From contig NZ_LN889803.1 of assembly GCF_900009145.1 (NCBI RefSeq), positions 267,894-331,893 of the forward strand: DNA of 64,000 nt, read 5' to 3'. This DNA comes from Planktothrix tepida PCC 9214. Its GTDB lineage: Bacteria; Cyanobacteriota; Cyanobacteriia; Cyanobacteriales; Microcoleaceae. The notes beneath the pieces were generated by a model. The model saw only the letters and a list, made by a program, of their open reading frames with translations, made no database searches and was not told the origin of the DNA. The translations under genes were made by a program, and so were the position numbers. This document shows positions 1 through 64,000 of the stretch, piece after piece (positions within the stretch are counted from its first letter, which is position 1; every line of letters starts with the position of its first letter).

Positions 1-772
1 ATTCTGTGAGTTGCAAACTCGATAATCCGTGGACTGGAAAACTGGCAATTCCCAAAGAAATTGTCAGTTTTTCCCAAAATGCGTCATGCTTTTCTATCCT
101 CAATCTTTCAACTCCTGAACGCAGTTTTTCTGCTAAATTTTTAGCTTCTTCTAAAGACGTTCTGGGTAAAATCAGCATTAACTCTTCTCCTCCATATCGA
201 CAAGCAATATCTGATTGACGAATATTATCAATCAAAAATTGACTGATTTCCTGTAGAACCACATCTCCAACTTGATGCCCCCATTTATCATTAAACCTTT
301 TAAAATAATCGATATCAATCATAATAACACTGAGGACTTGCTGATGTTCCTGGGCATATTTAAGATGACGGTCTAAGGATTTTTCCTGATAACGTCGATT
401 AAACAAACCGGTCAAGGGATCTCGAATACTAAGATTGTGAGTATATTCTTCAATAAAATCTCCATGAGCCGTTGCTGTTTCTAAGATAATTCTCAAATCA
501 TGATTGGCTTGGCTGACAGTTTCCAGTAAGAGTCTGAGTTGACGTTCTGATGCTTTTAATTTAGCTTCAGCTAGTTTTCGTTCTCGGATTTCAAAGTGCA
601 ATTGTCGGTTGGATTCATATAATTGAGATTCTACTAAATCAGCATGAACGGTTGTTGCTTCTAATAAAATTTCTAAATCCAACTTTTCCCGTTTCAAGAT
701 TTCTAACTCTTGAGAGAGTTTTTCCGTTTCCAAGAACAGTTCAGAGAGTGAGTGGGGGGTGGTTTGCTGCAT
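1..772 (-). CDS. GGDEF-domain diguanylate cyclase (partial, C-terminus beyond window)
   Basis: Translating the minus strand from the ATG at 772 gives 257 uninterrupted codons running off the left edge. Residues 1-125 are mostly charged and look coiled-coil, with two similar segments (LLEATTVHADLVE and ILETATAHGDFIE). A GGDEF domain follows: DPLTGLFNRR, MIDIDYFKRFND, then the active-site loop CRYGGEEL. RQSD sits five residues before GGEEL and matches the product-inhibition I-site (RxxD). The predicted reaction is 2 GTP to c-di-GMP in the cytoplasm. No membrane segment is seen, so input probably comes through the coiled coil. A purine-rich AGAGGG lies about 10 bases before the ATG. It is the last visible gene of a same-strand run with a STAS protein, a GHKL-like protein and a nucleotide cyclase. 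Confidence 0.88.
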   Translation of the reverse strand, partial: MQQTTPHSLSELFLETEKLSQELEILKREKLDLEILLEATTVHADLVESQLYESNRQLHFEIRERKLAEAKLKASERQLRLLLETVSQANHDLRIILETATAHGDFIEEYTHNLSIRDPLTGLFNRRYQEKSLDRHLKYAQEHQQVLSVIMIDIDYFKRFNDKWGHQVGDVVLQEISQFLIDNIRQSDIACRYGGEELMLILPRTSLEEAKNLAEKLRSGVERLRIEKHDAFWEKLTISLGIASFPVHGLSSLQLTE

Positions 773-851
773 CTTTAAAGTATCCCTCTGGTCTATAAAT
801 AAATACTTTAGTTTAGCCTTTAGCCTTCATGGGTCATGGAAATGAAAGAAA

Positions 852-1205
852 TTATTTAATCTTGAGTTCCAAAGTTGGCATTAATCGTTGTAAATTTTTT
901 AGGGATTTTCCTTGCCAGGGAATTGTATTAGAGGCTAAAATGATTAATCCCATTTCTTTCTTTTGACGAACTTTAATAACAAATTTAGACAGCATATTAA
1001 TCCCCGAACTATTCAAAAACTCTAACTCTTGGAGATCCAGGGTAATCAAGGTGGGTTCTTCTAGCAAAATATCATTCAGTAACTTAATCACAGGATTAGT
1101 ATCTTCAAGACCACTCAAACGCAATGAACCTGATAACGTGATGGTATGGGTATTACTCTCATAGCTCACTTGATAATCTTCCGTTTTAAATTCTTTCATT
1201 ACCAT
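852..1205 (-). CDS. STAS-domain protein, anti-sigma-antagonist-like (Slr1659-like)
   Basis: This 117-residue protein is almost entirely one STAS domain. LDLQELEFLNSSGINML (about 56-72) corresponds to the phosphorylatable DSSG loop of SpoIIAA-type antagonists, with Ser66/Ser67 as candidate acceptors and Asn replacing the usual Asp. Proteins of this size beside the 206-residue upstream partner resemble the Synechocystis Slr1658/Slr1659 pair; that match is from memory. It probably binds or is phosphorylated by the GHKL-like protein encoded 50 bases upstream, in a partner-switch manner. The direct output is unknown. AAGGA lies 8 bases before the ATG. The next gene downstream encodes a diguanylate cyclase, a possible target. 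Confidence 0.8.
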   Translation of the reverse strand: MVMKEFKTEDYQVSYESNTHTITLSGSLRLSGLEDTNPVIKLLNDILLEEPTLITLDLQELEFLNSSGINMLSKFVIKVRQKKEMGLIILASNTIPWQGKSLKNLQRLMPTLELKIK

Positions 1206-1255
1206 TGTTATAATCCTTATATTTTGGGGGTAAATTAAACGTGGAATTTTAAAGT

Positions 1256-1876
1256 TTAAATGGCAAGTTGAACCATTGTTGTGACGTTGACAATTTTAGG
1301 TTCTGTTTGAATGGTTTCAAATTTCCATCCCAATCGAGCGAAGTAATCATTAATCATGGTTAAATATCCCAAGCCAGACTGGGTATCATTTTCTAAATTT
1401 TGTTCGATTTGCTTAATATACAATTCTTCGATATCAGAATTTATCAGTTTTTCAATAAACTCTTGAAAGGGTTGAACAGCTTCAGGAGTAATGCTATTCA
1501 CGACAACAAAGATTAGTCTATCTGTTTTTAAATACAGTTGAATGCTAATGGGTTGATTGACTGTATCATCGCTAAATTTCATCGCATTTTCTAATAATTC
1601 ATTTGCAATAAAACTAACGGAACTTTTAATGTCATTTTGTCGAGAGGAAGTCGCTTGATCATATTCACTTTTTGGGAAAAATGTTGTTACATAATCAGCC
1701 ATAAAATTAGCTGACAAACCATTATTACGCCAACGCTGTTTGAGCGGCATGGAATAGGGAGAGAAACCAATCATCAGAAATTCATTGCTGACGAGAGGAA
1801 CTTCAACAAAGTCGCCAAAAATCTCGGTCATAAATTCTTTAAGTGATAACAAACCAAAGGCTATTGAGCTAATCAT
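1256..1876 (-). CDS. Divergent GHKL/HATPase-type regulator (Slr1658-like)
   Basis: This 206-residue protein has parts of a GHKL ATPase fold. The N-box is ELLENAMKFS (about 91-102) and a G2-type stretch is QSGLGYLTMIND (about 166-178). The G1 box DxGxG expected between them is absent; VVVNSITPE sits there instead, so ATP binding may be altered or lost. The N-terminal part has a conserved-looking FGDFVEVPL and a QRWRNNGLSANF segment that I do not associate with a known catalytic site. The STAS gene follows after 50 bases, so the two probably form a two-protein switch like SpoIIAB/SpoIIAA. Kinase activity is not demonstrated by the sequence. Confidence 0.75.
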   Translation of the reverse strand: MISSIAFGLLSLKEFMTEIFGDFVEVPLVSNEFLMIGFSPYSMPLKQRWRNNGLSANFMADYVTTFFPKSEYDQATSSRQNDIKSSVSFIANELLENAMKFSDDTVNQPISIQLYLKTDRLIFVVVNSITPEAVQPFQEFIEKLINSDIEELYIKQIEQNLENDTQSGLGYLTMINDYFARLGWKFETIQTEPKIVNVTTMVQLAI

Positions 1877-2267
1877 TTTACTTTTTTACGAAAAGTAAAC
1901 AAGGGTAAAATAAATAAATTTAGGGAAAAGCACTAAAACAGTGGGAGTCGAATCTCTAAGTGTAACTGGGCTAGGGTGAGTGTAAACAATCTAACCCCAT
2001 AAAGCAGCTTGGTGAACTGTTGTCAACTTCCCGATTGAAATCTTAGCAAAAGCTGTGGGAGCTTATTTTATCATACAATGTTAAAAACATTAATCCAATT
2101 TTTAAAGGATAAAGAAAGATTTAATCCAGATTCTGCAATGACCTAGATTACTAAACTTGTGTACAAGCTGTCAAGAAACAATTGATCTAGATCCTCCCGG
2201 TCTAAAATTTAACTCCTTTTCTGTTTCTTTCAAGCTGAATTTGCTGATCCTGTTGAAACAATGCAGA
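1877..2267. other. Intergenic region between GHKL-like gene and nucleotide cyclase
   Basis: About 390 bases without a convincing ORF on either strand. It may carry the promoter of the Slr1658/1659-like pair, read on the minus strand. I see no clear hairpin, tRNA or riboswitch. Confidence 0.5.
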
Positions 2268-4847
2268 TTACCTTGAGAAAGATTGCAGCACACGCTGTAA
2301 ATAAATTTGAGCAACTTGATCCGATGGATTTTCCCGCAAACAGGTTTCAAAACAATGAGCAGATTCAGGAAAAGCTTCCAGATGATAGAGGGTTAAGGCT
2401 TGTTCAAATAACGTTTTTGTTGCCACTTTTCTGCGATATAAATCGGGCGGATCAGCATCAAAAACTTCAAAAACTGATACCATTTCTGATTTTCCTTTCA
2501 CCCTAACTTTATCAATCACACGGAAGGAATAGATATTAGGATCTTCCAGTCGCAAAAAGGTATGTTCACTAATTAATAAAGGGATGCAATAACGTTTACT
2601 TAATTCCTCTAGTCGAGCTCCTAAATTTACAGCATCGCTAATAACGGTACTATCCATTCTGTGTTGTCCACCAACAATCCCTAACATTAAATCCCCCGTA
2701 TTAATTCCAATGCCAATTGTAATCGGAGGACGATCAGGACGTTGACGAGTGAGATTATATTCTGACAAGCGTTGTAACATTGAAATTCCAGCTTTGACGG
2801 CATCATCAGCACTACCTCCAAACAGTGCCATAATCGCATCGCCAATATATTTATCAATAAATCCTCGATTTTCAGTAATCGCAGGTTCCATCCGCGATAA
2901 ATAAGCATTAATAAATTTAAAGTTATCTTCAGGAGTCATCCGTTCAGACAGTTGGGTAAAACTGCGAATATCTGAAAATAAAATCGACATTTCTTTTTGT
3001 ACCGCATCCCCCGATTTAACATCCACTAAACTTTCATAGCCTAAAAACGATAAAAATTGATTCGGAACAAATCGACCCGCCGCATCCGTTAATTGTTCTT
3101 CTTCATCTAAGGCTAATTCTAAATTACAATTAATCTCAAACATTTCTTCAATAAACCGTTGCCGTTCTTCTTCGGCGCGTCGGCGTTCTGTAATGTCTTG
3201 AAACACGCCAATGGCATAGGCAATTTGTCCCCATTCATCATAAATTGGCGTTCCCCAAGTTTGTAAGGGAATAATTCGCTCTAAATATTCAATTTCTAAT
3301 TGATCAACACTGCCAATTCCCTCATGCAAAGCTTTAAAAATAGGTAAATTTTCTAAGGGATAGGGTTTCTTAATATCTGAGGAGGAATTAGAATAAATAT
3401 TCAATTTTAAAGGGGGATCAGAAAAGAAAACTTTGTTTCCTAATAATTCTTTAACCACTTGATTCGTATAGTATAATTTTCCGGTGGCATCCACAACCAC
3501 GACTCCTAATGGAATCGCTTCTAAAAGTTGATAGAGTCGTTGATTTTGTACTCGTAATTCCGCCATTAAATCCAAATTTTCGGTTTTAAGGCGTTGGTTG
3601 AGTAGGGTAATTTCTTGATAGGCTTGGGTTAATTGAGTTTTCTGAGCTTCAACGGTTTGTTTTTCTTTTTTTAATTGGGTGAAGCTGTCTCGTAATTGAG
3701 CTTCTTTCTGCTGAAGAAGGGCAACTTTTTCTTCTAAACCTGCATAAAGACGGCGTAATTGTCGAGTCATTCGGTTAAAAGCGATCGCTAATTGTCCGAT
3801 TTCATCATCGGTTGTCACTGGCGCAACTAAGGTTAAATCTCCATCCGATACTTGAGTTGCCGTCTGGGTAATTGCTAAAATGGGACGAGTAATTTGTCGA
3901 GCTAGAATATAGACTCCTACAGCTAAAATAACCGCCGAAGTTAATCCAACTGATAAAATAATCCAAGCCAATCGATGGGCAGGTGCATCGGCTTCTGATT
4001 GGTGCATTTCTACTAATAATGCTAAGTCTTGTTGATCTAACCACCGATAAACCCCAATGACTGGAATTCCTGCATAGTTTAAATAGATTTTGCGACCGTC
4101 TTGTCCCGCTAACGCCGCTTCAATTCCCCGGCTATGAATCTGAGTCGGAAAGTCATTTCGACCAAAACCTTCGGCGGTGACAAACCTCTGAGATCGATCT
4201 ACTAAATAAGTTTCCCCACTCTTACCTAAACCGGTTTTATCAAAAACAATTTCTTCCATTTTTTTCAGGTTTAAATGAGTGACTAGCACCCCAAAGACAT
4301 TTTGATCTTGTCCAGTAATGGGTGTGGAAATAGTTAAAGTGGGTTTATGGGTGATCGGCGAAAAATAAATATTTTGTACAAAAGTATGGTAACGACCTTC
4401 TTTAAAATATTGTTCGTTAAATCGATATTGGCCTTCAAATTCGGGATTGGTCGAAAAAATAACTTTTCCGTCCTTAGCTGTCAAAAGCTGCACTTTCTTT
4501 AAGTCTGGTTTAGCAGCTAGAGCAGAAGCCATATATTGCTTAATTTGAATATAGGCATCCCTCCATTGGGGGGAACGCGCATCCACCGTCAATAGAATCG
4601 CTGCGGCTGTTTTGAGATCGGGTAATTGTGCTAAAGAAACGGTTGCATTTTTTTGATTCTCCACCCATAGATTTAACGCTTCTTCTTTCAGGGTAGCCGT
4701 CACTTCCAATCGGTCAAACACCAACTGTTGAATGGAGGCTTTGGCGCTTTGAAAGGCGATGGCCCCCACACAGAAGACGGTTACTACAGATAACAGTAAA
4801 AAGTAGACCACAAGCCTGGACATCAGGCTTTTTGTCCAGAATTTCAT
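2268..4847 (-). CDS. Membrane class III nucleotide cyclase with Cache, HAMP and PAS domains
   Basis: An 859-residue receptor cyclase. TM1 lies at about 12-30 and an extracellular Cache-type sensor at about 35-285. TM2 is at about 290-312, followed by HAMP (312-365), a coiled coil, PAS (about 435-560) and the class III catalytic domain (about 610-800). Metal-binding Asp residues are in FSDIRSFT and IGDAIMALF. The transition-state Asn and Arg are in DAVNLGARLE. The substrate Lys precedes YIGDAIM, and Thr in STVIS takes the position occupied by Asp in class IIIa. Lys plus Thr suggests a class IIIb adenylyl cyclase, a group often stimulated by bicarbonate. A C-terminal extension of about 60 residues is TPR-like. 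The product is probably cAMP, made in response to an external ligand and a PAS signal. Confidence 0.88.
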   Translation of the reverse strand: MKFWTKSLMSRLVVYFLLLSVVTVFCVGAIAFQSAKASIQQLVFDRLEVTATLKEEALNLWVENQKNATVSLAQLPDLKTAAAILLTVDARSPQWRDAYIQIKQYMASALAAKPDLKKVQLLTAKDGKVIFSTNPEFEGQYRFNEQYFKEGRYHTFVQNIYFSPITHKPTLTISTPITGQDQNVFGVLVTHLNLKKMEEIVFDKTGLGKSGETYLVDRSQRFVTAEGFGRNDFPTQIHSRGIEAALAGQDGRKIYLNYAGIPVIGVYRWLDQQDLALLVEMHQSEADAPAHRLAWIILSVGLTSAVILAVGVYILARQITRPILAITQTATQVSDGDLTLVAPVTTDDEIGQLAIAFNRMTRQLRRLYAGLEEKVALLQQKEAQLRDSFTQLKKEKQTVEAQKTQLTQAYQEITLLNQRLKTENLDLMAELRVQNQRLYQLLEAIPLGVVVVDATGKLYYTNQVVKELLGNKVFFSDPPLKLNIYSNSSSDIKKPYPLENLPIFKALHEGIGSVDQLEIEYLERIIPLQTWGTPIYDEWGQIAYAIGVFQDITERRRAEEERQRFIEEMFEINCNLELALDEEEQLTDAAGRFVPNQFLSFLGYESLVDVKSGDAVQKEMSILFSDIRSFTQLSERMTPEDNFKFINAYLSRMEPAITENRGFIDKYIGDAIMALFGGSADDAVKAGISMLQRLSEYNLTRQRPDRPPITIGIGINTGDLMLGIVGGQHRMDSTVISDAVNLGARLEELSKRYCIPLLISEHTFLRLEDPNIYSFRVIDKVRVKGKSEMVSVFEVFDADPPDLYRRKVATKTLFEQALTLYHLEAFPESAHCFETCLRENPSDQVAQIYLQRVLQSFSR

Positions 4848-5096
4848 TCAATTGGCCCTTCATCACCTGTCACAACTCACGTTTTCAAGGTCTTTTGTCT
4901 GGCTAAGGACTTTCTTTTACCTATATTAGCTAGTTCCGAAAGAACTCATTGCAGCAGCCTCAATTGGTGATCCTTATTTTATCGGGTTTCGGTTGACCCT
5001 TGAGTATTGAGGCTTTATTGTTGACAGCGAATCCCTCACACCTGACCCTTGAGTTCATGCCAAAATTGAAGAACTGTTAACTTGAAATTTACCTTT

Positions 5097-6215
5097 ATGT
5101 CAAGACCTACTGTCTATTTAGCGATTACAAATCATGGATTTGGTCATGCTGTGCGATCTGCTGCGGTTGCTAATGAAATTCAAAAGCGTTGTCCTGATGT
5201 GTTATTAATTCTGGTGACAACAGCACCTCGATGGTTATTAGAATCTTATCTGGAGGGGGATTTTATTGTCCGTCCCCGTGGGTTTGATGTGGGGGTAGTG
5301 CAGTCTGATAGTTTAACGATGGATAAAGCTGCAACTTTACAGCAATGGCAACAAATTCGCCAACAAGACCGTTCAATTATTGCCGGGGAAGTCAGTTTTA
5401 TTAAACAAAATAAAGTTAATTTAATTTTAGCAGATATTCCCCCCTTAGCTTCAGCGATCGCCTCATCTGCGGGAATTCCCTGTTGGATGATGGGGAATTT
5501 TGGTTGGGATTTTATCTATCGAGATTGGGGGGAAGAGTTTATGGAATTAGCGGATTGGATTTCGGGTTGTTTTAGTCAATGCGATCGCTTATTTCGCTTT
5601 CCCCTTCATGAACCGATGACGGCTTTTCCCCATACAATTGATGTGGGTTTAACGGGGGGAAATCCTCGGTTTAATTTAGAAGCTTTGAGAGAAAAATTAG
5701 GAATTACGACTCCTCCTGAAAAAACTATCTTATTAACTTTTGGCGGTTTGGGATTAAATGCAATTCCGGTTCATAATTTTGAACAATATTCTGATTATAC
5801 CTTTATTACCTTTGATGTAAATTTACCGTCTTTCCCGAATTTAGTTCAAGTAAGTAATTTTTTGCAATTACCGGATATTGATTCCCATTTATTTCGTTTG
5901 CGTCCGGTGGATTTAATGCCTTTGTGTGGACGAGTTATTTCTAAACCGGGATATAGTACCTTTGCGGAAGCATTACGGTTAGATATTCCTTTAATTTCTT
6001 TAACAAGAGATGGATTTGCCGAAGCCCCCGTTTTATTAGACTGGTTACAAAATTATGGGACGCATCAACTGATCCCGTCGGCTGAATTTTTTGAAAATAA
6101 TTGGGATTTTATCCATCAACCTCTACAACCCCCTCAGCTTTCTGAAAGATTAGATAAAAATGGCAATGAAGCGATCGCTCAAGCGGTTGTTGACTATCTT
6201 TTGAATTTACCTTAA
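5097..6215 (+). CDS. GT-B-fold glycosyltransferase-like protein
   Basis: I chose the ATG at 5097; a TTG 15 bases upstream is in frame but adds only MKFTF. The 372-residue protein has a two-lobed GT-B layout. The N-terminal loop is AITNHGFGHAVRSAAVA and a second-domain start is KTILLTFGGLGLN. The C-terminal donor-binding region KPGYSTFAEALRLDIPLIS resembles MurG/GT28 and GT1 enzymes. It probably transfers a sugar, but donor and acceptor cannot be read from sequence. No membrane segment or signal peptide is present. It stands upstream of the YjbQ gene on the same strand with a 47-base gap, so co-transcription is possible without an obvious functional link. Confidence 0.75.
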   Translation: MSRPTVYLAITNHGFGHAVRSAAVANEIQKRCPDVLLILVTTAPRWLLESYLEGDFIVRPRGFDVGVVQSDSLTMDKAATLQQWQQIRQQDRSIIAGEVSFIKQNKVNLILADIPPLASAIASSAGIPCWMMGNFGWDFIYRDWGEEFMELADWISGCFSQCDRLFRFPLHEPMTAFPHTIDVGLTGGNPRFNLEALREKLGITTPPEKTILLTFGGLGLNAIPVHNFEQYSDYTFITFDVNLPSFPNLVQVSNFLQLPDIDSHLFRLRPVDLMPLCGRVISKPGYSTFAEALRLDIPLISLTRDGFAEAPVLLDWLQNYGTHQLIPSAEFFENNWDFIHQPLQPPQLSERLDKNGNEAIAQAVVDYLLNLP

Positions 6216-6262
6216 AATTTAAGCATAATAAAGCCATAAAGGGCTTACTACGGGTTTTAATT

Positions 6263-6679
6263 ATGGCGCATTATCAGGAAATTTTAGAGATTCAGACCAG
6301 TGGTAAATCATTTTCTAATATTACCCATTATGTGCAGGAAATTGTTAAAAATTCGGGGATAAAAATCGGAATTTGTCATTTGTTTTTACGACATACTTCC
6401 GCCAGTTTAATTATTCAAGAAAATGCTGATCCTGATGTTTTAAGAGATTTAGAGAACTTTTTATCGAAATTAGTTCCTGAAGGTAATTATTATATTCATG
6501 ATGCGGAAGGCTTAGATGATATGCCAGCCCATATTAGAACCGTTCTCACCCATACCTCTGAACAAATCCCCATTTCCCAAGGACGATTATTATTAGGAAC
6601 CTGGCAAGGAATCTATCTCTGGGAACACCGTCGCCATCGTCATAGCCGTGAATTAGTCGTACATATTATGGGGGAATAA
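6263..6679 (+). CDS. YjbQ/UPF0047 family protein (secondary thiamine-phosphate synthase-like)
   Basis: The 138-residue length is typical of the small UPF0047 family. Recognisable blocks are CHLFLRHTSASLIIQENADP, the acid-rich VPEGNYYIHDAEGLDDMPAH, GRLLLGTWQGIYLWEHR and a C-terminal HRHSRELVVHIMGE. The conserved His, Asp and Glu residues cluster as expected for the trimeric metal-binding site of this family. Some members have weak thiamine-phosphate synthase activity, but the true role is unsettled. The protein is cytoplasmic. Confidence 0.88.
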   Translation: MAHYQEILEIQTSGKSFSNITHYVQEIVKNSGIKIGICHLFLRHTSASLIIQENADPDVLRDLENFLSKLVPEGNYYIHDAEGLDDMPAHIRTVLTHTSEQIPISQGRLLLGTWQGIYLWEHRRHRHSRELVVHIMGE

Positions 6680-6747
6680 TATTAACATATTATTTGATGG
6701 CAATTATAGGTTATAATTTTGATTAATACGATTTGAGGTTAATCGTT

Positions 6748-7041
6748 ATGGTACAATAAACCCATCCTATTCATGACGAATATCCTGAACCCAAGGGAAC
6801 TTTAACCCGTTCTCTGAAATATTATGCGAGAACCCCTGAAGAACCGAAATTATTAGCTAGGGAGGTTTATTTTGTTTCTTCTGAACTCTGTTTTTATGAA
6901 ATAAAACGCAGTTTAGTATTATCTATTAAAACTGGGGCTACCGATGAAGGACTCGAAAAATTAAACGCTATTAGTACCATCAATGTCAAGCATTTAGGGT
7001 TGTTTTCCAATGCTCAAGAATGGCAAAATATTAGTTATTAA
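6748..7041 (+). pseudogene. Conserved-looking small gene broken by a stop at codon 4
   Basis: The ATG at 6748 opens M-V-Q then TAA (6757-6759), after which the same frame stays open for 93 more codons to TAA at 7039-7041. The downstream translation begins THPIHDEYPEPKGTLT and ends NVKHLGLFSNAQEWQNISY. It has normal codon use and a protein-like composition. No ATG, GTG or TTG occurs in frame between the stop and about 6999, so it has no ordinary replacement start. I do not recognise the family. It is most likely a recently inactivated gene, or a sequencing error at one base of the TAA. Confidence 0.6.
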
Positions 7042-7055
7042 ATCTCTAGTAACGG

Positions 7056-7091
7056 TGGGGTGAGTCAGTGGATTTTTTCTAACTCACCCCA
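7056..7091. terminator. Hairpin between convergent gene ends
   Basis: Perfect 10-bp stem TGGGGTGAGT (7056-7065) and ACTCACCCCA (7082-7091), with a 16-base loop rich in T. It sits 10 bases past the hemL stop and 14 bases past the broken gene that faces it. There is no U-tract after either arm, so its role as a bidirectional terminator is inferred from position. Confidence 0.5.
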
Positions 7092-7101
7092 ACCCCAAAA
7101 C

Positions 7102-8397
7102 TTACAAACTAGACATCACTTCTCTAGCCGCTGCTAAGGTTTTTTCAATGTCTTCATCCGTATGAGCTAAAGACGTAAACCCAGCTTCAAATTGAGAAGG
7201 AGCTAAATAAATTCCCCGCTCTAACATTCCACGATGGAAACGGCTAAATTTAGCTAAATCGGATTTTTTAGCATCCTCATAATTGTGGACTGGCCCTTGG
7301 GTAAAAAATAAACCAAACATTCCACTAATTTGTCCCCCACAAGCCGCATGACCGGTTTCTTTAGCTATTTTTAACAACCCCTCACTTAATTTTTTGGTGA
7401 TTTTATCCAAATATTCATAAGTTCCAGGTTTTTGCAATAACTCTAGGGTTTTGATTCCCGCAGTCATCGCTAAAGGATTTCCTGATAAGGTTCCCGCTTG
7501 ATACATCGGGCCAGCCGGAGCGACCATTGACATAATATCCCGACGTCCACCATAAGCACCAACAGGTAAACCGCCACCAATGACTTTTCCTAATGTCGTT
7601 AAGTCCGGTGTCACCCCGAATTTCTCTTGAACTCCGCCATAAGCAATGCGGAAGCCAGTCATCACCTCATCGAACACTAATAAAGCCCCATTTTCCTTTG
7701 TCAGTACCCGTAGACCTTCCAAAAACCCAGCATCGGGAGGAATAAAGCCAGCGTTGCCTACAATCGGTTCTAGGATGACTCCGGCAATTTCACCTGGATT
7801 TTCAGCAAATAGCTGTTTGACGGCTTCTAGGTCATTGTAGGGGGCTGTGAGGGTACTACTGGTAACGGATTTGGGAACTCCAGGAGAATCAGGTAAACCC
7901 AATGTAGCGACCCCTGAACCTGCTTTCACGAGGAACATATCTCCATGTCCGTGATAGCAGCCTTCAAATTTAATTAATTTATCCCGTCCGGTGAAAGCCC
8001 GCATCAAACGCAATACGGATAAACACGCTTCCGTTCCTGAATTGACAAATCGTACCATTTCAATGCTCGGAACTGCATCAATTACCATTTCAGCTAGAAC
8101 ATTTTCTAATACGCAAGGAGCACCGAAACTGGTTCCTTTGTCTAAAGCGTCTTTGAGGGCGTTGATGACATCGGGATGGGTATGACCGCAAATGGCTGGC
8201 CCCCAGGAGCCAACATAATCAATATATTGATTACCGTCAACATCCCAAACATAAGCCCCTTTGACTCTATCAAAGACAATGGGTTGTCCCCCGACGGACT
8301 TAAACGCCCGTACTGGAGAATTAACGCCACCCGGCATTAGTTTTTGGGCTGCGGCAAAAATTTCTTCTGATTTTGTAGTTATTAAGGGTAGGGTCAC
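7102..8397 (-). CDS. hemL: Glutamate-1-semialdehyde 2,1-aminomutase
   Basis: This 431-residue PLP enzyme converts glutamate-1-semialdehyde to 5-aminolevulinate, the last step of the C5 route to heme, chlorophyll and phycobilins. Motifs are the N-terminal [16 protein letters not shown], the PLP-phosphate region [25 protein letters not shown] and [12 protein letters not shown]. The Schiff-base lysine lies in [18 protein letters not shown], near residue 270. Length and all motifs are standard and no defect is visible. It is transcribed alone, away from the HisE gene, with two small palindromes in the gap. Confidence 0.98.
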
Positions 8398-8442
8398 TCT
8401 GAGATAATCTCCTTGAATGGTAAAATTGTTTAGGTTAATGCG

Positions 8443-8498
8443 TTAAAAGCTGTATGAATATCGCTTTTTTACAGCTTTTTAACAGGCAGGATGCCTGT
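8443..8498. repeat. Two adjacent palindromes between hemL and hisE-like gene
   Basis: The first pairs TTAAAAGCTGT (8443-8453) with ACAGCTTTTTAA (8471-8482). The second is ACAGGCA-gga-TGCCTGT (8482-8498), a form that recurs between genes in many cyanobacteria. They lie in the divergent promoter region and could be mobile intergenic palindromes or regulatory structure. Confidence 0.5.
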
Positions 8499-8564
8499 TC
8501 CACAGGAAAACCAACAAGATGATATTGTAGTCAAGTTAGGGTTCTGGTTGTATTGGTTAAATTT

Positions 8565-9140
8565 ATGTCAAGCTCAAAACCCCTAGAGTTAAGCCTGTTG
8601 AGTCCTATTGATACAATTCGTTACAATGAAAAAGGATTGATTCTGGCCGTTATCCAAGATTGTTTAGAAGGAACGGTGTTTACCTGGGTTTGGATGAATG
8701 CAGCAGCTTTAGAAAAAACCCTATCCTCTCAGCAAGTTTGGTCTTGTCAAGAGGCAGAAATTGTGTTATGGAATGCAGAAATTTTAGTCAAAGAAATTCG
8801 CTACAGTGATGAAAATCCAATGGTGATTATTGGAGTTGAAGAACAACATCAGGAATTATCAGGAAATACCTTATCAGGATTATTTGATGTGATTTGCGAT
8901 CGCCGTGACTATCCCCAACTCGAATCCTATACTTGTAAATTATTAGCGGGGGGAGATAACAAAATTCTCAAAAAAATTGGGGAAGAATCCGCCGAAGTGG
9001 TGATGGCTTGTAAGGACAAAGACAAAGATGCGATCGCCGGGGAAGTTGCTGATTTATTTTATCATACTTTAGTGGCTTTAGCGTATCATGATGTAGATTT
9101 GAGAGAAGTTTATCAAAAATTAGAAGAACGACGAAAATAA
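8565..9140 (+). CDS. Phosphoribosyl-ATP pyrophosphohydrolase (HisE) with degenerate HisI domain
   Basis: The start is placed at the ATG at 8565; an in-frame TTG at 8553 would add four residues. In this 191-residue protein, residues about 105-190 are a good HisE domain: LFDVICDRRDYP, LAGGDNKILKKIGEESAEVV, GEVADLFYHTLVAL. HisE hydrolyses PR-ATP to PR-AMP in histidine synthesis. Residues about 12-100 align with HisI (LILAVIQDCLEGTVF, WMNAAALEKTL), but the cyclohydrolase signature is missing. No DCDxD metal ligands and no GxACHTGxxSCF segment with its zinc cysteines and histidine are present. The HisI half is therefore probably inactive, and a second HisI or HisIE should exist in the genome. Confidence 0.85.
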   Translation: MSSSKPLELSLLSPIDTIRYNEKGLILAVIQDCLEGTVFTWVWMNAAALEKTLSSQQVWSCQEAEIVLWNAEILVKEIRYSDENPMVIIGVEEQHQELSGNTLSGLFDVICDRRDYPQLESYTCKLLAGGDNKILKKIGEESAEVVMACKDKDKDAIAGEVADLFYHTLVALAYHDVDLREVYQKLEERRK

Positions 9141-9191
9141 ACCCGTAGGATGTGTCAGCAACTTTAGAATTGTTCTATCTCAAGCCCTCTA

Positions 9192-9499
9192 AGTAGGTAG
9201 GCAAGAAGAAACGAAAGTATGTAAAGATAAATAAAGAGGAAGAAGAAATCTACCGAGGTCATGAAAATATGGGTGCTCGTTTAAGGGTATTTCTGACTCG
9301 TGAGCAAGATAAAACCCTGTTCAAGCTGAGAACGGCAGATGTGCCACAGAAAGTTAAAGACCGAGCGGAAGTGATTCGCTTAAGCTCACAAGGTTGGTAC
9401 GTCGAAAAAATAGCAACTTATTTCAATTGAAATTTCACTCGGAGCAACAACCCCGTTAACTTTTCGTTACATACTTGTCGATTTTCTCGCCTACCTACT
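9192..9499 (+). mobile_element. 308-bp miniature IS630-type element with TIRs and TA flanks
   Basis: The left end AGTAGGTAGGCAAGAAGAAA and the reverse complement of the right end AGTAGGTAGGCGAGAAAATC match as terminal inverted repeats. The match continues inward over about 35 bases (GTATGTAA on both sides). The element is flanked by TA at 9190-9191 and at 9500-9501, the target duplication expected for IS630/Tc1-mariner. It carries only the start of a transposase and would need a transposase supplied in trans. It separates the hisE-like gene from a methyltransferase gene. Confidence 0.8.
9269..9430 (+). pseudogene. IS630-family transposase N-terminal fragment
   Basis: A 53-codon frame beginning MGARLRVFLTREQDKTLF and ending GWYVEKIATYFN-stop. 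The sequence matches the N-terminal helix-turn-helix part of IS630-type transposases, including a KDRAEVIRLSSQGW helix. The DDE catalytic part is completely absent because the right inverted repeat follows about 35 bases later. It lies wholly inside the miniature element at 9192-9499. Confidence 0.75.
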
Positions 9500-9658
9500 T
9501 AAATGCGACATTTAATTTGATAATCGACAGGTTAAAAGATTTTCTGAGAAACTGCACAGAAGTGATCGCAACTCTTATCGTGCGTATGCTCTAGTGATCT
9601 TTGCTAAATTGTAATAAATTTAAGGGAAATAACGCCTTGAAGCTAGGATATTTTCACC

Positions 9659-10390
9659 ATGTCTCAAACCTATGAAGTCTGGAAAACTGCTGAACTCTCT
9701 CAAGCCTTTTTAGAGGGAGTCCGGGGAGCAATTCCCTTAGCGGCGGAACAAATTGATATTTTATTAAGAATACTCAGAAAAGCTCAACCTCATCTCGATA
9801 ATTTTTTAGATTTAGGCTGTGGAGATGGAGTTTTAGGACGATCTATTTTAAGGGAATATCCTCATGCAAAAGGGGTGTTTTTAGATATTTCTGAAACAAT
9901 GGTTAAAGTCGCACAAGAGAAAGTGGATCAGTCTTCGGGAAATCTTTCTTTTATTTTACAAGATTTTAGCCAAAAAGATTGGGTTAATCAACTTCAAAAT
10001 CAGGCTCCCTTTGCTGCAATTGTATCCGGGTTTTCCATTCACCACCAACCCGATGAACGTAAAAAAGAATTATATCAGGAAATTTTTGATTTACTCAAAC
10101 CCGGAGGTATTTTTCTCAATTTAGAACATATTGCCTCAGCGACCCCTTGGGGTGAGCAGTTATTTGATGAATTATTTGTAGATTCTTTATATGCCTATCA
10201 TCAACAATTAGGCAATAATTTATCACGGGAGGAAGTCGATAAAAAATATTATAATCGGTCGGATAAAACTGCCAATCTTTTAGCTTCTGTTGAATTGCAA
10301 TGTGATTGGTTACGCGAGATTGGATATCAAAATGTGGATTGTTTTATGAAATTATTTGAAATCGCCTTATTTGGAGGAATCAAACCCTAA
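9659..10390 (+). CDS. Class I SAM-dependent methyltransferase
   Basis: A 243-residue Rossmann-fold methyltransferase. SAM-binding motif I is FLDLGCGDGVLG at about 49-60. An acidic residue follows in VFLDISETMVKVA, then AAIVSGFSIHHQPDERK and LLKPGGIFLNLEHIAS as the later motifs. The C-terminal half is mostly helical and may select the substrate, which cannot be identified. The ATG at 9659 follows the TA-flanked miniature element by about 160 bases, so its promoter probably lies in that gap. Confidence 0.85.
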   Translation: MSQTYEVWKTAELSQAFLEGVRGAIPLAAEQIDILLRILRKAQPHLDNFLDLGCGDGVLGRSILREYPHAKGVFLDISETMVKVAQEKVDQSSGNLSFILQDFSQKDWVNQLQNQAPFAAIVSGFSIHHQPDERKKELYQEIFDLLKPGGIFLNLEHIASATPWGEQLFDELFVDSLYAYHQQLGNNLSREEVDKKYYNRSDKTANLLASVELQCDWLREIGYQNVDCFMKLFEIALFGGIKP

Positions 10391-10514
10391 CTCAGGTGGA
10401 TGTCTTCTGGAGTATAGGGTGTAAAATCGTCTTAATTCCTAAAGTTTTCTGGCTGATTTAGATTTGTTTCAAAAGTAAAGCCTATAATAGGAGAACTATT
10501 TTACTGGATTGATT

Positions 10515-11039
10515 ATGAAACTTTCCTCTGATATCAAGATTCCTTTCCCCCGTCCCCTTGTCTTTAATACCTATCGAGATCGATTAATTGAGGTTGTTAA
10601 TTTATTACCCCCTAAAAATACTGTGAAGTTAGTTTCTCGTCGCGTTGAAGGAGATACGGTTTATACCGTTTATGATTGGGAATCATCAGAAGATGTTCCA
10701 GCACTGTTTGAAGATATATTAAAATATGACAAACTGCGATGGACAGAATCAGATACTTGGAATGGGCAGAATTTTACCTTAGATTGGCACATTAAAACCC
10801 AAGCTTTTACAGAAGCATTCCATTGTTCAGGTAAAAATACCTTTTTAGAAGATAAAAATTCTACCTTGATTCAAACGCGAGGAGAAATTGAACTAGACCC
10901 AGATAAACTAGAGGGAATTCCTGTATTTCTCAGAAGTCAATTAGCCAATGTATTTGAGGAAGTTCTAGGAAAGAAACTTGAACCCAATTTAATCGAGATG
11001 GGGAAAGGAGTACAAAAATACTTAGAAAAACATAAATAA
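10515..11039 (+). CDS. SRPBCC/START-like small protein
   Basis: The chosen ATG at 10515 follows an in-frame TTG by six bases. The 174-residue protein has the pattern of a helix-grip (SRPBCC) fold. An N-terminal strand and helix read FPRPLVFNTYRDRLIEVVNLLP. Alternating strands follow (RRVEGDTVYTVYDWES, FTLDWHIKTQAFTEAFHC, TLIQTRGEIELD). A long C-terminal helix ends MGKGVQKYLEKHK. Such proteins bind hydrophobic ligands or act as polyketide-cyclase-like proteins. No catalytic residues can be assigned. It follows the methyltransferase by 124 bases on the same strand. Confidence 0.65.
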   Translation: MKLSSDIKIPFPRPLVFNTYRDRLIEVVNLLPPKNTVKLVSRRVEGDTVYTVYDWESSEDVPALFEDILKYDKLRWTESDTWNGQNFTLDWHIKTQAFTEAFHCSGKNTFLEDKNSTLIQTRGEIELDPDKLEGIPVFLRSQLANVFEEVLGKKLEPNLIEMGKGVQKYLEKHK

Positions 11040-11386
11040 ATTTTACTTTCCCCAGAAGTTGTTCAGTTCTGAGGGTTGGGGGATGGTTTCGACATGAGAG
11101 ACTAAACAGTCATTCAGGGAACTGTCACCCCAGCCATAAATTGGGCTACACCTGCTATGATCAGTTGGCTAGGTTGAATCGATATATGGCTTAACCTTGT
11201 TTGTGGCAAATGGTGATAGCATAATTGGTGAGGAATATCTCTGGATAAAATGGCTGAGTTTGTGAATTTTAATGTTATGTTTCAGGATATCCCGATAAAA
11301 TTTAACAACTGGATTTTCTAGGGATATACTAATTATAATTTCTGAAAACGGATAGGTTGTTGTTTTTTACAAATTCTAAACCTTCA
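11040..11386. other. Intergenic region upstream of NACHT gene
   Basis: No supported gene. A 12-base match to the conserved 5' part of tmRNA (GATGGTTTCGAC, 11082-11093) was examined and rejected. AT-rich sequence before 11387 probably carries the promoter of the NACHT gene. Confidence 0.4.
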
Positions 11387-12781
11387 ATGGCAAAATTGGC
11401 TTCTTCCAAGATTGAGTTACAAAATCGTCAAAAGGTACTGCTTCAGGTTCAAAAAGAAGTAAAGCAGTATCGGTTACAGTCGTTACATCGCGCAGTATTA
11501 ACCCATTTAGCGCAAGAAACCCCGCCGTTAAAAATGCGACGAATTTGGGATGTGGAGTTAAAAGTTAGCCATCAACCTAGTGTTCGTTTAACACCGGATA
11601 CGGGAATTATTCAAGTTTTTGATCGCTTAAATGGGAGATTATTAATTTTAGGTGCTCCAGGTTCAGGAAAAACAACGACGTTAATCGGATTAACTAAAGT
11701 ATTGCTTAGTCGCGCGGAAAGGGATACGGAAGAACCTATTCCAGTTTTACTAAATTTATTAACCTGGAAAAATCCACAACAAACTCTCGCGGATTGGATT
11801 TTAGAACAACTTCATCTGAAGTATTGGATTGCTATTAATCAGGGTGAAAATTGGATGCAGCAACTTAAAATTTTACCCTTATTAGATGGATTGGATGAAC
11901 TTCCTTTAACAAAACAAGTTCAATGTATTCAACAGATTAATCAACTATTAAATGGAGAGATCGCACCGTTACATTTAGTCGTTTGTGCCAATGTTTTGAG
12001 TTATCAAAAACTTCCAGAACGCTTAGTTCTCAATGGTGCAATTTTTTTACGTCCTTTAACCTCTCTCCAAATTCAAGATTATCTGATTAATTCTCGTAGT
12101 CGAGAATTGTGGCAAAATATTGAAACCGATGAACCGTTATTAAAGTTAGCAAAAGTTCCGTTATATTTAACAATAATGACGTTAGCTTATGAAGAAATTT
12201 TAATGATGTCTTGGAAACATCTAAATTCTTTTGAAGAACAACGTCATTATTTATTTAATGCTTATATTCGTCGTCAACTGAATCAAGATATTTATAAATC
12301 AGAATATCCCCAGGGAAAAGCACCGAAATCTGAGAGTTTTAGACGGTGGTTGGGGTGGTTAGCAACTCATCTTAAAACCGATGAAGCCACAGAATTTTGT
12401 GTTAAAAAAATCCCGATCCATTGGTTAAATGATGAAGGACAAAAGCAACGTTATAAATTAACTTTAAAGATAATTTTAGGGTTAATCTGGGTGATGATTT
12501 TGCTGATTATATTAGCCGGAGTTATCTTACGTCAAACTCCACTATTAATTATGGGAATGGGTCTAGGATTATTGTTTGCAATTTTATTAGAAAAATCAGG
12601 TTTAAAGGAAAAAATAGAACAGTTTGCTATCCGATGGGTTTTATGGAAAGATGGGAATATTCCTTGGAATTATCAACGGTTTTTGAAGGATTGTAGTCGT
12701 AAATTATTGTTACAAAAAATAGGCGATCGCTATCGTTTTATTCATCGTTTATTACAGGAACATTTTGCTCATAAAATTTAA
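11387..12781 (+). CDS. NACHT-type NTPase with C-terminal membrane hairpin
   Basis: The ATG at 11387 gives 464 residues; a TTG 30 bases upstream is also in frame. A short coiled N-terminus precedes the NTPase: Walker A GAPGSGKTTT near 88-97, then Walker B LPLLDGLDELP with the acidic pair typical of NACHT/STAND proteins. The segment VPLYLTIMTLAYEE is the usual winged-helix start. Two hydrophobic segments (about 365-408) precede the C-terminal sequence ending RFIHRLLQEHFAHKI. No sensor repeats (WD40, TPR, LRR) follow, so this is a short architecture. Related cyanobacterial NACHT proteins are linked to signalling or phage defence; no specific role is claimed. A decayed copy of its 3' end lies near 13524. 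Confidence 0.8.
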   Translation: MAKLASSKIELQNRQKVLLQVQKEVKQYRLQSLHRAVLTHLAQETPPLKMRRIWDVELKVSHQPSVRLTPDTGIIQVFDRLNGRLLILGAPGSGKTTTLIGLTKVLLSRAERDTEEPIPVLLNLLTWKNPQQTLADWILEQLHLKYWIAINQGENWMQQLKILPLLDGLDELPLTKQVQCIQQINQLLNGEIAPLHLVVCANVLSYQKLPERLVLNGAIFLRPLTSLQIQDYLINSRSRELWQNIETDEPLLKLAKVPLYLTIMTLAYEEILMMSWKHLNSFEEQRHYLFNAYIRRQLNQDIYKSEYPQGKAPKSESFRRWLGWLATHLKTDEATEFCVKKIPIHWLNDEGQKQRYKLTLKIILGLIWVMILLIILAGVILRQTPLLIMGMGLGLLFAILLEKSGLKEKIEQFAIRWVLWKDGNIPWNYQRFLKDCSRKLLLQKIGDRYRFIHRLLQEHFAHKI

Positions 12782-12857
12782 GTGTTAAACTAGAATAATT
12801 GCACTCTTTGTCATGCTGAGTGAGCGGAAAAATCAAGATAAAATTCCAAATAATGCA

Positions 12858-12901
12858 ACCCCAGAAACCCCAGATATTTGATTTATGGGGTTATTTGGGG
12901 T
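12858..12901. terminator. Long GC-rich hairpin downstream of NACHT gene
   Basis: ACCCCAGAAACCCCA (12858-12872) pairs with TGGGGTTATTTGGGGT (12886-12901), leaving one bulge and a 13-base loop. It starts 77 bases after the NACHT stop and ends 37 bases before the next start codon. No U-tract follows, so it may terminate transcription or be a structured leader. Confidence 0.45.
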
Positions 12902-12938
12902 AGAGTAGTGATCGCACATTATCTAATAAACAAATTCT

Positions 12939-13202
12939 ATGGAATACAATCACATCCCTCTTGATTCTGTTGAAAAGATAAGTTCATTAGGAGGGTTGCT
13001 TTCTGAATATTATCAGTATCGGGTAATTTCCGAACAAGGTAATTACTACGAACGAGCAATACCTCGCCTGGAAGAAGGTAAGCAAGGGGTCTGTAAAGAA
13101 AATATTGTTTATGATTTTGAAAAAATCCATCCGCGTATTTATAACATGAAGAGGCCTTATTCTGTACACGAAATTAGAAGGCAGAAAGAAAAGCAGAAAT
13201 AG
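12939..13202 (+). CDS. Hypothetical protein, 87 aa
   Basis: An 87-residue ORF from ATG, beginning MEYNHIPLDSVEKISSLGG and ending with a basic stretch HEIRRQKEKQK. The composition is protein-like and rich in Tyr and charged residues, with no membrane segment. I do not recognise the family and see no clear ribosome binding site. It lies between the NACHT gene and a repeat-rich segment full of relics, so it may itself be a young or decaying gene. Confidence 0.45.
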   Translation: MEYNHIPLDSVEKISSLGGLLSEYYQYRVISEQGNYYERAIPRLEEGKQGVCKENIVYDFEKIHPRIYNMKRPYSVHEIRRQKEKQK

Positions 13203-13306
13203 TTTTAGCGATCGCAACTCCCTCTCTTGTCACGATTTAATAGAAATTAGCAATTGATTTATTGAGTAATTTAGGATAAAATCAAGCAAACAACAAGGAG
13301 TTAACG

Positions 13307-13363
13307 ATGCAAATTAATCCACAGGAAATCGTTTCAAATGCTTTGGATGAGACTTTCAACTAA
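13307..13363 (+). pseudogene. Truncated gene start running into the CRISPR-like repeat
   Basis: AAGGAG (13295-13300) is six bases before an ATG. The frame reads MQINPQEIVSNALDETFN and then hits TAA inside the repeat that begins at 13353. The strong ribosome binding site and protein-like start suggest the 5' end of a gene whose body was lost. The parent gene is not recognised. Confidence 0.4.
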
Positions 13364-13461
13364 TAGAATCCCGTTCGCGGGACTGAAACATAACAGGGAG
13401 TTATTTCACACCATTTGGAGAATACTTTCAACTAATAGAATCCCGCTTGCGGGACTGCAAA
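13353..13461 (+). CRISPR. Two-unit CRISPR-like repeat (orphan or decayed)
   Basis: Two 37-base units lie at 13353-13389 and 13425-13461, separated by 35 bases. They share CTTTCAACTAATAGAATCCCG and a CGGGACTG arm, giving a CCCG/CGGG stem. The first ends GAAAC as cyanobacterial CRISPR repeats do; the second ends GCAAA and has an altered loop, as terminal repeats often do. No cas gene lies in the window. The interval is suspect as a true spacer: AACAGGGAGTTA (13392-13403), TTTCA and TTTGGA repeat the order found upstream of the first unit (AACAAGGAGTTA at 13292-13303). A tandem duplication is therefore an alternative. Confidence 0.5.
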
Positions 13462-13464
13462 AAA

Positions 13465-13524
13465 TCTACTATTTTATATCAAAATTGTTATTGGTTACAG
13501 GAACATTTTGCCAATCAAATTTAA
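13465..13524 (+). pseudogene. Decayed 3' end of a second NACHT-type gene
   Basis: The frame ending at TAA 13522-13524 reads WLQEHFANQI-stop, against LLQEHFAHKI-stop at the end of the intact NACHT gene (12781). At DNA level TACAGGAACATTTTGC and AAATTTAA are shared. Upstream of this tail the similarity is lost. The stop codon lies inside the last codons of the DUF29 gene on the other strand. It is probably the remnant of a paralogue deleted or overwritten by the repeat segment. Confidence 0.5.
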
Positions 13525-13964
13525 ACCGGAAACCATTCAATATTCAGTAATTGCTCAAGGGTGTAAGGACATTCTAAAGGAAAATTAACAGAATTTTGAG
13601 TTTTAATTTTCACAAATCCTAACGCATCTTGATAAATAGAATCTAATTCTGATTCTAAATAATTACGGAGGTTTGTTGTGATTTTTCGTCTCAACTGAAC
13701 TCTAAAGGTATAAATTTCTTCTTTCCATTGAACAGAAGTATATTCAGCTTCACTTGTCCCATATTCCAGTAATAATAAATGACGAATTATCTGTTCTAAA
13801 AGGCTGGCTACCGCGTTTTTCTTTTCTCTTCCCAACTCTTCTAATTCCTCAATTAAATTGTCTATATCTAAATCTCCAAATTGGTTATTCTTAATCAATT
13901 TAACAGTTTCTTCTAACCATTGAGCATCATCAATTTCATAAAGCTGTTTTAAATCCGTAATCAT
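13521..13964 (-). CDS. DUF29 family protein
   Basis: A 147-residue protein with the DUF29 pattern: an N-terminal YEIDDAQWLEETVKLIKN, then DIDNLIEELEELGREKKNAVASLLEQIIRHLLLLEY. A helical C-terminal part contains YQDALGFVK and CPYTLEQLLNIEWFPV. The function is unknown; the family is expanded in cyanobacteria. A strong AGGAGGTGA Shine-Dalgarno precedes the ATG, with the lpxA stop only 22 bases upstream, so it is probably the last gene of the lpx operon. Its 3' end overlaps the NACHT relic on the opposite strand. Confidence 0.88.
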   Translation of the reverse strand: MITDLKQLYEIDDAQWLEETVKLIKNNQFGDLDIDNLIEELEELGREKKNAVASLLEQIIRHLLLLEYGTSEAEYTSVQWKEEIYTFRVQLRRKITTNLRNYLESELDSIYQDALGFVKIKTQNSVNFPLECPYTLEQLLNIEWFPV

Positions 13965-13986
13965 TAATGACTCACCTCCTGATTCA

Positions 13987-14802
13987 TTAATCTTCCGTTA
14001 TTTTCCGTTTTCCCCCTGGAATAATTCCTCGCCGTTGGGGTTCCGTTTGAGAACATCGAATAAACTGACGCAAATGTTCAATCGACGGATTATCGGGTAA
14101 TAAATATAACTGTTCTAATCCCTGAGTAAAGGAATAATCAGAGCGATATAATAGACGAAATGCCTTTTTCAATAAACTAAATTCTTCTGAAGTAAATCCG
14201 GCACGTTTTAACCCGACTAAATTGAGCGATCGCACCCGTGAAGGATTGCCTTCAACTAACATAAACGGAGGCACATCTCGATCAATTCGGGTCATCCCTC
14301 CAATCATGGCTAATTGTCCGATATGCACAAATTGATGAACCCCTAAAACGCCGCTTAATCGTGCTTTCGATTCAATATACACATGACCTGCTAAAGCAAC
14401 AGAATTGGCAATCACCACCTGATCTTCAATGACACAATTATGAGCGACATGAACATAAGCCATTAATAAATTTTGATTGCCAATAATGGTTGCTTCTCCG
14501 CCATTGGTTGCCCGATTAATCGTGACATATTCCCGAATTAAATTATCATCCCCAATTTTAACTAAACTTAAAGACCCATCATATTTAAGATCTTGAGGTT
14601 CAGAACCAATGACCGCACCCGGAAAAATTTGATTACGTGCGCCGATTTCCGTGCGTCCATTAATCACAACATGGGAACTAATCACCGTATCAGAACCGAC
14701 CTTAACGTGCTCCCCAATGACAGCATAAGCCCCAACTTGAACCGTTGGATGGAGTTGTGCACCAGGATGAATGACAGCAGTGGGGTGAATTAAGGTCGTC
14801 AT
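13987..14802 (-). CDS. lpxA: Acyl-ACP--UDP-N-acetylglucosamine O-acyltransferase
   Basis: A 271-residue left-handed beta-helix enzyme that puts the 3-hydroxyacyl chain on UDP-GlcNAc, the first step of lipid A synthesis. Hexapeptide repeats run from residue 3 (IHPTAVIHPGAQLHP) to about 190. The catalytic His is in AYVHVAHNCVIED, and IGGMTRIDRDVPPFMLVEGNP and VGLKRAGFT are family signatures. The C-terminal helical cap is normal. It lies 41 bases after fabZ in the order lpxC-fabZ-lpxA. lpxB, often next in Gram-negatives, does not follow here. Confidence 0.97.
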   Translation of the reverse strand: MTTLIHPTAVIHPGAQLHPTVQVGAYAVIGEHVKVGSDTVISSHVVINGRTEIGARNQIFPGAVIGSEPQDLKYDGSLSLVKIGDDNLIREYVTINRATNGGEATIIGNQNLLMAYVHVAHNCVIEDQVVIANSVALAGHVYIESKARLSGVLGVHQFVHIGQLAMIGGMTRIDRDVPPFMLVEGNPSRVRSLNLVGLKRAGFTSEEFSLLKKAFRLLYRSDYSFTQGLEQLYLLPDNPSIEHLRQFIRCSQTEPQRRGIIPGGKRKITED

Positions 14803-14843
14803 AGGAAATTAAAATCGGTTAAAACCTAATAAGGAATAAGGGT

Positions 14844-15350
14844 TTAGTCCACAAGAGAGAACATTAGTTCTCCTTCACAGGCCAGTTTACCATCGACTTC
14901 AGCGCGAGCTTGCATTTTACCAAAACGGCGTTGTTTCACGGTCAATAATTCTGCGGTCATAATTAATTGATCCCCTGGAACAACGGGACGGCGGAAACGG
15001 CATTTATCAATTCCTGCAAATAAAAATAGACTGCCTTTGAGATCAGGAAGTTGCTTTAAAACCACCCCTCCGACCTGCGCCATCGCCTCCACAATTAACA
15101 CCCCTGGCATAATTGGACGTCCGGGGAAGTGACCTTGAAAATGGGGCTCATTAATGGTGACATTTTTTAAGCCAACGGCTTTTTGACCAGGGATATATTC
15201 AATAATGCGATCTACCAACGCAAAGGGATAGCGATGGGGTAATAAATTTTGAATGTCTTCAATCATGAATACGGTTTGAGTCGTTTCACCGTTCAACGCC
15301 GTATCCGTATCCGATGAATTTAATGTAACGTCAGATCTCGTCATCATCAA
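14844..15350 (-). CDS. fabZ: 3-hydroxyacyl-ACP dehydratase
   Basis: A 168-residue hot-dog-fold dehydratase of fatty acid synthesis. Catalytic His is in [16 protein letters not shown] and catalytic Glu in [10 protein letters not shown]. The substrate-side motif [14 protein letters not shown] and C-terminal [19 protein letters not shown] are intact. The N-terminal 25 residues (rich in Ser, Thr and Asp) are an extension of unclear value, so the true start could be a little later. Coupling to lpxC and lpxA in one operon balances fatty acid and lipid A synthesis, which both use 3-hydroxyacyl-ACP. Confidence 0.96.
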
Positions 15351-15428
15351 CCGTGATAATAGGGTTCACAGGGGAAAGGGGGTCAAGGACTGAGAAGACA
15401 AAACCTTTGTTCAACTTTAGAGTTCTGG

Positions 15429-16289
15429 TTAACACTCAACCGTTAATTTCTGATCTTGATGAATTTCCTGAACCAGTTGAACATGAAGATGATGTCCTGC
15501 TTTGTATGCCAAGTAATGAGCTTGAGGGATAACACCCAATAAACTCAAATCCCCTACTAAGTCTAAAATTTTATGACGCACGGGTTCATTTGCATATCTT
15601 AAGGGTGGATTTAACCATCCTGAGTTTCCACAGACAATGGCATTATCGAGGCTCCCGCCTTTAATCAGTCCCGCTTGGCGCAACTGTTCCACCTGTTCTT
15701 CCAGGGTAAAGGTTCGAGCCGGAGCAATTTCCTGAGCAAAAATTTCAGGGTTAGCGGTGTAACTATACCATTGATTGCCAATGGCGGGAACGGAAAAATC
15801 AATTCCATAGGTAAATCGCGTTTCTGATGCGGGATAGGCTGTGACAAACCCATCTCCTTGTTGAACGGATATGGGATGGGTGATTTTAAAAGGGTTGAAT
15901 TCTTGAGATTGACCTTCGAGTATTTGGCGGCCAACGGTTGCGATCGCTTCTACCCAATTTTGAGCCGACCCCTCTAATAACGGAACTTCCGGGCCATCAA
16001 TTTCGATGCGAGCGTGATCAATTCCCATTCCCGTTAAGGCGGCTAACAAATGTTCAACGGTTCTAACGGTTGCGTTTGTATGACCTAATTCTGTGGATAA
16101 AGTGGTGGATAATACCGATTTTAATTGTGCAGGAATAATCGGAGTTTCGGGTAAATCAACGCGCACAAAATAGCGTCCTTCCCCAATATTTGCAGGTAAA
16201 ACTCTAACCGTTGTCATTACTCCCGTATGTAATCCCACACCGGAACAAGTAAAGGCTTCTTTTAAGGTATATTCGCTGTTGTTTCTCAA
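15429..16289 (-). CDS. lpxC: UDP-3-O-acyl-N-acetylglucosamine deacetylase
   Basis: A 286-residue zinc deacetylase, the committed step of lipid A synthesis. Zinc ligands are the His of [15 protein letters not shown] and the His and Asp of [16 protein letters not shown]. The catalytic C-terminal His lies in [10 protein letters not shown]. The start matches homologues ([17 protein letters not shown]). It is the first gene of the lpxC-fabZ-lpxA-DUF29 run. The 293 bases upstream separate it from the peptide-like operon ending at 16583, so it probably has its own promoter. Confidence 0.97.
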
Positions 16290-16582
16290 GGTTCAATCCT
16301 CGTAATTTTTCTGGATTTGTAGGTTTAAGTATTGCATATTTATTTGTTTTATGATTATCTTAAAATTTAATTAATTATTGTTAGATTTTTTTACAACTAT
16401 CTTCCCCTTTCTCTCAATCTTTATCCCCCAGCAATTATTAAAGAGTATTGATAGCTATAGCAATCCTAAATGTTGCAATATATCTTGCTTGACGCTTTTG
16501 GGTTAAGTTACTCACTTGTTTCTCTCCATTTATCCTGACTAAATGCACCGCTTGAAACATAGATATATAGAAAGTGCTGAAA

Positions 16583-17761
16583 TCATCTTAACATCAATTT
16601 TATGACTACTCGGGTGGGGCGGATTAAATAGTAGAGAAAAGATAGAGAAGTTGGCAACGGAAGGAACGCCCGATCTGTTTCGCTTGGAGCTATCCAAAGG
16701 TGGACGAGGTGGGCTAAGTAGGGAACTCGATCTTGAAAACGCTCTCTAACTTGAAAATAAAACCGTTTTTTTTCTCTGCCTCTAGTTGGGTTTTCGGCTT
16801 GACAGAACAGCCATTTACAGACTAAGGATACAAGGGATTTAACTATTTGCTCTGCTTGAACCCTCTTCAACACTTCTTCTGGAAGATTTGCTCCTAGAAG
16901 ATCGTGTGCTAAGAGAAGACCAAGGAAGAGCATTCGCAAACTATTCAACTGACTAGCCCGTTTTATAACCTGTTCCCAATTCATTTCCTGGTAAACCCGG
17001 ATCACTTCAGCAACATCACAAATCTGTACCAATCGTTCTCGGTCTTGCCAAGAATCCCTGGCGATGTTAATGCAGAGAATTAAGAGCAAGTCCTCTGGAG
17101 ACAAACTCAGTACGTTTATACCAGCAAGAGATACTGATTTAACACCTTTCCATAAGTCATCAAAATAGATTGAAACCGGAAAATCGTTCGGTGTGATTGC
17201 CTGGTGAAGATCTACACTAATCCTGCCATCGTGTGATATGAGATTACACTCCCAACCCCATTCATCATCTAGTCTATATCCCTGAGAAATCAGTAAGTCT
17301 TTAGCTGCCAGAACGTCTTGTTGGCGTACTAAGATATCTAGGTCGCAGAACTGTCGCAATGCCAAATTGCCGTAAGCGGAAGCGGCTAGAATAGCACCTT
17401 TAAAGGGGATGGAAGGAATTTCATGAGTTGCAAATAGTTCCAAAAGCCTGAGCAGTTCCCCAGTCAAAGTAAGACTCCACCCGGCGTTAGCCTCAAAACT
17501 AGCTCGTAGTTGAGCCAAAGTAGCCTTGGGAACTGCTTCTGGGCAGGTCGTATTAAGATTCCAGTATAGAAGTGGCATTAACCCCTGAAGATTTGCTGTC
17601 TGAATCAGATACTCCCAATCAATATTTTCGTGCAGCAAAATCTTGAGCCGTTCAGCATTTTTAGAGTCCATGCAAGTTCTAGCACAGCAAACCAAGATTT
17701 CGACTTCAGTACGAATATCTACTATTGGCAAATTAGCAGAGATGGAAGTTAAGCTTTTCAT
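16583..17761 (-). CDS. PF14907-type nucleotidyltransferase family protein
   Basis: A 392-residue protein with the core of the uncharacterised nucleotidyltransferase family common in modified-peptide clusters. IPFKGAILAASAYGN (about 116-130) is followed by the metal-binding pair in FCDLDILVRQQD (about 137-148), and DLHQAI is the likely third acidic site. An N-terminal helical region (LKILLHENIDWEYLIQTA) and a C-terminal helical region complete it. In lasso-peptide clusters, relatives act with an HPr-kinase-like enzyme to add phosphate groups to the precursor; here an HprK-like gene begins the same operon. It is the last gene, 28 bases after the MauE-fusion gene. The substrate here is unproven. 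Confidence 0.78.
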   Translation of the reverse strand: MKSLTSISANLPIVDIRTEVEILVCCARTCMDSKNAERLKILLHENIDWEYLIQTANLQGLMPLLYWNLNTTCPEAVPKATLAQLRASFEANAGWSLTLTGELLRLLELFATHEIPSIPFKGAILAASAYGNLALRQFCDLDILVRQQDVLAAKDLLISQGYRLDDEWGWECNLISHDGRISVDLHQAITPNDFPVSIYFDDLWKGVKSVSLAGINVLSLSPEDLLLILCINIARDSWQDRERLVQICDVAEVIRVYQEMNWEQVIKRASQLNSLRMLFLGLLLAHDLLGANLPEEVLKRVQAEQIVKSLVSLVCKWLFCQAENPTRGREKKRFYFQVRERFQDRVPYLAHLVHLWIAPSETDRAFLPLPTSLSFLYYLIRPTRVVIKLMLR

Positions 17762-17789
17762 AAAGCCCTCAGTTAGAACTTTTGGGGAT

Positions 17790-18713
17790 TCAAGATGAGA
17801 TGGGTTCTGTCTTCTTCAACAAAACTCTCTCATACATCTGTTTAATTCGGTCTAAATAAGCTTCAGGAAGTTCTCCAATCCATGTTTGAGTTATGACTCC
17901 ATCTTCAATTAAAATAGCAGTGGGATAGGCATCTGCCATATAACTAAATAAAAGTTTATCCATTGAAACTAGGGGAAAGCGCACCATCTGTTCATCTTTA
18001 AAGGCTTCTAATTCATCAGAGGGGAGAGACATAATTCCCAGAACTTGGGGTAAATCTTTTTGGGTATTCATCATATTGAGAAAAGGAACCCATCGTTTAC
18101 AGTAAGGGCAATCTTTGCTGAGGAATACAACAAAATGGGAACCCTGTTGTAAGTCGTTGGGGCTATCTTTTAACCAACGACGTTTCCAATGATTTCCAAG
18201 TTTTAGGCGAGAGAAGTCTACAAGAGGCTTCTGTCGAGATAGCCAACCGAGGGTGCTAGCGGATATTCCAACAATTAATGCAAGTATCCATTGCCAAGTT
18301 TCTGTATGGTGGTTGGGTACTGGATAAAACCATGCTATTGCTAGTAACAGAATATATCCTAAATTCAACAGGATACTTTGTTGGGGCGTGATGATTACAA
18401 GACCTCCATAGCAACCGCAATCTTCTGTTTTACCAGAGGAGGTAGACCAAAGAATTAACCCTGATGAACCGATTAAGAAAAGGATTGATATAGGAATAAG
18501 CCATTGGGGAAATTCATGGAGAATTAGAGCTAATCCTAATGCTGATTCTAAACCAATGAAGGTAGTCGCTACCTGGGGGACAATTAGGGTAGATAGCAAA
18601 CCATATTTGTAATTATGATAGATGAATTCTTTAGAATTTAGAGCTTTGGCAATTCCAGTTATTAAAAAAATTGCTCCTATAATTAATATCATCAAATAAT
18701 CAATTATTATCAT
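17790..18713 (-). CDS. MauE/DoxX-type membrane protein fused to thioredoxin-like domain
   Basis: A 307-residue fusion. The first about 160 residues form four to five membrane helices of the MauE/DoxX type, with a CGCYGG cysteine motif near 96-101 between helices. The C-terminal about 120 residues are thioredoxin-like: VVFLSKDCPYCKRWVPF carries a CPYC redox site near 199-202, and AYPTAILIEDG contains the cis-Pro. MauE helps methylamine dehydrogenase form its disulfides, so this protein plausibly passes disulfides to the cysteine-rich tails encoded just upstream. The CPYC domain follows the last predicted helix; topology would show which side it faces. It lies 12 bases after the upstream gene, so co-transcription is very likely. 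Confidence 0.8.
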   Translation of the reverse strand: MIIIDYLMILIIGAIFLITGIAKALNSKEFIYHNYKYGLLSTLIVPQVATTFIGLESALGLALILHEFPQWLIPISILFLIGSSGLILWSTSSGKTEDCGCYGGLVIITPQQSILLNLGYILLLAIAWFYPVPNHHTETWQWILALIVGISASTLGWLSRQKPLVDFSRLKLGNHWKRRWLKDSPNDLQQGSHFVVFLSKDCPYCKRWVPFLNMMNTQKDLPQVLGIMSLPSDELEAFKDEQMVRFPLVSMDKLLFSYMADAYPTAILIEDGVITQTWIGELPEAYLDRIKQMYERVLLKKTEPISS

Positions 18714-18725
18714 TATTTCTAATCC

Positions 18726-19307
18726 TTATCTTTGTTCACAAGCAAATTCACTTTCTCCAGGCTTACGATTAGTTCTGGAGGAGCAAAAAATATTTTTTTT
18801 AGCATTTTGACAACAACCATCACGTTTGGTTGGATTTGAACCTGGTATGCAATCTTTTCCTTCTTCTATACAAGGAGGCTTTGGAGGCCCAGCCGTTGAC
18901 CTGGCTCCCCCCGGATCTGGACTAGCAATTGATTTAACCCCAGGAAACATCGAACCGATCGCAAATCCCCCAACTAATGTAGCCGTCTTAATTGCTTTCC
19001 GACGTGAAATATTGGGTATAGCAATGGGTTCCTTCCGATACTCCTTAATCAGCTTATAACGCTCAAGCTCCTCTAAAGTTAACCAAACCAAACCTCGCAT
19101 ATCCACATCACTATCCGCCGGGAGATTAAACTCTTTTTCAAGTTTATGGGCTATATCATTGACCGTATTTTGACCATTTGATAATTCCCAAATTCTTACT
19201 GCCAGTGGCGTTAAACAATGGGAAGAATTATTATCTTGATCGTAAATGATCAATTCATTACCTATATCTTGCAGTAACAGATTTTCAGTTCTGGCAACAG
19301 GAATCAT
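18726..19307 (-). CDS. PqqD-domain protein with Tat segment and CC-containing six-Cys tail (copy A)
   Basis: In this 193-residue protein, residues 1-90 are a PqqD-like fold (peptide-recognition type): LLLQDIGNELIIYDQ, CLTPLAVRIWELSNGQ, then DMRGLVWLTLEELERYKLI. Residues 101-107 are SRRKAIK, a twin-arginine-like motif, before a hydrophobic run TATLVGGFAIGSMFPG. The tail (127-193) holds six Cys at 146, 153, 165, 166, 175 and 190, in order C-C-CC-C-C. That is the framework of inhibitor cystine-knot peptides, with gaps 6, 11, 0, 8 and 14. The N-terminal 90 residues differ at only five positions from copy B, while the tails are unrelated. Inferred role: an exported disulfide-rich peptide carrying its own recognition domain. 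The start follows GAAGGGAA. Confidence 0.75.
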   Translation of the reverse strand: MIPVARTENLLLQDIGNELIIYDQDNNSSHCLTPLAVRIWELSNGQNTVNDIAHKLEKEFNLPADSDVDMRGLVWLTLEELERYKLIKEYRKEPIAIPNISRRKAIKTATLVGGFAIGSMFPGVKSIASPDPGGARSTAGPPKPPCIEEGKDCIPGSNPTKRDGCCQNAKKNIFCSSRTNRKPGESEFACEQR

Positions 19308-19350
19308 AGTTTTTCCCTTCAGTATCTTTTTAAAGATGCTAACTTTAAAA

Positions 19351-19878
19351 TTAACAAACCGCTAGTTTACATCTCTTTCCACTGTCTGTTTGCTTGCAAA
19401 TCTCATTCGATGCACAATCTGAATCTTGGGTACATATCTTTCCACTATCCGCTAAACATTTAGATACTGCGAACGCAGGTTCAGGAGCAATAATTGACCT
19501 TACCATAGGAAACATAGAACCGAGCGCAAATCCTCCCACCAATGTAGCCGTCTTAATTGCCTTCCGACGTGACATCCCTGCAATTACATTTGTAGCAGGT
19601 TGTCGTAAATACTCTTTAATCAAGGAATAGCGTTCTAATTCTTCCAATGTCAGCCAAACCAAACCCCGCATATCCACATCACTATTCCCAGGCAGATTAA
19701 ACTCCTTTTCGAGTTTACGAGCTATATCATTAACTGTATTTTGACCATTTGATAATTCCCAGACTCTCACTGCCAGTGGCGTTAAACAATGGGAGGAATT
19801 ATTATCTTGATCGTAAATGATCAATTCATTACCTATATCTTGCAGCAACAGATTTTCAGTTCTGGCGACAGGTATCAT
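19351..19878 (-). CDS. PqqD-domain protein with Tat segment and six-Cys tail (copy B)
   Basis: I start at the ATG at 19878, preceded by GAGGAT, which gives the same MIPVARTENL as copy A. A TTG at 19923 would add 15 unlike residues. The protein has 175 residues: PqqD-like domain 1-90, SRRKAIK at 103-109, hydrophobic run to about 130, then PEPAFA, a good signal-peptidase I site at 137/138. The mature tail would be about 38 residues with Cys at 141, 149, 155, 161, 170 and 175 (gaps 7, 5, 5, 8, 4). It includes CTQDSDCASNEIC, a pattern seen in small disulfide-rich domains. The tail shares no obvious alignment with copy A. It is the second gene of the operon, 46 bases after the HprK-like gene. Confidence 0.75.
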   Translation of the reverse strand: MIPVARTENLLLQDIGNELIIYDQDNNSSHCLTPLAVRVWELSNGQNTVNDIARKLEKEFNLPGNSDVDMRGLVWLTLEELERYSLIKEYLRQPATNVIAGMSRRKAIKTATLVGGFALGSMFPMVRSIIAPEPAFAVSKCLADSGKICTQDSDCASNEICKQTDSGKRCKLAVC

Positions 19879-19924
19879 GGTTTTATCCTCGTTAATCAAT
19901 GAATTTTTTAAACTGATAGTCAAC

Positions 19925-20800
19925 TTAATCTTTTAAGTGTTGCAATAATGCGATCGCAACATCTTCTGCCTCATCTCGTTTCCCTTCAAAACATAAAGCA
20001 CTAGAAACAGCACTTGCCAAAATAGGAAGGGCAAAATCAGGACGAAGACTCGCAACAATTGTGTTATCTAATAGTGCCAATACCCCATGTCCTAAAGACA
20101 TTGGTTTTAAATTCCATTGCACTCCAGACTCATATTGAGCATGAACAATCAAACCCACTGGTAAAGGTTCTGTTCCTGCTGTACCCCCCAATTCTTCCAC
20201 CGAACACCGTTTGACTCGCTGCCCTTCTCCTCGCCGTATGGATAAACGTCTCGGATAGGGATGAACCCGTCCATCAGTATCCAATACCGCATACTCATCC
20301 GAGTAATAGGTTGCTCCAGCGTTAACTAACGCCTTTACCAGAGTTGTTTTGCCACTAAAACTGCGCCCCGGAATGAGAATTGCTTTCCCCCGCCAACCCA
20401 CAACACCCGCATGGACAAATAGCCAATCTTGTACGGCAATGCCAACCTGCAAGCGCAAGTCAGAGTCCAACGTCTCGAAAATAGTTTCAAGCTCTATACT
20501 TTCGGTAAGTTTGTCTTGCCCTCGATAGATCTGGTGATCAATGTAACCACTAGAACCTTTGCCAACTTCACCAACAATTAGCGAGTACAACTCATCAACT
20601 GGTGATGATGATTTCTCCCACCCAGGCGGCAGGTAATCCAAAAGCGGTTCCAAAATAGTGGGTTCGTTGACACGGATACCAATGTGAACACCATAGCTGA
20701 CGAGAGAAATTCCAGCTTTCCAACTGATTTCGTCAAGTTCAGGGTAAAAGGGTACGCATTCAGTTTGTTGTTTTAATAGAGGCAAAGTAGAAGTCTGCAT
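19925..20800 (-). CDS. HPr-kinase-related protein (HprK-like)
   Basis: In this 291-residue protein, the C-terminal half has an HprK-type P-loop, LIPGRSFSGKTTLVKAL (143-159). YYSDEYAVLD (165-174) follows, in the place of the DDxV acidic motif. FVHAGVVGWRGKAIL precedes the P-loop as in HprK-related kinases. The N-terminal half lacks the canonical HprK N-domain. Relatives occur with PqqD-family proteins and nucleotidyltransferases, and in lasso-peptide clusters such a kinase phosphorylates the precursor's C-terminus. It is the first gene of the five-gene operon. The expected substrate is one of the two PqqD-headed proteins next to it (inference). Confidence 0.8.
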   Translation of the reverse strand: MQTSTLPLLKQQTECVPFYPELDEISWKAGISLVSYGVHIGIRVNEPTILEPLLDYLPPGWEKSSSPVDELYSLIVGEVGKGSSGYIDHQIYRGQDKLTESIELETIFETLDSDLRLQVGIAVQDWLFVHAGVVGWRGKAILIPGRSFSGKTTLVKALVNAGATYYSDEYAVLDTDGRVHPYPRRLSIRRGEGQRVKRCSVEELGGTAGTEPLPVGLIVHAQYESGVQWNLKPMSLGHGVLALLDNTIVASLRPDFALPILASAVSSALCFEGKRDEAEDVAIALLQHLKD

Positions 20801-21391
20801 TGCAGCTTGTCCAAGTTTTCAAAGCTAAAGTTTTTCCTTGAACTAAACGGATAAAATTTCGGGTTTGGCACTATTCCTTTGCACCCCAACTGATAAAGTC
20901 AGACCAAATTGGATTTTTGATGTCTGACTAGAATAGCGATGTTATGCCAATAGACTTACGCAAAAACCCGATTTCTGAACATTACATCAAGCTCTTAGCT
21001 TAAAGCCAAGACGAGAAACCAGGTTTTTTAACCCTCCGGTGTGTAAGTTGTAACTCAAATCTTTAATGCTGCAATTATAAAGTGGATGAAAAAAAATACA
21101 ATCGGTTTGTCTCCATCTTTACTAAATCTTTACTTTTTACAGAATTTATTGGTCTTGTTTCCACATCCTAGAAACTCTTAAGCATATTTGCTGATGCCCT
21201 TGAAGCCTTTCGCACCGCGATTTCTTTTGGATTTGTGGAGTGGCTCCAGTATGCGGAGGGATGTATTTGTAGCCTACAGACAGTTTAGGCTTGATTCGGG
21301 CTTAATCTTTGTTTTAAGTCCTATTAAAACCGAGTATATTTAATAAAGTAGTTTGAGCAAAAATTTAATGAAAAGGAGGAAACAATCTCTA
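20801..21391. promoter_or_regulatory. Divergent control region with two inverted repeats
   Basis: This 590-base gap separates the minus-strand HprK-like operon from the plus-strand oxygenase. AGTCAGAC (20897-20904) pairs with GTCTGACT (20922-20929). AAAAACCCGATTTCT (20962-20976) pairs with AGAAACCAGGTTTTT (21014-21028), matching 13 of 15, and this second form resembles intergenic repeats of filamentous cyanobacteria. Promoters for both transcripts must lie here, but I cannot place -10 boxes with confidence. Confidence 0.5.
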
Positions 21392-22231
21392 ATGTTATTC
21401 AATTCAGAATATAATATACAATTTGATGAGATTTTTAGTCAAGCTTTAGATTTGGTAAATTCTAGCCTTAATCAACCTGAAATTCCCTACAATGAAAGGC
21501 TGAACGCAGCCTTAAAAGTATTAGAGATCGGAATATTATCATCACAACAAAAGCAGTTGAATTCATTGTTACCCGAAGTTATCCCATCTTCAGATATTTC
21601 TCCTGATCCTTTCTTGCAGCATCAAGAAACAGAAGCCATTATTTTAAATCCCGATTATGTACAACTGGATAACTTTCTCTCAGAGGAAGATTATCAGAAA
21701 CTTTTAAAGATGACTTTAGCTAATCAAGATAAATTTTTTCCTTCAGAAGTGATAAATGATCAGTCAAAATATCGGGAATCTTATATTTTACTTCCTCAAC
21801 ACTTTGTCGAGTTCCATGAACTTCTGACTCATCAGATTCTCTCTGCTAGACCCAATGTTATGCAGCAATTACAAATGTCGATGTTTTTAGTGTCCCATTT
21901 AGAAATGCAAATCACGGCGCATTTACATGGGGGATATTATAAAATTCATCAAGATGTGGATGCCGGAAAAGCTGCCAATCGAAGATTAACCTATGTTTAT
22001 TATTTTTATCAAGAACCTAAACCTTTTTATGGAGGAGACTTAAGATTATATGAAACTAAAATTCAAGACAATCAATCTCTAATTCAAGAAAGATTTAATC
22101 AAATTGAACCGCGTAATAATAGTATTATCTTTTTTGATAGTCGTTGTAAGCATGAAGTTTTACCTGTTTATTGTCCCTCTCAACAATTTACGGATGGTCG
22201 ATTTACAATTAATGGTTGGATTCATGGTTGA
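21392..22231 (+). CDS. 2OG-Fe(II) oxygenase, prolyl-4-hydroxylase-like
   Basis: The start at ATG 21392 is favoured by AAAGGAGGA (21372-21380), spaced about 11 bases; upstream in-frame ATG 21368 and TTG 21353 are alternatives. The 279-residue protein has an N-terminal helical region and a C-terminal double-stranded beta-helix. The iron site is H-x-D in YKIHQDVD plus the distal His in DSRCKHEVLPV. The 2-oxoglutarate-binding Arg is in DGRFTINGW. Strands YVYYFYQEP and FYGGDLRLYE are typical of P4H-like enzymes. It probably hydroxylates a peptide or small molecule. It faces away from the HprK/PqqD operon, so a role as a tailoring enzyme there is possible but unproven. Confidence 0.82.
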   Translation: MLFNSEYNIQFDEIFSQALDLVNSSLNQPEIPYNERLNAALKVLEIGILSSQQKQLNSLLPEVIPSSDISPDPFLQHQETEAIILNPDYVQLDNFLSEEDYQKLLKMTLANQDKFFPSEVINDQSKYRESYILLPQHFVEFHELLTHQILSARPNVMQQLQMSMFLVSHLEMQITAHLHGGYYKIHQDVDAGKAANRRLTYVYYFYQEPKPFYGGDLRLYETKIQDNQSLIQERFNQIEPRNNSIIFFDSRCKHEVLPVYCPSQQFTDGRFTINGWIHG

Positions 22232-22365
22232 TTAAGAATTGTTGATTTGATTCTCTAGGACATTGAAAATTAGATCCAGTTTTGTTCTAACCGTTAGCCA
22301 CAACTGCTATACTATCGGCTATAAATAATTCTCAATTCCCCATATAGAATCTATTAAAAGCAGAA

Positions 22366-22398
22366 TTCCCCCTCTATATTGATCTGTTAGAGGGGGAA
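22366..22398. terminator. Hairpin between convergent genes
   Basis: Perfect 11-bp stem TTCCCCCTCTA (22366-22376) with TAGAGGGGGAA (22388-22398) and an 11-base loop. It lies between the ends of the oxygenase gene and the CBS-CP12 gene. There is no T-run, but position and stability suggest a shared terminator. Confidence 0.6.
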
Positions 22399-22455
22399 AC
22401 TGTGACGGTCAAGAGAAATGAGTTAAACCACAACCTGAACTGAAGTCCTCAAGGA

Positions 22456-23073
22456 TTAGGTGTCATACACCCGAGCTTCTACAGCATCAGGATTTTCTTC
22501 ACAATACAAATCAAAGGCTGTTTTTTCCAAACGTTCTGCTTTTTGGTGAGACGCTTCGGCTTGCAGTTCTTCCACGATATCCCAGGCGGCGGCACATTCT
22601 TTCGAGGTAGCTCCTTTTTCTGAACAAGTCGCTCTAGCTTCTTCAATCGCTTGTTCAATGCGTTCTTTTAACAGAATGCCCTTCGGATTTTCGACAAAAT
22701 CACCTTTGCTAATAATATCGGTGACCGAAATAATTCCCAGCAATTTATCGTGAATCACTGGAGCACGACGAATTCCCGTTTGAGCAAAGAGTCTCGCCAC
22801 ATATTCCACACCGAGGTCAGGATTAATCGCAATGCAGGGTTTGGTCATAATTTCACAAACCCGGACTTGTGTTGGGTCTTTCCCGTAGGCGGTGACTTTG
22901 TAAACAATGTCGGTCTCAGTAATAATCCCAAAGGCATCTTGTTCGTAACGTCGCTCAACGAGCAATGCCCGTAAGCACATATCATTCATCTGCTTCACGG
23001 CTTCGGCAACCGTAGCGGAACCTTTGATCGTTACGACTTCTGTAGTCATAATATCTTTAGCTTTGAGCATCAT
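22456..23073 (-). CDS. CBS-CP12 fusion protein
   Basis: A 205-residue protein. Two CBS motifs (about 5-60 and 73-125; KDIMTTEVVTIKGSATVAEA and CEIMTKPCIAINPDLGVEYV) bind adenine nucleotides in this family. A CP12 domain follows (about 140-205): TCSEKGATSKECAAAWDIVE and LYCEENPDAVEARVYDT. CP12 redox-regulates Calvin-cycle enzymes, and CBS-CP12 proteins are known in cyanobacteria. The N-terminal Cys pair of the CP12 part is present. In the C-terminal pair only YCEENPD keeps its Cys; the second, normally in a CRxY context, is Ala (EARVY). The C-terminal disulfide therefore cannot form. Confidence 0.92.
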   Translation of the reverse strand: MMLKAKDIMTTEVVTIKGSATVAEAVKQMNDMCLRALLVERRYEQDAFGIITETDIVYKVTAYGKDPTQVRVCEIMTKPCIAINPDLGVEYVARLFAQTGIRRAPVIHDKLLGIISVTDIISKGDFVENPKGILLKERIEQAIEEARATCSEKGATSKECAAAWDIVEELQAEASHQKAERLEKTAFDLYCEENPDAVEARVYDT

Positions 23074-23702
23074 AGTAGCTGATCCACAAAAAACTCTATA
23101 CTTCTAGCTTGCCTCGAATTGGCAATAAAAAAAAGGATTGTTTTATTTTATTTAAAATGTTAGAATTGTTAAAATATAAAAATTTGTGCGAGACGTTCTT
23201 GTTAAAGTTGAAGGATAACACCTAAAACGTCAACGGGGAGACAGATATAAAACAATTGGTTAAACCCAACCGAATCTGTCTTAACTTTGAAAATGTAACC
23301 CTAAAGGAGGGTTAATCTCGGAGTCAATGGTGCGACTTTCCTAATAGAATAGACATCTCCGAAAATCTTCAAATACCCTCTCTCGCTACTTTTGGAATCT
23401 CTAGCACTCCTGTGCCGGCTTCTCCAAAAGTAACGGATTCATAAGCTTTTTCAGTCACTTTAATAATAACTAATGAATTTTATCTCTGATATGCGATCAT
23501 TTATCACAATAATTTTGGCAATTCTTAGGTTGAAATTTATCGCCTTGAAAAACCTGTAGAATTGAGGAATATTCCTACAGAATTATCCAGTGAGAAGATC
23601 TGACCGGGGTTTCGTTTAAATTTATTGCTGTTTTGAGACAATATTATTGTTTGTGAGTCAACAATTTAGGGGTGCGTGCGCTGCGCTTAAACACCCTACG
23701 GT
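23074..23702. other. Long intergenic region with three strong hairpins; possible ncRNA or leader
   Basis: 630 bases with no convincing ORF. In order: AGACAGAT (23239-23246)/ATCTGTCT (23274-23281), with an inner TTGGTT/AACC pairing. Then TAACCCT (23296-23302)/AGGGTTA (23308-23314), with a 5-base loop. Then TACTTTTGGA (23387-23396)/TCCAAAAGTA (23423-23432), whose loop holds GCACTCCTGTGC. On the minus strand they would sit 165-360 bases upstream of CBS-CP12, so they may be a structured 5' leader, a free RNA or the terminator of the hydrolase gene. No known RNA family was recognised. Confidence 0.5.
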
Positions 23703-25226
23703 TTATTGTTGATCATCTTGGCTTTGAACTTCATCGGGAGCAGGTGAGGAATCAGAATTAGGAACAGGGTTAGTAGAGCTATCAAAATATTGATAAATCG
23801 TAGAAGAAATTTGACGAATCAATTCTTCGGCTTGGGGATCATCCGCTTCTCGTTGAACTAAAACCCCAACTAAATATCGTTTCCCATTTGGCATATCAAC
23901 TAACCCAATATCCCCAGAAACCGTGTCAATATTGCCTGTTTTATGAGCAATAAACGCACCCTCTCCTAAACCACTGGGTAATAAAGAACGATTACGAGTT
24001 TGCTGCATAATTCGTAACATAAAATCACGGGATTTCACAGACACCAACTTCCCTTGATTGATTTCTGCCATTAATGTTACTAAATCTTTGCTACTGGTTT
24101 TATTGGTTCCTTCCAAATCAGGCAGGATATTTTGCATTTGAGTTTGTTTTAATTGCCAGGATACAAATTGTTGATTTAGGGATTCAATACCGCCCAAACG
24201 ATCAATAATCATATTGGTAGCCGTATTATCACTATTAGTAATCATTAAAGTAGCCGTTTCTAAAGCCGTAAATTTACTACCAACAGGTTTATCTTGGAGT
24301 TCTCCAGACCCTTTCGCAATATGTTTTTCCTCCATTGTCAAAATTTCATCCAGGCGAATTCTACCTTCATCAACGGCTTGAAAAAATGAAACTAAAATTG
24401 GCACTTTAATGGTACTGGCAGCAGGAATGGGGGTTTCTCCTGAAATATCAACATAATTTCCCGTATCTAAATCAACCAGAAATACCCCCGGTTTTAACTT
24501 AGGTGAATCCTGAGCTAAAGCCAGAATTGCTGTTTTTAAATCCGCCGCTTCTTGAGTTAGTTGTAACGGTTGAACCTGAGTGTTAGACGGGTTGGAATTA
24601 GGGTTTTGTTGTTGTTCTAAAGTTAAATTAATGGTTTGATTCGCTTCTGCACTCGAACGTCCCAACGCATTTAAAATTGAAAGAATCGTCCCTGAAATCA
24701 CACCAATGCCAATCCCCAAAATCAACAAACGAGTTGCATAAACCATCGGAGACACCCGACGTTTTTTCCGTATTCGTTTTACAGATTGATCCCTGGGTGT
24801 ACCAACCGAAGTTGTCGCGACTCGATCCCTTGGAAGACGCCGAGATCGTTGCGACCCCGATATCGGAGGCTTCAGAAACGATAAAATAGAAGCCAGGGTC
24901 ACTTTCTGGCGTGGCCGTTTACCCGGTTGAGATCGGGTTTGACGAGATTTGGGTCGCCTAGGAGGTTGTTGTCGTAGTTGAGAAACCAGGGGTTCAAAAG
25001 ACTCTAAACGGCTGGGATCAACGTTCTGACGGGATTCTGGTGAGCGATCCCGACGAGGAACCGGTTGAGGTTGAGGAGGAGTTGAACGACGAGAACGGCG
25101 TCGAGGCTGTGATTTCGATGAATTGTCATTGCGGGACTTTGGCCCAGAGGACGCAGAGCCAGAGTTAGAAGAAGAAAGTTTTGAGAAGAACGACTGACGC
25201 GGAGATCGTTGAGCCACACCTAACAC
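23703..25226 (-). CDS. Serine hydrolase, class A beta-lactamase-like, with basic N-terminus
   Basis: In this 507-residue protein, residues 1-155 are low-complexity and Arg/Ser/Pro-rich. A membrane segment follows at about 162-188 (MVYATRLLILGIGIGVISGTI) and the enzyme domain at about 225-485. Active-site motifs are SxxK in PAASTIKVPILVSF, SDN in MITNSDNTATNMI, an ILPDLEG acidic position near the class A Glu, and KTG in IAHKTGNIDTVSG. Many cyanobacteria carry such proteins without strong resistance phenotypes, and a cell-wall function is possible. The catalytic domain would be periplasmic, with the long basic tail inside the cell. Confidence 0.85.
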   Translation of the reverse strand: MLGVAQRSPRQSFFSKLSSSNSGSASSGPKSRNDNSSKSQPRRRSRRSTPPQPQPVPRRDRSPESRQNVDPSRLESFEPLVSQLRQQPPRRPKSRQTRSQPGKRPRQKVTLASILSFLKPPISGSQRSRRLPRDRVATTSVGTPRDQSVKRIRKKRRVSPMVYATRLLILGIGIGVISGTILSILNALGRSSAEANQTINLTLEQQQNPNSNPSNTQVQPLQLTQEAADLKTAILALAQDSPKLKPGVFLVDLDTGNYVDISGETPIPAASTIKVPILVSFFQAVDEGRIRLDEILTMEEKHIAKGSGELQDKPVGSKFTALETATLMITNSDNTATNMIIDRLGGIESLNQQFVSWQLKQTQMQNILPDLEGTNKTSSKDLVTLMAEINQGKLVSVKSRDFMLRIMQQTRNRSLLPSGLGEGAFIAHKTGNIDTVSGDIGLVDMPNGKRYLVGVLVQREADDPQAEELIRQISSTIYQYFDSSTNPVPNSDSSPAPDEVQSQDDQQ

Positions 25227-25343
25227 CTGACTAGGATTTTAAGACTGTTTTTAAGACGATGCAATCATTTTCCACCCGACCTGATGATGAGCCATCCCCT
25301 CTCCTCTAACTCATTAGTCAAGGAAAGGGGGGTCTGTTTAAAC

Positions 25344-26144
25344 TTAATCGGGCGACGCTTTTAGGGTATCATCAATTGCAACAAAATTGTTACAGTTTAT
25401 TGCCCATTCGACTTGACTGAGGATACCGCGTAACATTGTGACTTCTTCCCCCGTTAAATTAGCACGATTAAACAAACGCCGGAATTTTTTCATGCGGCTA
25501 TTGCTGGTATGGGGATACAAATATCCAACCCGAAGTAACAAGGTTTCCAACTGTTGATAATATCCTTCTAAGACCTCTAAGGGAACGGTCGAAGGGTTGG
25601 GGTGTTCCATCCCCTGTGCTGGAGTCGGTTGGATTTCTAACGCTAAATATCGTAATTCATAACAACACACCCCAACAGATTGAGCTAAATTTAAAGACGG
25701 ATAACAGGAACTCGAAGGAATGCGGAGAAATCGTTGAGCATAACTCAATTCATCATTATTTAAACCTCGATCTTCTGGGCCAAAAATTAAAGCTGAAGGA
25801 CAATCTAATAACCAAGGTAAAACCGTTCTGGGATCTTCTAAATCAGTGGGTAACGCTTGGGATCGAGATCGGGCTGTTGTTGCGATCGCGCGTTGACATC
25901 CGGTTAAGGCTTCGGGTAGAGACGAAACAATAATGGCCTGTTCTAAAATATCAACCGCATGAACAGCCATTCTTTTGGCTTCATCCCCCAGGGGATCACA
26001 ATGGGGATTGACTAATATTAATTGCTCTAATCCCATATTTTTCATCACCCGTGCAACCGAACCCACATTTAACGCTCCGGCGGGTTCAACTAACACAATG
26101 CGGATGAAAGTTAATCGGGTGTTCTCAGAAACGGTCTGTGACAT
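25344..26144 (-). CDS. TrmH/TrmJ-family RNA 2'-O-methyltransferase (SPOUT)
   Basis: A 266-residue SPOUT-fold protein. Motif 1 region is VEPAGALNVGSVARVMKNMGL, motif 2 is LIFGPEDRGLNNDELS, and motif 3 with the knot is IPSSSCYPSLNLAQSVGVCCYELRYL. The Arg in SVARVMKNM and the SLNLAQSV loop bind RNA and SAM in TrmJ-type enzymes, which methylate ribose 32 in tRNA. The C-terminal helical tail (FRRLFNRANLTGEEVTMLRGIL) also fits TrmJ. The target base is inferred from the family only. It is divergent from the DUF2256 gene, with 47 bases between start codons. Confidence 0.88.
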   Translation of the reverse strand: MSQTVSENTRLTFIRIVLVEPAGALNVGSVARVMKNMGLEQLILVNPHCDPLGDEAKRMAVHAVDILEQAIIVSSLPEALTGCQRAIATTARSRSQALPTDLEDPRTVLPWLLDCPSALIFGPEDRGLNNDELSYAQRFLRIPSSSCYPSLNLAQSVGVCCYELRYLALEIQPTPAQGMEHPNPSTVPLEVLEGYYQQLETLLLRVGYLYPHTSNSRMKKFRRLFNRANLTGEEVTMLRGILSQVEWAINCNNFVAIDDTLKASPD

Positions 26145-26191
26145 GGAAATGATATGATCATCCGAGATTCAAGCAACTCCAATAACTTAGC

Positions 26192-26365
26192 ATGGTGCGC
26201 GTGCCATCCAAATCCGACTTACCGACGAAGATTTGTCCTGTTTGCGATCGCCCCTTTACCTGGCGAAAAAAATGGGCGAACTGTTGGGATGAAGTCAAAT
26301 ATTGTTCTGAACGCTGCCGTCGCCGTCGTTCTTCTTCTACCCCAGAGATAGAACACCCCCAATAA
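26192..26365 (+). CDS. DUF2256 zinc-ribbon-like small protein
   Basis: A 57-residue gene read from ATG 26192 to TAA 26363-26365. It begins [20 protein letters not shown] and continues [26 protein letters not shown]. The four cysteines CPVC and CSERC and the RPFxWRKKW segment are the DUF2256 signature; they probably bind zinc. The function is unknown and the basic C-terminus suggests nucleic-acid contact. It is followed after 33 bases by the isoaspartyl peptidase gene, so the two may be co-transcribed. A longer ORF in another frame covers the same bases but is not protein-like. Confidence 0.9.
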
Positions 26366-26398
26366 CACCCCGATCTTTGTTCACTTTACAATACATTC

Positions 26399-27331
26399 AT
26401 GGTGGTTCAACCTAAACTGATTATTCATGGTGGTGCTGGCAGTTCTCTCCAAGGGAAAGGAGGGTTAAAAGCCGTTCGTAAATCCCTGTATCAAGTCATT
26501 GATGAAGTCTACGCCTTACTGCTGACAGGAGCTAGTGCTAAAGAAGCGGTGGTACGGGGCTGTCAACTCCTCGAAGATGATCCCCGATTTAATGCGGGTA
26601 CAGGTTCGGTTTTGCAGTCCGATGGCCAAATCCGCATGAGTGCTTCCTTAATGGATGGAACCTTAAAACGCTTTAGTGGCGTGATTAACGTTTCACGGGT
26701 CAAAAATCCTATCGATTTAGCCGTTTTCTTACAAAACGCCTCGGATCACGTTTTATCCGATTATGGTGCGGCTGAATTAGCACGGGAACTGCAACTTCCC
26801 CTGTATAATCCCCTCACGGATCAACGATTACAAGAATGGTTAGAAGACCGTAAAGATAATTTTAAACGCAGTATGGCCAATGTCGTCTCCGAATCGGCGG
26901 GAACCGGAACCATTGGGGTTGTCGCCTTGGATCAAAATGGCCAATTAGCCGCTGGAACCTCAACGGGAGGAAAAGGGTTTGAACGTATTGGTCGGGTGAG
27001 TGACTCGGCGACTCCGGCGGGAAATTATGCTACGGATCAAGCGGGGGTGAGTTGTACCGGAATTGGGGAAGATATTCTTGATGAATGTTTAGCCGCCAAA
27101 ATTGTAACGCGGGTCACGGATGGTCAAACCTTAAAAGCCGCCTTTGACAAATCCTTTGCAGAAGCTCATGATCGTCAACGGGATTTTGGGGCCATTGGCA
27201 TTGATGCAACGGGTGCGATCGCTTGGGGAAAAACCTGTGATGTGATTCTAGCTGCCTTTCACGACGGTCAAAATAGAGGTGATAGCCTGGAAGCACCTCA
27301 AGGAACTCAAGTGTTTTCTGGGATTTCTTGA
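26399..27331 (+). CDS. Isoaspartyl peptidase/L-asparaginase (Ntn hydrolase)
   Basis: A 310-residue precursor of the plant-type asparaginase family. It cleaves itself before the catalytic Thr171 in SAGTGTIGVVALD to give alpha and beta subunits. Other landmarks are LIIHGGAGS at the N-terminus, DDPRFNAGTGSVL, and in the beta subunit AGTSTGGKGFERIGRVSDSATPAGNYA with substrate-binding Arg and Asp, plus GIGEDIL. It hydrolyses beta-aspartyl dipeptides and asparagine; in cyanobacteria it also takes part in cyanophycin breakdown by splitting beta-Asp-Arg. All key residues are present. Confidence 0.93.
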   Translation: MVVQPKLIIHGGAGSSLQGKGGLKAVRKSLYQVIDEVYALLLTGASAKEAVVRGCQLLEDDPRFNAGTGSVLQSDGQIRMSASLMDGTLKRFSGVINVSRVKNPIDLAVFLQNASDHVLSDYGAAELARELQLPLYNPLTDQRLQEWLEDRKDNFKRSMANVVSESAGTGTIGVVALDQNGQLAAGTSTGGKGFERIGRVSDSATPAGNYATDQAGVSCTGIGEDILDECLAAKIVTRVTDGQTLKAAFDKSFAEAHDRQRDFGAIGIDATGAIAWGKTCDVILAAFHDGQNRGDSLEAPQGTQVFSGIS

Positions 27332-27748
27332 TAGGAAGTCGGGGGAGAAAAGGGGAAGCGGAGGGGAAATCCTTAACTTCTGACTCCCCATTCCTCTATG
27401 AACAGTCAACAGCCAACACCTAGTTCTGTTAACTTTTCAAACACAATTCATAATTCCTAGAAGAGGATGATTTATAATTCAGGTGTGATTATTTTGCGAA
27501 TTACTATGCCCGTTTATTCCTGGCAGGATAGAGTGCAGAAATTAATTGATTTACCCGCAAGCAATAGTGTCCTTTGATTGATCTTAAGAATCCTTTAACA
27601 TCACCCTGAAGAGATCATGAAAAGATCGAGCTATTCCCTCTGTACTTATTGGGGATTGTCAAAATATCAAGCTCTACATCTATTCTGTTAATAAACGAGT
27701 ATAGGAATGCAAACTATTCTTGCCTTATCCGCTCAAGGAGTGTGGATT
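27332..27748. other. Intergenic region upstream of chemotaxis-type operon
   Basis: About 415 bases. A 23-codon ORF at 27506-27577 (MPVYSWQDRVQKLIDLPAS...) has no ribosome binding site and looks at most like a relic. The promoter of the cheY-led operon is expected here. AAGGAG at 27735-27740 sets the cheY start. Confidence 0.45.
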
Positions 27749-28126
27749 ATGAGACGGATTTTAGTGGTTGATGATTCAGCAACGATGCGAAAAATGGTAA
27801 TCGCGTCTTTGCGAGATTTAACTGATGTTAGTTTTAGTGAAGCGGGGAATGGTTTAGAAGCAATTGAACAACTTGAAGTGGCTCCCTTTGATCTGATGAT
27901 ATTGGATTTGAATATGCCCGATATGCACGGGTTAGAAGTTCTAAAATTTGTTTTAGGGCATCCCAGTTATCACGATACACCGATTGTGATTCTGACGACC
28001 AAGGGTGATGAAAATAGTCGGAGTGAAGCCATTGCAGCAGGTGCAGCTTGTTATTTAACCAAACCCTTTCAACCTAAATTCTTAGCGAGTGAAATTCGCC
28101 AGTTACTAACTTCAGTTTCAGTGTGA
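27749..28126 (+). CDS. cheY: CheY-type response regulator
   Basis: I choose ATG 27749 because AAGGAG ends 8 bases before it and the protein then begins directly MRRILVVDDSATMRKMV; an upstream in-frame start would add 14 residues. The 125-residue single receiver domain has the acidic pair DD, phospho-acceptor Asp in DLMILDLNMPDMHG, Thr/Ser in VILTTKGDENSR and Lys in YLTKPFQPKF. It has no output domain, so it acts by protein contact. As the first gene of the operon it is the likely phosphate acceptor from CheA. Confidence 0.92.
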   Translation: MRRILVVDDSATMRKMVIASLRDLTDVSFSEAGNGLEAIEQLEVAPFDLMILDLNMPDMHGLEVLKFVLGHPSYHDTPIVILTTKGDENSRSEAIAAGAACYLTKPFQPKFLASEIRQLLTSVSV

Positions 28127-28211
28127 AGGGGTTTTACTTCTGAGTCAATTAAACCCAAATTCTTGTTTTAATGAGAAATATTAATATCATTCTTGCGAGG
28201 AAACTTCCATT

Positions 28212-30341
28212 GTGTCCAATCCGCCTAACAAAAATTTTTTCGAGGATTTCCTAGAAGATTATTTTGCAGAATGCGAAGAACATTTAGCCGTCATTAGACG
28301 AGAACTTCTAACCCTAGAATCCTGGATTAATCAATCACAGATTGAGCGTTCTCATCTCAATGAATTATTTCGTTGTTTCCATTCCATCAAAGGATTATCA
28401 GGAATGGTCGGAGTGGGACTGGCGGAAGAATTAGCCCATCAAATGGAAAGCTATTTACGAGTCTTACGGGATCAAAAAATAGCTCTATCTTCTGAAGGAT
28501 TTGATGCTTTAATTGCGGGAACAAAACTTCTCGAACAAGTGATCACTTGTCACCGAACTCAAGCCCCACCCCCCGATATTACCGACATTAGCACCCAACT
28601 GAGGGCGGTTATTCCTAACGAAAACGTCGAAAACCCCTTATCTGGCCTGGTTACCCCGGTAGAATTCAAACTCAAACCCCAAGAACAAGAAACATTCAAC
28701 ATAGCAATTAACAACGGCGAAACGCTTTGGCACTTTGTATTCTCACCGAGTACCCAACTCTCAGAACAGGGAATCCGAGTTAATACGATTCGAGAACACT
28801 TACAAACCTTCGGTCAATTAATTTATACTGCACCTCGCATGAGTGAGGGCAACAAAATTCTATTTGATTTCATCCTCGCCACCACTTTGCCAGAAATTCC
28901 CTTTCCAGAAACCGAGCAACCGGGCTTAACCTGGCAGCTTTACTTAAAAGGAAGGAAACCGGAAACAGCAGACCAGGAGACGACCCCACCCAAAGAAGAT
29001 CACACAATTCCCCCCCCTCCCCCGCTCCCACTCCCCCCTTCTCCCCTTCCCCCCCTCTCCCCTTCCCCCCTGCCCCTTTCCCCCTCCTCAAATGTGGTGC
29101 GTGTAGATTTACCCAAACTGGATGATTTGATGCGAATGGTGGGGGATTTGGTCATGAGTCGTGCCCGTTTAGAGGATCATTTCAAATCCATCACGTCCTA
29201 TCTTCCCTCCCCTCAAATTCGAGCCTTACAAGAAATTAACTTAATGCTAGAACGACAATTACGAGATCTGCGCCAAGGGGTGATGCAAGTTCGTTTAGTT
29301 CCCATTGGTGAGATTTTTGCTCGGATGCAATTTGTCGTTCGGGATTTAGTTCGGGCCAGTGAAAAACAAGTCACTCTGGAAATGAGTGGACAGGAAACCG
29401 AAATTGATAAATTCGTTGTCGAACGAATGCTTGACCCCCTATTACATCTGGTGCGAAATGCCGTCAGTCATGGAATTGAATCTCCCCAAGAGCGTCTTGA
29501 AGCCGGGAAACCTCCCCAGGGAACCCTCAAACTGCGGGCAACAACCTCTGGGGAAACCGTCGTGATTGAAATTGAAGATGATGGTCGCGGTGTTGATGTT
29601 GAAACGGTTATTGAACGAGTCACGACCCAGACCCAACTCACTGAAACTCGATCCTTTGTTTCTCTGCTCGAAAACAAATATGGGGAAGCCGGAAAGCCCG
29701 ACCAATATAATATGATGGCGTTATTAGATATTCTGTGCAGTGCCGGATTTTCCACCAAAAATGAAGTGGATTTAGTGTCGGGACGGGGGGTGGGAATGTC
29801 AATTGTTAAAAATACGGTTCAGGAGTTAGGGGGGTTCCTGAGTTTAGATACCCATAAAGGTCAAGGAACTCGATTTACGATTCAACTTCCCCTCACCTTA
29901 GCAATTACAGATGCTTTGATTATTTCTGTATCCCAACAAACCTTTGCCATTCCCCAAGCGGCGGTGCTGGAAGTGCTAGAAGTTTCGACATCCCAAATTA
30001 TTTCTTTTGAGAAGAACGAAATTGTCAGCTATCGTAACACGGTTTTACCCGTGATCCGTCTAGCCTCAATTTTCCCTCTTTCTGCGACCTATCCCCAGTC
30101 AGACCCGGCCTTGTGTTCCCTAGAACCGTCATCCTTAATGATGATTGTGGTAGGAAGTGGAGAAAATACCGTGGCTTTAGTCGTTGATCGGGTGACGGGA
30201 CTACGCGAAATCGTGGTGACACCGTTAACCGATCCCTTTGTCCAAGTGACAGGAATAGCTGGCGCAACAGAACTTGGAGATCGCCGGGTGGTTTTAATTT
30301 TAGATGTGGGTGCTTTAGTCCGACTTGCCACGTTTGGTTGA
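28212..30341 (+). CDS. cheA: CheA chemotaxis histidine kinase
   Basis: A GTG start gives a 709-residue kinase. Hpt domain 1-110 has His57 in LFRCFHSIKGLSGMVG. A poorly conserved middle and a Pro-rich linker (about 262-293, PPPPPLPLPPSPLPPLS) follow. The dimerisation region is about 297-370. The ATPase has N-box HLVRNAVSHGIE, G1 IEDDGRGVD, an F-box-like segment ILCSAGFST and G2 GRGVGMSIVKNTV. The C-terminal CheW-like domain begins ITDALIISVSQQTFAIPQAA. No extra Hpt or C-terminal receiver is present, unlike the large PilL/CheA hybrids of cyanobacterial twitching systems. Confidence 0.95.
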   Translation: MSNPPNKNFFEDFLEDYFAECEEHLAVIRRELLTLESWINQSQIERSHLNELFRCFHSIKGLSGMVGVGLAEELAHQMESYLRVLRDQKIALSSEGFDALIAGTKLLEQVITCHRTQAPPPDITDISTQLRAVIPNENVENPLSGLVTPVEFKLKPQEQETFNIAINNGETLWHFVFSPSTQLSEQGIRVNTIREHLQTFGQLIYTAPRMSEGNKILFDFILATTLPEIPFPETEQPGLTWQLYLKGRKPETADQETTPPKEDHTIPPPPPLPLPPSPLPPLSPSPLPLSPSSNVVRVDLPKLDDLMRMVGDLVMSRARLEDHFKSITSYLPSPQIRALQEINLMLERQLRDLRQGVMQVRLVPIGEIFARMQFVVRDLVRASEKQVTLEMSGQETEIDKFVVERMLDPLLHLVRNAVSHGIESPQERLEAGKPPQGTLKLRATTSGETVVIEIEDDGRGVDVETVIERVTTQTQLTETRSFVSLLENKYGEAGKPDQYNMMALLDILCSAGFSTKNEVDLVSGRGVGMSIVKNTVQELGGFLSLDTHKGQGTRFTIQLPLTLAITDALIISVSQQTFAIPQAAVLEVLEVSTSQIISFEKNEIVSYRNTVLPVIRLASIFPLSATYPQSDPALCSLEPSSLMMIVVGSGENTVALVVDRVTGLREIVVTPLTDPFVQVTGIAGATELGDRRVVLILDVGALVRLATFG

Positions 30342-30386
30342 CCTTAACCGTCAACCGTCAACTGTCAACCTTAGACTCTAACTCCA

Positions 30387-30842
30387 ATGTCAGACGTTTT
30401 AACTTCAACTCAACCCTATATTTTATTTGAACTGGCTGACACAACCTTTGGCATTCCCTCTCAAATTGTGCAGCAAATGGAAATGATTGAACAAATTACC
30501 CCCGTTCCTAACACTTTACCTTTTGTGGAGGGAGTTGTTTTTTCGAGGGGACAAGTCATTCCAGCGATTAATTTACGAGTCCGATTTGGACTGGAGAAAA
30601 CCTCTTATAATCTACGAACTCGTTTAATTGTGATTCATTCCCATCATCGTACCGTTGGATTAATTGTAGATACGGCTAGGGAATTTATCGCAATCCCAGA
30701 GCAAACTATTCAACCCCCACCCGAAGGAATCTCTAATTTAAGCGGTCGATATTTAGCGGGAATTGCCACTTTAGGACAACGAGTTATCCTGCTCCTCAAT
30801 GTTGAAGAATTACTGATCAATCAGTTATCAGTTGTCAGTTAA
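30387..30842 (+). CDS. cheW: CheW coupling protein
   Basis: A 151-residue CheW domain that links receptor to CheA. Blocks are YILFELADTTFGIPSQIVQQ, PVPNTLPFVEGVVFSRGQVIPAINLRVRFGL, VIHSHHRTVGLIVDTARE and ISGRYLAGIAT-like SNLSGRYLAGIATLGQ. The natural end seems to be near LNVEELL; the final residues INQLSVVS are encoded by the heptamer repeat that begins there. The gene follows cheA by 45 bases. Confidence 0.93.
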   Translation: MSDVLTSTQPYILFELADTTFGIPSQIVQQMEMIEQITPVPNTLPFVEGVVFSRGQVIPAINLRVRFGLEKTSYNLRTRLIVIHSHHRTVGLIVDTAREFIAIPEQTIQPPPEGISNLSGRYLAGIATLGQRVILLLNVEELLINQLSVVS

Positions 30843-30985
30843 CAGTTATCAGTTAATACTAATCCATTATCTGTGTAGAAATGTGTTATCCCCTGTTTTT
30901 ACCTCAACTGATAACTGATGATGCGGATACTTGATAACTGACAACTGATAACTGATAACTGTTAACTGATGACTGATAACTAATA
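30819..30985. repeat. AACTGAT-type heptamer repeats between cheW and mcp
   Basis: The left part carries TCAGTTATCAGTTGTCAGTT on the plus strand and the right part its complement type (AACTGATAACTGATAACTG). The RNA could therefore fold into a long imperfect hairpin. Units are 7 bases (AACTGAT, AACTGTC, AACTGTT variants). The array overlaps the last codons of cheW. It includes the 40-base segment 30902-30941 that reappears inverted after the mcp gene. Confidence 0.85.
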
Positions 30986-30997
30986 AAGGAGAAAATC

Positions 30998-33082
30998 ATG
31001 GCTAAAGTCAATAATAAGCAACAAAAAAATTATAAAAATCATCAAAAAAACTTCTCTGAAGTTCCTGATAAAAACGCACCTGAGTTGATTGTTCAACAGC
31101 TACGAGAACAAAATCAGCAAATCCTGATTAAAACCAAAGATATTGTACAAACAGTAGAACATCTTTCAGAGGGGATGAAATCCCAAACTCGCCTAGCAGA
31201 AGAAAGTAGTAGCCAAATTCAGACCCTAACAACCTCATTAAAACATACGGCAACCCAAGCTCAATCCGTTGCTGTTTCCGGGGAAGAATTGGTGTCTTCT
31301 ATTAATGAAATGGCAGCGTCCATCGAACAAGTAACCGCGAGTAGTGCCGAACTTGCAACGGCCATTAGACAAACCTCAACGTCCGTTCAACAAAGCAGTG
31401 TTTCTACCCATAATGTTGCCAATAGTGCTCAAGAAATGGCAACTTCAGCGTCTCAAGTCACCGCATCAATGGTACAAGTGGCTGCATCGATTAAAAGTGT
31501 CAGTTTAGACACAGAAAACCTTGCAGCCGCCGTCAACGAAACCGCCGCTTCCATTGAAGAAATGACCAGTTCCATTGGCGGGGTTGCTCAAAATGCCGAT
31601 GATTTAACGGCCGCCTCCGAAGAAACCACCGCTTCAATTAACGAAATGGCAGCTTCCATTGAAGAAGTGACTGCTACCACAGAAAATTTAGCTTCTACCG
31701 TTGAACAAGTTTCAACGTCAATGGAAGAAATGGCGCAATCTGTTGTAGGTGTCGCTCAAAATGGAGAACGAATTACCGAAGCCGCCACCAGTGCAGCTAC
31801 ATCCGCCGAACAGTTAGATCGATCCATTCGTTCGATTACCACCCTAACTCAACAAGCCGATGAAATTACCCGTCGAGTCATGCAGGATGCCGAAGTGGGG
31901 GGTAAAACCGTGGAAAAAGCCATTCAAGGGTTAAGTCGGGTACGGGAATCAATGGTTAAATCTTCCGACGTGATTCGAGATATGGGCAAACGCACGAACG
32001 AAATTAGCAGTATTGTCGATACGATTAACTTAATCTCAGAACGTACCAATTTGCTCTCTTTAAATGCTTCAATAGAAGCAGCTAGGGCAGGGGATGCCGG
32101 ACGGGGATTTGCCGTTGTTGCCGAAGAAATTCGTAATTTAGCTGATCGCGCAGCCCAAGCCACTTCCGACATTGCCTCGATTATTAAAGCCTTACAACAG
32201 GTTGCCCAGGATGCAGTTAACACGTCTAATGAAGGTTTAAGGGTAGCTGAAGATAGTGGGAGTCTAGCCGAAGAAGGATTAGGAGGATTAAAAAAAATCC
32301 TATCGGGGATTGAAAAAACCACTCAATTAGTTAGTCAAATTACCGTCGCCTCCGAGGAACAAATGATTGCGGGTCAAACCGTTGTTAATTCAATTAATAC
32401 CACCGCCAACCAAGCACGAGAAGTTGCCAAAGCCACCATTGAACAATCTAAAACCACCCAAGGAATTGTGGTTTCTACCCGACAGATGCAGCAAATTGCT
32501 AAACAAGTCACCCAAGCAATGAATGAACAAGCTCGTGCTGCCCGTGATGTGATTAAAGCGGCTCAAAATACCACGAATTTAGCCGGACAAGTCCGTAAAG
32601 CGACTTTTGAGCAAAATAAAGGGGCATCCCAAATTATGCAAGCGGTAGAGTCCATGAGGCGGGGAGTCATGACCACTTCACGAGCCATTGCAGAACAGTC
32701 CGTAGCCGGGGAGCAAATCTCTAAAGAAGCCGAACGACTGGGCAGCTTGATTAATAGTGTTAGCAAAGACATGACTGAACAAGCCACAATGGCATCTCAA
32801 ACAACCCAAGCCGTTGATAATATGCGGATACAGTCGGAGCAACTGGCGAAAGCCATGAGGGAACAGTCAAAAGCCATTCAAGAGATGACGGGGGCGATTC
32901 AAAGCATCACCCAACAAATTAAGTTAATTCGCAGTTCCAATGTAGAACATTCTGCTGTTTTAAGTGAGACACTGCAAGGCATAGAAAATATAGGACAAAT
33001 TAGTGAACGTCACCGACAAAGCAGCAAGATTATTATGACTGCTGCCACAACCCTGCTTGAAAGTGTTCAAACCCTCATTTAA
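30998..33082 (+). CDS. Soluble methyl-accepting chemotaxis protein
   Basis: A 694-residue receptor with no membrane segment and no recognisable ligand-binding domain. The charged N-terminus (about 1-45) is followed by a very long, degenerate helical repeat of ALA/SER/THR/GLU-rich heptads ([19 protein letters not shown] and variants). The signalling tip is [20 protein letters not shown] followed by [21 protein letters not shown] near 347-385. The C-terminal half returns along the coiled coil. It must sense through cytoplasmic partners or its own coil. The next gene encodes a PAS/HEAT protein that could be that partner. AAAGGAG precedes the ATG. Confidence 0.92.
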
Positions 33083-33310
33083 TCAGTTATCAAGTATCCG
33101 CATCATCACTAATCAGTTATCAGTTGAGGGTTAGTATTAATCAATTGGATGTTAGGGAATGAATAATTAGTTAATAACAGGAGGTATTGATGAGTGATGA
33201 AGGATTGTCTCAACTGATAACTGTCAACTGATAACTGTCAACTGATAACTGTCAACTGATAACTGATAACTGTCAACTGATAACTGATAACTGATAACTG
33301 ATAACTGATT
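33083..33310. repeat. Heptamer repeats between mcp and PAS/HEAT gene
   Basis: 33083-33129 is an inverted copy of 30902-30941 with one extra 7-base unit. From about 33208 to 33307 a run of AACTGAT and AACTGTC units (about 14 copies) ends a few bases before the ATG at 33311. No room is left for an ordinary Shine-Dalgarno. Translation of the next gene may therefore depend on repeat sequence or on coupling. Confidence 0.88.
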
Positions 33311-36300
33311 ATGGCTATTGGTATTTTTACAACTGATATCAATTTAACGATTCGTTCTTGGGATTCTCGATTAATCGAACTCACGGGAATTACTGCGGCA
33401 CAGAGTTGTGGACAAAAAATTACCGATCTGATTCCTGATTTGGAACAACGGGGTTTACTGGAGCGATTTCAACGGGTGATTACCCAAGGAGTCATTGAAA
33501 CCCTTGCACCTGCGTTCCATCAATACTTAATTCCCTGTCCCCCTCCGGCGAACTCCAAGCACTTCCAGTATATGCAGCAGCGCGTTACAATTACGCCCTT
33601 ACGCGAGAAAACAACCATCGTCGGAACCATTGTCACCCTTGAGGATGTCACGGTGCGACGGGAGCGAGAAATTGATCTGGCTCAACATTATCGTCGGGAA
33701 ATCATTTCCTCCGAAGTAGTTTCCTCTGACGCCGAGGCTCAAGAGCGGAATTTAATGTTTTCCATATCCGATGATCTCAATAAAGGCCTGTATGCTAATA
33801 CCACAGACTTTATGAATGCCCTACAAGATAGTAGTTGGCAAGTCCGAAGGGAAGTAGTAGAGCGATTAACAGCCAGTCATAACCCAGAAATTACCACAGA
33901 ATTATTACAACTTCTGCGCCAAGAACATCGAAATGCCACCATTGTCAATAGTGTGATTCAAGTTTTAGCCTTGAGTCGGGTGGATTTAATTCCCGCCTTA
34001 ATTGAATGTTTGCATGACCCTGATCCAGAACTGCGGATTTATGCAACCCAAACCTTGGGACAACGGGATGATATTCGCGCCATTCCTGCCTTAGTTTTGG
34101 CTTTAGCCGATACGGATAAAAATGTTCGTTATCATGCCATTGAAGCATTAGGACGTTTAAAAGCGAGAGAAGCCATTGATCCCTTACTCGAAATTGCTCA
34201 ATCTCAAGACTTTTTCTTAGCCTTTCCCGCCTTAGATGCTCTAATGCAAATTGGTGATCTCTCAATTGCAGGACGTTTAATGCCTTTACTTCAAAAAACT
34301 TTGAATTGGCGGGTACGTCGGGAAGCCGTCGATAGCCTAGCAATGCAAGACGATCCTAACTTAACCCAGGATTTGTTACGCTTGCTTCGTGAACAACACC
34401 GTAACCCCGACATTCTCAATAGTGTGCTTCAGGTTTTAGTTCTCAGTCATATCGATCCAATTCCCTCCTTAGTGGAATGTTTAGCCGATCCCGATCCAGA
34501 ACTACGCATTTACACCGCCTTAGCCCTCGGAGAACGCCATGACCCCAGAGCTATTCCGGCTTTAATTCAAGCTTTGGATGATGTTGATATTAATGTTCGG
34601 TATCATACCATTGAATCCTTGGGACACCTACGGGCAACAGAAGCCGTCGATAAATTAGTCGAAATCACCCAATCTGGAGACTTTTTCCTCGCCTTTCCCG
34701 CCTTGGAAGCGTTGATGAAAATTGGAGACTCGACTATTGGTTGTCGCATTGTTTCCTTATTAGATGATGAGCTATTAGGCGATCAAGTGGCTGAGGTGTT
34801 AGGAGAATTGGGCTCTGCTGATGTGGTTACTCCTATCGCCCAGGGGCTGAACAAAACTGATATAGCCAACTCCCCCGTGAGAGCGAATAGTTTAGTCATC
34901 ACCCTGGCTAAAATTTATCAACGCTATCAAACTGAATTTGGGGAAGGAAAATTTATTGCTGACCTGACCCGTCGTGCGGTAACAGAGGTGGGAACTCAAA
35001 ACCTACTGGATACGATTCAACAGGCTAATCCTGAAGAACTCCAGGGGATTGCATTAATTTTGGGATGGTTAGAAGGAGAGAACGTTGCCACCGCCTTAGC
35101 CAGACTGTTAAGTTATCCTCAACTGCGAGAATCCATTATTGAAGCCTTAGTTCGCTTTGGGAGTAGCGTAACTCCGTTATTAATTGCTCAACTTGATGTT
35201 CCTGATGTCGAAACTCGTAAAGCTGCCATTACAGCCCTCGGTCGCATTGGGAGTAATCAAGCTGTTCCGGCCTTAACCGATTTACTCAGTGCCGACTCGG
35301 AATTAGTTATGGTGACAACGGCTGCCTTAGCTCAAATCGGCGATGGGCGAGCTTTTGAAGCATTATTAGATCTCTTAGGACATTCTGATTCCGCCGTGCG
35401 TTTAGGCGCGATTGCGGCTCTCAATTCCCTGGGCCATCCCGCCCTACCGCAACGGATTCTACAGTTACTAACTCACCCCAATCCCCTGATTCGGGAGTCA
35501 GCCGTCAAAATCGCAGGGTATTTTGCTTTTGGAGAGTGCATTGAAGCTTTATTTAACTGTACCCATGATCCTGAAGAAAAAATACGACGGGCTGCCATTG
35601 AACATTTGCCTTACCTGGAGGATGAACGGGTTCTTCCCTATTTAGTCCGAGCGTTAACCCAAGAGGTTCCTTCTGTGCGGGCGGCGGCGGCCCATGCTTT
35701 GGGGGATATCGAAGTGAATCAAGCTTTACCCCTTTTATTGAATGCTTTACAGGATAATGATTCCTGGGTGCGGTATCAAGCGGCTCGTTCAATTGGGCGT
35801 TTGGAATTTAATCTGTTATCAGAGTCGGAGGCAGAATCCCTTAAACAGGTCTTTGAGATTCTACAACAGCTTGTCAACCAAGATTCTGCCTATCCAGTTC
35901 GGGCTGCTGCTACCTCGGCTTTAGGCCACATCGGTGAGGAAAAAGCAATTCCTCTGTTAACGACATTAGTGGGACTGGAGGTCGGAGATGGGGACATTGC
36001 CCGGGCGGCGGTAATGGCTTTGGGACGGATTAACAGTACCGACGCTGTTGCGCCTTTGTTAATGGCGTTGAATTCTACCAATGCAGAACGGCGTTTAGAT
36101 GCCCTTCATGCGTTTCGGGAACGGGGAGGAGAAGAGGCCGGAGTTGCTTTACAATGGATGGCAGCCGCTGATCCAGAGGAAAAAGTGGTTCAAGCTGCGA
36201 TTGAATCCCTATCTCGGATGGGAACCCCAGAAGCGATTGCTGCTTTGTTGGAATTGTCCGTAGATCCCAGCAGTCGGGAAGCTTGTATTATGGCGTTGGC

Positions 36301-36607
36301 TTCTCGAAATTTGGAGCATTCCAGCCAGAAACAGGACTATATTGAAGGTATTAGCCAAGGGTTAACCCATCTCCATCCGGCTGTCCGGTGTACTGTTGTT
36401 GAAGTGTTGAAACGCCTCAAACATCCTTTTGCTTCGGAAATTTTAATCAGTGCATTGAACGACCAGGATCAAAGTGTCCGTTTATCGGCGGTTAATGCTT
36501 TGGTTTATTTGGGAAATCGCTCCTGTACTGAACAGTTGGGGATATTAGCTCGTAATGATCCTTCTGCGGCAGTTCGTCGGGCGGCTCAAAAAGGATTGCA
36601 TCAATAG
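33311..36607 (+). CDS. PAS domain plus long HEAT-repeat protein in chemotaxis operon
   Basis: A 1098-residue protein. Residues 1-125 form a PAS domain (FTTDINLTIRSWDSRLIELTG through VGTIVTLEDVTVRRERE). The rest is about 25 HEAT / PBS-lyase-type repeats, recognisable by ELRIYATQTLGQRDD, VRYHAIEALGRLKA and RLGAIAALNSLGHP. A module of about 160 residues is duplicated in tandem: SVIQVLALSRVDLIPALIEC and SVLQVLVLSHIDPIPSLVEC begin equivalent halves, each ending DFFLAFPALDALMQIGD-like. No catalytic motif is seen. It is probably a scaffold with a sensory input, placed between mcp and cheR. Phycobilin lyase activity is unlikely given the size and context. Confidence 0.85.
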   Translation: MAIGIFTTDINLTIRSWDSRLIELTGITAAQSCGQKITDLIPDLEQRGLLERFQRVITQGVIETLAPAFHQYLIPCPPPANSKHFQYMQQRVTITPLREKTTIVGTIVTLEDVTVRREREIDLAQHYRREIISSEVVSSDAEAQERNLMFSISDDLNKGLYANTTDFMNALQDSSWQVRREVVERLTASHNPEITTELLQLLRQEHRNATIVNSVIQVLALSRVDLIPALIECLHDPDPELRIYATQTLGQRDDIRAIPALVLALADTDKNVRYHAIEALGRLKAREAIDPLLEIAQSQDFFLAFPALDALMQIGDLSIAGRLMPLLQKTLNWRVRREAVDSLAMQDDPNLTQDLLRLLREQHRNPDILNSVLQVLVLSHIDPIPSLVECLADPDPELRIYTALALGERHDPRAIPALIQALDDVDINVRYHTIESLGHLRATEAVDKLVEITQSGDFFLAFPALEALMKIGDSTIGCRIVSLLDDELLGDQVAEVLGELGSADVVTPIAQGLNKTDIANSPVRANSLVITLAKIYQRYQTEFGEGKFIADLTRRAVTEVGTQNLLDTIQQANPEELQGIALILGWLEGENVATALARLLSYPQLRESIIEALVRFGSSVTPLLIAQLDVPDVETRKAAITALGRIGSNQAVPALTDLLSADSELVMVTTAALAQIGDGRAFEALLDLLGHSDSAVRLGAIAALNSLGHPALPQRILQLLTHPNPLIRESAVKIAGYFAFGECIEALFNCTHDPEEKIRRAAIEHLPYLEDERVLPYLVRALTQEVPSVRAAAAHALGDIEVNQALPLLLNALQDNDSWVRYQAARSIGRLEFNLLSESEAESLKQVFEILQQLVNQDSAYPVRAAATSALGHIGEEKAIPLLTTLVGLEVGDGDIARAAVMALGRINSTDAVAPLLMALNSTNAERRLDALHAFRERGGEEAGVALQWMAAADPEEKVVQAAIESLSRMGTPEAIAALLELSVDPSSREACIMALASRNLEHSSQKQDYIEGISQGLTHLHPAVRCTVVEVLKRLKHPFASEILISALNDQDQSVRLSAVNALVYLGNRSCTEQLGILARNDPSAAVRRAAQKGLHQ

Positions 36608-36826
36608 TCAGTTATCAGTTATCAGTTATCAGTCATCAGCCATTAATTTTTAGTTTTCAGTTATAGCCAGGAAAAACTTAATTGGGAAGTTCATAGAAAC
36701 ACAAGTTTAGGCTTGCGCTCATCAGTTTATGTCCTAACTGTTGACTAATTACTGATAACTGATGACTGATAACTGATGACTGATAACTGATGACTGATAA
36801 CTGATGACTGACAACTGATTACTCAT
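36608..36826. repeat. Heptamer repeats between PAS/HEAT gene and cheR
   Basis: TCAGTTATCAGTTATCAG-type units begin right after the stop (36610-36645). Complement-type units, TGATGACTGATAACTGATGA, run from about 36745 to 36820. As in the other two gaps, the two blocks face each other and could pair in RNA. Confidence 0.85.
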
Positions 36827-37681
36827 ATGCGATTTTCTCCAGAACCCCTGAATTTAAGCGATAATATTTTTATTATTTTGCGAGATCTAATCCATGAACG
36901 AACAGGATTATTTTATACGAGTTCTAAGCAAAATATGTTGGCGGATAAGTTATCTAATCGCGTGTTTGAAAATGGGTTAGACTCGTTTTTAGACTATTAT
37001 TATTTGCTGAAATATGATCCTAAAGCGGATGAAGAATGGCAACAAGTTATTAATAGTTTAAGTGTCCCCGAAACCTATTTCTGGCGAGAGTATGATCAAA
37101 TTAAGGTTTTGACAGAAGTGTTAATTCCTCAGTATTTAGAGCAGTTTTATAGTCTCTCTTATCCTTGTCAACCCCTGCGGATTTGGAGTGCGGCTTGTTC
37201 TACTGGAGAAGAACCATTAACAATTGTGATCGCGTTGAATGAAGCGGGTTGGTTTGAACGAGTTCCGATTGAAATTTGGGCTAGTGATGCTTCTTCTAAG
37301 GCAATTGATAAGGCTAAAATGGGATTATATCGACAATATTCATTTCGGAGCTTCCCTGAAGCTTTGAAGCGGAAATATTTTACGGCTGAAGCAGATGGAT
37401 GGCGGGTTTCTCCTCAGATTCATCGCCGAGTTCATTGGTCAGTTAATAATTTATTGAAGGAGTCTGAAATTCAATATTTAGCTCAAGCTCATTTTGTTTT
37501 TTGTCGGAATGTTTTTATTTACTTTTCCGATACTTCTATCCGCCAAACTGTTAATTATTTCTATGAACGAATGTTTAAACCCTCTTATTTGTTTCTGAGT
37601 GCTTCTGAGTCTCTCTTAAAACTGAAAACTAATTTTGAATTGGAAGACATTGAAGGAGCATTTATATATGTTAAACATTAA
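36827..37681 (+). CDS. cheR: CheR protein-glutamate methyltransferase
   Basis: In this 284-residue protein, an N-terminal helical domain (IIRDLIHERTGLFYTS-like) is followed by the SAM-dependent domain. Key pieces are SVPETYFWREYDQ, the SAM loop RIWSAACSTGEEPLTIVIAL, IEIWASDASSKAIDKAKMGLY and AHFVFCRNVFIYFSD. It methylates glutamates of the soluble receptor encoded two genes upstream. CheR genes are uncommon in cyanobacterial phototaxis clusters, so its presence indicates a methylation-based adaptation system. Confidence 0.95.
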   Translation: MRFSPEPLNLSDNIFIILRDLIHERTGLFYTSSKQNMLADKLSNRVFENGLDSFLDYYYLLKYDPKADEEWQQVINSLSVPETYFWREYDQIKVLTEVLIPQYLEQFYSLSYPCQPLRIWSAACSTGEEPLTIVIALNEAGWFERVPIEIWASDASSKAIDKAKMGLYRQYSFRSFPEALKRKYFTAEADGWRVSPQIHRRVHWSVNNLLKESEIQYLAQAHFVFCRNVFIYFSDTSIRQTVNYFYERMFKPSYLFLSASESLLKLKTNFELEDIEGAFIYVKH

Positions 37682-37752
37682 AGGAGCAATTGTGCTGGAT
37701 TTGAGTCTAATTTATTGATTCCCCTATTGTAATAAAAAAAGGATAAAAAGTC

Positions 37753-38805
37753 ATGAATAAAATTATTCGCGTTTTAGTGGTTGATGATTCTGCTTATGTT
37801 CGTAAAGTTATTAAACAAATGCTGTCTCGTAGCCCTTTTATAGAAGTTGTGGGAACAGCCCATGATGGGGAAGAAGCTTTAGAAAGATTAGAACGGACAC
37901 CGAATGAAATTGATGTGATTACCTTGGATTTATTAATGCCTAAAGTTGATGGGGTAGAGTTTCTCAAAAGACAAATGAAACGACATCCGATTCCGGTGAT
38001 TATTGTGAGTATTGCCAATGAAGGAGGAGAATTAGTATTAGCAGCTTTAGACGCAGGGGCTGTTGATTTTGTACATAAACCTACGGCTTTAGCGACGGAA
38101 AAAATGTATGAATTAGCTGAGGAATTAATTGATAAAGTAAAAGCTGCTGCGAATGTCCCTTTAAAGCGTCTTCCGGTTCCAGCTTTAGGGTCATTAACTT
38201 CGGGATTAATTCCGGCTCAACCGGTGTTTAAACCCGGTACAATTGATTTAATTACAATTGGAATTTCCACAGGTGGCCCCCAAGCTTTAGCATTTTTGAT
38301 TCCTCAATTACCCAGTAATTTTCCGGTTCCAATTGCAATTGTTTTACATATGCCCATTGGTTATACGAAAATGTATGCAGAACGATTAGATCAATTATCC
38401 GCATTGAAAGTGGTTGAAGCGGGTGATGGAGAAATTCTCCATCCAGGAATGGTTTTTATTGCCCCTGCGGGACGTCATTTAACCTTTAAACGGGAAGGGA
38501 ATTCTGTTGTCACCCGTCTGGCTGCACAACCCTTTGATATGCCTCATCGTCCCTCGGTGGATGTTATGTTTCAATCAGCCGCAGAAGTTTATGGTAATCG
38601 GCTTTTAGGAATTGTGATGACCGGAATGGGTTCCGATGGAAAACAGGGTGCAGCATGGATAAAATCTCATGGAGGTTTAATATTTACTGAGTCTGAAGAA
38701 ACTTGTATTGTCTATGGAATGCCACGTTCTGTAGAGGAATCAGGGTTAAGTGATCATTCTTATCCTCTCAATGGAATTGCACAGGCAATTTTAGACGTTT
38801 TATGA
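37753..38805 (+). CDS. cheB: CheB receptor methylesterase/response regulator
   Basis: A 350-residue protein. The receiver domain (1-125) has phospho-Asp in VITLDLLMPKVDGVE. A linker leads to the methylesterase domain (about 165-350), with catalytic Ser in TIGISTGGPQAL, His in IAIVLHMPIGY and Asp in GIVMTGMGSDGKQGA. DMPHRPSVDVMFQSAAEVYG is a family signature. It removes methyl groups, or deamidates, receptor residues when phosphorylated by CheA. It pairs with cheR just upstream for adaptation. Confidence 0.95.
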   Translation: MNKIIRVLVVDDSAYVRKVIKQMLSRSPFIEVVGTAHDGEEALERLERTPNEIDVITLDLLMPKVDGVEFLKRQMKRHPIPVIIVSIANEGGELVLAALDAGAVDFVHKPTALATEKMYELAEELIDKVKAAANVPLKRLPVPALGSLTSGLIPAQPVFKPGTIDLITIGISTGGPQALAFLIPQLPSNFPVPIAIVLHMPIGYTKMYAERLDQLSALKVVEAGDGEILHPGMVFIAPAGRHLTFKREGNSVVTRLAAQPFDMPHRPSVDVMFQSAAEVYGNRLLGIVMTGMGSDGKQGAAWIKSHGGLIFTESEETCIVYGMPRSVEESGLSDHSYPLNGIAQAILDVL

Positions 38806-38872
38806 TTGTTCTTGATAACCCCAAAATTAACCTTTAATTTTAATCCTTGATTAACCCTCAATAGGTGTAAAA

Positions 38873-39502
38873 ATGTTACTCACCGAAAAGCAAAAAATAG
38901 CCTTATCTGAATTTATGAAAATTGTTCTTTCTCGGAGAACAGCAACGGCATTATCACAATTAATTGGGTCTGATGTGACGATGAAGGTTGCGGAGGTTTC
39001 TTTATCTCCGTTGAGTAAATTAATGACCGAATTACCCAACCAGTTCAATGAAGATATTGTCAGCGTTCATCAAATGTTTAAAGGGACAATGAGTGGAGAT
39101 GCACTCTTACTTTTAAACTATTCTTTTGCGGTCAAACTCACAAACTTACTGCGACCCGATCAAGAAGATTATAATTTACATTTGAATGTTTCTTCCTGTG
39201 AAGTTTTAATGGAAGCTGGGAATATTCTCTTAAATTCCTATATTAATATGTTGGGAACTTTAATGGGGAGTCAGTTTACTTTCTCGATTCCAACTTTCCA
39301 AATTGAACCCTTACCTGATTTAGTCAAATCTTTAATGATGGGAAAAAATGAAGTCCGTTATGTATTAATGGTGGATACCACCTTCCAATTCTATCATAAT
39401 TCGGTTCGAGGTTCTTTAGTTTTTGTGTCTGGAGTGATTCCTTTATCTTGTTTAATTAAAGGAATTGAAGCCTCTATTGACTTAGCAATTCCTAATCCCT
39501 AA
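38873..39502 (+). CDS. CheC-like phosphatase with one intact active site
   Basis: In this 209-residue protein, the C-terminal half has the CheC/CheX helix CEVLMEAGNILLNSYINMLG with the ExxN pair that removes phosphate from CheY. The N-terminal counterpart LSEFMKIVLSRRTATALSQL keeps Glu but has Lys where Asn is required, so that site is dead. Some CheC proteins rely mostly on the second site. Its likely role is to dephosphorylate the CheY encoded at the start of the operon. It is the last gene of the set. Confidence 0.82.
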   Translation: MLLTEKQKIALSEFMKIVLSRRTATALSQLIGSDVTMKVAEVSLSPLSKLMTELPNQFNEDIVSVHQMFKGTMSGDALLLLNYSFAVKLTNLLRPDQEDYNLHLNVSSCEVLMEAGNILLNSYINMLGTLMGSQFTFSIPTFQIEPLPDLVKSLMMGKNEVRYVLMVDTTFQFYHNSVRGSLVFVSGVIPLSCLIKGIEASIDLAIPNP

Positions 39503-40057
39503 TGGCAATAGGAAACAAGAGCGTTTCATTGATTGTCCCGTTTTTTGAGCCGAGTAATAATCCTTTGAGCTTCTTCTTTTCTAGTCCTGAATCCATTGGC
39601 ACCCTAGAGCCGAATCAGGACGGAACTTGAACCCCATATAGATGGCTCAAATTTGGCCAACATCAGGGGATTCCTTTGATGAAGCTGCATGGGGTTAAAC
39701 CTTATATTACCGCTAATTTCTCTTCAGCTTGGCGAATTTCCATGATTCATAGTAAAATTAATTCAGCGATTTTAATAAGTTTAATAAGATTTTCTTTAAA
39801 ACAGTGCATTTTTTTGCTTAATTCATTGATAGCCTTTATTGTCCTTTTTAAGCGTTCCTTTCCCTTTCAATGTTGTTGTTCTTCGGGGTGAGTATAATTT
39901 CTCAAAACCGCTCTGAACTGTTGGGATTGAGCTTACGAAGAATGGACAGTTGAGGTTTGACGCTTGACTAATGGGGCGTGGGCTTTTGGCTTAGGCACCC
40001 TACAACTTGTTTCCCCCTCCCCCTGTGCTCCCTGCTCCCTGTTTTCGTAGGCAGCTT
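39503..40057. other. Intergenic region after chemotaxis operon
   Basis: 555 bases. No frame is convincing; a 71-codon plus-strand ORF at 39676-39891 is AT-driven and hydrophobic without context. The 3' part (CTCCCTGCTCCCTGTT, near 40027) resembles short intergenic repeats seen elsewhere in this window. Confidence 0.4.
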
Positions 40058-43000
40058 ATGGCTATAATTCAGCTTAACTTGATTAAAATTCTCAGCCAAA
40101 CACCCTGGAAAAAAGTGTTACCGTTGTTATTAGGTGTGCTGGCTACTGTACCTCTCTTCATTGGCGATGGGCTCCGCCCAGCCGAAGGCTATCGCTTTGA
40201 TGGATTTATTGTCGGAGTTTTTCACTTCCAAACTCTATTTGATAGCACTTTGAATGTGCCACCCGGTTATAAAGTAGCGATTTATGATGGAACTGAATCA
40301 ATTTATCGTCAAGCCGGATTTCCTTCTAACTCCACCTTGCAAAAAACAGTTATTGTCAGAGCCTATGGTGCTGACTGGCAAATGGTGGTTGCCTCTACAA
40401 AACAAGCAACTAGCCCTTTACCTGTTGTGGTTCTCATCGGAGGCTTAACGTTAATTGGGTTATGTTTATTAGTGGTTTATCTGATTGGAATCAATCAGTC
40501 TCAAATTCATCAATTAAAGATAACCAACCAGCAACTGCAACAGGAATTAGAACATAGACAACAGGCAGAAATAGCTCAGACTCAACTGGCTGCCATTGTT
40601 GAATCCTCAGAAGATGCAATTATTAGTAAAGACTTAAATAGTATGATTAGAAGTTGGAATCACGGAGCCGAACAAGTTTTTGGTTACACAGCCGATGAAA
40701 TCCTTGGACAATCGATTAAAAAATTGATTCCCCCAGAATATTACGCCGAAGAACAGGAAATTCTGCACCGTATTCTCCGAGGAGAAAGTATTAAACATTA
40801 CGATACCAAACGACTCAGGAAAGATGGAACTTTTATTGATGTTTCCATTACGATTTCTCCCCTGAAAGATAAAGCCGGAAATATTATTGGTGCTTCCAAA
40901 ATTGCTCGAAATATTACCGAAAGCAAACAAGCCCAAGAATCCCTCCATGAAAGCGAACTTCGGTATCGACAACTGATTAATAACTTAAATGCCGGGTTCG
41001 TCATTCATGCTCCCGATACTAAGATTCTGTTGTGTAATGCAACCGCTTGTGATTTATTAGGACTCACCATTGAGCAAATGATGGGAAAAACTGCTATTGA
41101 TCCTGCATGGCATTTTGTTCGGGAAGATGGAACCCGGATTCCCATCGAAGAATATCCCATTAATCGAGTCTTATCAACTCAAACTTCTTTCAAAAATTAT
41201 GTCCTGGGAATTAATAGTGGTAAACCGAATTTAGTTTGGGTTTTAGTCAATGGTTTTCCAGAATTTGATCATCAGAATAAACTTAAACAAATTGGAATTA
41301 CCTTTATTGATATTACCAAACTCAAACAAGCTGAAGCTGAACAACAAGAAATGAGCGAGGTGATGGAAAATGCCGTATCAGGGATTTCTAAACTGGATGC
41401 CCAAGGTTGTTATCTTTATGTCAATAAAACCTACGCTAAAATCACCGGTTATGAACCGGAAGAAATGATTGGAATGTTATGGCAAAAAACGGTACATCCT
41501 GATGATTTAGAGAAACTTATTGCAGCCTATGAGCAGATGCTAAAAGCAGGAAGAGTTGAAGTAGAAGCCACCGGAATTCGCAAGGATGGTTCAATTATTT
41601 ATAAACAATTAGTCATGATTGCTAACTATGACGAACAGCATCAATTGTTGGGGCATTATTGCTTTATGAAAGATATTAGCGAAAAAGCCCGACTTGAAGC
41701 AGAACGCAAACAAGCAGAACTCAAGTTAGAAAAAGAACTGGTGCGAACAAAAACTTTGTTTAATACTTCATTAGATGGCATTGTCGTGATGAATAACCAA
41801 GGAGATGCAATCCAATCGAGTCCTCGTTTTGCTGAGATGATAGGTTATACCTTAGAAGAAACCCTGAGTTTAAATGTAGTGGATTGGGATGCCCAATGGA
41901 CAAAAGAAGAGTTACAGAAAATACTCAAAAACCCCAATTTTATTCCTCTATTTGAAACCCGACATCGCCGTAAAGATGGTTCTGAATACGATGTCGAAAT
42001 TAGTTACAGTCGCGTCACTTTAGAAGGGGAGGTGATCCACTTTTGTATTTGTCGAGATATCAGTAAACGCAAACAAGCGGAAATTGACCTCCAAATCTCC
42101 CAAGCTCGGTTTGCGGGAATCTTAGAAATTGCCAATGACGCCATTATTTCAGTGAATCACCATCAAAAAATTACGTTATTTAACAAAGGAGCAGAACAAA
42201 TTTTTGGTTATCAAGCTGAGGAAATATTAGGGAAACCCCTGGCGCTGTTGATACCGGAGCGCTTTGCAAAGGTTCATCATCAACATCTTGCTGATTATGC
42301 CAAAATCGGAGGGTATGCCAGGCCCATGTCAGAGCGAGGAGGCATCTTTGGGCGACGCAAAGACGGGTCAGAATTTCCGGCCGAAGCCTCCATTTCTAAC
42401 CTCAATCTCAAGGGTGAGATTATCTTTACCGTGTTCTTGCGTGATATTACCGCCAGACAGGAAGCAGAAGCTGCCTTGCGCGAGAGTGAGGAAAAATTCC
42501 GCACAGCGATCGATTTTACCTACGATTGGGAATATTGGCTCGATACAAAAGGTCAGTTTATCTATACCTCTCCCTCCTGTGAACGGATCACGGGTTTTTC
42601 ACGGGACGAGTTTATCGCCAATCCTAATCTCATCAGTGAAATTATTTATCCTGATGATTTCCCAACCCTAGATAACCATATTTGTAATGACCATTCTGGG
42701 GTGGAATTTGCCGAGTTTCGGATTATGACCCGTTCGGGTGAAATTCGCTGGATTTCCCACACTTGTCAACCTGTTTTAAGTCAAATGTCCCACTGTCTCG
42801 GCCTACGAATCAGTAATCGAGATATCACTGAGCAAAAGCGAATTGAAGCCGAACGTCAACAAGCAGAACAAGCCCTTCGGGAAAGTGAAGCTCGGTTTCA
42901 AGCTTTTATGAATCATAGTCCGGCTCCAGCCTGGATTACTGATATGGATGGCTTGATCCTCTATATCAGCCAAACCTATTGTCACAGTTTCCAGTTACCG

Positions 43001-45070
43001 ACTGAAGATCTTCTCGGTAAAACCATCTTTGAAATCTATCCCACTAACATTGCCCAACAATTTTTGGACAATATCTTAACCGTTAGTCGAACCCGTGAGG
43101 TGCTCAAAACGATTGAGATCGCACCCCGTGCCGATGGTAGCCTTGGTGACTTCCTCGTCTATAAATTTCCCATTCCTGACGCATCGGGACAAATCCTGAT
43201 TGGGGGAGTCGCCATCGATGTCACCCAACAACACCAAGCTGAAACCGCTTTACATCTGAGTGAAGAACGGTTGCAACTGGCCCTAGAAGCGTCTGGAGAT
43301 GGACTCTGGGATTGGAATATTGAACAGGGAGATATTTATTTAAGTCCTTGCTATCAGGAAATGCTGGGCTACCAAGCGGGTGAGTTACAGATGGATTTTA
43401 ATCTCTGGGTTGAGATGATTCATCCCGATGATCGATCCTGGGCTTCGGAGTGTTTGAATGCTCATTTAAAAGATAGTTCTGTTCCTTATGCCTTGGACTA
43501 TCGTTTTCGGTGTAAATCGGGGGAGTGGAAATGGATTGCCAACTATGGGAAAGTTGTGGCTTATAATGCTCAGGGTCAGCCCATCCGCATGATTGGAACT
43601 CATAAAGATATTAGCGATCGCAAACAAAAAGAAATTGCCCTGAGACAGGCGATGGAAGCCGCAGAACAAGCTAATCTTGCCAAAAGTATTTTTCTTGCTA
43701 ATATGAGCCACGAACTTCGTACTCCCCTGAATGTAATCTTGGGATTTGCTCAAGTAATGTCCCATGACTCCTCTTTAACCCCTAACCAGCAAGAAGATCT
43801 ACAAACCATTCGACGCAGTGGCGATCATCTTTTGAATCTGATTAATGATGTTTTGGATCTCTCCAAAATTGAATCGGGACACTGCACCTTGGAAGAAAGT
43901 GATTTTGACTTAATTGCGTTGCTGCATTCTCTTCGGAATATGTTGGCAGAACGAGCCAGTTCTAAAGGACTTGATCTTTATTTTGATATTGCTCCCGATG
44001 TGCCTCAGTTTATTAGAGCGGATGCTCAAAAATTGCGTCAAGTTTTAATTAACCTGTTGGGTAATGCGATTAAATTTACCCATCATGGCAGTATTACCTT
44101 ACAAGTTAGGGGTGAGCTTAGTCCTGAAGAAAAATCGAGTCCGTGCTGGATTCTTCAGTTGGCTGTGATTGATACCGGGGTCGGAATTGCACCGGAAGAA
44201 CTGGATACGATCTTTGATGCCTTTGTGCAGGCTCAAGCCGGAAAACAAGCTGTGAGTGGAACAGGATTAGGATTAACCATCAGCCGAAAACTCTTGCGAC
44301 TGATGGGCGGAGACATTGCGGTTCGGAGTACAATAGGCAAGGGAACGACCTTTAGTTTTACTCTTCCGGTGAGCCTGAGTGATGGAGGTGATATTGCAAG
44401 CGAACACAATGAGCGCCTGATCATTGGATTAGCTCCCAACCAACCCCATCGTCGGATTCTTGTGGTTGATGATCGCTCCGAAAATCGTTTATTGATTGTC
44501 AGACTGTTAACACAATTAGGATTCGAGGTACGGCAAGCGTGTAATGGACAGGAAGCGGTGCAACTGTGGCAGGAATGGCAACCGGATCTGACTTGGATGG
44601 ATATTCGGATGCCAATTCTGGATGGATACGAAGCGACTCGGCAAATTCGGGCGATGGAACAAGGTCAAAGTAGTATTATTATCGCCCTGACTGCACAGGC
44701 GTCCCGAAGCGATCGCACTCTCGCCCTGGCTGCGGGTTGTAATGACTATATGAGTAAGCCTTTCCGAGAACAAACTTTATTTCAGAAGATGGCCCAATAC
44801 TTGGGCATTGAGTATCGTTATGCTGAAGTTGTAACACCGGAAGTTTCCCCGTCGCATTCCAAGCACTTGACTCCAGAAGAGGTAAAAGTGATGCCCCCGG
44901 AATGGATTATTCAAGTCCATGAGGCAGCACTGGATCTCAATGATCATCAAATCCTAGAATTGATTGCGGAAATTCCACCCAAACATCAACCTCTAATTGA
45001 GGCGATGACTTCCTTAGTTGATAACTTCCAGCTTGAAGCGATCGCAATTCTTACGAAGATTGAGGGGTAA
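40058..45070 (+). CDS. Hybrid histidine kinase with truncated CHASE-like sensor and eight PAS domains
   Basis: The ATG at 40058 gives a 1670-residue protein; an earlier in-frame TTG adds 17 Pro/Cys-rich residues from a repeat and is less likely. TM1 is at about 18-34. A short extracytoplasmic piece follows that looks like only the end of a CHASE domain (GFIVGVFHFQTLFD, PGYKVAIYDGTESIYRQAG). TM2 is at about 127-150. Eight PAS/PAC units run to about 1195. The HisKA H-box is NMSHELRTPL (His near 1218), then HATPase (LINLLGNAIKF, DTGVGIAPEEL, GTGLGLTIS). The receiver has phospho-Asp in TWMDIRMPILDG near 1514, and a 70-residue Hpt-like helical tail lacks a clear His. A 32-base palindrome is translated within the sensor. 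Confidence 0.9.
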   Translation: MAIIQLNLIKILSQTPWKKVLPLLLGVLATVPLFIGDGLRPAEGYRFDGFIVGVFHFQTLFDSTLNVPPGYKVAIYDGTESIYRQAGFPSNSTLQKTVIVRAYGADWQMVVASTKQATSPLPVVVLIGGLTLIGLCLLVVYLIGINQSQIHQLKITNQQLQQELEHRQQAEIAQTQLAAIVESSEDAIISKDLNSMIRSWNHGAEQVFGYTADEILGQSIKKLIPPEYYAEEQEILHRILRGESIKHYDTKRLRKDGTFIDVSITISPLKDKAGNIIGASKIARNITESKQAQESLHESELRYRQLINNLNAGFVIHAPDTKILLCNATACDLLGLTIEQMMGKTAIDPAWHFVREDGTRIPIEEYPINRVLSTQTSFKNYVLGINSGKPNLVWVLVNGFPEFDHQNKLKQIGITFIDITKLKQAEAEQQEMSEVMENAVSGISKLDAQGCYLYVNKTYAKITGYEPEEMIGMLWQKTVHPDDLEKLIAAYEQMLKAGRVEVEATGIRKDGSIIYKQLVMIANYDEQHQLLGHYCFMKDISEKARLEAERKQAELKLEKELVRTKTLFNTSLDGIVVMNNQGDAIQSSPRFAEMIGYTLEETLSLNVVDWDAQWTKEELQKILKNPNFIPLFETRHRRKDGSEYDVEISYSRVTLEGEVIHFCICRDISKRKQAEIDLQISQARFAGILEIANDAIISVNHHQKITLFNKGAEQIFGYQAEEILGKPLALLIPERFAKVHHQHLADYAKIGGYARPMSERGGIFGRRKDGSEFPAEASISNLNLKGEIIFTVFLRDITARQEAEAALRESEEKFRTAIDFTYDWEYWLDTKGQFIYTSPSCERITGFSRDEFIANPNLISEIIYPDDFPTLDNHICNDHSGVEFAEFRIMTRSGEIRWISHTCQPVLSQMSHCLGLRISNRDITEQKRIEAERQQAEQALRESEARFQAFMNHSPAPAWITDMDGLILYISQTYCHSFQLPTEDLLGKTIFEIYPTNIAQQFLDNILTVSRTREVLKTIEIAPRADGSLGDFLVYKFPIPDASGQILIGGVAIDVTQQHQAETALHLSEERLQLALEASGDGLWDWNIEQGDIYLSPCYQEMLGYQAGELQMDFNLWVEMIHPDDRSWASECLNAHLKDSSVPYALDYRFRCKSGEWKWIANYGKVVAYNAQGQPIRMIGTHKDISDRKQKEIALRQAMEAAEQANLAKSIFLANMSHELRTPLNVILGFAQVMSHDSSLTPNQQEDLQTIRRSGDHLLNLINDVLDLSKIESGHCTLEESDFDLIALLHSLRNMLAERASSKGLDLYFDIAPDVPQFIRADAQKLRQVLINLLGNAIKFTHHGSITLQVRGELSPEEKSSPCWILQLAVIDTGVGIAPEELDTIFDAFVQAQAGKQAVSGTGLGLTISRKLLRLMGGDIAVRSTIGKGTTFSFTLPVSLSDGGDIASEHNERLIIGLAPNQPHRRILVVDDRSENRLLIVRLLTQLGFEVRQACNGQEAVQLWQEWQPDLTWMDIRMPILDGYEATRQIRAMEQGQSSIIIALTAQASRSDRTLALAAGCNDYMSKPFREQTLFQKMAQYLGIEYRYAEVVTPEVSPSHSKHLTPEEVKVMPPEWIIQVHEAALDLNDHQILELIAEIPPKHQPLIEAMTSLVDNFQLEAIAILTKIEG
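40164..40195. repeat. Palindromic repeat inside the hybrid kinase coding sequence
   Basis: GCGATGGGCT...AGCC...ATCGC pairs its outer GCGAT with ATCGC and inner GGCT with AGCC. Such palindromes are usually intergenic in cyanobacteria. Here it encodes GDGLRPAEGYR at the junction between TM1 and the remaining CHASE-like segment, in frame. Confidence 0.6.
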
Positions 45071-45074
45071 GCCA

Positions 45075-46040
45075 ATGACAAGTCTACTCAAATACCCAAC
45101 TCAAACGAATATTTTGATTGTGGATGATACGCCGGATAATCTACGCTTGTTAGCCAAAATCCTAGAATCTCAGGGTTATATTGTTCGGAAATCCCTGAAT
45201 GGGAGAATGGCACTGCAAGGGGTGCAGCGTGATCCACCCAATCTAATTTTGCTCGATATTAATATGCCGGAGATGAATGGGTATGAAATTTGTGAAAAGT
45301 TAAAAGCATCGGAATCGACGGCTTACATTCCGGTGATTTTTATTAGTGCCCTGGAACGTTTGGAAGATAAGGTGCGGGCTTTTGAATTGGGGGGTGTGGA
45401 TTATATTACGAAACCGTTTCAAGAACAGGAAGTTTTAGCCCGGGTTAAAAATCAATTATTAATTCAACAACAACATCAACAATTAATTGAACAAAATCAA
45501 CGGTTAGAACAAGAAATTAAAGATCGGTTGAAAGCGGAAGCAGAAGTGAGAAAATTGTCTTTAACGGATGATTTAACCGGACTTTATAATCGACGAGGCT
45601 TTTTTTTACTCGCAGAACAACAATTAAAAATTGCACGACGCACCCAAACGCCTTGCTGTGTTTTATTCGCCGATTTAGATGGGTTAAAGAAAATTAATGA
45701 TACCCTCGGACATGAATTGGGAGACCGAGTAATTATGGATGCGGCTCAAATTCTCAAGGAAACCTTTCGAGATGCTGATATTGTGGCGCGACTGGGGGGA
45801 GATGAATTTTCTCTTTTTCTTCCGGGTGGAGAAAGTCATTCAACGGATTTTCAGGCTCGGTTACAAGCTAATCTGGATTGCTTTAATTTAACGTCAAATC
45901 GGGCTTATATCCTTTCTATTAGTATGGGTGTACAACCCTGCGATTTAAATCAAAATTATTCCCTAGAACAATGGATTTCCAAAGCTGACAAATTAATGTA
46001 TGAACATAAACAGATGAAATATTTACAAAATCATGTTTGA
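45075..46040 (+). CDS. REC-GGDEF response regulator diguanylate cyclase
   Basis: The ATG at 45075 follows GAGGGG by about 7 bases and lies 4 bases after the kinase stop. The 321-residue protein has a receiver domain (1-130; ILIVDDTPDN, LLDINMPEMNG, YITKPFQEQEV) and a short coiled coil. The GGDEF domain (about 160-315) has LTDDLTGLYNRRGF and active site RLGGDEFSLF. RDAD five residues before GGDEF is an intact inhibitory I-site. It makes c-di-GMP, probably controlled by phosphorylation from the hybrid kinase with which it is translationally coupled. Confidence 0.94.
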   Translation: MTSLLKYPTQTNILIVDDTPDNLRLLAKILESQGYIVRKSLNGRMALQGVQRDPPNLILLDINMPEMNGYEICEKLKASESTAYIPVIFISALERLEDKVRAFELGGVDYITKPFQEQEVLARVKNQLLIQQQHQQLIEQNQRLEQEIKDRLKAEAEVRKLSLTDDLTGLYNRRGFFLLAEQQLKIARRTQTPCCVLFADLDGLKKINDTLGHELGDRVIMDAAQILKETFRDADIVARLGGDEFSLFLPGGESHSTDFQARLQANLDCFNLTSNRAYILSISMGVQPCDLNQNYSLEQWISKADKLMYEHKQMKYLQNHV

Positions 46041-46049
46041 GCGCCATGC

Positions 46050-46098
46050 AGAGACGCGCCAATAGCCTATCGGCATCGCTACGCTAAGGCTCGTCTCT
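46050..46098. repeat. Nested palindromic intergenic repeat
   Basis: AGAGACG (46050-46056) pairs with CGTCTCT (46092-46098), and inside it AGCCT (46064-46068) pairs with AGGCT (46087-46091). It lies between convergent gene ends and is a common cyanobacterial intergenic repeat type. It may act as a terminator. Confidence 0.65.
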
Positions 46099-46114
46099 AC
46101 AAAATCCAGCAAAC

Positions 46115-48898
46115 TCATTCCCTGTTCCCTGTTCCCTGTTCCCTGTTCCCTATCAACTGAATTTCAGCCCGAACCATCGGTTCACCGATTATCCGATTTA
46201 ATGTAAATCTTAATTGTTCGCAAATATGTTGCATAATTCGATTATCACTGAGGATTTCTGCAAAAATCAGAGGCATTTTTTCCTGAGTACCAATGTTAAG
46301 CAATTGTCGTAGTAATTCCGTCCCAATGCCTTGACGTTGGTAACTATCACTCACCAGTAAAGAAAATTCTACCTCATCGTTTCCATAGCCTTTACTCAGG
46401 CGCCCGACCCCAATAATTTTATTTTCGACCGTTTCGGGGTTTTGATATTCTGCCACTAATGCCATTTCCCGATCATAATCAATAAAACACAGCCGCGATA
46501 ACCGTTCATGGGTAATTCGAGAACTGAGTTTGACCAAATGAGCATAACGAAGATAGACGCTTTCCTCGGATAAACTTTCGTCAAACTTGACCATTAACGG
46601 TTCATCTTCAGGACGGATGGGGCGAATGGTAATTGCTATGCCCTGCTTTGATGTCCAATGGGTGATATATTGGCGAGGATAGGGACGAATGGCTGGTTTT
46701 GGTAATGCTTCGGGTTTCGTCTCTGGGGAATGTAACACCACTCGTGCATCTAAGGCGATTAACTCGTTTTCCGAAGCGAGTAGAGGGTTAATATCAATTT
46801 CTTTAATCCAAGGGTGTTCAACGACTAAATGAGAAAACCGAACTAATAACTGTTCTAAAGCTTCCATATCCACTGAAAGCCTTCCCCTCACGCCTAATAA
46901 AGCTTTATAAATTTTCGTTTGTTCCATCATCCGACGGGCAAGGGTGGTATTTAACGGAGGTAAAGCTAAGGCTCGGTCTTTAAACACTTCTACCAATTGT
47001 CCCCCCATGCCAAATAACAACACCGGGCCGAATTGGGGGTCAAGGCTACTACCAATAATTAATTCATAGCCTTCTAATTTAATCATCCGTTGTACCGTCA
47101 CCCCTTGGAAATGTTCTGGCCCGACTTGTTGGGTAACAAAGGTTTCAATGGCGGTGTAGGCTTGCCGCACAGCTTCGGCGGTATTGAGGTTGAGTTGGAC
47201 TCCACCCACATCGGTTTTGTGTGTAATCGTTTTGGATAACAATTTCAACACGACGGGATACCCTAACTGCTCCGCCACATCAACGGCTGCATCGATATTT
47301 GAGGCGATACAGGTTTGTACGGTGGGAATGCCATAGGCTGAGAGGAGACGTTTGGATTCAAATTCAGTTAGAAGAGTTCGCCCCTCGGCTAAAACAGAAC
47401 CAATCAGATGTTGGACACAATCACAAACTAGACCATCATCTTCATGGATTTTGGGTAAACTGGGGGTTTCATACAAGCCTTTTAAATTGTAGGTGTAGCG
47501 CCACATATAGTTAAACATCCGTACCGCCGAGTCGGGATAGGAAAAGGTGGCAATATTGGCTTGATTGAGAATTTTAATCCCCGATGCCACATCCGCCCCC
47601 CCCATCCAACTCGCTAAAATCGGTTTATTGGGCATTTTCATACAACGATATTTCAACTGTTCCGCCGTTTTGCTGGGGTCAGTCATGGATTGGGGAGTTA
47701 ATATCACTAAAATACCATCACTATTCGGATCTTGAACCACGATATCAAAGGCTTTGGCATAGCGTTCGGGGTCAGCATCTCCTAAAATATCAATGGGGTT
47801 ATTATGACTCCATTGGGGAGGTAACACTTGATTCAGGGCTTCAAGGGTTGCAGAGGAGAGTTGAGCGAGGGTGCCACCTTCTCCAATTAAGGTGTCTGTG
47901 GTTAATACCCCTGGCCCTCCAGCATTGGTTAAAATCGTGAGTCGTGGGCCTTTGGGTCGGGGTTGTTTGCTCAGGAGTTCGGCAATGGAGAACAAATGGG
48001 CAATATGATAGACCCGCAGAATTCCGCAGCGTCTAAAGGCGGCATCCAACACATCATCGCTTCCCGCTAAAGCTCCAGTGTGGGAGGCAGCGGCTTTGGC
48101 GGCGGCTTCAGTGCGTCCGGCTTTAATCACAATAATCGGTTTGGTTAGGGCGACTTCTCGCGCCGCCGATAAAAAAGATCGGGCATCCCCGATGGATTCC
48201 ATATAAATAACAATACTTTGAGTTTGGGGATCATTGCCTAAATAATAAATTAAATCTCCCCAACCAATATCTAACATTGAACCAATGGAAACGAAGGCAC
48301 TAAATCCAACATTTTCTCGGAAACTCCAATCTAAAATAGAAGTACATAAAGCTCCACTTTGACTGATAAACCCAACATTTCCGGGTTTAGCCATTGCACT
48401 GGCAAAAGTGGCATTTAATCCCGTTAAGGGATTCATTAATCCTAAACAGTTGGGGCCAATAATTCGCAGTTTACTCGATTGAGCAATTTGCAAAATTTTC
48501 TGTTCTAATTCTAAGCCTTTTTGCCCAATTTCTTTAAATCCTGCTGATAGAATAATTACCCCTTTAACACCGACATCGACACACTCTTGGATCACGGCGG
48601 GAACACTCGCCGCTGGGGTAGCAATAATGGCTAAATCAACGGGTTCCGGGGTGTCTTTAATACTAGAATATGCTTTGATTCCCAAAATACTATTGCGATG
48701 CCGATTAACCGGAAAAACCGTGCCACCAAAGGGACTACTAATTAAATTCCAAAGGAGGGTTCTACCGACACTATTGGGTTTTTCAGTAGCCCCAATAACG
48801 GCAACTGTTTTGGGATTAAAAATAGCATTTAGAGATTGATGTTCGTAGCGTAAAACATCATGGGCTGGATCAGAGATTCGCGTTGCTGTGGTTTGCAT
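46115..48898 (-). CDS. ADP-forming acyl/acetyl-CoA synthetase fused to GNAT acetyltransferase
   Basis: The ATG at 48898 follows AAGGAG by six bases; an upstream in-frame start adds 15 residues and lies before that site. The 927-residue protein has a CoA-binding Rossmann domain ([17 protein letters not shown]) and a succinyl-CoA-ligase-like domain ([29 protein letters not shown]). An ATP-grasp region follows ([42 protein letters not shown]). The C-terminal GNAT domain is [19 protein letters not shown]. The synthetase half would make ATP from acetyl-CoA or acyl-CoA; the GNAT half resembles Pat-type protein acetyltransferases. The last residues ([11 protein letters not shown]) come from a tandem repeat. 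Confidence 0.9.
46118..46151. repeat. Heptamer tandem repeat encoding the end of the acyl-CoA synthetase
   Basis: About five units of CCCTGTT on the plus strand (AACAGGG on the coding strand). Since 7 is not a multiple of 3, loss or gain of one unit would change the reading frame and the stop codon of the gene at 46115-48898. Confidence 0.85.
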
Positions 48899-49627
48899 AG
48901 ACCACTCCTTATACGGGGCACTGGAATGAGGGAAAAATAACAAAAAATTTTGTAGTTTTAAGCACGTTATTCCAGCTTTTATTCTTTTCCATTATAATCT
49001 AATCTTTCAGGAAATCTCTGATCCTTATAAAGTTTCAAGATTTGTCCAGGGATCAGAAAAAGCGATCGCAACTAACCCAAAGGCTGATCACGGTTTCCCT
49101 GTAACACTGTAACAAATTTCCGGTTAAGGTTGAATGAAAACTTTCTGGGACTGATCTTTCCTGGCTGTTTCTATCCGTTTAATCAAATTAAGTTAAAAAG
49201 TATGAAAATTCTGAGAAAAAATTGTAATAATGAATAAGATCAACAGTCAATTACAGCTTGAGTCATCAGTGGGTTTAGGGCATCCATCCCCATCACCCCG
49301 TCCTTTTAGAAAAAATGGGTATCCCGGTTCAAAACTGAGGTCTTATTAAGAAAAATTAAATTAAAACTTTAATCTTAAAAAGATCTTAAATTTTACGCGG
49401 ATCACATCAGATCATCAACAACAGCCATTTTCAACCCCAACCTTTGAACACACCTCTCTAGGACTGAGTTTTCCCTAGAGGTTCATCAGTTTGACTCACC
49501 ACTTTAATCTTAAATTTCTATTAAAATTTTGTTGAGTTTCTGAGTTCCAGATTCCAAAATCAATAAAACCGATTATCATATAAAGTCAGGACAAAAAAAC
49601 CTAAATCTAACCCGAAGGGGACGACTA
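48899..49627. promoter_or_regulatory. Divergent control region between acyl-CoA synthetase and adhE
   Basis: About 730 bases without an ORF. A HIP1 site is at 49063. ACCTCTCTAGG (49452-49462) pairs with CCCTAGAGGT (49473-49482), forming a hairpin about 150 bases before adhE, possibly in its leader. GAAGGGGACG precedes the adhE ATG. No anaerobic-regulator box could be recognised. Confidence 0.5.
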
Positions 49628-52297
49628 ATGATAGATAAAGTCACAAACATTGATGAACTTGAAGCCCTCATAAAACGGGTGAAAGTGGCAGAAGAAAAGT
49701 ATGCAAGCTATACTCAAGAACAGGTAGACTATATCTTTAAAAAAGCAGCCCTCGCCGCGAATGCTGCCCGTATTCCCTTAGCAAAAATGGCTGTCGAAGA
49801 AACGGGAATGGGGGTAGTCGAAGATAAAGTCATCAAAAACCATTTTGCCTCAGAAATTATCTACAATAAATATAAACACGATAAAACCTGTGGAGTCATC
49901 GAAGAAGACAAATCCTTTGGATTCCAAAAAATCGCTGAACCCGTTGGTATTTTAGCCGGGATTGTTCCCACCACAAACCCCACATCAACGGCAATTTTTA
50001 AAGCTTTAATTGCGCTTAAAACTCGCAACGGGATTATTTTTTCTCCCCACCCCCGCGCCAAACATTGTACCGCCGCCGCCGCTAAAATAGTTCTCGATGC
50101 TGCCATCGAAGCTGGTGCCCCAGAAGATATTATGGGTTGGATTGATGAACCCACTGTTCCCCTGTCTCAAGCTTTAATGCAGCACCCGGATATTAAATTA
50201 ATTTTAGCCACCGGAGGGCCGGGAATGGTACGGGCTGCCTATTCTTCTGGTAATCCTTCCTTGGGTGTTGGTGCCGGAAATACCCCCGCTTTAATTGATG
50301 ACACTGCCCATATTAAAATGGCTGTTTCCTCAATTATTATTAGTAAAACCTTCGATAATGGCATGATTTGTGCTAGTGAACAATCGGTCATTGTAGTTGA
50401 TTCTATTTATGAAGAAGTCAAACAAGAATTTACCCTGCGCGGTGCTTATTTCCTTACCGCAGAAGAACGGGAACGCATGGCAAAGGTTATCTTTATTAAC
50501 GGACATTTGAATGGAGAAATTGTCGGTCAACCCGTGCAGAAATTAGCAGCTTTAGCCGATATTACAATTCCCGAAGAAACACGGGTGATTATTGGGGAAG
50601 GAATAAATGTTGACGAAACTGATCCCTTTTCCCATGAAAAACTTTCTCCTATTTTAGCCATGTATCGGGCAACAAATTTTGAGGATGCAGTTGCCAAAGC
50701 GGATACTTTAGTGCAGTTAGGAGGACGAGGACACACCGCCGCTCTCTACACGTCTCCGAGTAATCTGGATCATATTAAACGGTTTGAAGATACTGTTCAA
50801 ACCGCACGGGTTTTAATTAATACCCCATCGTCTCAAGGGGCAATTGGAGATATTTATAACTTCCGTCTTGACCCCTCTTTAACTTTAGGCTGTGGCACTT
50901 GGGGCGGTAATTCCATTAGTGAAAACGTTGAACCTCGGCATTTACTCAATATTAAAACCGTCGCAGAACGTCGGGAAAATATGCTTTGGTTCCGTATTCC
51001 TCCCAAAGTTTATTTCAAATATGGATCATTACCCGTTGCTATTCGAGAATTAGCCGGAAAACAACGAGCATTTATTGTCACCGATAAACCCTTATTTGAT
51101 ATCGGGGTAACAAATTCTCTGGAGGAAGTTTTAGAAGAAATTGGGCTTAAATATGATGTATTTTACGATGTTGAACCCGACCCCTCTTTAGATACGGTAC
51201 AACGGGGATTAGCATTAATGAATACATTTAAACCCGATGTGATTATTGCCATTGGTGGAGGTTCTCCGATGGATGCAGCTAAAATTATGTGGTTAATGTA
51301 TGAACACCCGGATATTGAATTTGAAGGGTTAGCCATGCGGTTTATGGATATTCGGAAACGGGTTTATGAACTGCCTCCGTTGGGCGATAAAGCAATTTTA
51401 GTTGCAATTCCTACCACATCGGGAACGGGTTCAGAAGTCACACCGTTTGCTGTTGTGACAGACCGACGCACAAATATTAAATATCCCTTAGCGGACTATG
51501 CTTTAACCCCAAATATGGCAATTATTGACCCGGAATTAGTGTTAAATATGCCAAAAAGTTTAACGGCTTTCGGGGGAGTTGATGCCTTAACCCATGCCAT
51601 CGAATCTTATGTTTCGGTGTTAGCTTCGGAATATACCAATGGGTTAGCTTTAGAAGCGATTCGGTTAATCTTTAAATACCTGCCCAGTTCCTATGAAAAT
51701 GGGGCAAAAGATCCGAAAGCACGGGAAAAAATGCACTATGCGGCGACGATGGCAGGGATGGCATTTGCGAATGGATTTTTAGGGATTTGTCACTCGTTAG
51801 CCCATCAATTAGGCGGAACATTCCACATCCCACACGGATTAGCGAATGCGTTATTAATTAGTTATGTTATTCGTTATAATGCGACGGATGTTCCCTTCAA
51901 ACAAGCGACTTTTTCTCAATATAAATATCCGAATGCCAAATGGCGCTATTCTCGGATTGCTGATTATCTACGCTTAGGCGGAGAAACGGAAGATGAAAAA
52001 ATAGATCGGTTAATTCTGGCTATTGAAGAATTAAAACGGTTAGTGGGAATTCCGGCTTCCATTCAAGAGGTTTTAACGGATAAAACCGAAGCAGAATTTA
52101 TGGCAAAATTAGATGAAGTTGCAGACCAAGCTTTTGATGATCAATGTACCGGGGCTAATCCTCGTTATCCGTTGATTAAAGACTTGAAACAACTGTTAAT
52201 TGATGCTTATTATGGTCGTCCTTTAGTGTCATCTGATTATAATGGCGATCGCATTTTCCCCAACTTTGAACCTCAACCGATGATGATTGGCGGTTAA
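49628..52297 (+). CDS. adhE: Bifunctional acetaldehyde-CoA/alcohol dehydrogenase
   Basis: In this 889-residue fermentation enzyme, the N-terminal aldehyde dehydrogenase (about 1-440) has GVGAGNTPALID and the catalytic Cys in FDNGMICASEQSVIV. The C-terminal iron alcohol dehydrogenase (about 455-880) has NAD-binding IAIGGGSPMDAAKIMW and ATPTTSGTGSEVTPFAVVTD-like IPTTSGTGSEV. Metal ligands lie around HAIESYVS and ICHSLAHQLGGTFHIPHG. It reduces acetyl-CoA to ethanol and regenerates NAD in dark anoxia, as in mat- or bloom-forming cyanobacteria. All motifs are intact. It is divergent from the ADP-forming synthetase, which uses the same acetyl-CoA pool. Confidence 0.97.
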   Translation: MIDKVTNIDELEALIKRVKVAEEKYASYTQEQVDYIFKKAALAANAARIPLAKMAVEETGMGVVEDKVIKNHFASEIIYNKYKHDKTCGVIEEDKSFGFQKIAEPVGILAGIVPTTNPTSTAIFKALIALKTRNGIIFSPHPRAKHCTAAAAKIVLDAAIEAGAPEDIMGWIDEPTVPLSQALMQHPDIKLILATGGPGMVRAAYSSGNPSLGVGAGNTPALIDDTAHIKMAVSSIIISKTFDNGMICASEQSVIVVDSIYEEVKQEFTLRGAYFLTAEERERMAKVIFINGHLNGEIVGQPVQKLAALADITIPEETRVIIGEGINVDETDPFSHEKLSPILAMYRATNFEDAVAKADTLVQLGGRGHTAALYTSPSNLDHIKRFEDTVQTARVLINTPSSQGAIGDIYNFRLDPSLTLGCGTWGGNSISENVEPRHLLNIKTVAERRENMLWFRIPPKVYFKYGSLPVAIRELAGKQRAFIVTDKPLFDIGVTNSLEEVLEEIGLKYDVFYDVEPDPSLDTVQRGLALMNTFKPDVIIAIGGGSPMDAAKIMWLMYEHPDIEFEGLAMRFMDIRKRVYELPPLGDKAILVAIPTTSGTGSEVTPFAVVTDRRTNIKYPLADYALTPNMAIIDPELVLNMPKSLTAFGGVDALTHAIESYVSVLASEYTNGLALEAIRLIFKYLPSSYENGAKDPKAREKMHYAATMAGMAFANGFLGICHSLAHQLGGTFHIPHGLANALLISYVIRYNATDVPFKQATFSQYKYPNAKWRYSRIADYLRLGGETEDEKIDRLILAIEELKRLVGIPASIQEVLTDKTEAEFMAKLDEVADQAFDDQCTGANPRYPLIKDLKQLLIDAYYGRPLVSSDYNGDRIFPNFEPQPMMIGG

Positions 52298-52309
52298 AGA
52301 CATTAAGCT

Positions 52310-52355
52310 TTAACCTGCGATAGCCTAGCAACCGTCTATTGGTATCGCAGGTTAA
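52310..52355. terminator. Bidirectional hairpin terminator after adhE
   Basis: Perfect 13-bp stem TTAACCTGCGATA (52310-52322) with TATCGCAGGTTAA (52343-52355), followed by TTTTATT. It begins 12 bases after the adhE stop, facing the end of the gene on the other strand. Confidence 0.8.
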
Positions 52356-52377
52356 TTTTATTGATCATTTCTGATTT

Positions 52378-55300
52378 CTACAGATAACCTTGATAAATCT
52401 GCCCTACTAGATTTTTTAGATCATCTGATAAAAATGAATAATCAGGATGAGTATACAGTTTTTGATAAAATTTTCTCAGTTCAGAATAACCTGACTCAGC
52501 ATTTTTTAAAGTTTGTTGATCAGAATGTAAACGAAAACCGGATAATTTTTGATTGATAAATCCAATTTTATAACAACCCATGAGTCTTAACCAGAGATCT
52601 AAATCTAACAACTGTTTAAATTCTGAGTCAAACCCTCCCAGTTGTTCAATTGCTGCTTTTTTAATCAAAACGGTACTAGGTTCGCCGATTTTATTCAGTG
52701 GACTCTGAAGTAACTGAGGATCAGTTAATAAATCTTTTCCGGTTTGAATTGATTTTAAGTTTGACCAATTTTGATGTAAATCTTGATAACCATAATAAGC
52801 TCTCAGCAAGATTTTATTGGCTGTTACTTCTGGAGATAGAATAATATTTCTAGGTGAAAAAACTAGACCGATTTCTGTATCTGTTTCCGCTAAATTTACC
52901 AATTCTTCAAGACAATTTGGCTCTAATAAATCATCTTGGAAGAGAAATTTAATATATTTCCCGTGAGCTTGAGAGATACAATAATTCCAATTTTTGGCTA
53001 ACCCATATTGTTCATGCTGAAATAGGGATACTTTCAAAGAACAATTTTTCTGAAAAGATTGAATAATTTCTAAAGTTTTATCCGTTGAACTATCATCAGA
53101 GATAATAATTTCTAAATGAGGATAGGTTTGATCAACGACACTTGATAACGCCTCTGCTAAATATTTCTCACCATTATAGGTGGGAATACAAACACTAACT
53201 AGGGGAAGTTCTGATTTAACCCCTGTAAATTCAGGTAAAATTTTAGGAGAATCTGAAACGGGAGAACCACTTAAATAAGCTTCTTGTAAAATTTGGCGAT
53301 AACTTTCTACCATTTGTTCAAAATTATTAAAGCGCTCTAAAACCTTTGAGGAATTTTGAGCGAGGTGCGATCGCAATTTTTCATCCGTTAATAACTGAGT
53401 AATAACCTTCGCTAAAGCGTCAATATTACCCGGAGGATAAAATAGCCCATTCACCCCTTGTTTAACTTGTTCTTTGACCCCAAAAACAGGTGTAGCAATA
53501 ATCGGTAAACCATAACTCATGGCTTCTAAAATCACACGGGGGAAACTTTCAATTCGAGAAGTTAAAATAAAGATATCCGCCGCTTTATAATAACGTTCTG
53601 TATCAGGAGTTTCAGGAATAATATTAATTTTTTCCTGTAAAACTATCGGTAAACTCCGTACTAAAGTTTTCAATTCATCACTATAGAAACTAGGGCGATC
53701 GCCAACCATCAAAATTTTAACTTTTTTCTGCCATTCTGGAGGTAATTTTGCCAAAGCTAAGGGTAAATCTTTTTGCCCTTTTCGAGATCCCACCGTTCCC
53801 AATAGCAATAAAACAATTTCATCTTTTTTGATCTTTAAAGATTCTCTGGCTTTTTCCCTCGTCCAAGTTGCATTACTCATTGGGGATGAACTGCGATTAA
53901 TCCCATTATAAATTACGGTAAAATTATTATGATGATTCAAATCTAAATAATTTTTTTGAGTTTCGGAAGCCACAAAAATAACACGATAAGGAAACCGAAA
54001 ACACTCTAAAGCATGACGAGTGATTTCTTCATTTAATCCTTGAAAATAACTCTCTAAGGGTTGGCTTTCATGAATATTCCAAATACAAGGAATCCCCAAT
54101 CGTTGAGCGCAGTCTACCAGAAAAAAGTTAGGCAATGTATTAATATAAAAAACATCTATCTTGAGTTTAGATAACTGCTGACTTAATCTTTGCATCACCA
54201 GATTATAGGTATCTAAATCATATTTTGCATCTAAAGGATAAGGTTTACAAATCATTACCTGTATGCCTTGTTTTTGATAGTCTGTTTGTAGTGGCCCTTC
54301 TTGAAAAGAAAATACAATCGGTTCAATCAATCCGGCTTTTGCTAACTCCACTGCAATTTCATATTGATGTAAAGGTGCACCTGTTAAATCTAATAAATGA
54401 CTCGCAATTAAGACCCGCAATCGTTTTTTCATTGATCCTAATAAAAACCGCCGAGGTTGGATTCTAAAATGTTCATCAGCTAAGGATAAATGAGGACTAT
54501 AATAAGGATCAACTTTATTTCCGTATAAATGTCGAAATGCTGCTACTTCTTGGGGTGAATCTTGATAACCTCTAGTTGCGCCTTCATGATGAATTAATTC
54601 TGCTGTCGGACAATAAACACTTCTCCATCCTTTATCACTGAGTCGATAGCAATAATCAACATCATTATAAGCCACAGCAAACTGTTCTGAATCAAATCCT
54701 CCAATTTCTAAAAATAAATTCCGAGGTGTCAATAAACAAGCCGCACTAACCGCCGAATAATTGCGAACAACTTGAATATAACTTAAGTAACCATTGGCTT
54801 TACTAGGTCTTAATTTAAACCCATGACCTGCTAATCCTTGATGGAGTCCATGAACAACTCCAGCGTGTTGAATTTTTTCATTGGGAAATACTAATTTTGC
54901 TCCAACAGCACCGACTCCTTGGATTTGAGCATAACCCATCATTTGACTTAACCAATGGGGAGAAATCACCTCAGTATCATTATTCAAAAATAGGATATAA
55001 TCACTCTGAATTTGTTGAACTGCTTGATTATGAATTGCAGCAAAATTAAAGATTTTATCAGGAGTTTCTATTTTTAACACTTGCTGGGGAATCTGTTCTA
55101 AATAAGCTAGGGTATTAGGATCATCACTGCCATTATCAATAATCACAATTTGATAATTTTGATAGGTTGTTTTCTTTAAAGAAAATAAACAAGCTTCTAA
55201 TAACTGTTTTTGATTTTTAGTTGGAATTAAAATCGTCACCGATAGCCCTTGATCGGGAAATTGATGCTCAAAAACCCCGACTTGTTTATGAATTGCCCAG

Positions 55301-57186
55301 TTAGGTTGTTGAATAATTCCGGCAATTCTCCGACGTTGAAACGCTTCTTGTAACGCTTGAATAGAAGCTTTAAAACTATTGGGTTTTGCAAGGGCTGAAG
55401 CGGCTGTTGAACCGGGAATTGCTCGCCAATGATATAGAATTAAAGGTAAATGAGCAATCTGATGACAAATTTCCGTTGCTCTTAAGGCAAAATCATAATC
55501 CTGCGCCCCTTCAAATCCAATTCTGAATCCCCCTAATTGTTCAAAGATTTCTCGTTTCACTCCCCATAAATGACCGATATACATATAAGATAAAAGTAAT
55601 TCTGGCGACCAATCGGGTTTAAATTGAGGAGCAAAACGATTACCTTGACTATCAATTTTATCATCATCGGAATAAAGAAACTCTGTTTCTGGATGTTCCC
55701 CTAAATATAAGGCGATTTCTGCTAAAGCATCGGGGGTGAGTTGATCATCATGATCTAAAAATAGTAAAAATTCTCCGGTTGCTAAACTTGCTGCACTATT
55801 ACTCGCTTGACTAATATTGCCATTTTCTGGGCGAAATATCACACGAATACGCGCATCTTGTTTTTGCCATTGGTTTAATTGTTTTTGAATTTCTGGATGG
55901 GTACTTCCATCATCTGCAATGCAAAGTTCCCAATTGACGTAAATCTGTTGAGTAACACTGGCGATCGCTTTTTCTAAATATTCTACTAAAGGGTTATATA
56001 CTGGCATAATCACCGATAGTTTGGGAAGCTTTGATATATCTTTTTTTAACCGAGAATGTAAGAACATCTGGGCTCTTTGATTCCACTGATTAACATTTAA
56101 CCAAGCTTCATAGGGTTTTAAACCTTGGGAACTAACAAAATCAGAGGGTTTAACTGGAATAATTTCTGATGGAATAGGTTGAGTTTTATTCAGCTTTAAT
56201 TCAGTATTTAAACTCTCAATTTCCCGTTCTAAATTTCTGATTTTTAGCCAATCTTGACAGATCCAGGCTTGAGGAGGATCGGAAGGTTGCCACTGTGACC
56301 AGGATAACTGAGGTTCGGCATTTAAAGGGGAAGATTCAGCTTCTAATGCTAAATATAAATCTAAAGCTTTGGGGAAATATTGTTTAATAATTTCAGTTCT
56401 ATAGTTTGGAATCGATTTAGATTTTAATAAATGAGGTTGAATGATTTGAGCATAGTTTGGATGAGATAAATTCAAAGTAAAATCTTGATTAATTTTATTA
56501 ATAAGCTCGTGGTTATTATTAATTAAATAATTAATATTGATTAATACACATTTAGAAGAATTTTTACGATAAAACTCTAATATTTTTTGATTATATAAAA
56601 TCCATGAATCAATCGCAAGTTGAGGATTATCTTGAATTAAATCATCTGTTCCTCGACGATACAAAGAATCCACCACTTCCCAAGGGGAGCGATAGACAAA
56701 AATAAACTTAGCTTGGGGTATTAAGGTTTGCCAAAAGTTTAAGAATAATGTCGTGCGTGGATCTTTCCATCCCCAGAGATTTCGTTGAGATTTTCGGGTG
56801 ATTAAGGTTTTAGCGACTGTTACATATTCAGGTAAGATTTGTTTATGGGGTTGAATCATCCATCCCTCAATATTTAAGTTTTGCGATCGCAATACAGTTT
56901 GATGAAACTGGACGAACTCAATATCCTCAAAATGACCCCTAATATTACCTGTATTAGCTCCAATTAATTGATCCCCTAAATAGACACCAGCTTCTTGCAA
57001 AATAGTAGCAATTAAGGACGTTCCTGAACGGTGCATTCCCGTAATTACTAATACGGTTGTACGAGGAGTCGTGATCATTCCTTGTGATGGCATCAATAAC
57101 TCCGTACTAGGGGGAGAAGTTGGGACAGGGGAAGAACTAGAGATAGGATGGGGTTCTAGGGAACGCAAAATATCAGATTCTCGCAT
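52378..57186 (-). CDS. Giant sulfotransferase/multi-glycosyltransferase
   Basis: A 1602-residue protein with five enzyme-like modules. A sulfotransferase-type P-loop is VLVITGMHRSGTSL (45-58), with KFIFVYRSPWEVV. A first GT2 domain starts near 392 (LSVIMPVYNPLVEYLEKAIA; LDHDDQLTPDA, YSDDDK). A second GT2 starts near 648 (SVTILIPTKNQKQLLEAC; LFLNNDTEV). A GT4 domain spans about 930-1300 (LLLGTVGSRKGQKDLPLALA; SRIESFPRVILEAMSYGLP). A third GT2 starts near 1325 (PLVSVCIPTYNGEKYLAEAL; SDDSSTDKT). No signal or membrane segment is present. It probably builds a sulfated or branched surface polysaccharide or decorates a glycoprotein. The glycosyltransferase motifs look intact. Confidence 0.9.
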   Translation of the reverse strand: MRESDILRSLEPHPISSSSPVPTSPPSTELLMPSQGMITTPRTTVLVITGMHRSGTSLIATILQEAGVYLGDQLIGANTGNIRGHFEDIEFVQFHQTVLRSQNLNIEGWMIQPHKQILPEYVTVAKTLITRKSQRNLWGWKDPRTTLFLNFWQTLIPQAKFIFVYRSPWEVVDSLYRRGTDDLIQDNPQLAIDSWILYNQKILEFYRKNSSKCVLININYLINNNHELINKINQDFTLNLSHPNYAQIIQPHLLKSKSIPNYRTEIIKQYFPKALDLYLALEAESSPLNAEPQLSWSQWQPSDPPQAWICQDWLKIRNLEREIESLNTELKLNKTQPIPSEIIPVKPSDFVSSQGLKPYEAWLNVNQWNQRAQMFLHSRLKKDISKLPKLSVIMPVYNPLVEYLEKAIASVTQQIYVNWELCIADDGSTHPEIQKQLNQWQKQDARIRVIFRPENGNISQASNSAASLATGEFLLFLDHDDQLTPDALAEIALYLGEHPETEFLYSDDDKIDSQGNRFAPQFKPDWSPELLLSYMYIGHLWGVKREIFEQLGGFRIGFEGAQDYDFALRATEICHQIAHLPLILYHWRAIPGSTAASALAKPNSFKASIQALQEAFQRRRIAGIIQQPNWAIHKQVGVFEHQFPDQGLSVTILIPTKNQKQLLEACLFSLKKTTYQNYQIVIIDNGSDDPNTLAYLEQIPQQVLKIETPDKIFNFAAIHNQAVQQIQSDYILFLNNDTEVISPHWLSQMMGYAQIQGVGAVGAKLVFPNEKIQHAGVVHGLHQGLAGHGFKLRPSKANGYLSYIQVVRNYSAVSAACLLTPRNLFLEIGGFDSEQFAVAYNDVDYCYRLSDKGWRSVYCPTAELIHHEGATRGYQDSPQEVAAFRHLYGNKVDPYYSPHLSLADEHFRIQPRRFLLGSMKKRLRVLIASHLLDLTGAPLHQYEIAVELAKAGLIEPIVFSFQEGPLQTDYQKQGIQVMICKPYPLDAKYDLDTYNLVMQRLSQQLSKLKIDVFYINTLPNFFLVDCAQRLGIPCIWNIHESQPLESYFQGLNEEITRHALECFRFPYRVIFVASETQKNYLDLNHHNNFTVIYNGINRSSSPMSNATWTREKARESLKIKKDEIVLLLLGTVGSRKGQKDLPLALAKLPPEWQKKVKILMVGDRPSFYSDELKTLVRSLPIVLQEKINIIPETPDTERYYKAADIFILTSRIESFPRVILEAMSYGLPIIATPVFGVKEQVKQGVNGLFYPPGNIDALAKVITQLLTDEKLRSHLAQNSSKVLERFNNFEQMVESYRQILQEAYLSGSPVSDSPKILPEFTGVKSELPLVSVCIPTYNGEKYLAEALSSVVDQTYPHLEIIISDDSSTDKTLEIIQSFQKNCSLKVSLFQHEQYGLAKNWNYCISQAHGKYIKFLFQDDLLEPNCLEELVNLAETDTEIGLVFSPRNIILSPEVTANKILLRAYYGYQDLHQNWSNLKSIQTGKDLLTDPQLLQSPLNKIGEPSTVLIKKAAIEQLGGFDSEFKQLLDLDLWLRLMGCYKIGFINQKLSGFRLHSDQQTLKNAESGYSELRKFYQKLYTHPDYSFLSDDLKNLVGQIYQGYL

Positions 57187-57654
57187 AGATAGTCAGTGTT
57201 AATAATTTTACTCCTGTTAGAGTAAAACTTAAATTAATGTTAAGTTTTAGGCTTCGGCTTAAATTTAGCTTTATTAATTCTATCTTTAATAAAATGTATA
57301 CTCTCATTAAATTTTGTTTCAAACCCCAAAAAAAGTGAAAAATTTTACAGCATATCCCGAATCAGATGATATACTTAGTTTCAGATTGAATACATCTTCC
57401 AACTGTTTTAAGTCTTAAACCTTACTCGTTTTGGCTTTCAAAGGGTTCCCTCCACCCCAAATTTCTCACTGACCTGCTACTGAAATTGCTGAAACCGTTC
57501 TGCACAAAAGGACGCATTATTCCTATTTAATATTTCTCTGCTCAATAAACTTTGTTGCGCTAGATAGTTTGTTGGGTTAGGGATGTTGTTGGCTATTAAA
57601 TCTAATAGCCTCGACTCGACTTGCCTTTGTTAGATAATTGAGGACGAAAATATT
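57187..57654. promoter_or_regulatory. Divergent control region with a perfect small palindrome
   Basis: GGCTATTA (57591-57598) and TAATAGCC (57603-57610) form an 8-bp stem with a 4-base loop, 45 bases before the peptidase start. This could be a leader hairpin or an operator. GAGGA lies about 9 bases before the ATG at 57655. The rest shows no ORF. Confidence 0.5.
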
Positions 57655-60600
57655 ATGCCTGATCTACCTGATCTATATGAACCCAATGACTCCCTGGGAG
57701 GGGCTAGTGACTTAGGGCTAACCAGTGGAAATTTGCAGATTCCCAACTTAAGCATTGATGCTTATAACGAAGATTGGTTTCAGTTTCAAACCACTGGTGA
57801 CGGTGCAACAACTGTCGGGATTGATTTTGATTCCGCACAGGGAGATTTAGATCTTTATGTTTATGATGCTTTCGGTTATTATCTGGGCAGTTCCACAAGC
57901 ATGAGCAATAATAACGAAACCGTTTATTCAAGCTATCTCCCGACGGGAACCTACTATGCCCAAGTGTACGGGTCGAACGGTGCTAGTAACCCAAACTATA
58001 CGTTAAATCTTTCCACACCTTCTGCAACACAGTTTGATGATTGGTATGAGGAAAATGATTTTTTCGGAACAGGTAACTTAGGGGTACTACAAGGATGGAA
58101 CCCCTACTATGGTTTAGTGCTTCAGCCTAATGATGAAGATTGGTTCCAGTTTCAAACCACGAATACCGGAACCCTGAATGTTCGCCTAGATTTCCTCAAT
58201 TCTCTGGGAGATTTAGACTTTGAACTCTATAATAGCGCGGGTCAACTGGTGGGTTCCTCCGCTACTGCTGGAGATACCGAACAGATCAGCATTCCCAATG
58301 CTGCCCCAGGTATTTATCATGCCAAAGTGATTGGATATGGTGGAGCGGGTAACTCCAACTATAGTCTCACCGTTGATGCTCCCATTACGACCACCTTTGA
58401 TGATCGGTATGAACCCAATGACTCCTTAAGCAGTGCATCCGTTTTGCCTTTAGTGAATGGTCAGGTTAATGAAACGAACCTGAACACGTCATGGGACGAT
58501 CCCGACTGGTTCCAATTTACCGTGCCTGGAAACTTGACTCCAGGTAGCAATATTAGTGTTGATGCGGTTAACGATCAAGGCTCCCTCAATCTGATTTTAT
58601 ATGATCAAAATGGCAACTGGGTTAACATGGGCTATGGTTACAACGATCAAAGTGCCACAATTAACTTAGATTATCTCAGTCAGGGAACCTACTATGCCCA
58701 AGTTAGTGGATATAGTTATGATTTTGCTAGTGTCGTTAACTACAACCTTTCAATTAATGCGGTTTCTGGTGGCAGTAGCGCAATTCCCAATGATTTCTTT
58801 GAACCGAATGATACTCAAGTAACTGCGACTTCCTTAATGGGGAATACCAGCTACACAAACCTAACCATAACCCCTAATAATCCTGACTGGTTCCAATTTT
58901 ATCTACCCGCAAACCTGGCTCCGAGCAGTAGCTTCGGTATTAATTTCTTAAACTCTCAAGGAGATCTCGACATCTCCCTCCATGATCAATATGGCAACTG
59001 GATTAATGGTTCATCATCGGGTTGGAGTGATACCGAAAGTGTTCCTTTAAGTGGACTGACTGAGGGAACCTACTATGCTCAAGTTTACGGTGCGTATGGA
59101 TCGACCAATCCTAACTACAGCGTAACGCTCAATACACCTTTGGGTGGTACTACAGTTACGGATGATCGGTATGAAGAAAATGACTCCTTAGGAGGAGCAG
59201 CGCGATTAGAGCTATCAAATATTGGTCAATTTAATGCCAACAACTTAGTCGCCAACGATGATGACTGGTTCCAGTTTACGGTTCCCCAAAATCCGAGCCC
59301 TGGGAGTAACATTAATATCGGGTTTAGTCAGGGTCAAGGAGACGGCCTTTACCTGTACTTGTACGATCAAAATGGCAACTGGCTTAACTTTTCCTATAAT
59401 GGGGGGAATAATAACCCAACCATTGCTTTAGATACCCTACCTGGTGGCACATACTATGCACAGGTCGTGGACTATTCAGCAACTAACCCCAGTTATAGTC
59501 TGAATATTGATGCCCAAGGTGGAACAGCACCTCCTACGGGTGGCGATGATCCACTTGAAGACAATGATCTTCAAACATCAGCAACTATTTTACCCGTCGG
59601 ACAACAAACCTTTATCGCTTTGAGTGCTTTAGATGATGATTGGTACAAATTTACACTCAACAGTCCAGCCCAAGCCAGTGATTACGTTAGTATAGATTTT
59701 CAGCACAGTCTAGGGGATTTAGACCTGGAAGTGTTAACACCAACAGGTCAATATTTAGGTTCCTACGGCGTCAGTAACACTGAAACGATTAGTCTGGTTG
59801 GTCAACCCGAAGGGGATTACTATATTCGTGCCTATGGCTTTAATGGGGCAACAAACTACTATAACCTTAATGTTGTTACCTCAACCTCCTCAAGCAACAA
59901 TCCTTCCGAGGATGATTCATTTGAAGAAAATGATACTTCAGATCAGGCTACCGATCTACAGACAAAACTCCTGAGTGGAGAAAGCAGTTTTACCGATCTG
60001 AAGATTAACTCTAATGATGATGACTGGTTCAAATTTACAACAACTCAAATCGGAGGACTCAACGATAAAATTACAATCAACTCAACCCAATCGGGAGATT
60101 TAGATTTAGAAATTCTCGCTCCTGATGGGCAAACCTATGGTTCCTATGGTATCTTCGCTAATGAAGAAGTGAGCTTGGCTTATCTTCCCGCCGGAGAATA
60201 CAAAGTCAGAGTCTCTGGTTATGCTGGAGCGGCTAATTCCAATTACAGTTTATCGATTACGGCTCCGGTGACATCATCTAGTACCGCAGGAATTCAACCC
60301 GACCCACGAGAAACTAATGATAGTCGAGAGACAGCAAGCCCTGTTCTCAATAACGGGATCATTCCCAGTCTCAACATTCATGCCGCCAATAATGAAGATT
60401 GGTTCAAGTTTAACTTAGGCAGTACGGGTTTATCCTCCCATCAAGTTATTGTTAATGGTTTTGAACACAGTTTAGGGGATATCGATGTTCAACTGTATGA
60501 TGCTGCGGGAACCTTCCTGCGGAGTTCGGGAAGTACCAGTAACTCTGAAAGTATCTCCTTAGAGGGACTTATCCCTGGTGAATATTATGTGAAAGTCTTT

Positions 60601-63600
60601 GGCTATGCCGGAGCAACGAACCCTCAATACCAGCTTCAAGTTAATGCTCCTGTGGTGGATACCAATAATCCTAACTCAAACCCTGGGAACATTACAATTA
60701 ACCGAGACAGCTACGAGGACAATGATACTTTTGAAACCGCTAGTAACCTGGGTACAACTCGTAGTGCTGATCCGACGCGGGTTGTCAGTGCTATTCAAGA
60801 TCAAATTGATCTCACCGATTTGACCCTTGAAGCTGCGGACGATGATTGGTTCAAATTCCGAAAAACGAGTGCCGGAAATGTCGATGTTCGACTCACTTTT
60901 GAACATGACTACGGAGATGTGGATCTTGAAGTTCGGGATAGTAATAACCAACCGATCGGCCAATCCCAAGGAACGAGCGACACTGAAACCGTTTCCTTTA
61001 ATGCCGCAGCCCAAGGCACTTATTACGTCCGAGCCTACGGTTATGAGGGGGCAACTAATCCCAATTATCGGTTACAGATCACTCCCACCTTTGGAAACGG
61101 AGGTTCTTTAGATGTTGTCGCTGATCAGTTTGAACCGGGTAACAACGAACGAACCGGAGCCACCGTTCTTCAAGATTTGACCTCTACTCAAGGGAGTTTG
61201 AGTATTCACAATCCCACGGATGTGGATTGGTTTAAATTTACTCCCGCAGGAAATAGTACCGAAAACAACCAAATCTTTATCAATTACGATTCCGTCGCTA
61301 ATTTGACCCTGGAATTGTATGATCAAGCCGGAAATCTGCTCCCGGATCGACCGGTTGTTTCTCAACCCAATTCCGGTTTAGCCAGTATCTCCTTAGCCGG
61401 ACTGCCTGGTGATGGTAACACCCCCTACTATGCTAAGGTTTCAGGAGCGAATCCTTCGCCTTACAGTTTGTCCTTGAATGCACCGGAAACGGCAAGTGTG
61501 AACCCCGGTACATCCACGGATCAGTGGACGATTATGGTCTACATTGCCGGGGATAACAACCTCGCAGCAGCAGGTCTAGTTGACATTAATGAAATGGAAT
61601 CTATCGGACTGCCCGATAATGTCAATGTTGTGGTTCAGTATGATGGCAACTCAGATTATGTCTCTCAGGACTGGGCTGATACCCGTCGGGGCGTGATTCA
61701 ACAAGACTTTACCACCTCTACGGTTTCTAGCAACTTAACCAGTTTGGGTGAGTTGAATATGGGTGATCCCCAAACCCTGACTGACTTTATCCAATGGGGT
61801 AAAAACAACTACGCGGCGCAAAACTATGCCGTTGTGGTTTGGGATCATGGCGGTGGCCGCAGTGGTGTGGCTTGGGATGATACAAGCGGTGGTACTAACT
61901 TATCGGTGAATGAACTGACAACGGCAATTTCCAATGCGGGTTTAGGAGATAGTCTGCAAGTGGTCGGTTTAGATGCCTGTCTGATGGCTTTAACCGAAGA
62001 AACCTACGACCTGAAAAACTTAACCGATGTGTTTGTGGGTGCCCAAAACCCAGAGCCGGGTGATGGCTGGGATTACGCGGGCTGGTTCCAACGTTTGGCG
62101 GATGGAGGCGGTCGCTTGGATGCTGAACAAATGGGCGGTGCGATCGTTGATGCCTATGGTGACTTTTATAACAATTCTGAAACTCAATCAGCCATCCGTA
62201 CTTCCGCGTTAGACAATCTTAAAACTCAATTGGATGCTTTCGTAGATGCTACGGCTAATGCCAGCGATAGTGATTGGCAAGCGATTACTCAAGCACGTTC
62301 AGAAGCCAGAACCTTTTACATTGAAGATGAGCGGGATTTGGGTGGCTTCATGCAGGCGGTTGATAATCGTTTAGATGGCCCAATTGGGGATGCGGCTCGT
62401 CAAGTGTCTCAAGCTCTGCAAGCGGCAGTCATCAACCAAGTAAACTACTCTGGAGCAAACGGTCTGAGTATTTACCTGCCTCCTGTGAATGGTTCTGGTT
62501 ATCAAAGTACCTACAATGGTAATAACTTCCACTTTGCCGCCGATACCAAATGGACTCAATTCCTCACCGCTTTCGCCAGTCGTGATCGTGCTATAGCCAG
62601 CGATCGCAATCAACGGATTAGTCCTGACGCTGCCGAAACCACCGATTTAAGTGGCAATATTACGGGTAATCAAAATAACAACTCGGCCAGTGCTGCCTAC
62701 TATCTGGGCAATTTAGCCGGATCGGAGTATACATTCTCTGATCTGAATCTGGATACGGCTGATGATAAGGATTGGTATCGGTTTGAAATGCCGGGTGATG
62801 GTGTTGATGGCAATAAAATCTCCTTGGTTGATACGACTCCTGGCCTCACCCTGAAACTTTACAAAGCTGAAGCCAATGGCAGTTTAGCAGCCAATTCAGT
62901 GGCAGTGGCAACGGGAACTGATGGAAGCGTCAGTCTTGTCGGTCAAACCGCAGGAACCTATTTTGTTGAGGTGTCGGGTAGTGCAGCTAACCCAGAATAC
63001 AGCCTGAAGGTCAATGCCCCGGCTGCCGCTATTAGTCGAAGCGGAGAAGGGATTGTCCCTGATGCTTTAGAAGGCAATGGAAACAATAACAGTCAGGCAA
63101 AAGCGAGTGATTTAGGTGGCTTAGGGCCAAACGATTCCTTGAGTATTCCCGGTCTGAATATTACTGCGGGTGATGAAGACTGGTACACGATCACCCCAAC
63201 TCGGATTCCTGAACGGTATCCTAATGCGATCACGATTAACTTTGATAACGCTCAAGGCGACCTCAATCTGGCACTGTACAAAGCCGATGGGACTCTGATT
63301 GAAAGTTCTTCAACCAGCGATCGCAACTATGAGTCTATTAGTTTCCCCACTGGCGATGATCCGGTCTATATCAAAGTCTCTGGTAAAGATGGTGCTACCA
63401 ATCCCAACTATACACTTGATGTTGTGCGTCGGGAGTTGGATATTGATGGGAATGGTGCGGCAGATGCTTTAACGGATGGTTTACTCAGTTTAAGCTCGCT
63501 GTTTGGTTTCACCGAGGATAGTTTAACTGATGGAAAAGTCGCTAGTGATGGACAACGTATCTATCCAGATGAAATTTCAAATTATTTAGAGCAAGCTCAA

Positions 63601-63816
63601 ACCAATATGCTGGATGTTGATGGTAATGGCACGCCAGATGCTTTAACAGATGGTGTCATTCAACTTGCATATTTGTTTGGTTTCCGTGGGGATCAACTCG
63701 CTAATCCTGCATATCTGGGAACAGGCGCAACTCGTACAACGAGTCAGGAATTAGAAGAATTCTTGGGTTTGTATATGCCTCCTATTGCCTCAAATAATTC
63801 AGTCTCTTTGATCTAA
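57655..63816 (+). CDS. Clostripain-family (C11) peptidase with about twelve PPC-type repeats and dockerin-like end
   Basis: A 2053-residue protein. Ten repeats of about 125 residues precede the enzyme and two follow it. Each starts like YEPNDSLGGASDL and contains DWFQF and GTYYAQV, the bacterial pre-peptidase C-terminal (PPC) pattern. The peptidase domain (about 1285-1640) starts WTIMVYIAGDNNLAAAG. The catalytic His is in VWDHGGGRSGVAWD near 1397 and Cys in VGLDACLMALTEE near 1442. The C-terminus has two calcium-loop repeats, DIDGNGAADALTDGLL and DVDGNGTPDALTDGVI, each followed by LFGF. There is no Sec signal at the N-terminus, so export, if any, is by another route such as type I secretion. 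It may be a surface or matrix protease. Confidence 0.9.
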   Translation: MPDLPDLYEPNDSLGGASDLGLTSGNLQIPNLSIDAYNEDWFQFQTTGDGATTVGIDFDSAQGDLDLYVYDAFGYYLGSSTSMSNNNETVYSSYLPTGTYYAQVYGSNGASNPNYTLNLSTPSATQFDDWYEENDFFGTGNLGVLQGWNPYYGLVLQPNDEDWFQFQTTNTGTLNVRLDFLNSLGDLDFELYNSAGQLVGSSATAGDTEQISIPNAAPGIYHAKVIGYGGAGNSNYSLTVDAPITTTFDDRYEPNDSLSSASVLPLVNGQVNETNLNTSWDDPDWFQFTVPGNLTPGSNISVDAVNDQGSLNLILYDQNGNWVNMGYGYNDQSATINLDYLSQGTYYAQVSGYSYDFASVVNYNLSINAVSGGSSAIPNDFFEPNDTQVTATSLMGNTSYTNLTITPNNPDWFQFYLPANLAPSSSFGINFLNSQGDLDISLHDQYGNWINGSSSGWSDTESVPLSGLTEGTYYAQVYGAYGSTNPNYSVTLNTPLGGTTVTDDRYEENDSLGGAARLELSNIGQFNANNLVANDDDWFQFTVPQNPSPGSNINIGFSQGQGDGLYLYLYDQNGNWLNFSYNGGNNNPTIALDTLPGGTYYAQVVDYSATNPSYSLNIDAQGGTAPPTGGDDPLEDNDLQTSATILPVGQQTFIALSALDDDWYKFTLNSPAQASDYVSIDFQHSLGDLDLEVLTPTGQYLGSYGVSNTETISLVGQPEGDYYIRAYGFNGATNYYNLNVVTSTSSSNNPSEDDSFEENDTSDQATDLQTKLLSGESSFTDLKINSNDDDWFKFTTTQIGGLNDKITINSTQSGDLDLEILAPDGQTYGSYGIFANEEVSLAYLPAGEYKVRVSGYAGAANSNYSLSITAPVTSSSTAGIQPDPRETNDSRETASPVLNNGIIPSLNIHAANNEDWFKFNLGSTGLSSHQVIVNGFEHSLGDIDVQLYDAAGTFLRSSGSTSNSESISLEGLIPGEYYVKVFGYAGATNPQYQLQVNAPVVDTNNPNSNPGNITINRDSYEDNDTFETASNLGTTRSADPTRVVSAIQDQIDLTDLTLEAADDDWFKFRKTSAGNVDVRLTFEHDYGDVDLEVRDSNNQPIGQSQGTSDTETVSFNAAAQGTYYVRAYGYEGATNPNYRLQITPTFGNGGSLDVVADQFEPGNNERTGATVLQDLTSTQGSLSIHNPTDVDWFKFTPAGNSTENNQIFINYDSVANLTLELYDQAGNLLPDRPVVSQPNSGLASISLAGLPGDGNTPYYAKVSGANPSPYSLSLNAPETASVNPGTSTDQWTIMVYIAGDNNLAAAGLVDINEMESIGLPDNVNVVVQYDGNSDYVSQDWADTRRGVIQQDFTTSTVSSNLTSLGELNMGDPQTLTDFIQWGKNNYAAQNYAVVVWDHGGGRSGVAWDDTSGGTNLSVNELTTAISNAGLGDSLQVVGLDACLMALTEETYDLKNLTDVFVGAQNPEPGDGWDYAGWFQRLADGGGRLDAEQMGGAIVDAYGDFYNNSETQSAIRTSALDNLKTQLDAFVDATANASDSDWQAITQARSEARTFYIEDERDLGGFMQAVDNRLDGPIGDAARQVSQALQAAVINQVNYSGANGLSIYLPPVNGSGYQSTYNGNNFHFAADTKWTQFLTAFASRDRAIASDRNQRISPDAAETTDLSGNITGNQNNNSASAAYYLGNLAGSEYTFSDLNLDTADDKDWYRFEMPGDGVDGNKISLVDTTPGLTLKLYKAEANGSLAANSVAVATGTDGSVSLVGQTAGTYFVEVSGSAANPEYSLKVNAPAAAISRSGEGIVPDALEGNGNNNSQAKASDLGGLGPNDSLSIPGLNITAGDEDWYTITPTRIPERYPNAITINFDNAQGDLNLALYKADGTLIESSSTSDRNYESISFPTGDDPVYIKVSGKDGATNPNYTLDVVRRELDIDGNGAADALTDGLLSLSSLFGFTEDSLTDGKVASDGQRIYPDEISNYLEQAQTNMLDVDGNGTPDALTDGVIQLAYLFGFRGDQLANPAYLGTGATRTTSQELEEFLGLYMPPIASNNSVSLI

Positions 63817-63824
63817 AGTCAATC

Positions 63825-63860
63825 GTAAAAGGGTGAGCATCTGATCACTCTTTTACTTTT
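63825..63860 (+). terminator. Intrinsic terminator of the clostripain-family gene
   Basis: GTAAAAGGGTGA (63825-63836) pairs with TCACTCTTTTAC (63845-63856), one G-T pair, loop of 8, followed by TTTTAAAATTTT. It starts 9 bases after the stop codon. The remaining bases to 64000 show no gene. Confidence 0.8.
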
Positions 63861-64000
63861 AAAATTTTCCCTACCTAAAAAGCCATACAAAAATTATCTA
63901 TTGGAAAAGCTATGGCACTTGGTAATTTTGATTAGCCATGACAATCATTGTGCTATATTTTGTAATAACCTTTTAAAGGAGCCTCGCCAGAAAGTATTTT

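Follow-up and report, generated by a model that had tools for sequence, protein, structure and literature searches.

A five-gene cassette encoding PqqD-headed precursors with a Tat-like segment and six-cysteine tails in Planktothrix tepida PCC 9214

Within the window, the 64,000-nucleotide stretch of Planktothrix tepida PCC 9214 DNA that was analysed, five minus-strand genes raise the question of what is made from two proteins that each join a recognition-type head, a twin-arginine segment and a cysteine-rich tail. We consider it reasonably probable that their products are two secreted, RiPP-like peptides which are modified first and exported afterwards (a "modify, then export" route). The five open reading frames lie at 16583..20800 with gaps of 46, 43, 12 and 28 bases, and their position, strand and spacing were all as an earlier note had described; the 46-base gap assumes that A1 starts at the ATG at 19878, where its homologues begin MIPV. 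The features are as follows.

19925..20800, minus: HprK-like kinase, 291 aa; H130, K151, D168 and D174 conserved
19351..19878, minus: precursor A1, 175 aa; PqqD/RRE head, Tat-like segment and six-Cys tail
19603..19860, minus: A1 PqqD/RRE head, residues 7-92
19468..19572, minus: A1 twin-arginine signal, SRRKAIK ... PEPAFA, residues 103-137
19354..19467, minus: A1 predicted mature tail, 38 aa, six Cys
19462-19464, minus: A1 conserved Ser, tail position 2
18726..19307, minus: precursor A2, 193 aa; head of the A1 kind, tail different
18903..19007, minus: A2 twin-arginine signal, SRRKAIK ... PDPGGA; non-canonical cleavage site, boundary placed by hand
18729..18902, minus: A2 predicted mature tail, 58 aa, six Cys in the order C-C-CC-C-C
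18897-18899, minus: A2 Ser, tail position 2
17790..18713, minus: MauE-thioredoxin fusion, 307 aa; CGCYGG loop and CPYC
16583..17761, minus: PF14907 nucleotidyltransferase-like protein, 392 aa; DLD motif intact

The same set was found in other genera and in Gemmatirosa, which belongs to another phylum, and chance grouping of the five genes is therefore very unlikely; the conservation on which the earlier note had staked its case was present, as was the co-occurrence of the kinase, PqqD-like and PF14907 proteins.

Recognition head and export signal

The heads scored close to the Pfam PqqD cut-off of 23.4 bits, A1 slightly below it (21.8 bits) and A2 at 25.1 bits, and TIGR04353 (PqqD_rel_X) was the first or second match of precursor heads in most scans, with 21.5 and 24.5 bits for A1 and A2 and 31.2 bits in G600, all under the curated cut-off of 35. 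The TIGR04353 model is described as a PqqD family peptide chaperone. In the predicted structure, a precursor model of low confidence (pLDDT 49.2 on average, and 41-78 across ten-residue blocks within the head), the head has three strands followed by three helices, the winged-helix order of the RRE (PqqD) fold. The top three matches in fold comparison were leader-bound lasso B1 proteins, taken from VIA-align, in which folds missed by Foldseek cannot appear. Moreover, profile comparison of the head matched PqqD proteins, with PqqD 5sxy as the match among sequences of solved structures (E 0.024), and three pairs of heads gave dN/dS values of 0.03-0.14. Structure and profile thus both returned the PqqD fold that the earlier note had proposed, and not another fold. 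The head would be the precursor's own RiPP recognition element, so that the modifying enzymes might dock in cis on the substrate chain itself. The head may also bind something other than an enzyme, and it could be a winged-helix regulatory or signalling domain on an ordinary Tat substrate, with the enzymes acting on other targets such as a surface glycan; this is quite improbable given the lasso B1 and PqqD matches and an enzyme content which shifts with tail type (see below).

The SRR triplet is kept in 17/17 precursors, and the site P-x-P-[AV]-x-A is present in 15 of the 17, being missing from window A2 and G245_A2. The features of a Tat substrate (twin-arginine motif, hydrophobic stretch and signal peptidase site) were judged present by eye and by pattern matching to the consensus. 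TatC is encoded in the genome, and the two peptides are probably exported. The order of recognition, export and product in one chain, as claimed earlier, was supported. The segment after SRR might instead be an uncleaved membrane anchor, leaving the head in the cytosol and displaying a tethered tail outside or in the lumen; by eye the hydrophobic stretch could span the membrane, and the canonical P-x-P-A-x-A is missing from A2 and G245_A2, while the preservation of the site in 15/17 precursors, with conservation stopping just past it, makes such an anchor rather unlikely. Under the "modify, then export" reading, Tat would pass the folded, modified tail and signal peptidase would free it, leaving head and signal behind; the peptides might then function in competition or signalling.

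Kinase, PF14907 protein and the serine at position 2

The kinase had no Pfam match above cut-off (best AAA_29, 18 of 27). Its best match was TIGR04352 HprK_rel_A (E=3.6e-14), but the 52.5 bits lie below the curated cut-off of 200; the cassette thus resembles the HprK-rel-A/PqqD_rel_X systems (TIGR04352, TIGR04353) in its kinase and head matches and differs from them in that all scores fall below curated cut-offs. No related structure was found when the kinase profile was compared with sequences of solved structures (four matches, the best, at E 0.012, a designed binder). Its predicted structure, again by VIA-align, has the HprK/PEPCK fold, and together with the conserved His, Lys, Asp and Asp residues this agrees with the HprK-like kinase named earlier and with the lasso-type kinases. 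The nucleotidyltransferase call stood as well, as PF14907 (NTP_transf_5) scored 223.5 bits against a gathering cut-off of 31.2, with DLD kept.

The paeninodin (PadeK) and pseudomycoidin (PsmK/PsmN) lasso clusters likewise contain a PqqD-type RRE (B1), an HPr-kinase-like enzyme for which a His-Lys-Asp-Asp type motif is described, and a nucleotidyltransferase-like protein, with a conserved Ser as target (PMC9266682). Unlike these clusters, the cassette has its RRE fused to the substrate, a Tat-like signal, Cys-rich or Thr-rich tails, and a Ser that lies towards the N end, not the C end, of its product. No lasso cyclase (asparagine-synthetase-like) or B2 leader peptidase was found among the five proteins by Pfam and NCBIfam scans, and none was recognised among the neighbours by homology and eye. 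The earlier note had both kinase and nucleotidyltransferase phosphorylate lasso precursors; for the nucleotidyltransferase this needs changing, since PsmN is reported in a review to add hexoses onto phospho-Ser, possibly after nucleotidylation, rather than to phosphorylate (PMC9266682).

Ser occupies mature position 2 in 13/13 precursors outside the Nostoc-type clade, against a Ser background of 9.1% in cyanobacterial tails, and could reflect signal peptidase preference. The C-terminal Ser, which is the target of the lasso kinase, is missing from 16/17 precursors, which counts against the reading proposed here. The HprK-like kinase would phosphorylate a Ser or Thr of the tail, most likely the Ser at position 2, and the PF14907 protein would then attach a sugar or nucleotide at that residue, in line with the reported action of PsmN on a lasso peptide. 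The two enzymes might instead act in quality control, marking the head or the signal region so that export is gated; the sole conserved tail residue lies two residues past the predicted cleavage site and other tail positions are free to vary, as such gating would have it. The further modifying domains of relatives, namely PF11397, JmjC/Cupin_8, FkbM and O-FucT-like (under cut-off), vary between clusters with different tails, which points to decoration of the product and makes gating unlikely.

Tails and the enzymes that accompany them

Within each of six two-precursor genomes, heads are 83-100% identical while tails share 15-51%, and the DNA of the window and G245 is about 95% identical in the regions flanking the tails and not within them. 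The Cys-rich product proposed earlier holds for the window, where each of the two tails has exactly six Cys, and does not extend to the whole family, in which some tails are Cys-free or Thr-rich. Of 11 cyanobacterial Cys tails, five show the C-C-CC-C-C order; one of these five has 12 Cys and shows it in the first six. As to a possible inhibitor cystine knot (knottin), Pfam Toxin_7 matched G600_A2 below cut-off (E 0.0087), the best PDB match of the G245_A2 tail had E 0.64, and the window A2 tail gave no PDB match.

The MauE/thioredoxin fusion was confirmed, with PF07291 (MauE) at 60 bits against a gathering cut-off of 27, and CGCY and CxxC are kept in 8/8 aligned MauE-Trx proteins. The fusion would drive the oxidation of all six Cys, and would probably do so on the cytosolic side; its thioredoxin is predicted to face the cytosol, and therefore disulfides may form before export. 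Methylamine dehydrogenase maturation likewise employs MauE and a thioredoxin-type protein (MauD) beside a Cys-rich exported substrate, whereas the cassette has one fused protein, a predicted cytosolic thioredoxin and no dehydrogenase genes seen. For that system, a role in disulfides is given as speculation in one report (PMC7794033). The Leptolyngbya boryana pLBY locus also has MauE-Trx adjoining a six-Cys peptide; unlike the cassette, it carries peptidase-domain ABC exporters and its peptide is without a PqqD head. Export signals are also found on the RiPP precursors of the DUF2282 system with its DUF2063 RRE, in which the signal is Sec instead of Tat and the RRE is a separate protein (PMC12710340).

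MauE-Trx is present in 7/7 clusters with Cys tails and 0/4 with Cys-free tails, and a whole-genome search of 13 genomes found it in 6/6 Cys-tail genomes and 0/7 others, including G599 and G557. The match with tail type (Fisher p=0.003 for 11 clusters; p=0.048 for seven lineages, grouped by the author) rests on few lineages, and on the kinase tree the tail label needs two changes, with 41/500 shuffles doing as well. No Cys-rich exported peptide was recognised beside the second MauE-Trx of G600 or of G608.

In all three Nostoc-type clusters, Thr-rich tails occur with a fusion of PF11397, the GT60 family, to PF14907; for the fusion in G218 (L056), which lies at a contig edge, no precursor was seen. 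The idea that GT60 accompanies Thr-rich tails in general was rejected, as stand-alone PF11397-type loci are without such tails: among ORFs of at least 60 aa in 2.6-4.1 kb per locus, no Thr/Ser-rich C-terminus was found at 12 cyanobacterial stand-alone loci (L057-L068) or at two of the window's genus (L074 and L076, the window's own genome included). Among PF11397-type genes, Thr-rich tails were linked only to the PF11397-PF14907 fusions. Trypanosoma cruzi mucin glycosylation by GT60 likewise involves a Thr-rich acceptor (PMC9472816), and the likeness concerns the Nostoc-type relatives only; their putative enzyme is bacterial, predicted to be cytosolic, fused to PF14907 and not in the window cassette.

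A broader reading, which we put forward tentatively and hold at somewhat less than even, is a new RiPP class with an RRE within the precursor, a Tat-exported core, swappable cores of unrelated chemistry and a shared phospho-sugar Ser near the mature N-terminus. Some lineages would make disulfide peptides of a knottin-like type, with MauE-Trx, and others mucin-like Thr-rich glycopeptides through the GT60-PF14907 fusion. If true, such a class would give mucin-type O-glycosylation a bacterial counterpart and would join RiPP recognition, Tat export and the folding of disulfide-rich or glycosylated peptides, which are usually apart. A leader of this kind, self-docking and naturally equipped with a signal peptide, might serve as a bacterial chassis for producing such peptides, and the matched swaps of tail and enzyme would amount to a natural experiment in substrate finding by modification enzymes. 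In addition, one residue is named as the target for two poorly understood families, the HprK-related kinases and PF14907, which is a testable prediction.

Distribution and neighbouring genes

Precursor profiles matched 6/386 and 4/386 genomes of the phylum, strongly only in G000, G201 and G557, and the weaker matches look like stand-alone PqqD or chance. A single-sequence search matched 8/291 genomes of the order, four of them strongly, while the kinase profile matched 12/388, nine at E below 1e-60. A pattern-based scan of named genomes confirmed 3/65 candidate stretches; one record of a plasmid collection held a kinase or precursor, and the Gemmatirosa kinase recovered only itself there. The low counts reflect either a rare system or narrow searches. 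Among the papers that a literature search listed, none describes a PqqD-headed Tat precursor by title or abstract start, which is no proof of absence.

A 2OG-Fe(II) oxygenase gene at 21353-22231 on the plus strand, a homologue of which (44% over 195 aa) lies inside Nostoc-type operons, first looked like part of the system. In the window it is treated as a bystander because it is present in 10/10 genomes of the window's genus and keeps the same lpxC neighbourhood in the seven cassette-free relatives compared.

Anatomy and distribution of the cassette

Five minus-strand genes of the window (16583-20800), spaced 46, 43, 12 and 28 bases apart, lie in the interval bounded by lpxC and a 2OG oxygenase gene and encode an HprK-like kinase, two precursors (A1 and A2), a MauE-thioredoxin fusion (MauE-Trx) and a protein of the nucleotidyltransferase-like family PF14907. 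In both precursors, a PqqD-like head is followed by an SRRKAIK segment, which has a hydrophobic stretch, and then by a tail, the predicted mature part, which contains exactly six Cys in each of the two. The anatomy and conservation of the cassette and the folds of the head and the kinase are well supported; for the predicted peptides we infer docking in cis, modification of Ser at tail position 2, disulfide formation, Tat export and cleavage.

Of the 291 genomes searched within the order, 8 have a precursor homologue at an E-value of 1e-3, with strong matches in four: the window's genome, its sister G245, Richelia sinica FACHB-800 (G201) and G266. A phylum-level precursor search added G557, a kinase-based search added G600, G608 and G599 plus a broken copy in G601, and a scan of named genomes gave Richelia sinica FACHB-800, Nostoc spongiaeforme FACHB-130 and Nostoc sp. 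CHAB 5844. Outside Cyanobacteriota, a homologous cluster is carried by a Gemmatirosa kalamazoonensis plasmid (phylum Gemmatimonadota). If a cluster counts as complete when it contains a kinase, a PF14907 protein and either one precursor or two, 11 are complete and one is broken. The G599 cluster sits at the end of its contig, and the PF14907 gene of Gemmatirosa is on the opposite strand. The broken G601 copy (L050:6468-10434) contains, by eye, transposon-like ORFs, and its tail is rich in Pro and Thr, with a longer stretch after it. The Gemmatirosa precursor (L115:9801-10337) also has a weak match to TIGR04117, the Cxxx repeat radical SAM target model (25.6 bits of 50); this may point to further peptide precursors with an RR segment.

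Tail chemistry and enzyme content

Predicted tail chemistry matches the enzyme content of the clusters. Of the 11 clusters, those of the window, G245, Richelia, G266, G600, G608 and Gemmatirosa carry Cys tails, each tail with 4 to 12 Cys, and in all seven MauE-Trx directly follows the precursors. Tails are Cys-free in four clusters, being 48-75% Ser+Thr in the Nostoc-type clusters (G557 and the two Nostoc) and short and charged in G599, and MauE-Trx is absent from the locus in 4/4. A whole-genome search of 13 genomes with a MauE-Trx profile, both Nostoc being covered at the locus only, detected it in 6/6 Cys-tail genomes and in 0/7 others (G599, G557, G601, G089, G105 and two cassette-free sisters). 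A Fisher test of tail type against MauE-Trx gave p = 0.003 with the 11 clusters as units and 0.048 with 7 lineages of our own grouping. On the kinase tree, three of whose eight inner forks are unresolved, two label changes are needed, and 41 of 500 shuffles reach as few for the Cys group.

Hydropathy of the window's own MauE-Trx was used to place the membrane segments. The linker preceding the thioredoxin carries 5-8 Lys/Arg in eight proteins, and the loops of the other face carry 0-1 in seven of them; the eighth, from G245, has 4 Lys/Arg, located in an N-terminal extension whose start is uncertain. Applied to these charges, the positive-inside rule predicts a cytosolic thioredoxin, which is consistent with oxidation ahead of Tat export. 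MauE-Trx may be associated with Cys-rich peptides of a non-Tat export route as well, since on the Leptolyngbya boryana plasmid pLBY (L117:6660-8900) it lies near two peptidase-domain ABC exporters and an 81-aa six-Cys peptide; against this link, no Cys-rich peptide was recognised beside the second MauE-Trx copies in G600 and G608. The 81-aa peptide has, by eye, a double-Gly-like leader.

The three Nostoc-type clusters encode a fusion of a PF11397 domain to a PF14907 domain, with a 2OG oxygenase and an epimerase beside it; PF11397 scores 210.6 bits in G557, and both Nostoc were assigned by 73-96% identity. PF11397 corresponds to the GT60 family. In Trypanosoma cruzi, GT60 enzymes form GlcNAc-alpha-Thr on mucin-like proteins (PMC9472816). 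Other fusions join a Cupin_8/JmjC-type domain to MauE-Trx and an O-FucT-like domain (PF10250, under the cut-off) to PF14907 in G266, and an FkbM methyltransferase to PF14907 in Richelia. The first Asp of DxD is lost in the PF11397-fused PF14907 domains of the Nostoc-type clusters and kept in G089 and G105, two genomes that combine a stand-alone PqqD, a kinase-like gene, a PF11397-PF14907 fusion and a precursor with a non-PqqD head:

L051:5918-10157, locus of this type, KilA-N head
L052:5247-9729, locus of this type

The G089 head matches KilA-N over the cut-off, and for the G105 homologue, which shares 46% identity with it, no Pfam match was obtained; both precursors carry an RR segment, and their tails are poly-Thr. 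These loci represent a parallel design, the RiPP recognition element being in cis in the window and in trans in G089 and G105.

Conserved heads, replaced tails and a conserved Ser

Paired precursors of one genome (six genomes) show a leader/core pattern, being 83-100% identical in their heads and 15-51% in their tails. Between the window and G245, cassette DNA is ~95% identical outside the tail regions, and identity breaks at the two tails, the spacers after both and a short linker in A2. Between G600 and G608 it breaks at the tail as well, with a whole precursor absent from G608 and a later spacer also differing. Purifying selection is acting on the heads, where dN/dS was about 0.14, 0.03 and 0.08 in three pairs.

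When all 17 precursors were aligned on the P-x-P-x-x-A site, with the boundaries of A2 from the window and G245 placed by hand, tail position +2 was Ser in 13/13 precursors outside the Nostoc-type clade, and +1 was occupied by seven different residues. In the Nostoc-type clade (n=4), +2 is Pro, and Ser is present at +5 in 4/4. Ser content of cyanobacterial tails is 9.1%; the broken G601 copy, outside the 13/13 count, has Ser at +2 too. We propose the Ser at +2 as the candidate kinase target; the competing explanation is a signal peptidase preference.

Genomic setting and related loci

The lpxC-2OG interval (window 16290-21352) is a swappable cargo site in the genus, holding the cassette in 2 of 10 genomes and, in seven of the other eight (G648 left out), an AAA ATPase with a partner (six, judged alike by eye) or nothing (one). 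The G075 pair, the sole one scanned, matched candidate defence models of HEC-01 type in PADLOC. Such a site would fit a conflict-related product, and, together with hypervariable tails and paired paralogues, it suggests a peptide role in competition or signalling. The neighbouring 2OG-Fe(II) oxygenase (21353-22231, plus strand; PF13640, 68.6 bits) is present in 10/10 genus genomes, and its relatives occur inside Nostoc-type peptide clusters.

A second locus of the window's genome (L118:7255-15607, minus strand, G000:C46) encodes PqqD-like, weakly HprK-like and two PF14907 proteins and, by eye, three glycosyltransferase-like genes; no precursor was recognised in it. The second locus of Richelia sinica (L030:7209-14548), with PqqD-like, asparagine-synthetase-like (by eye) and PF14907-like genes, is probably a lasso peptide cluster.
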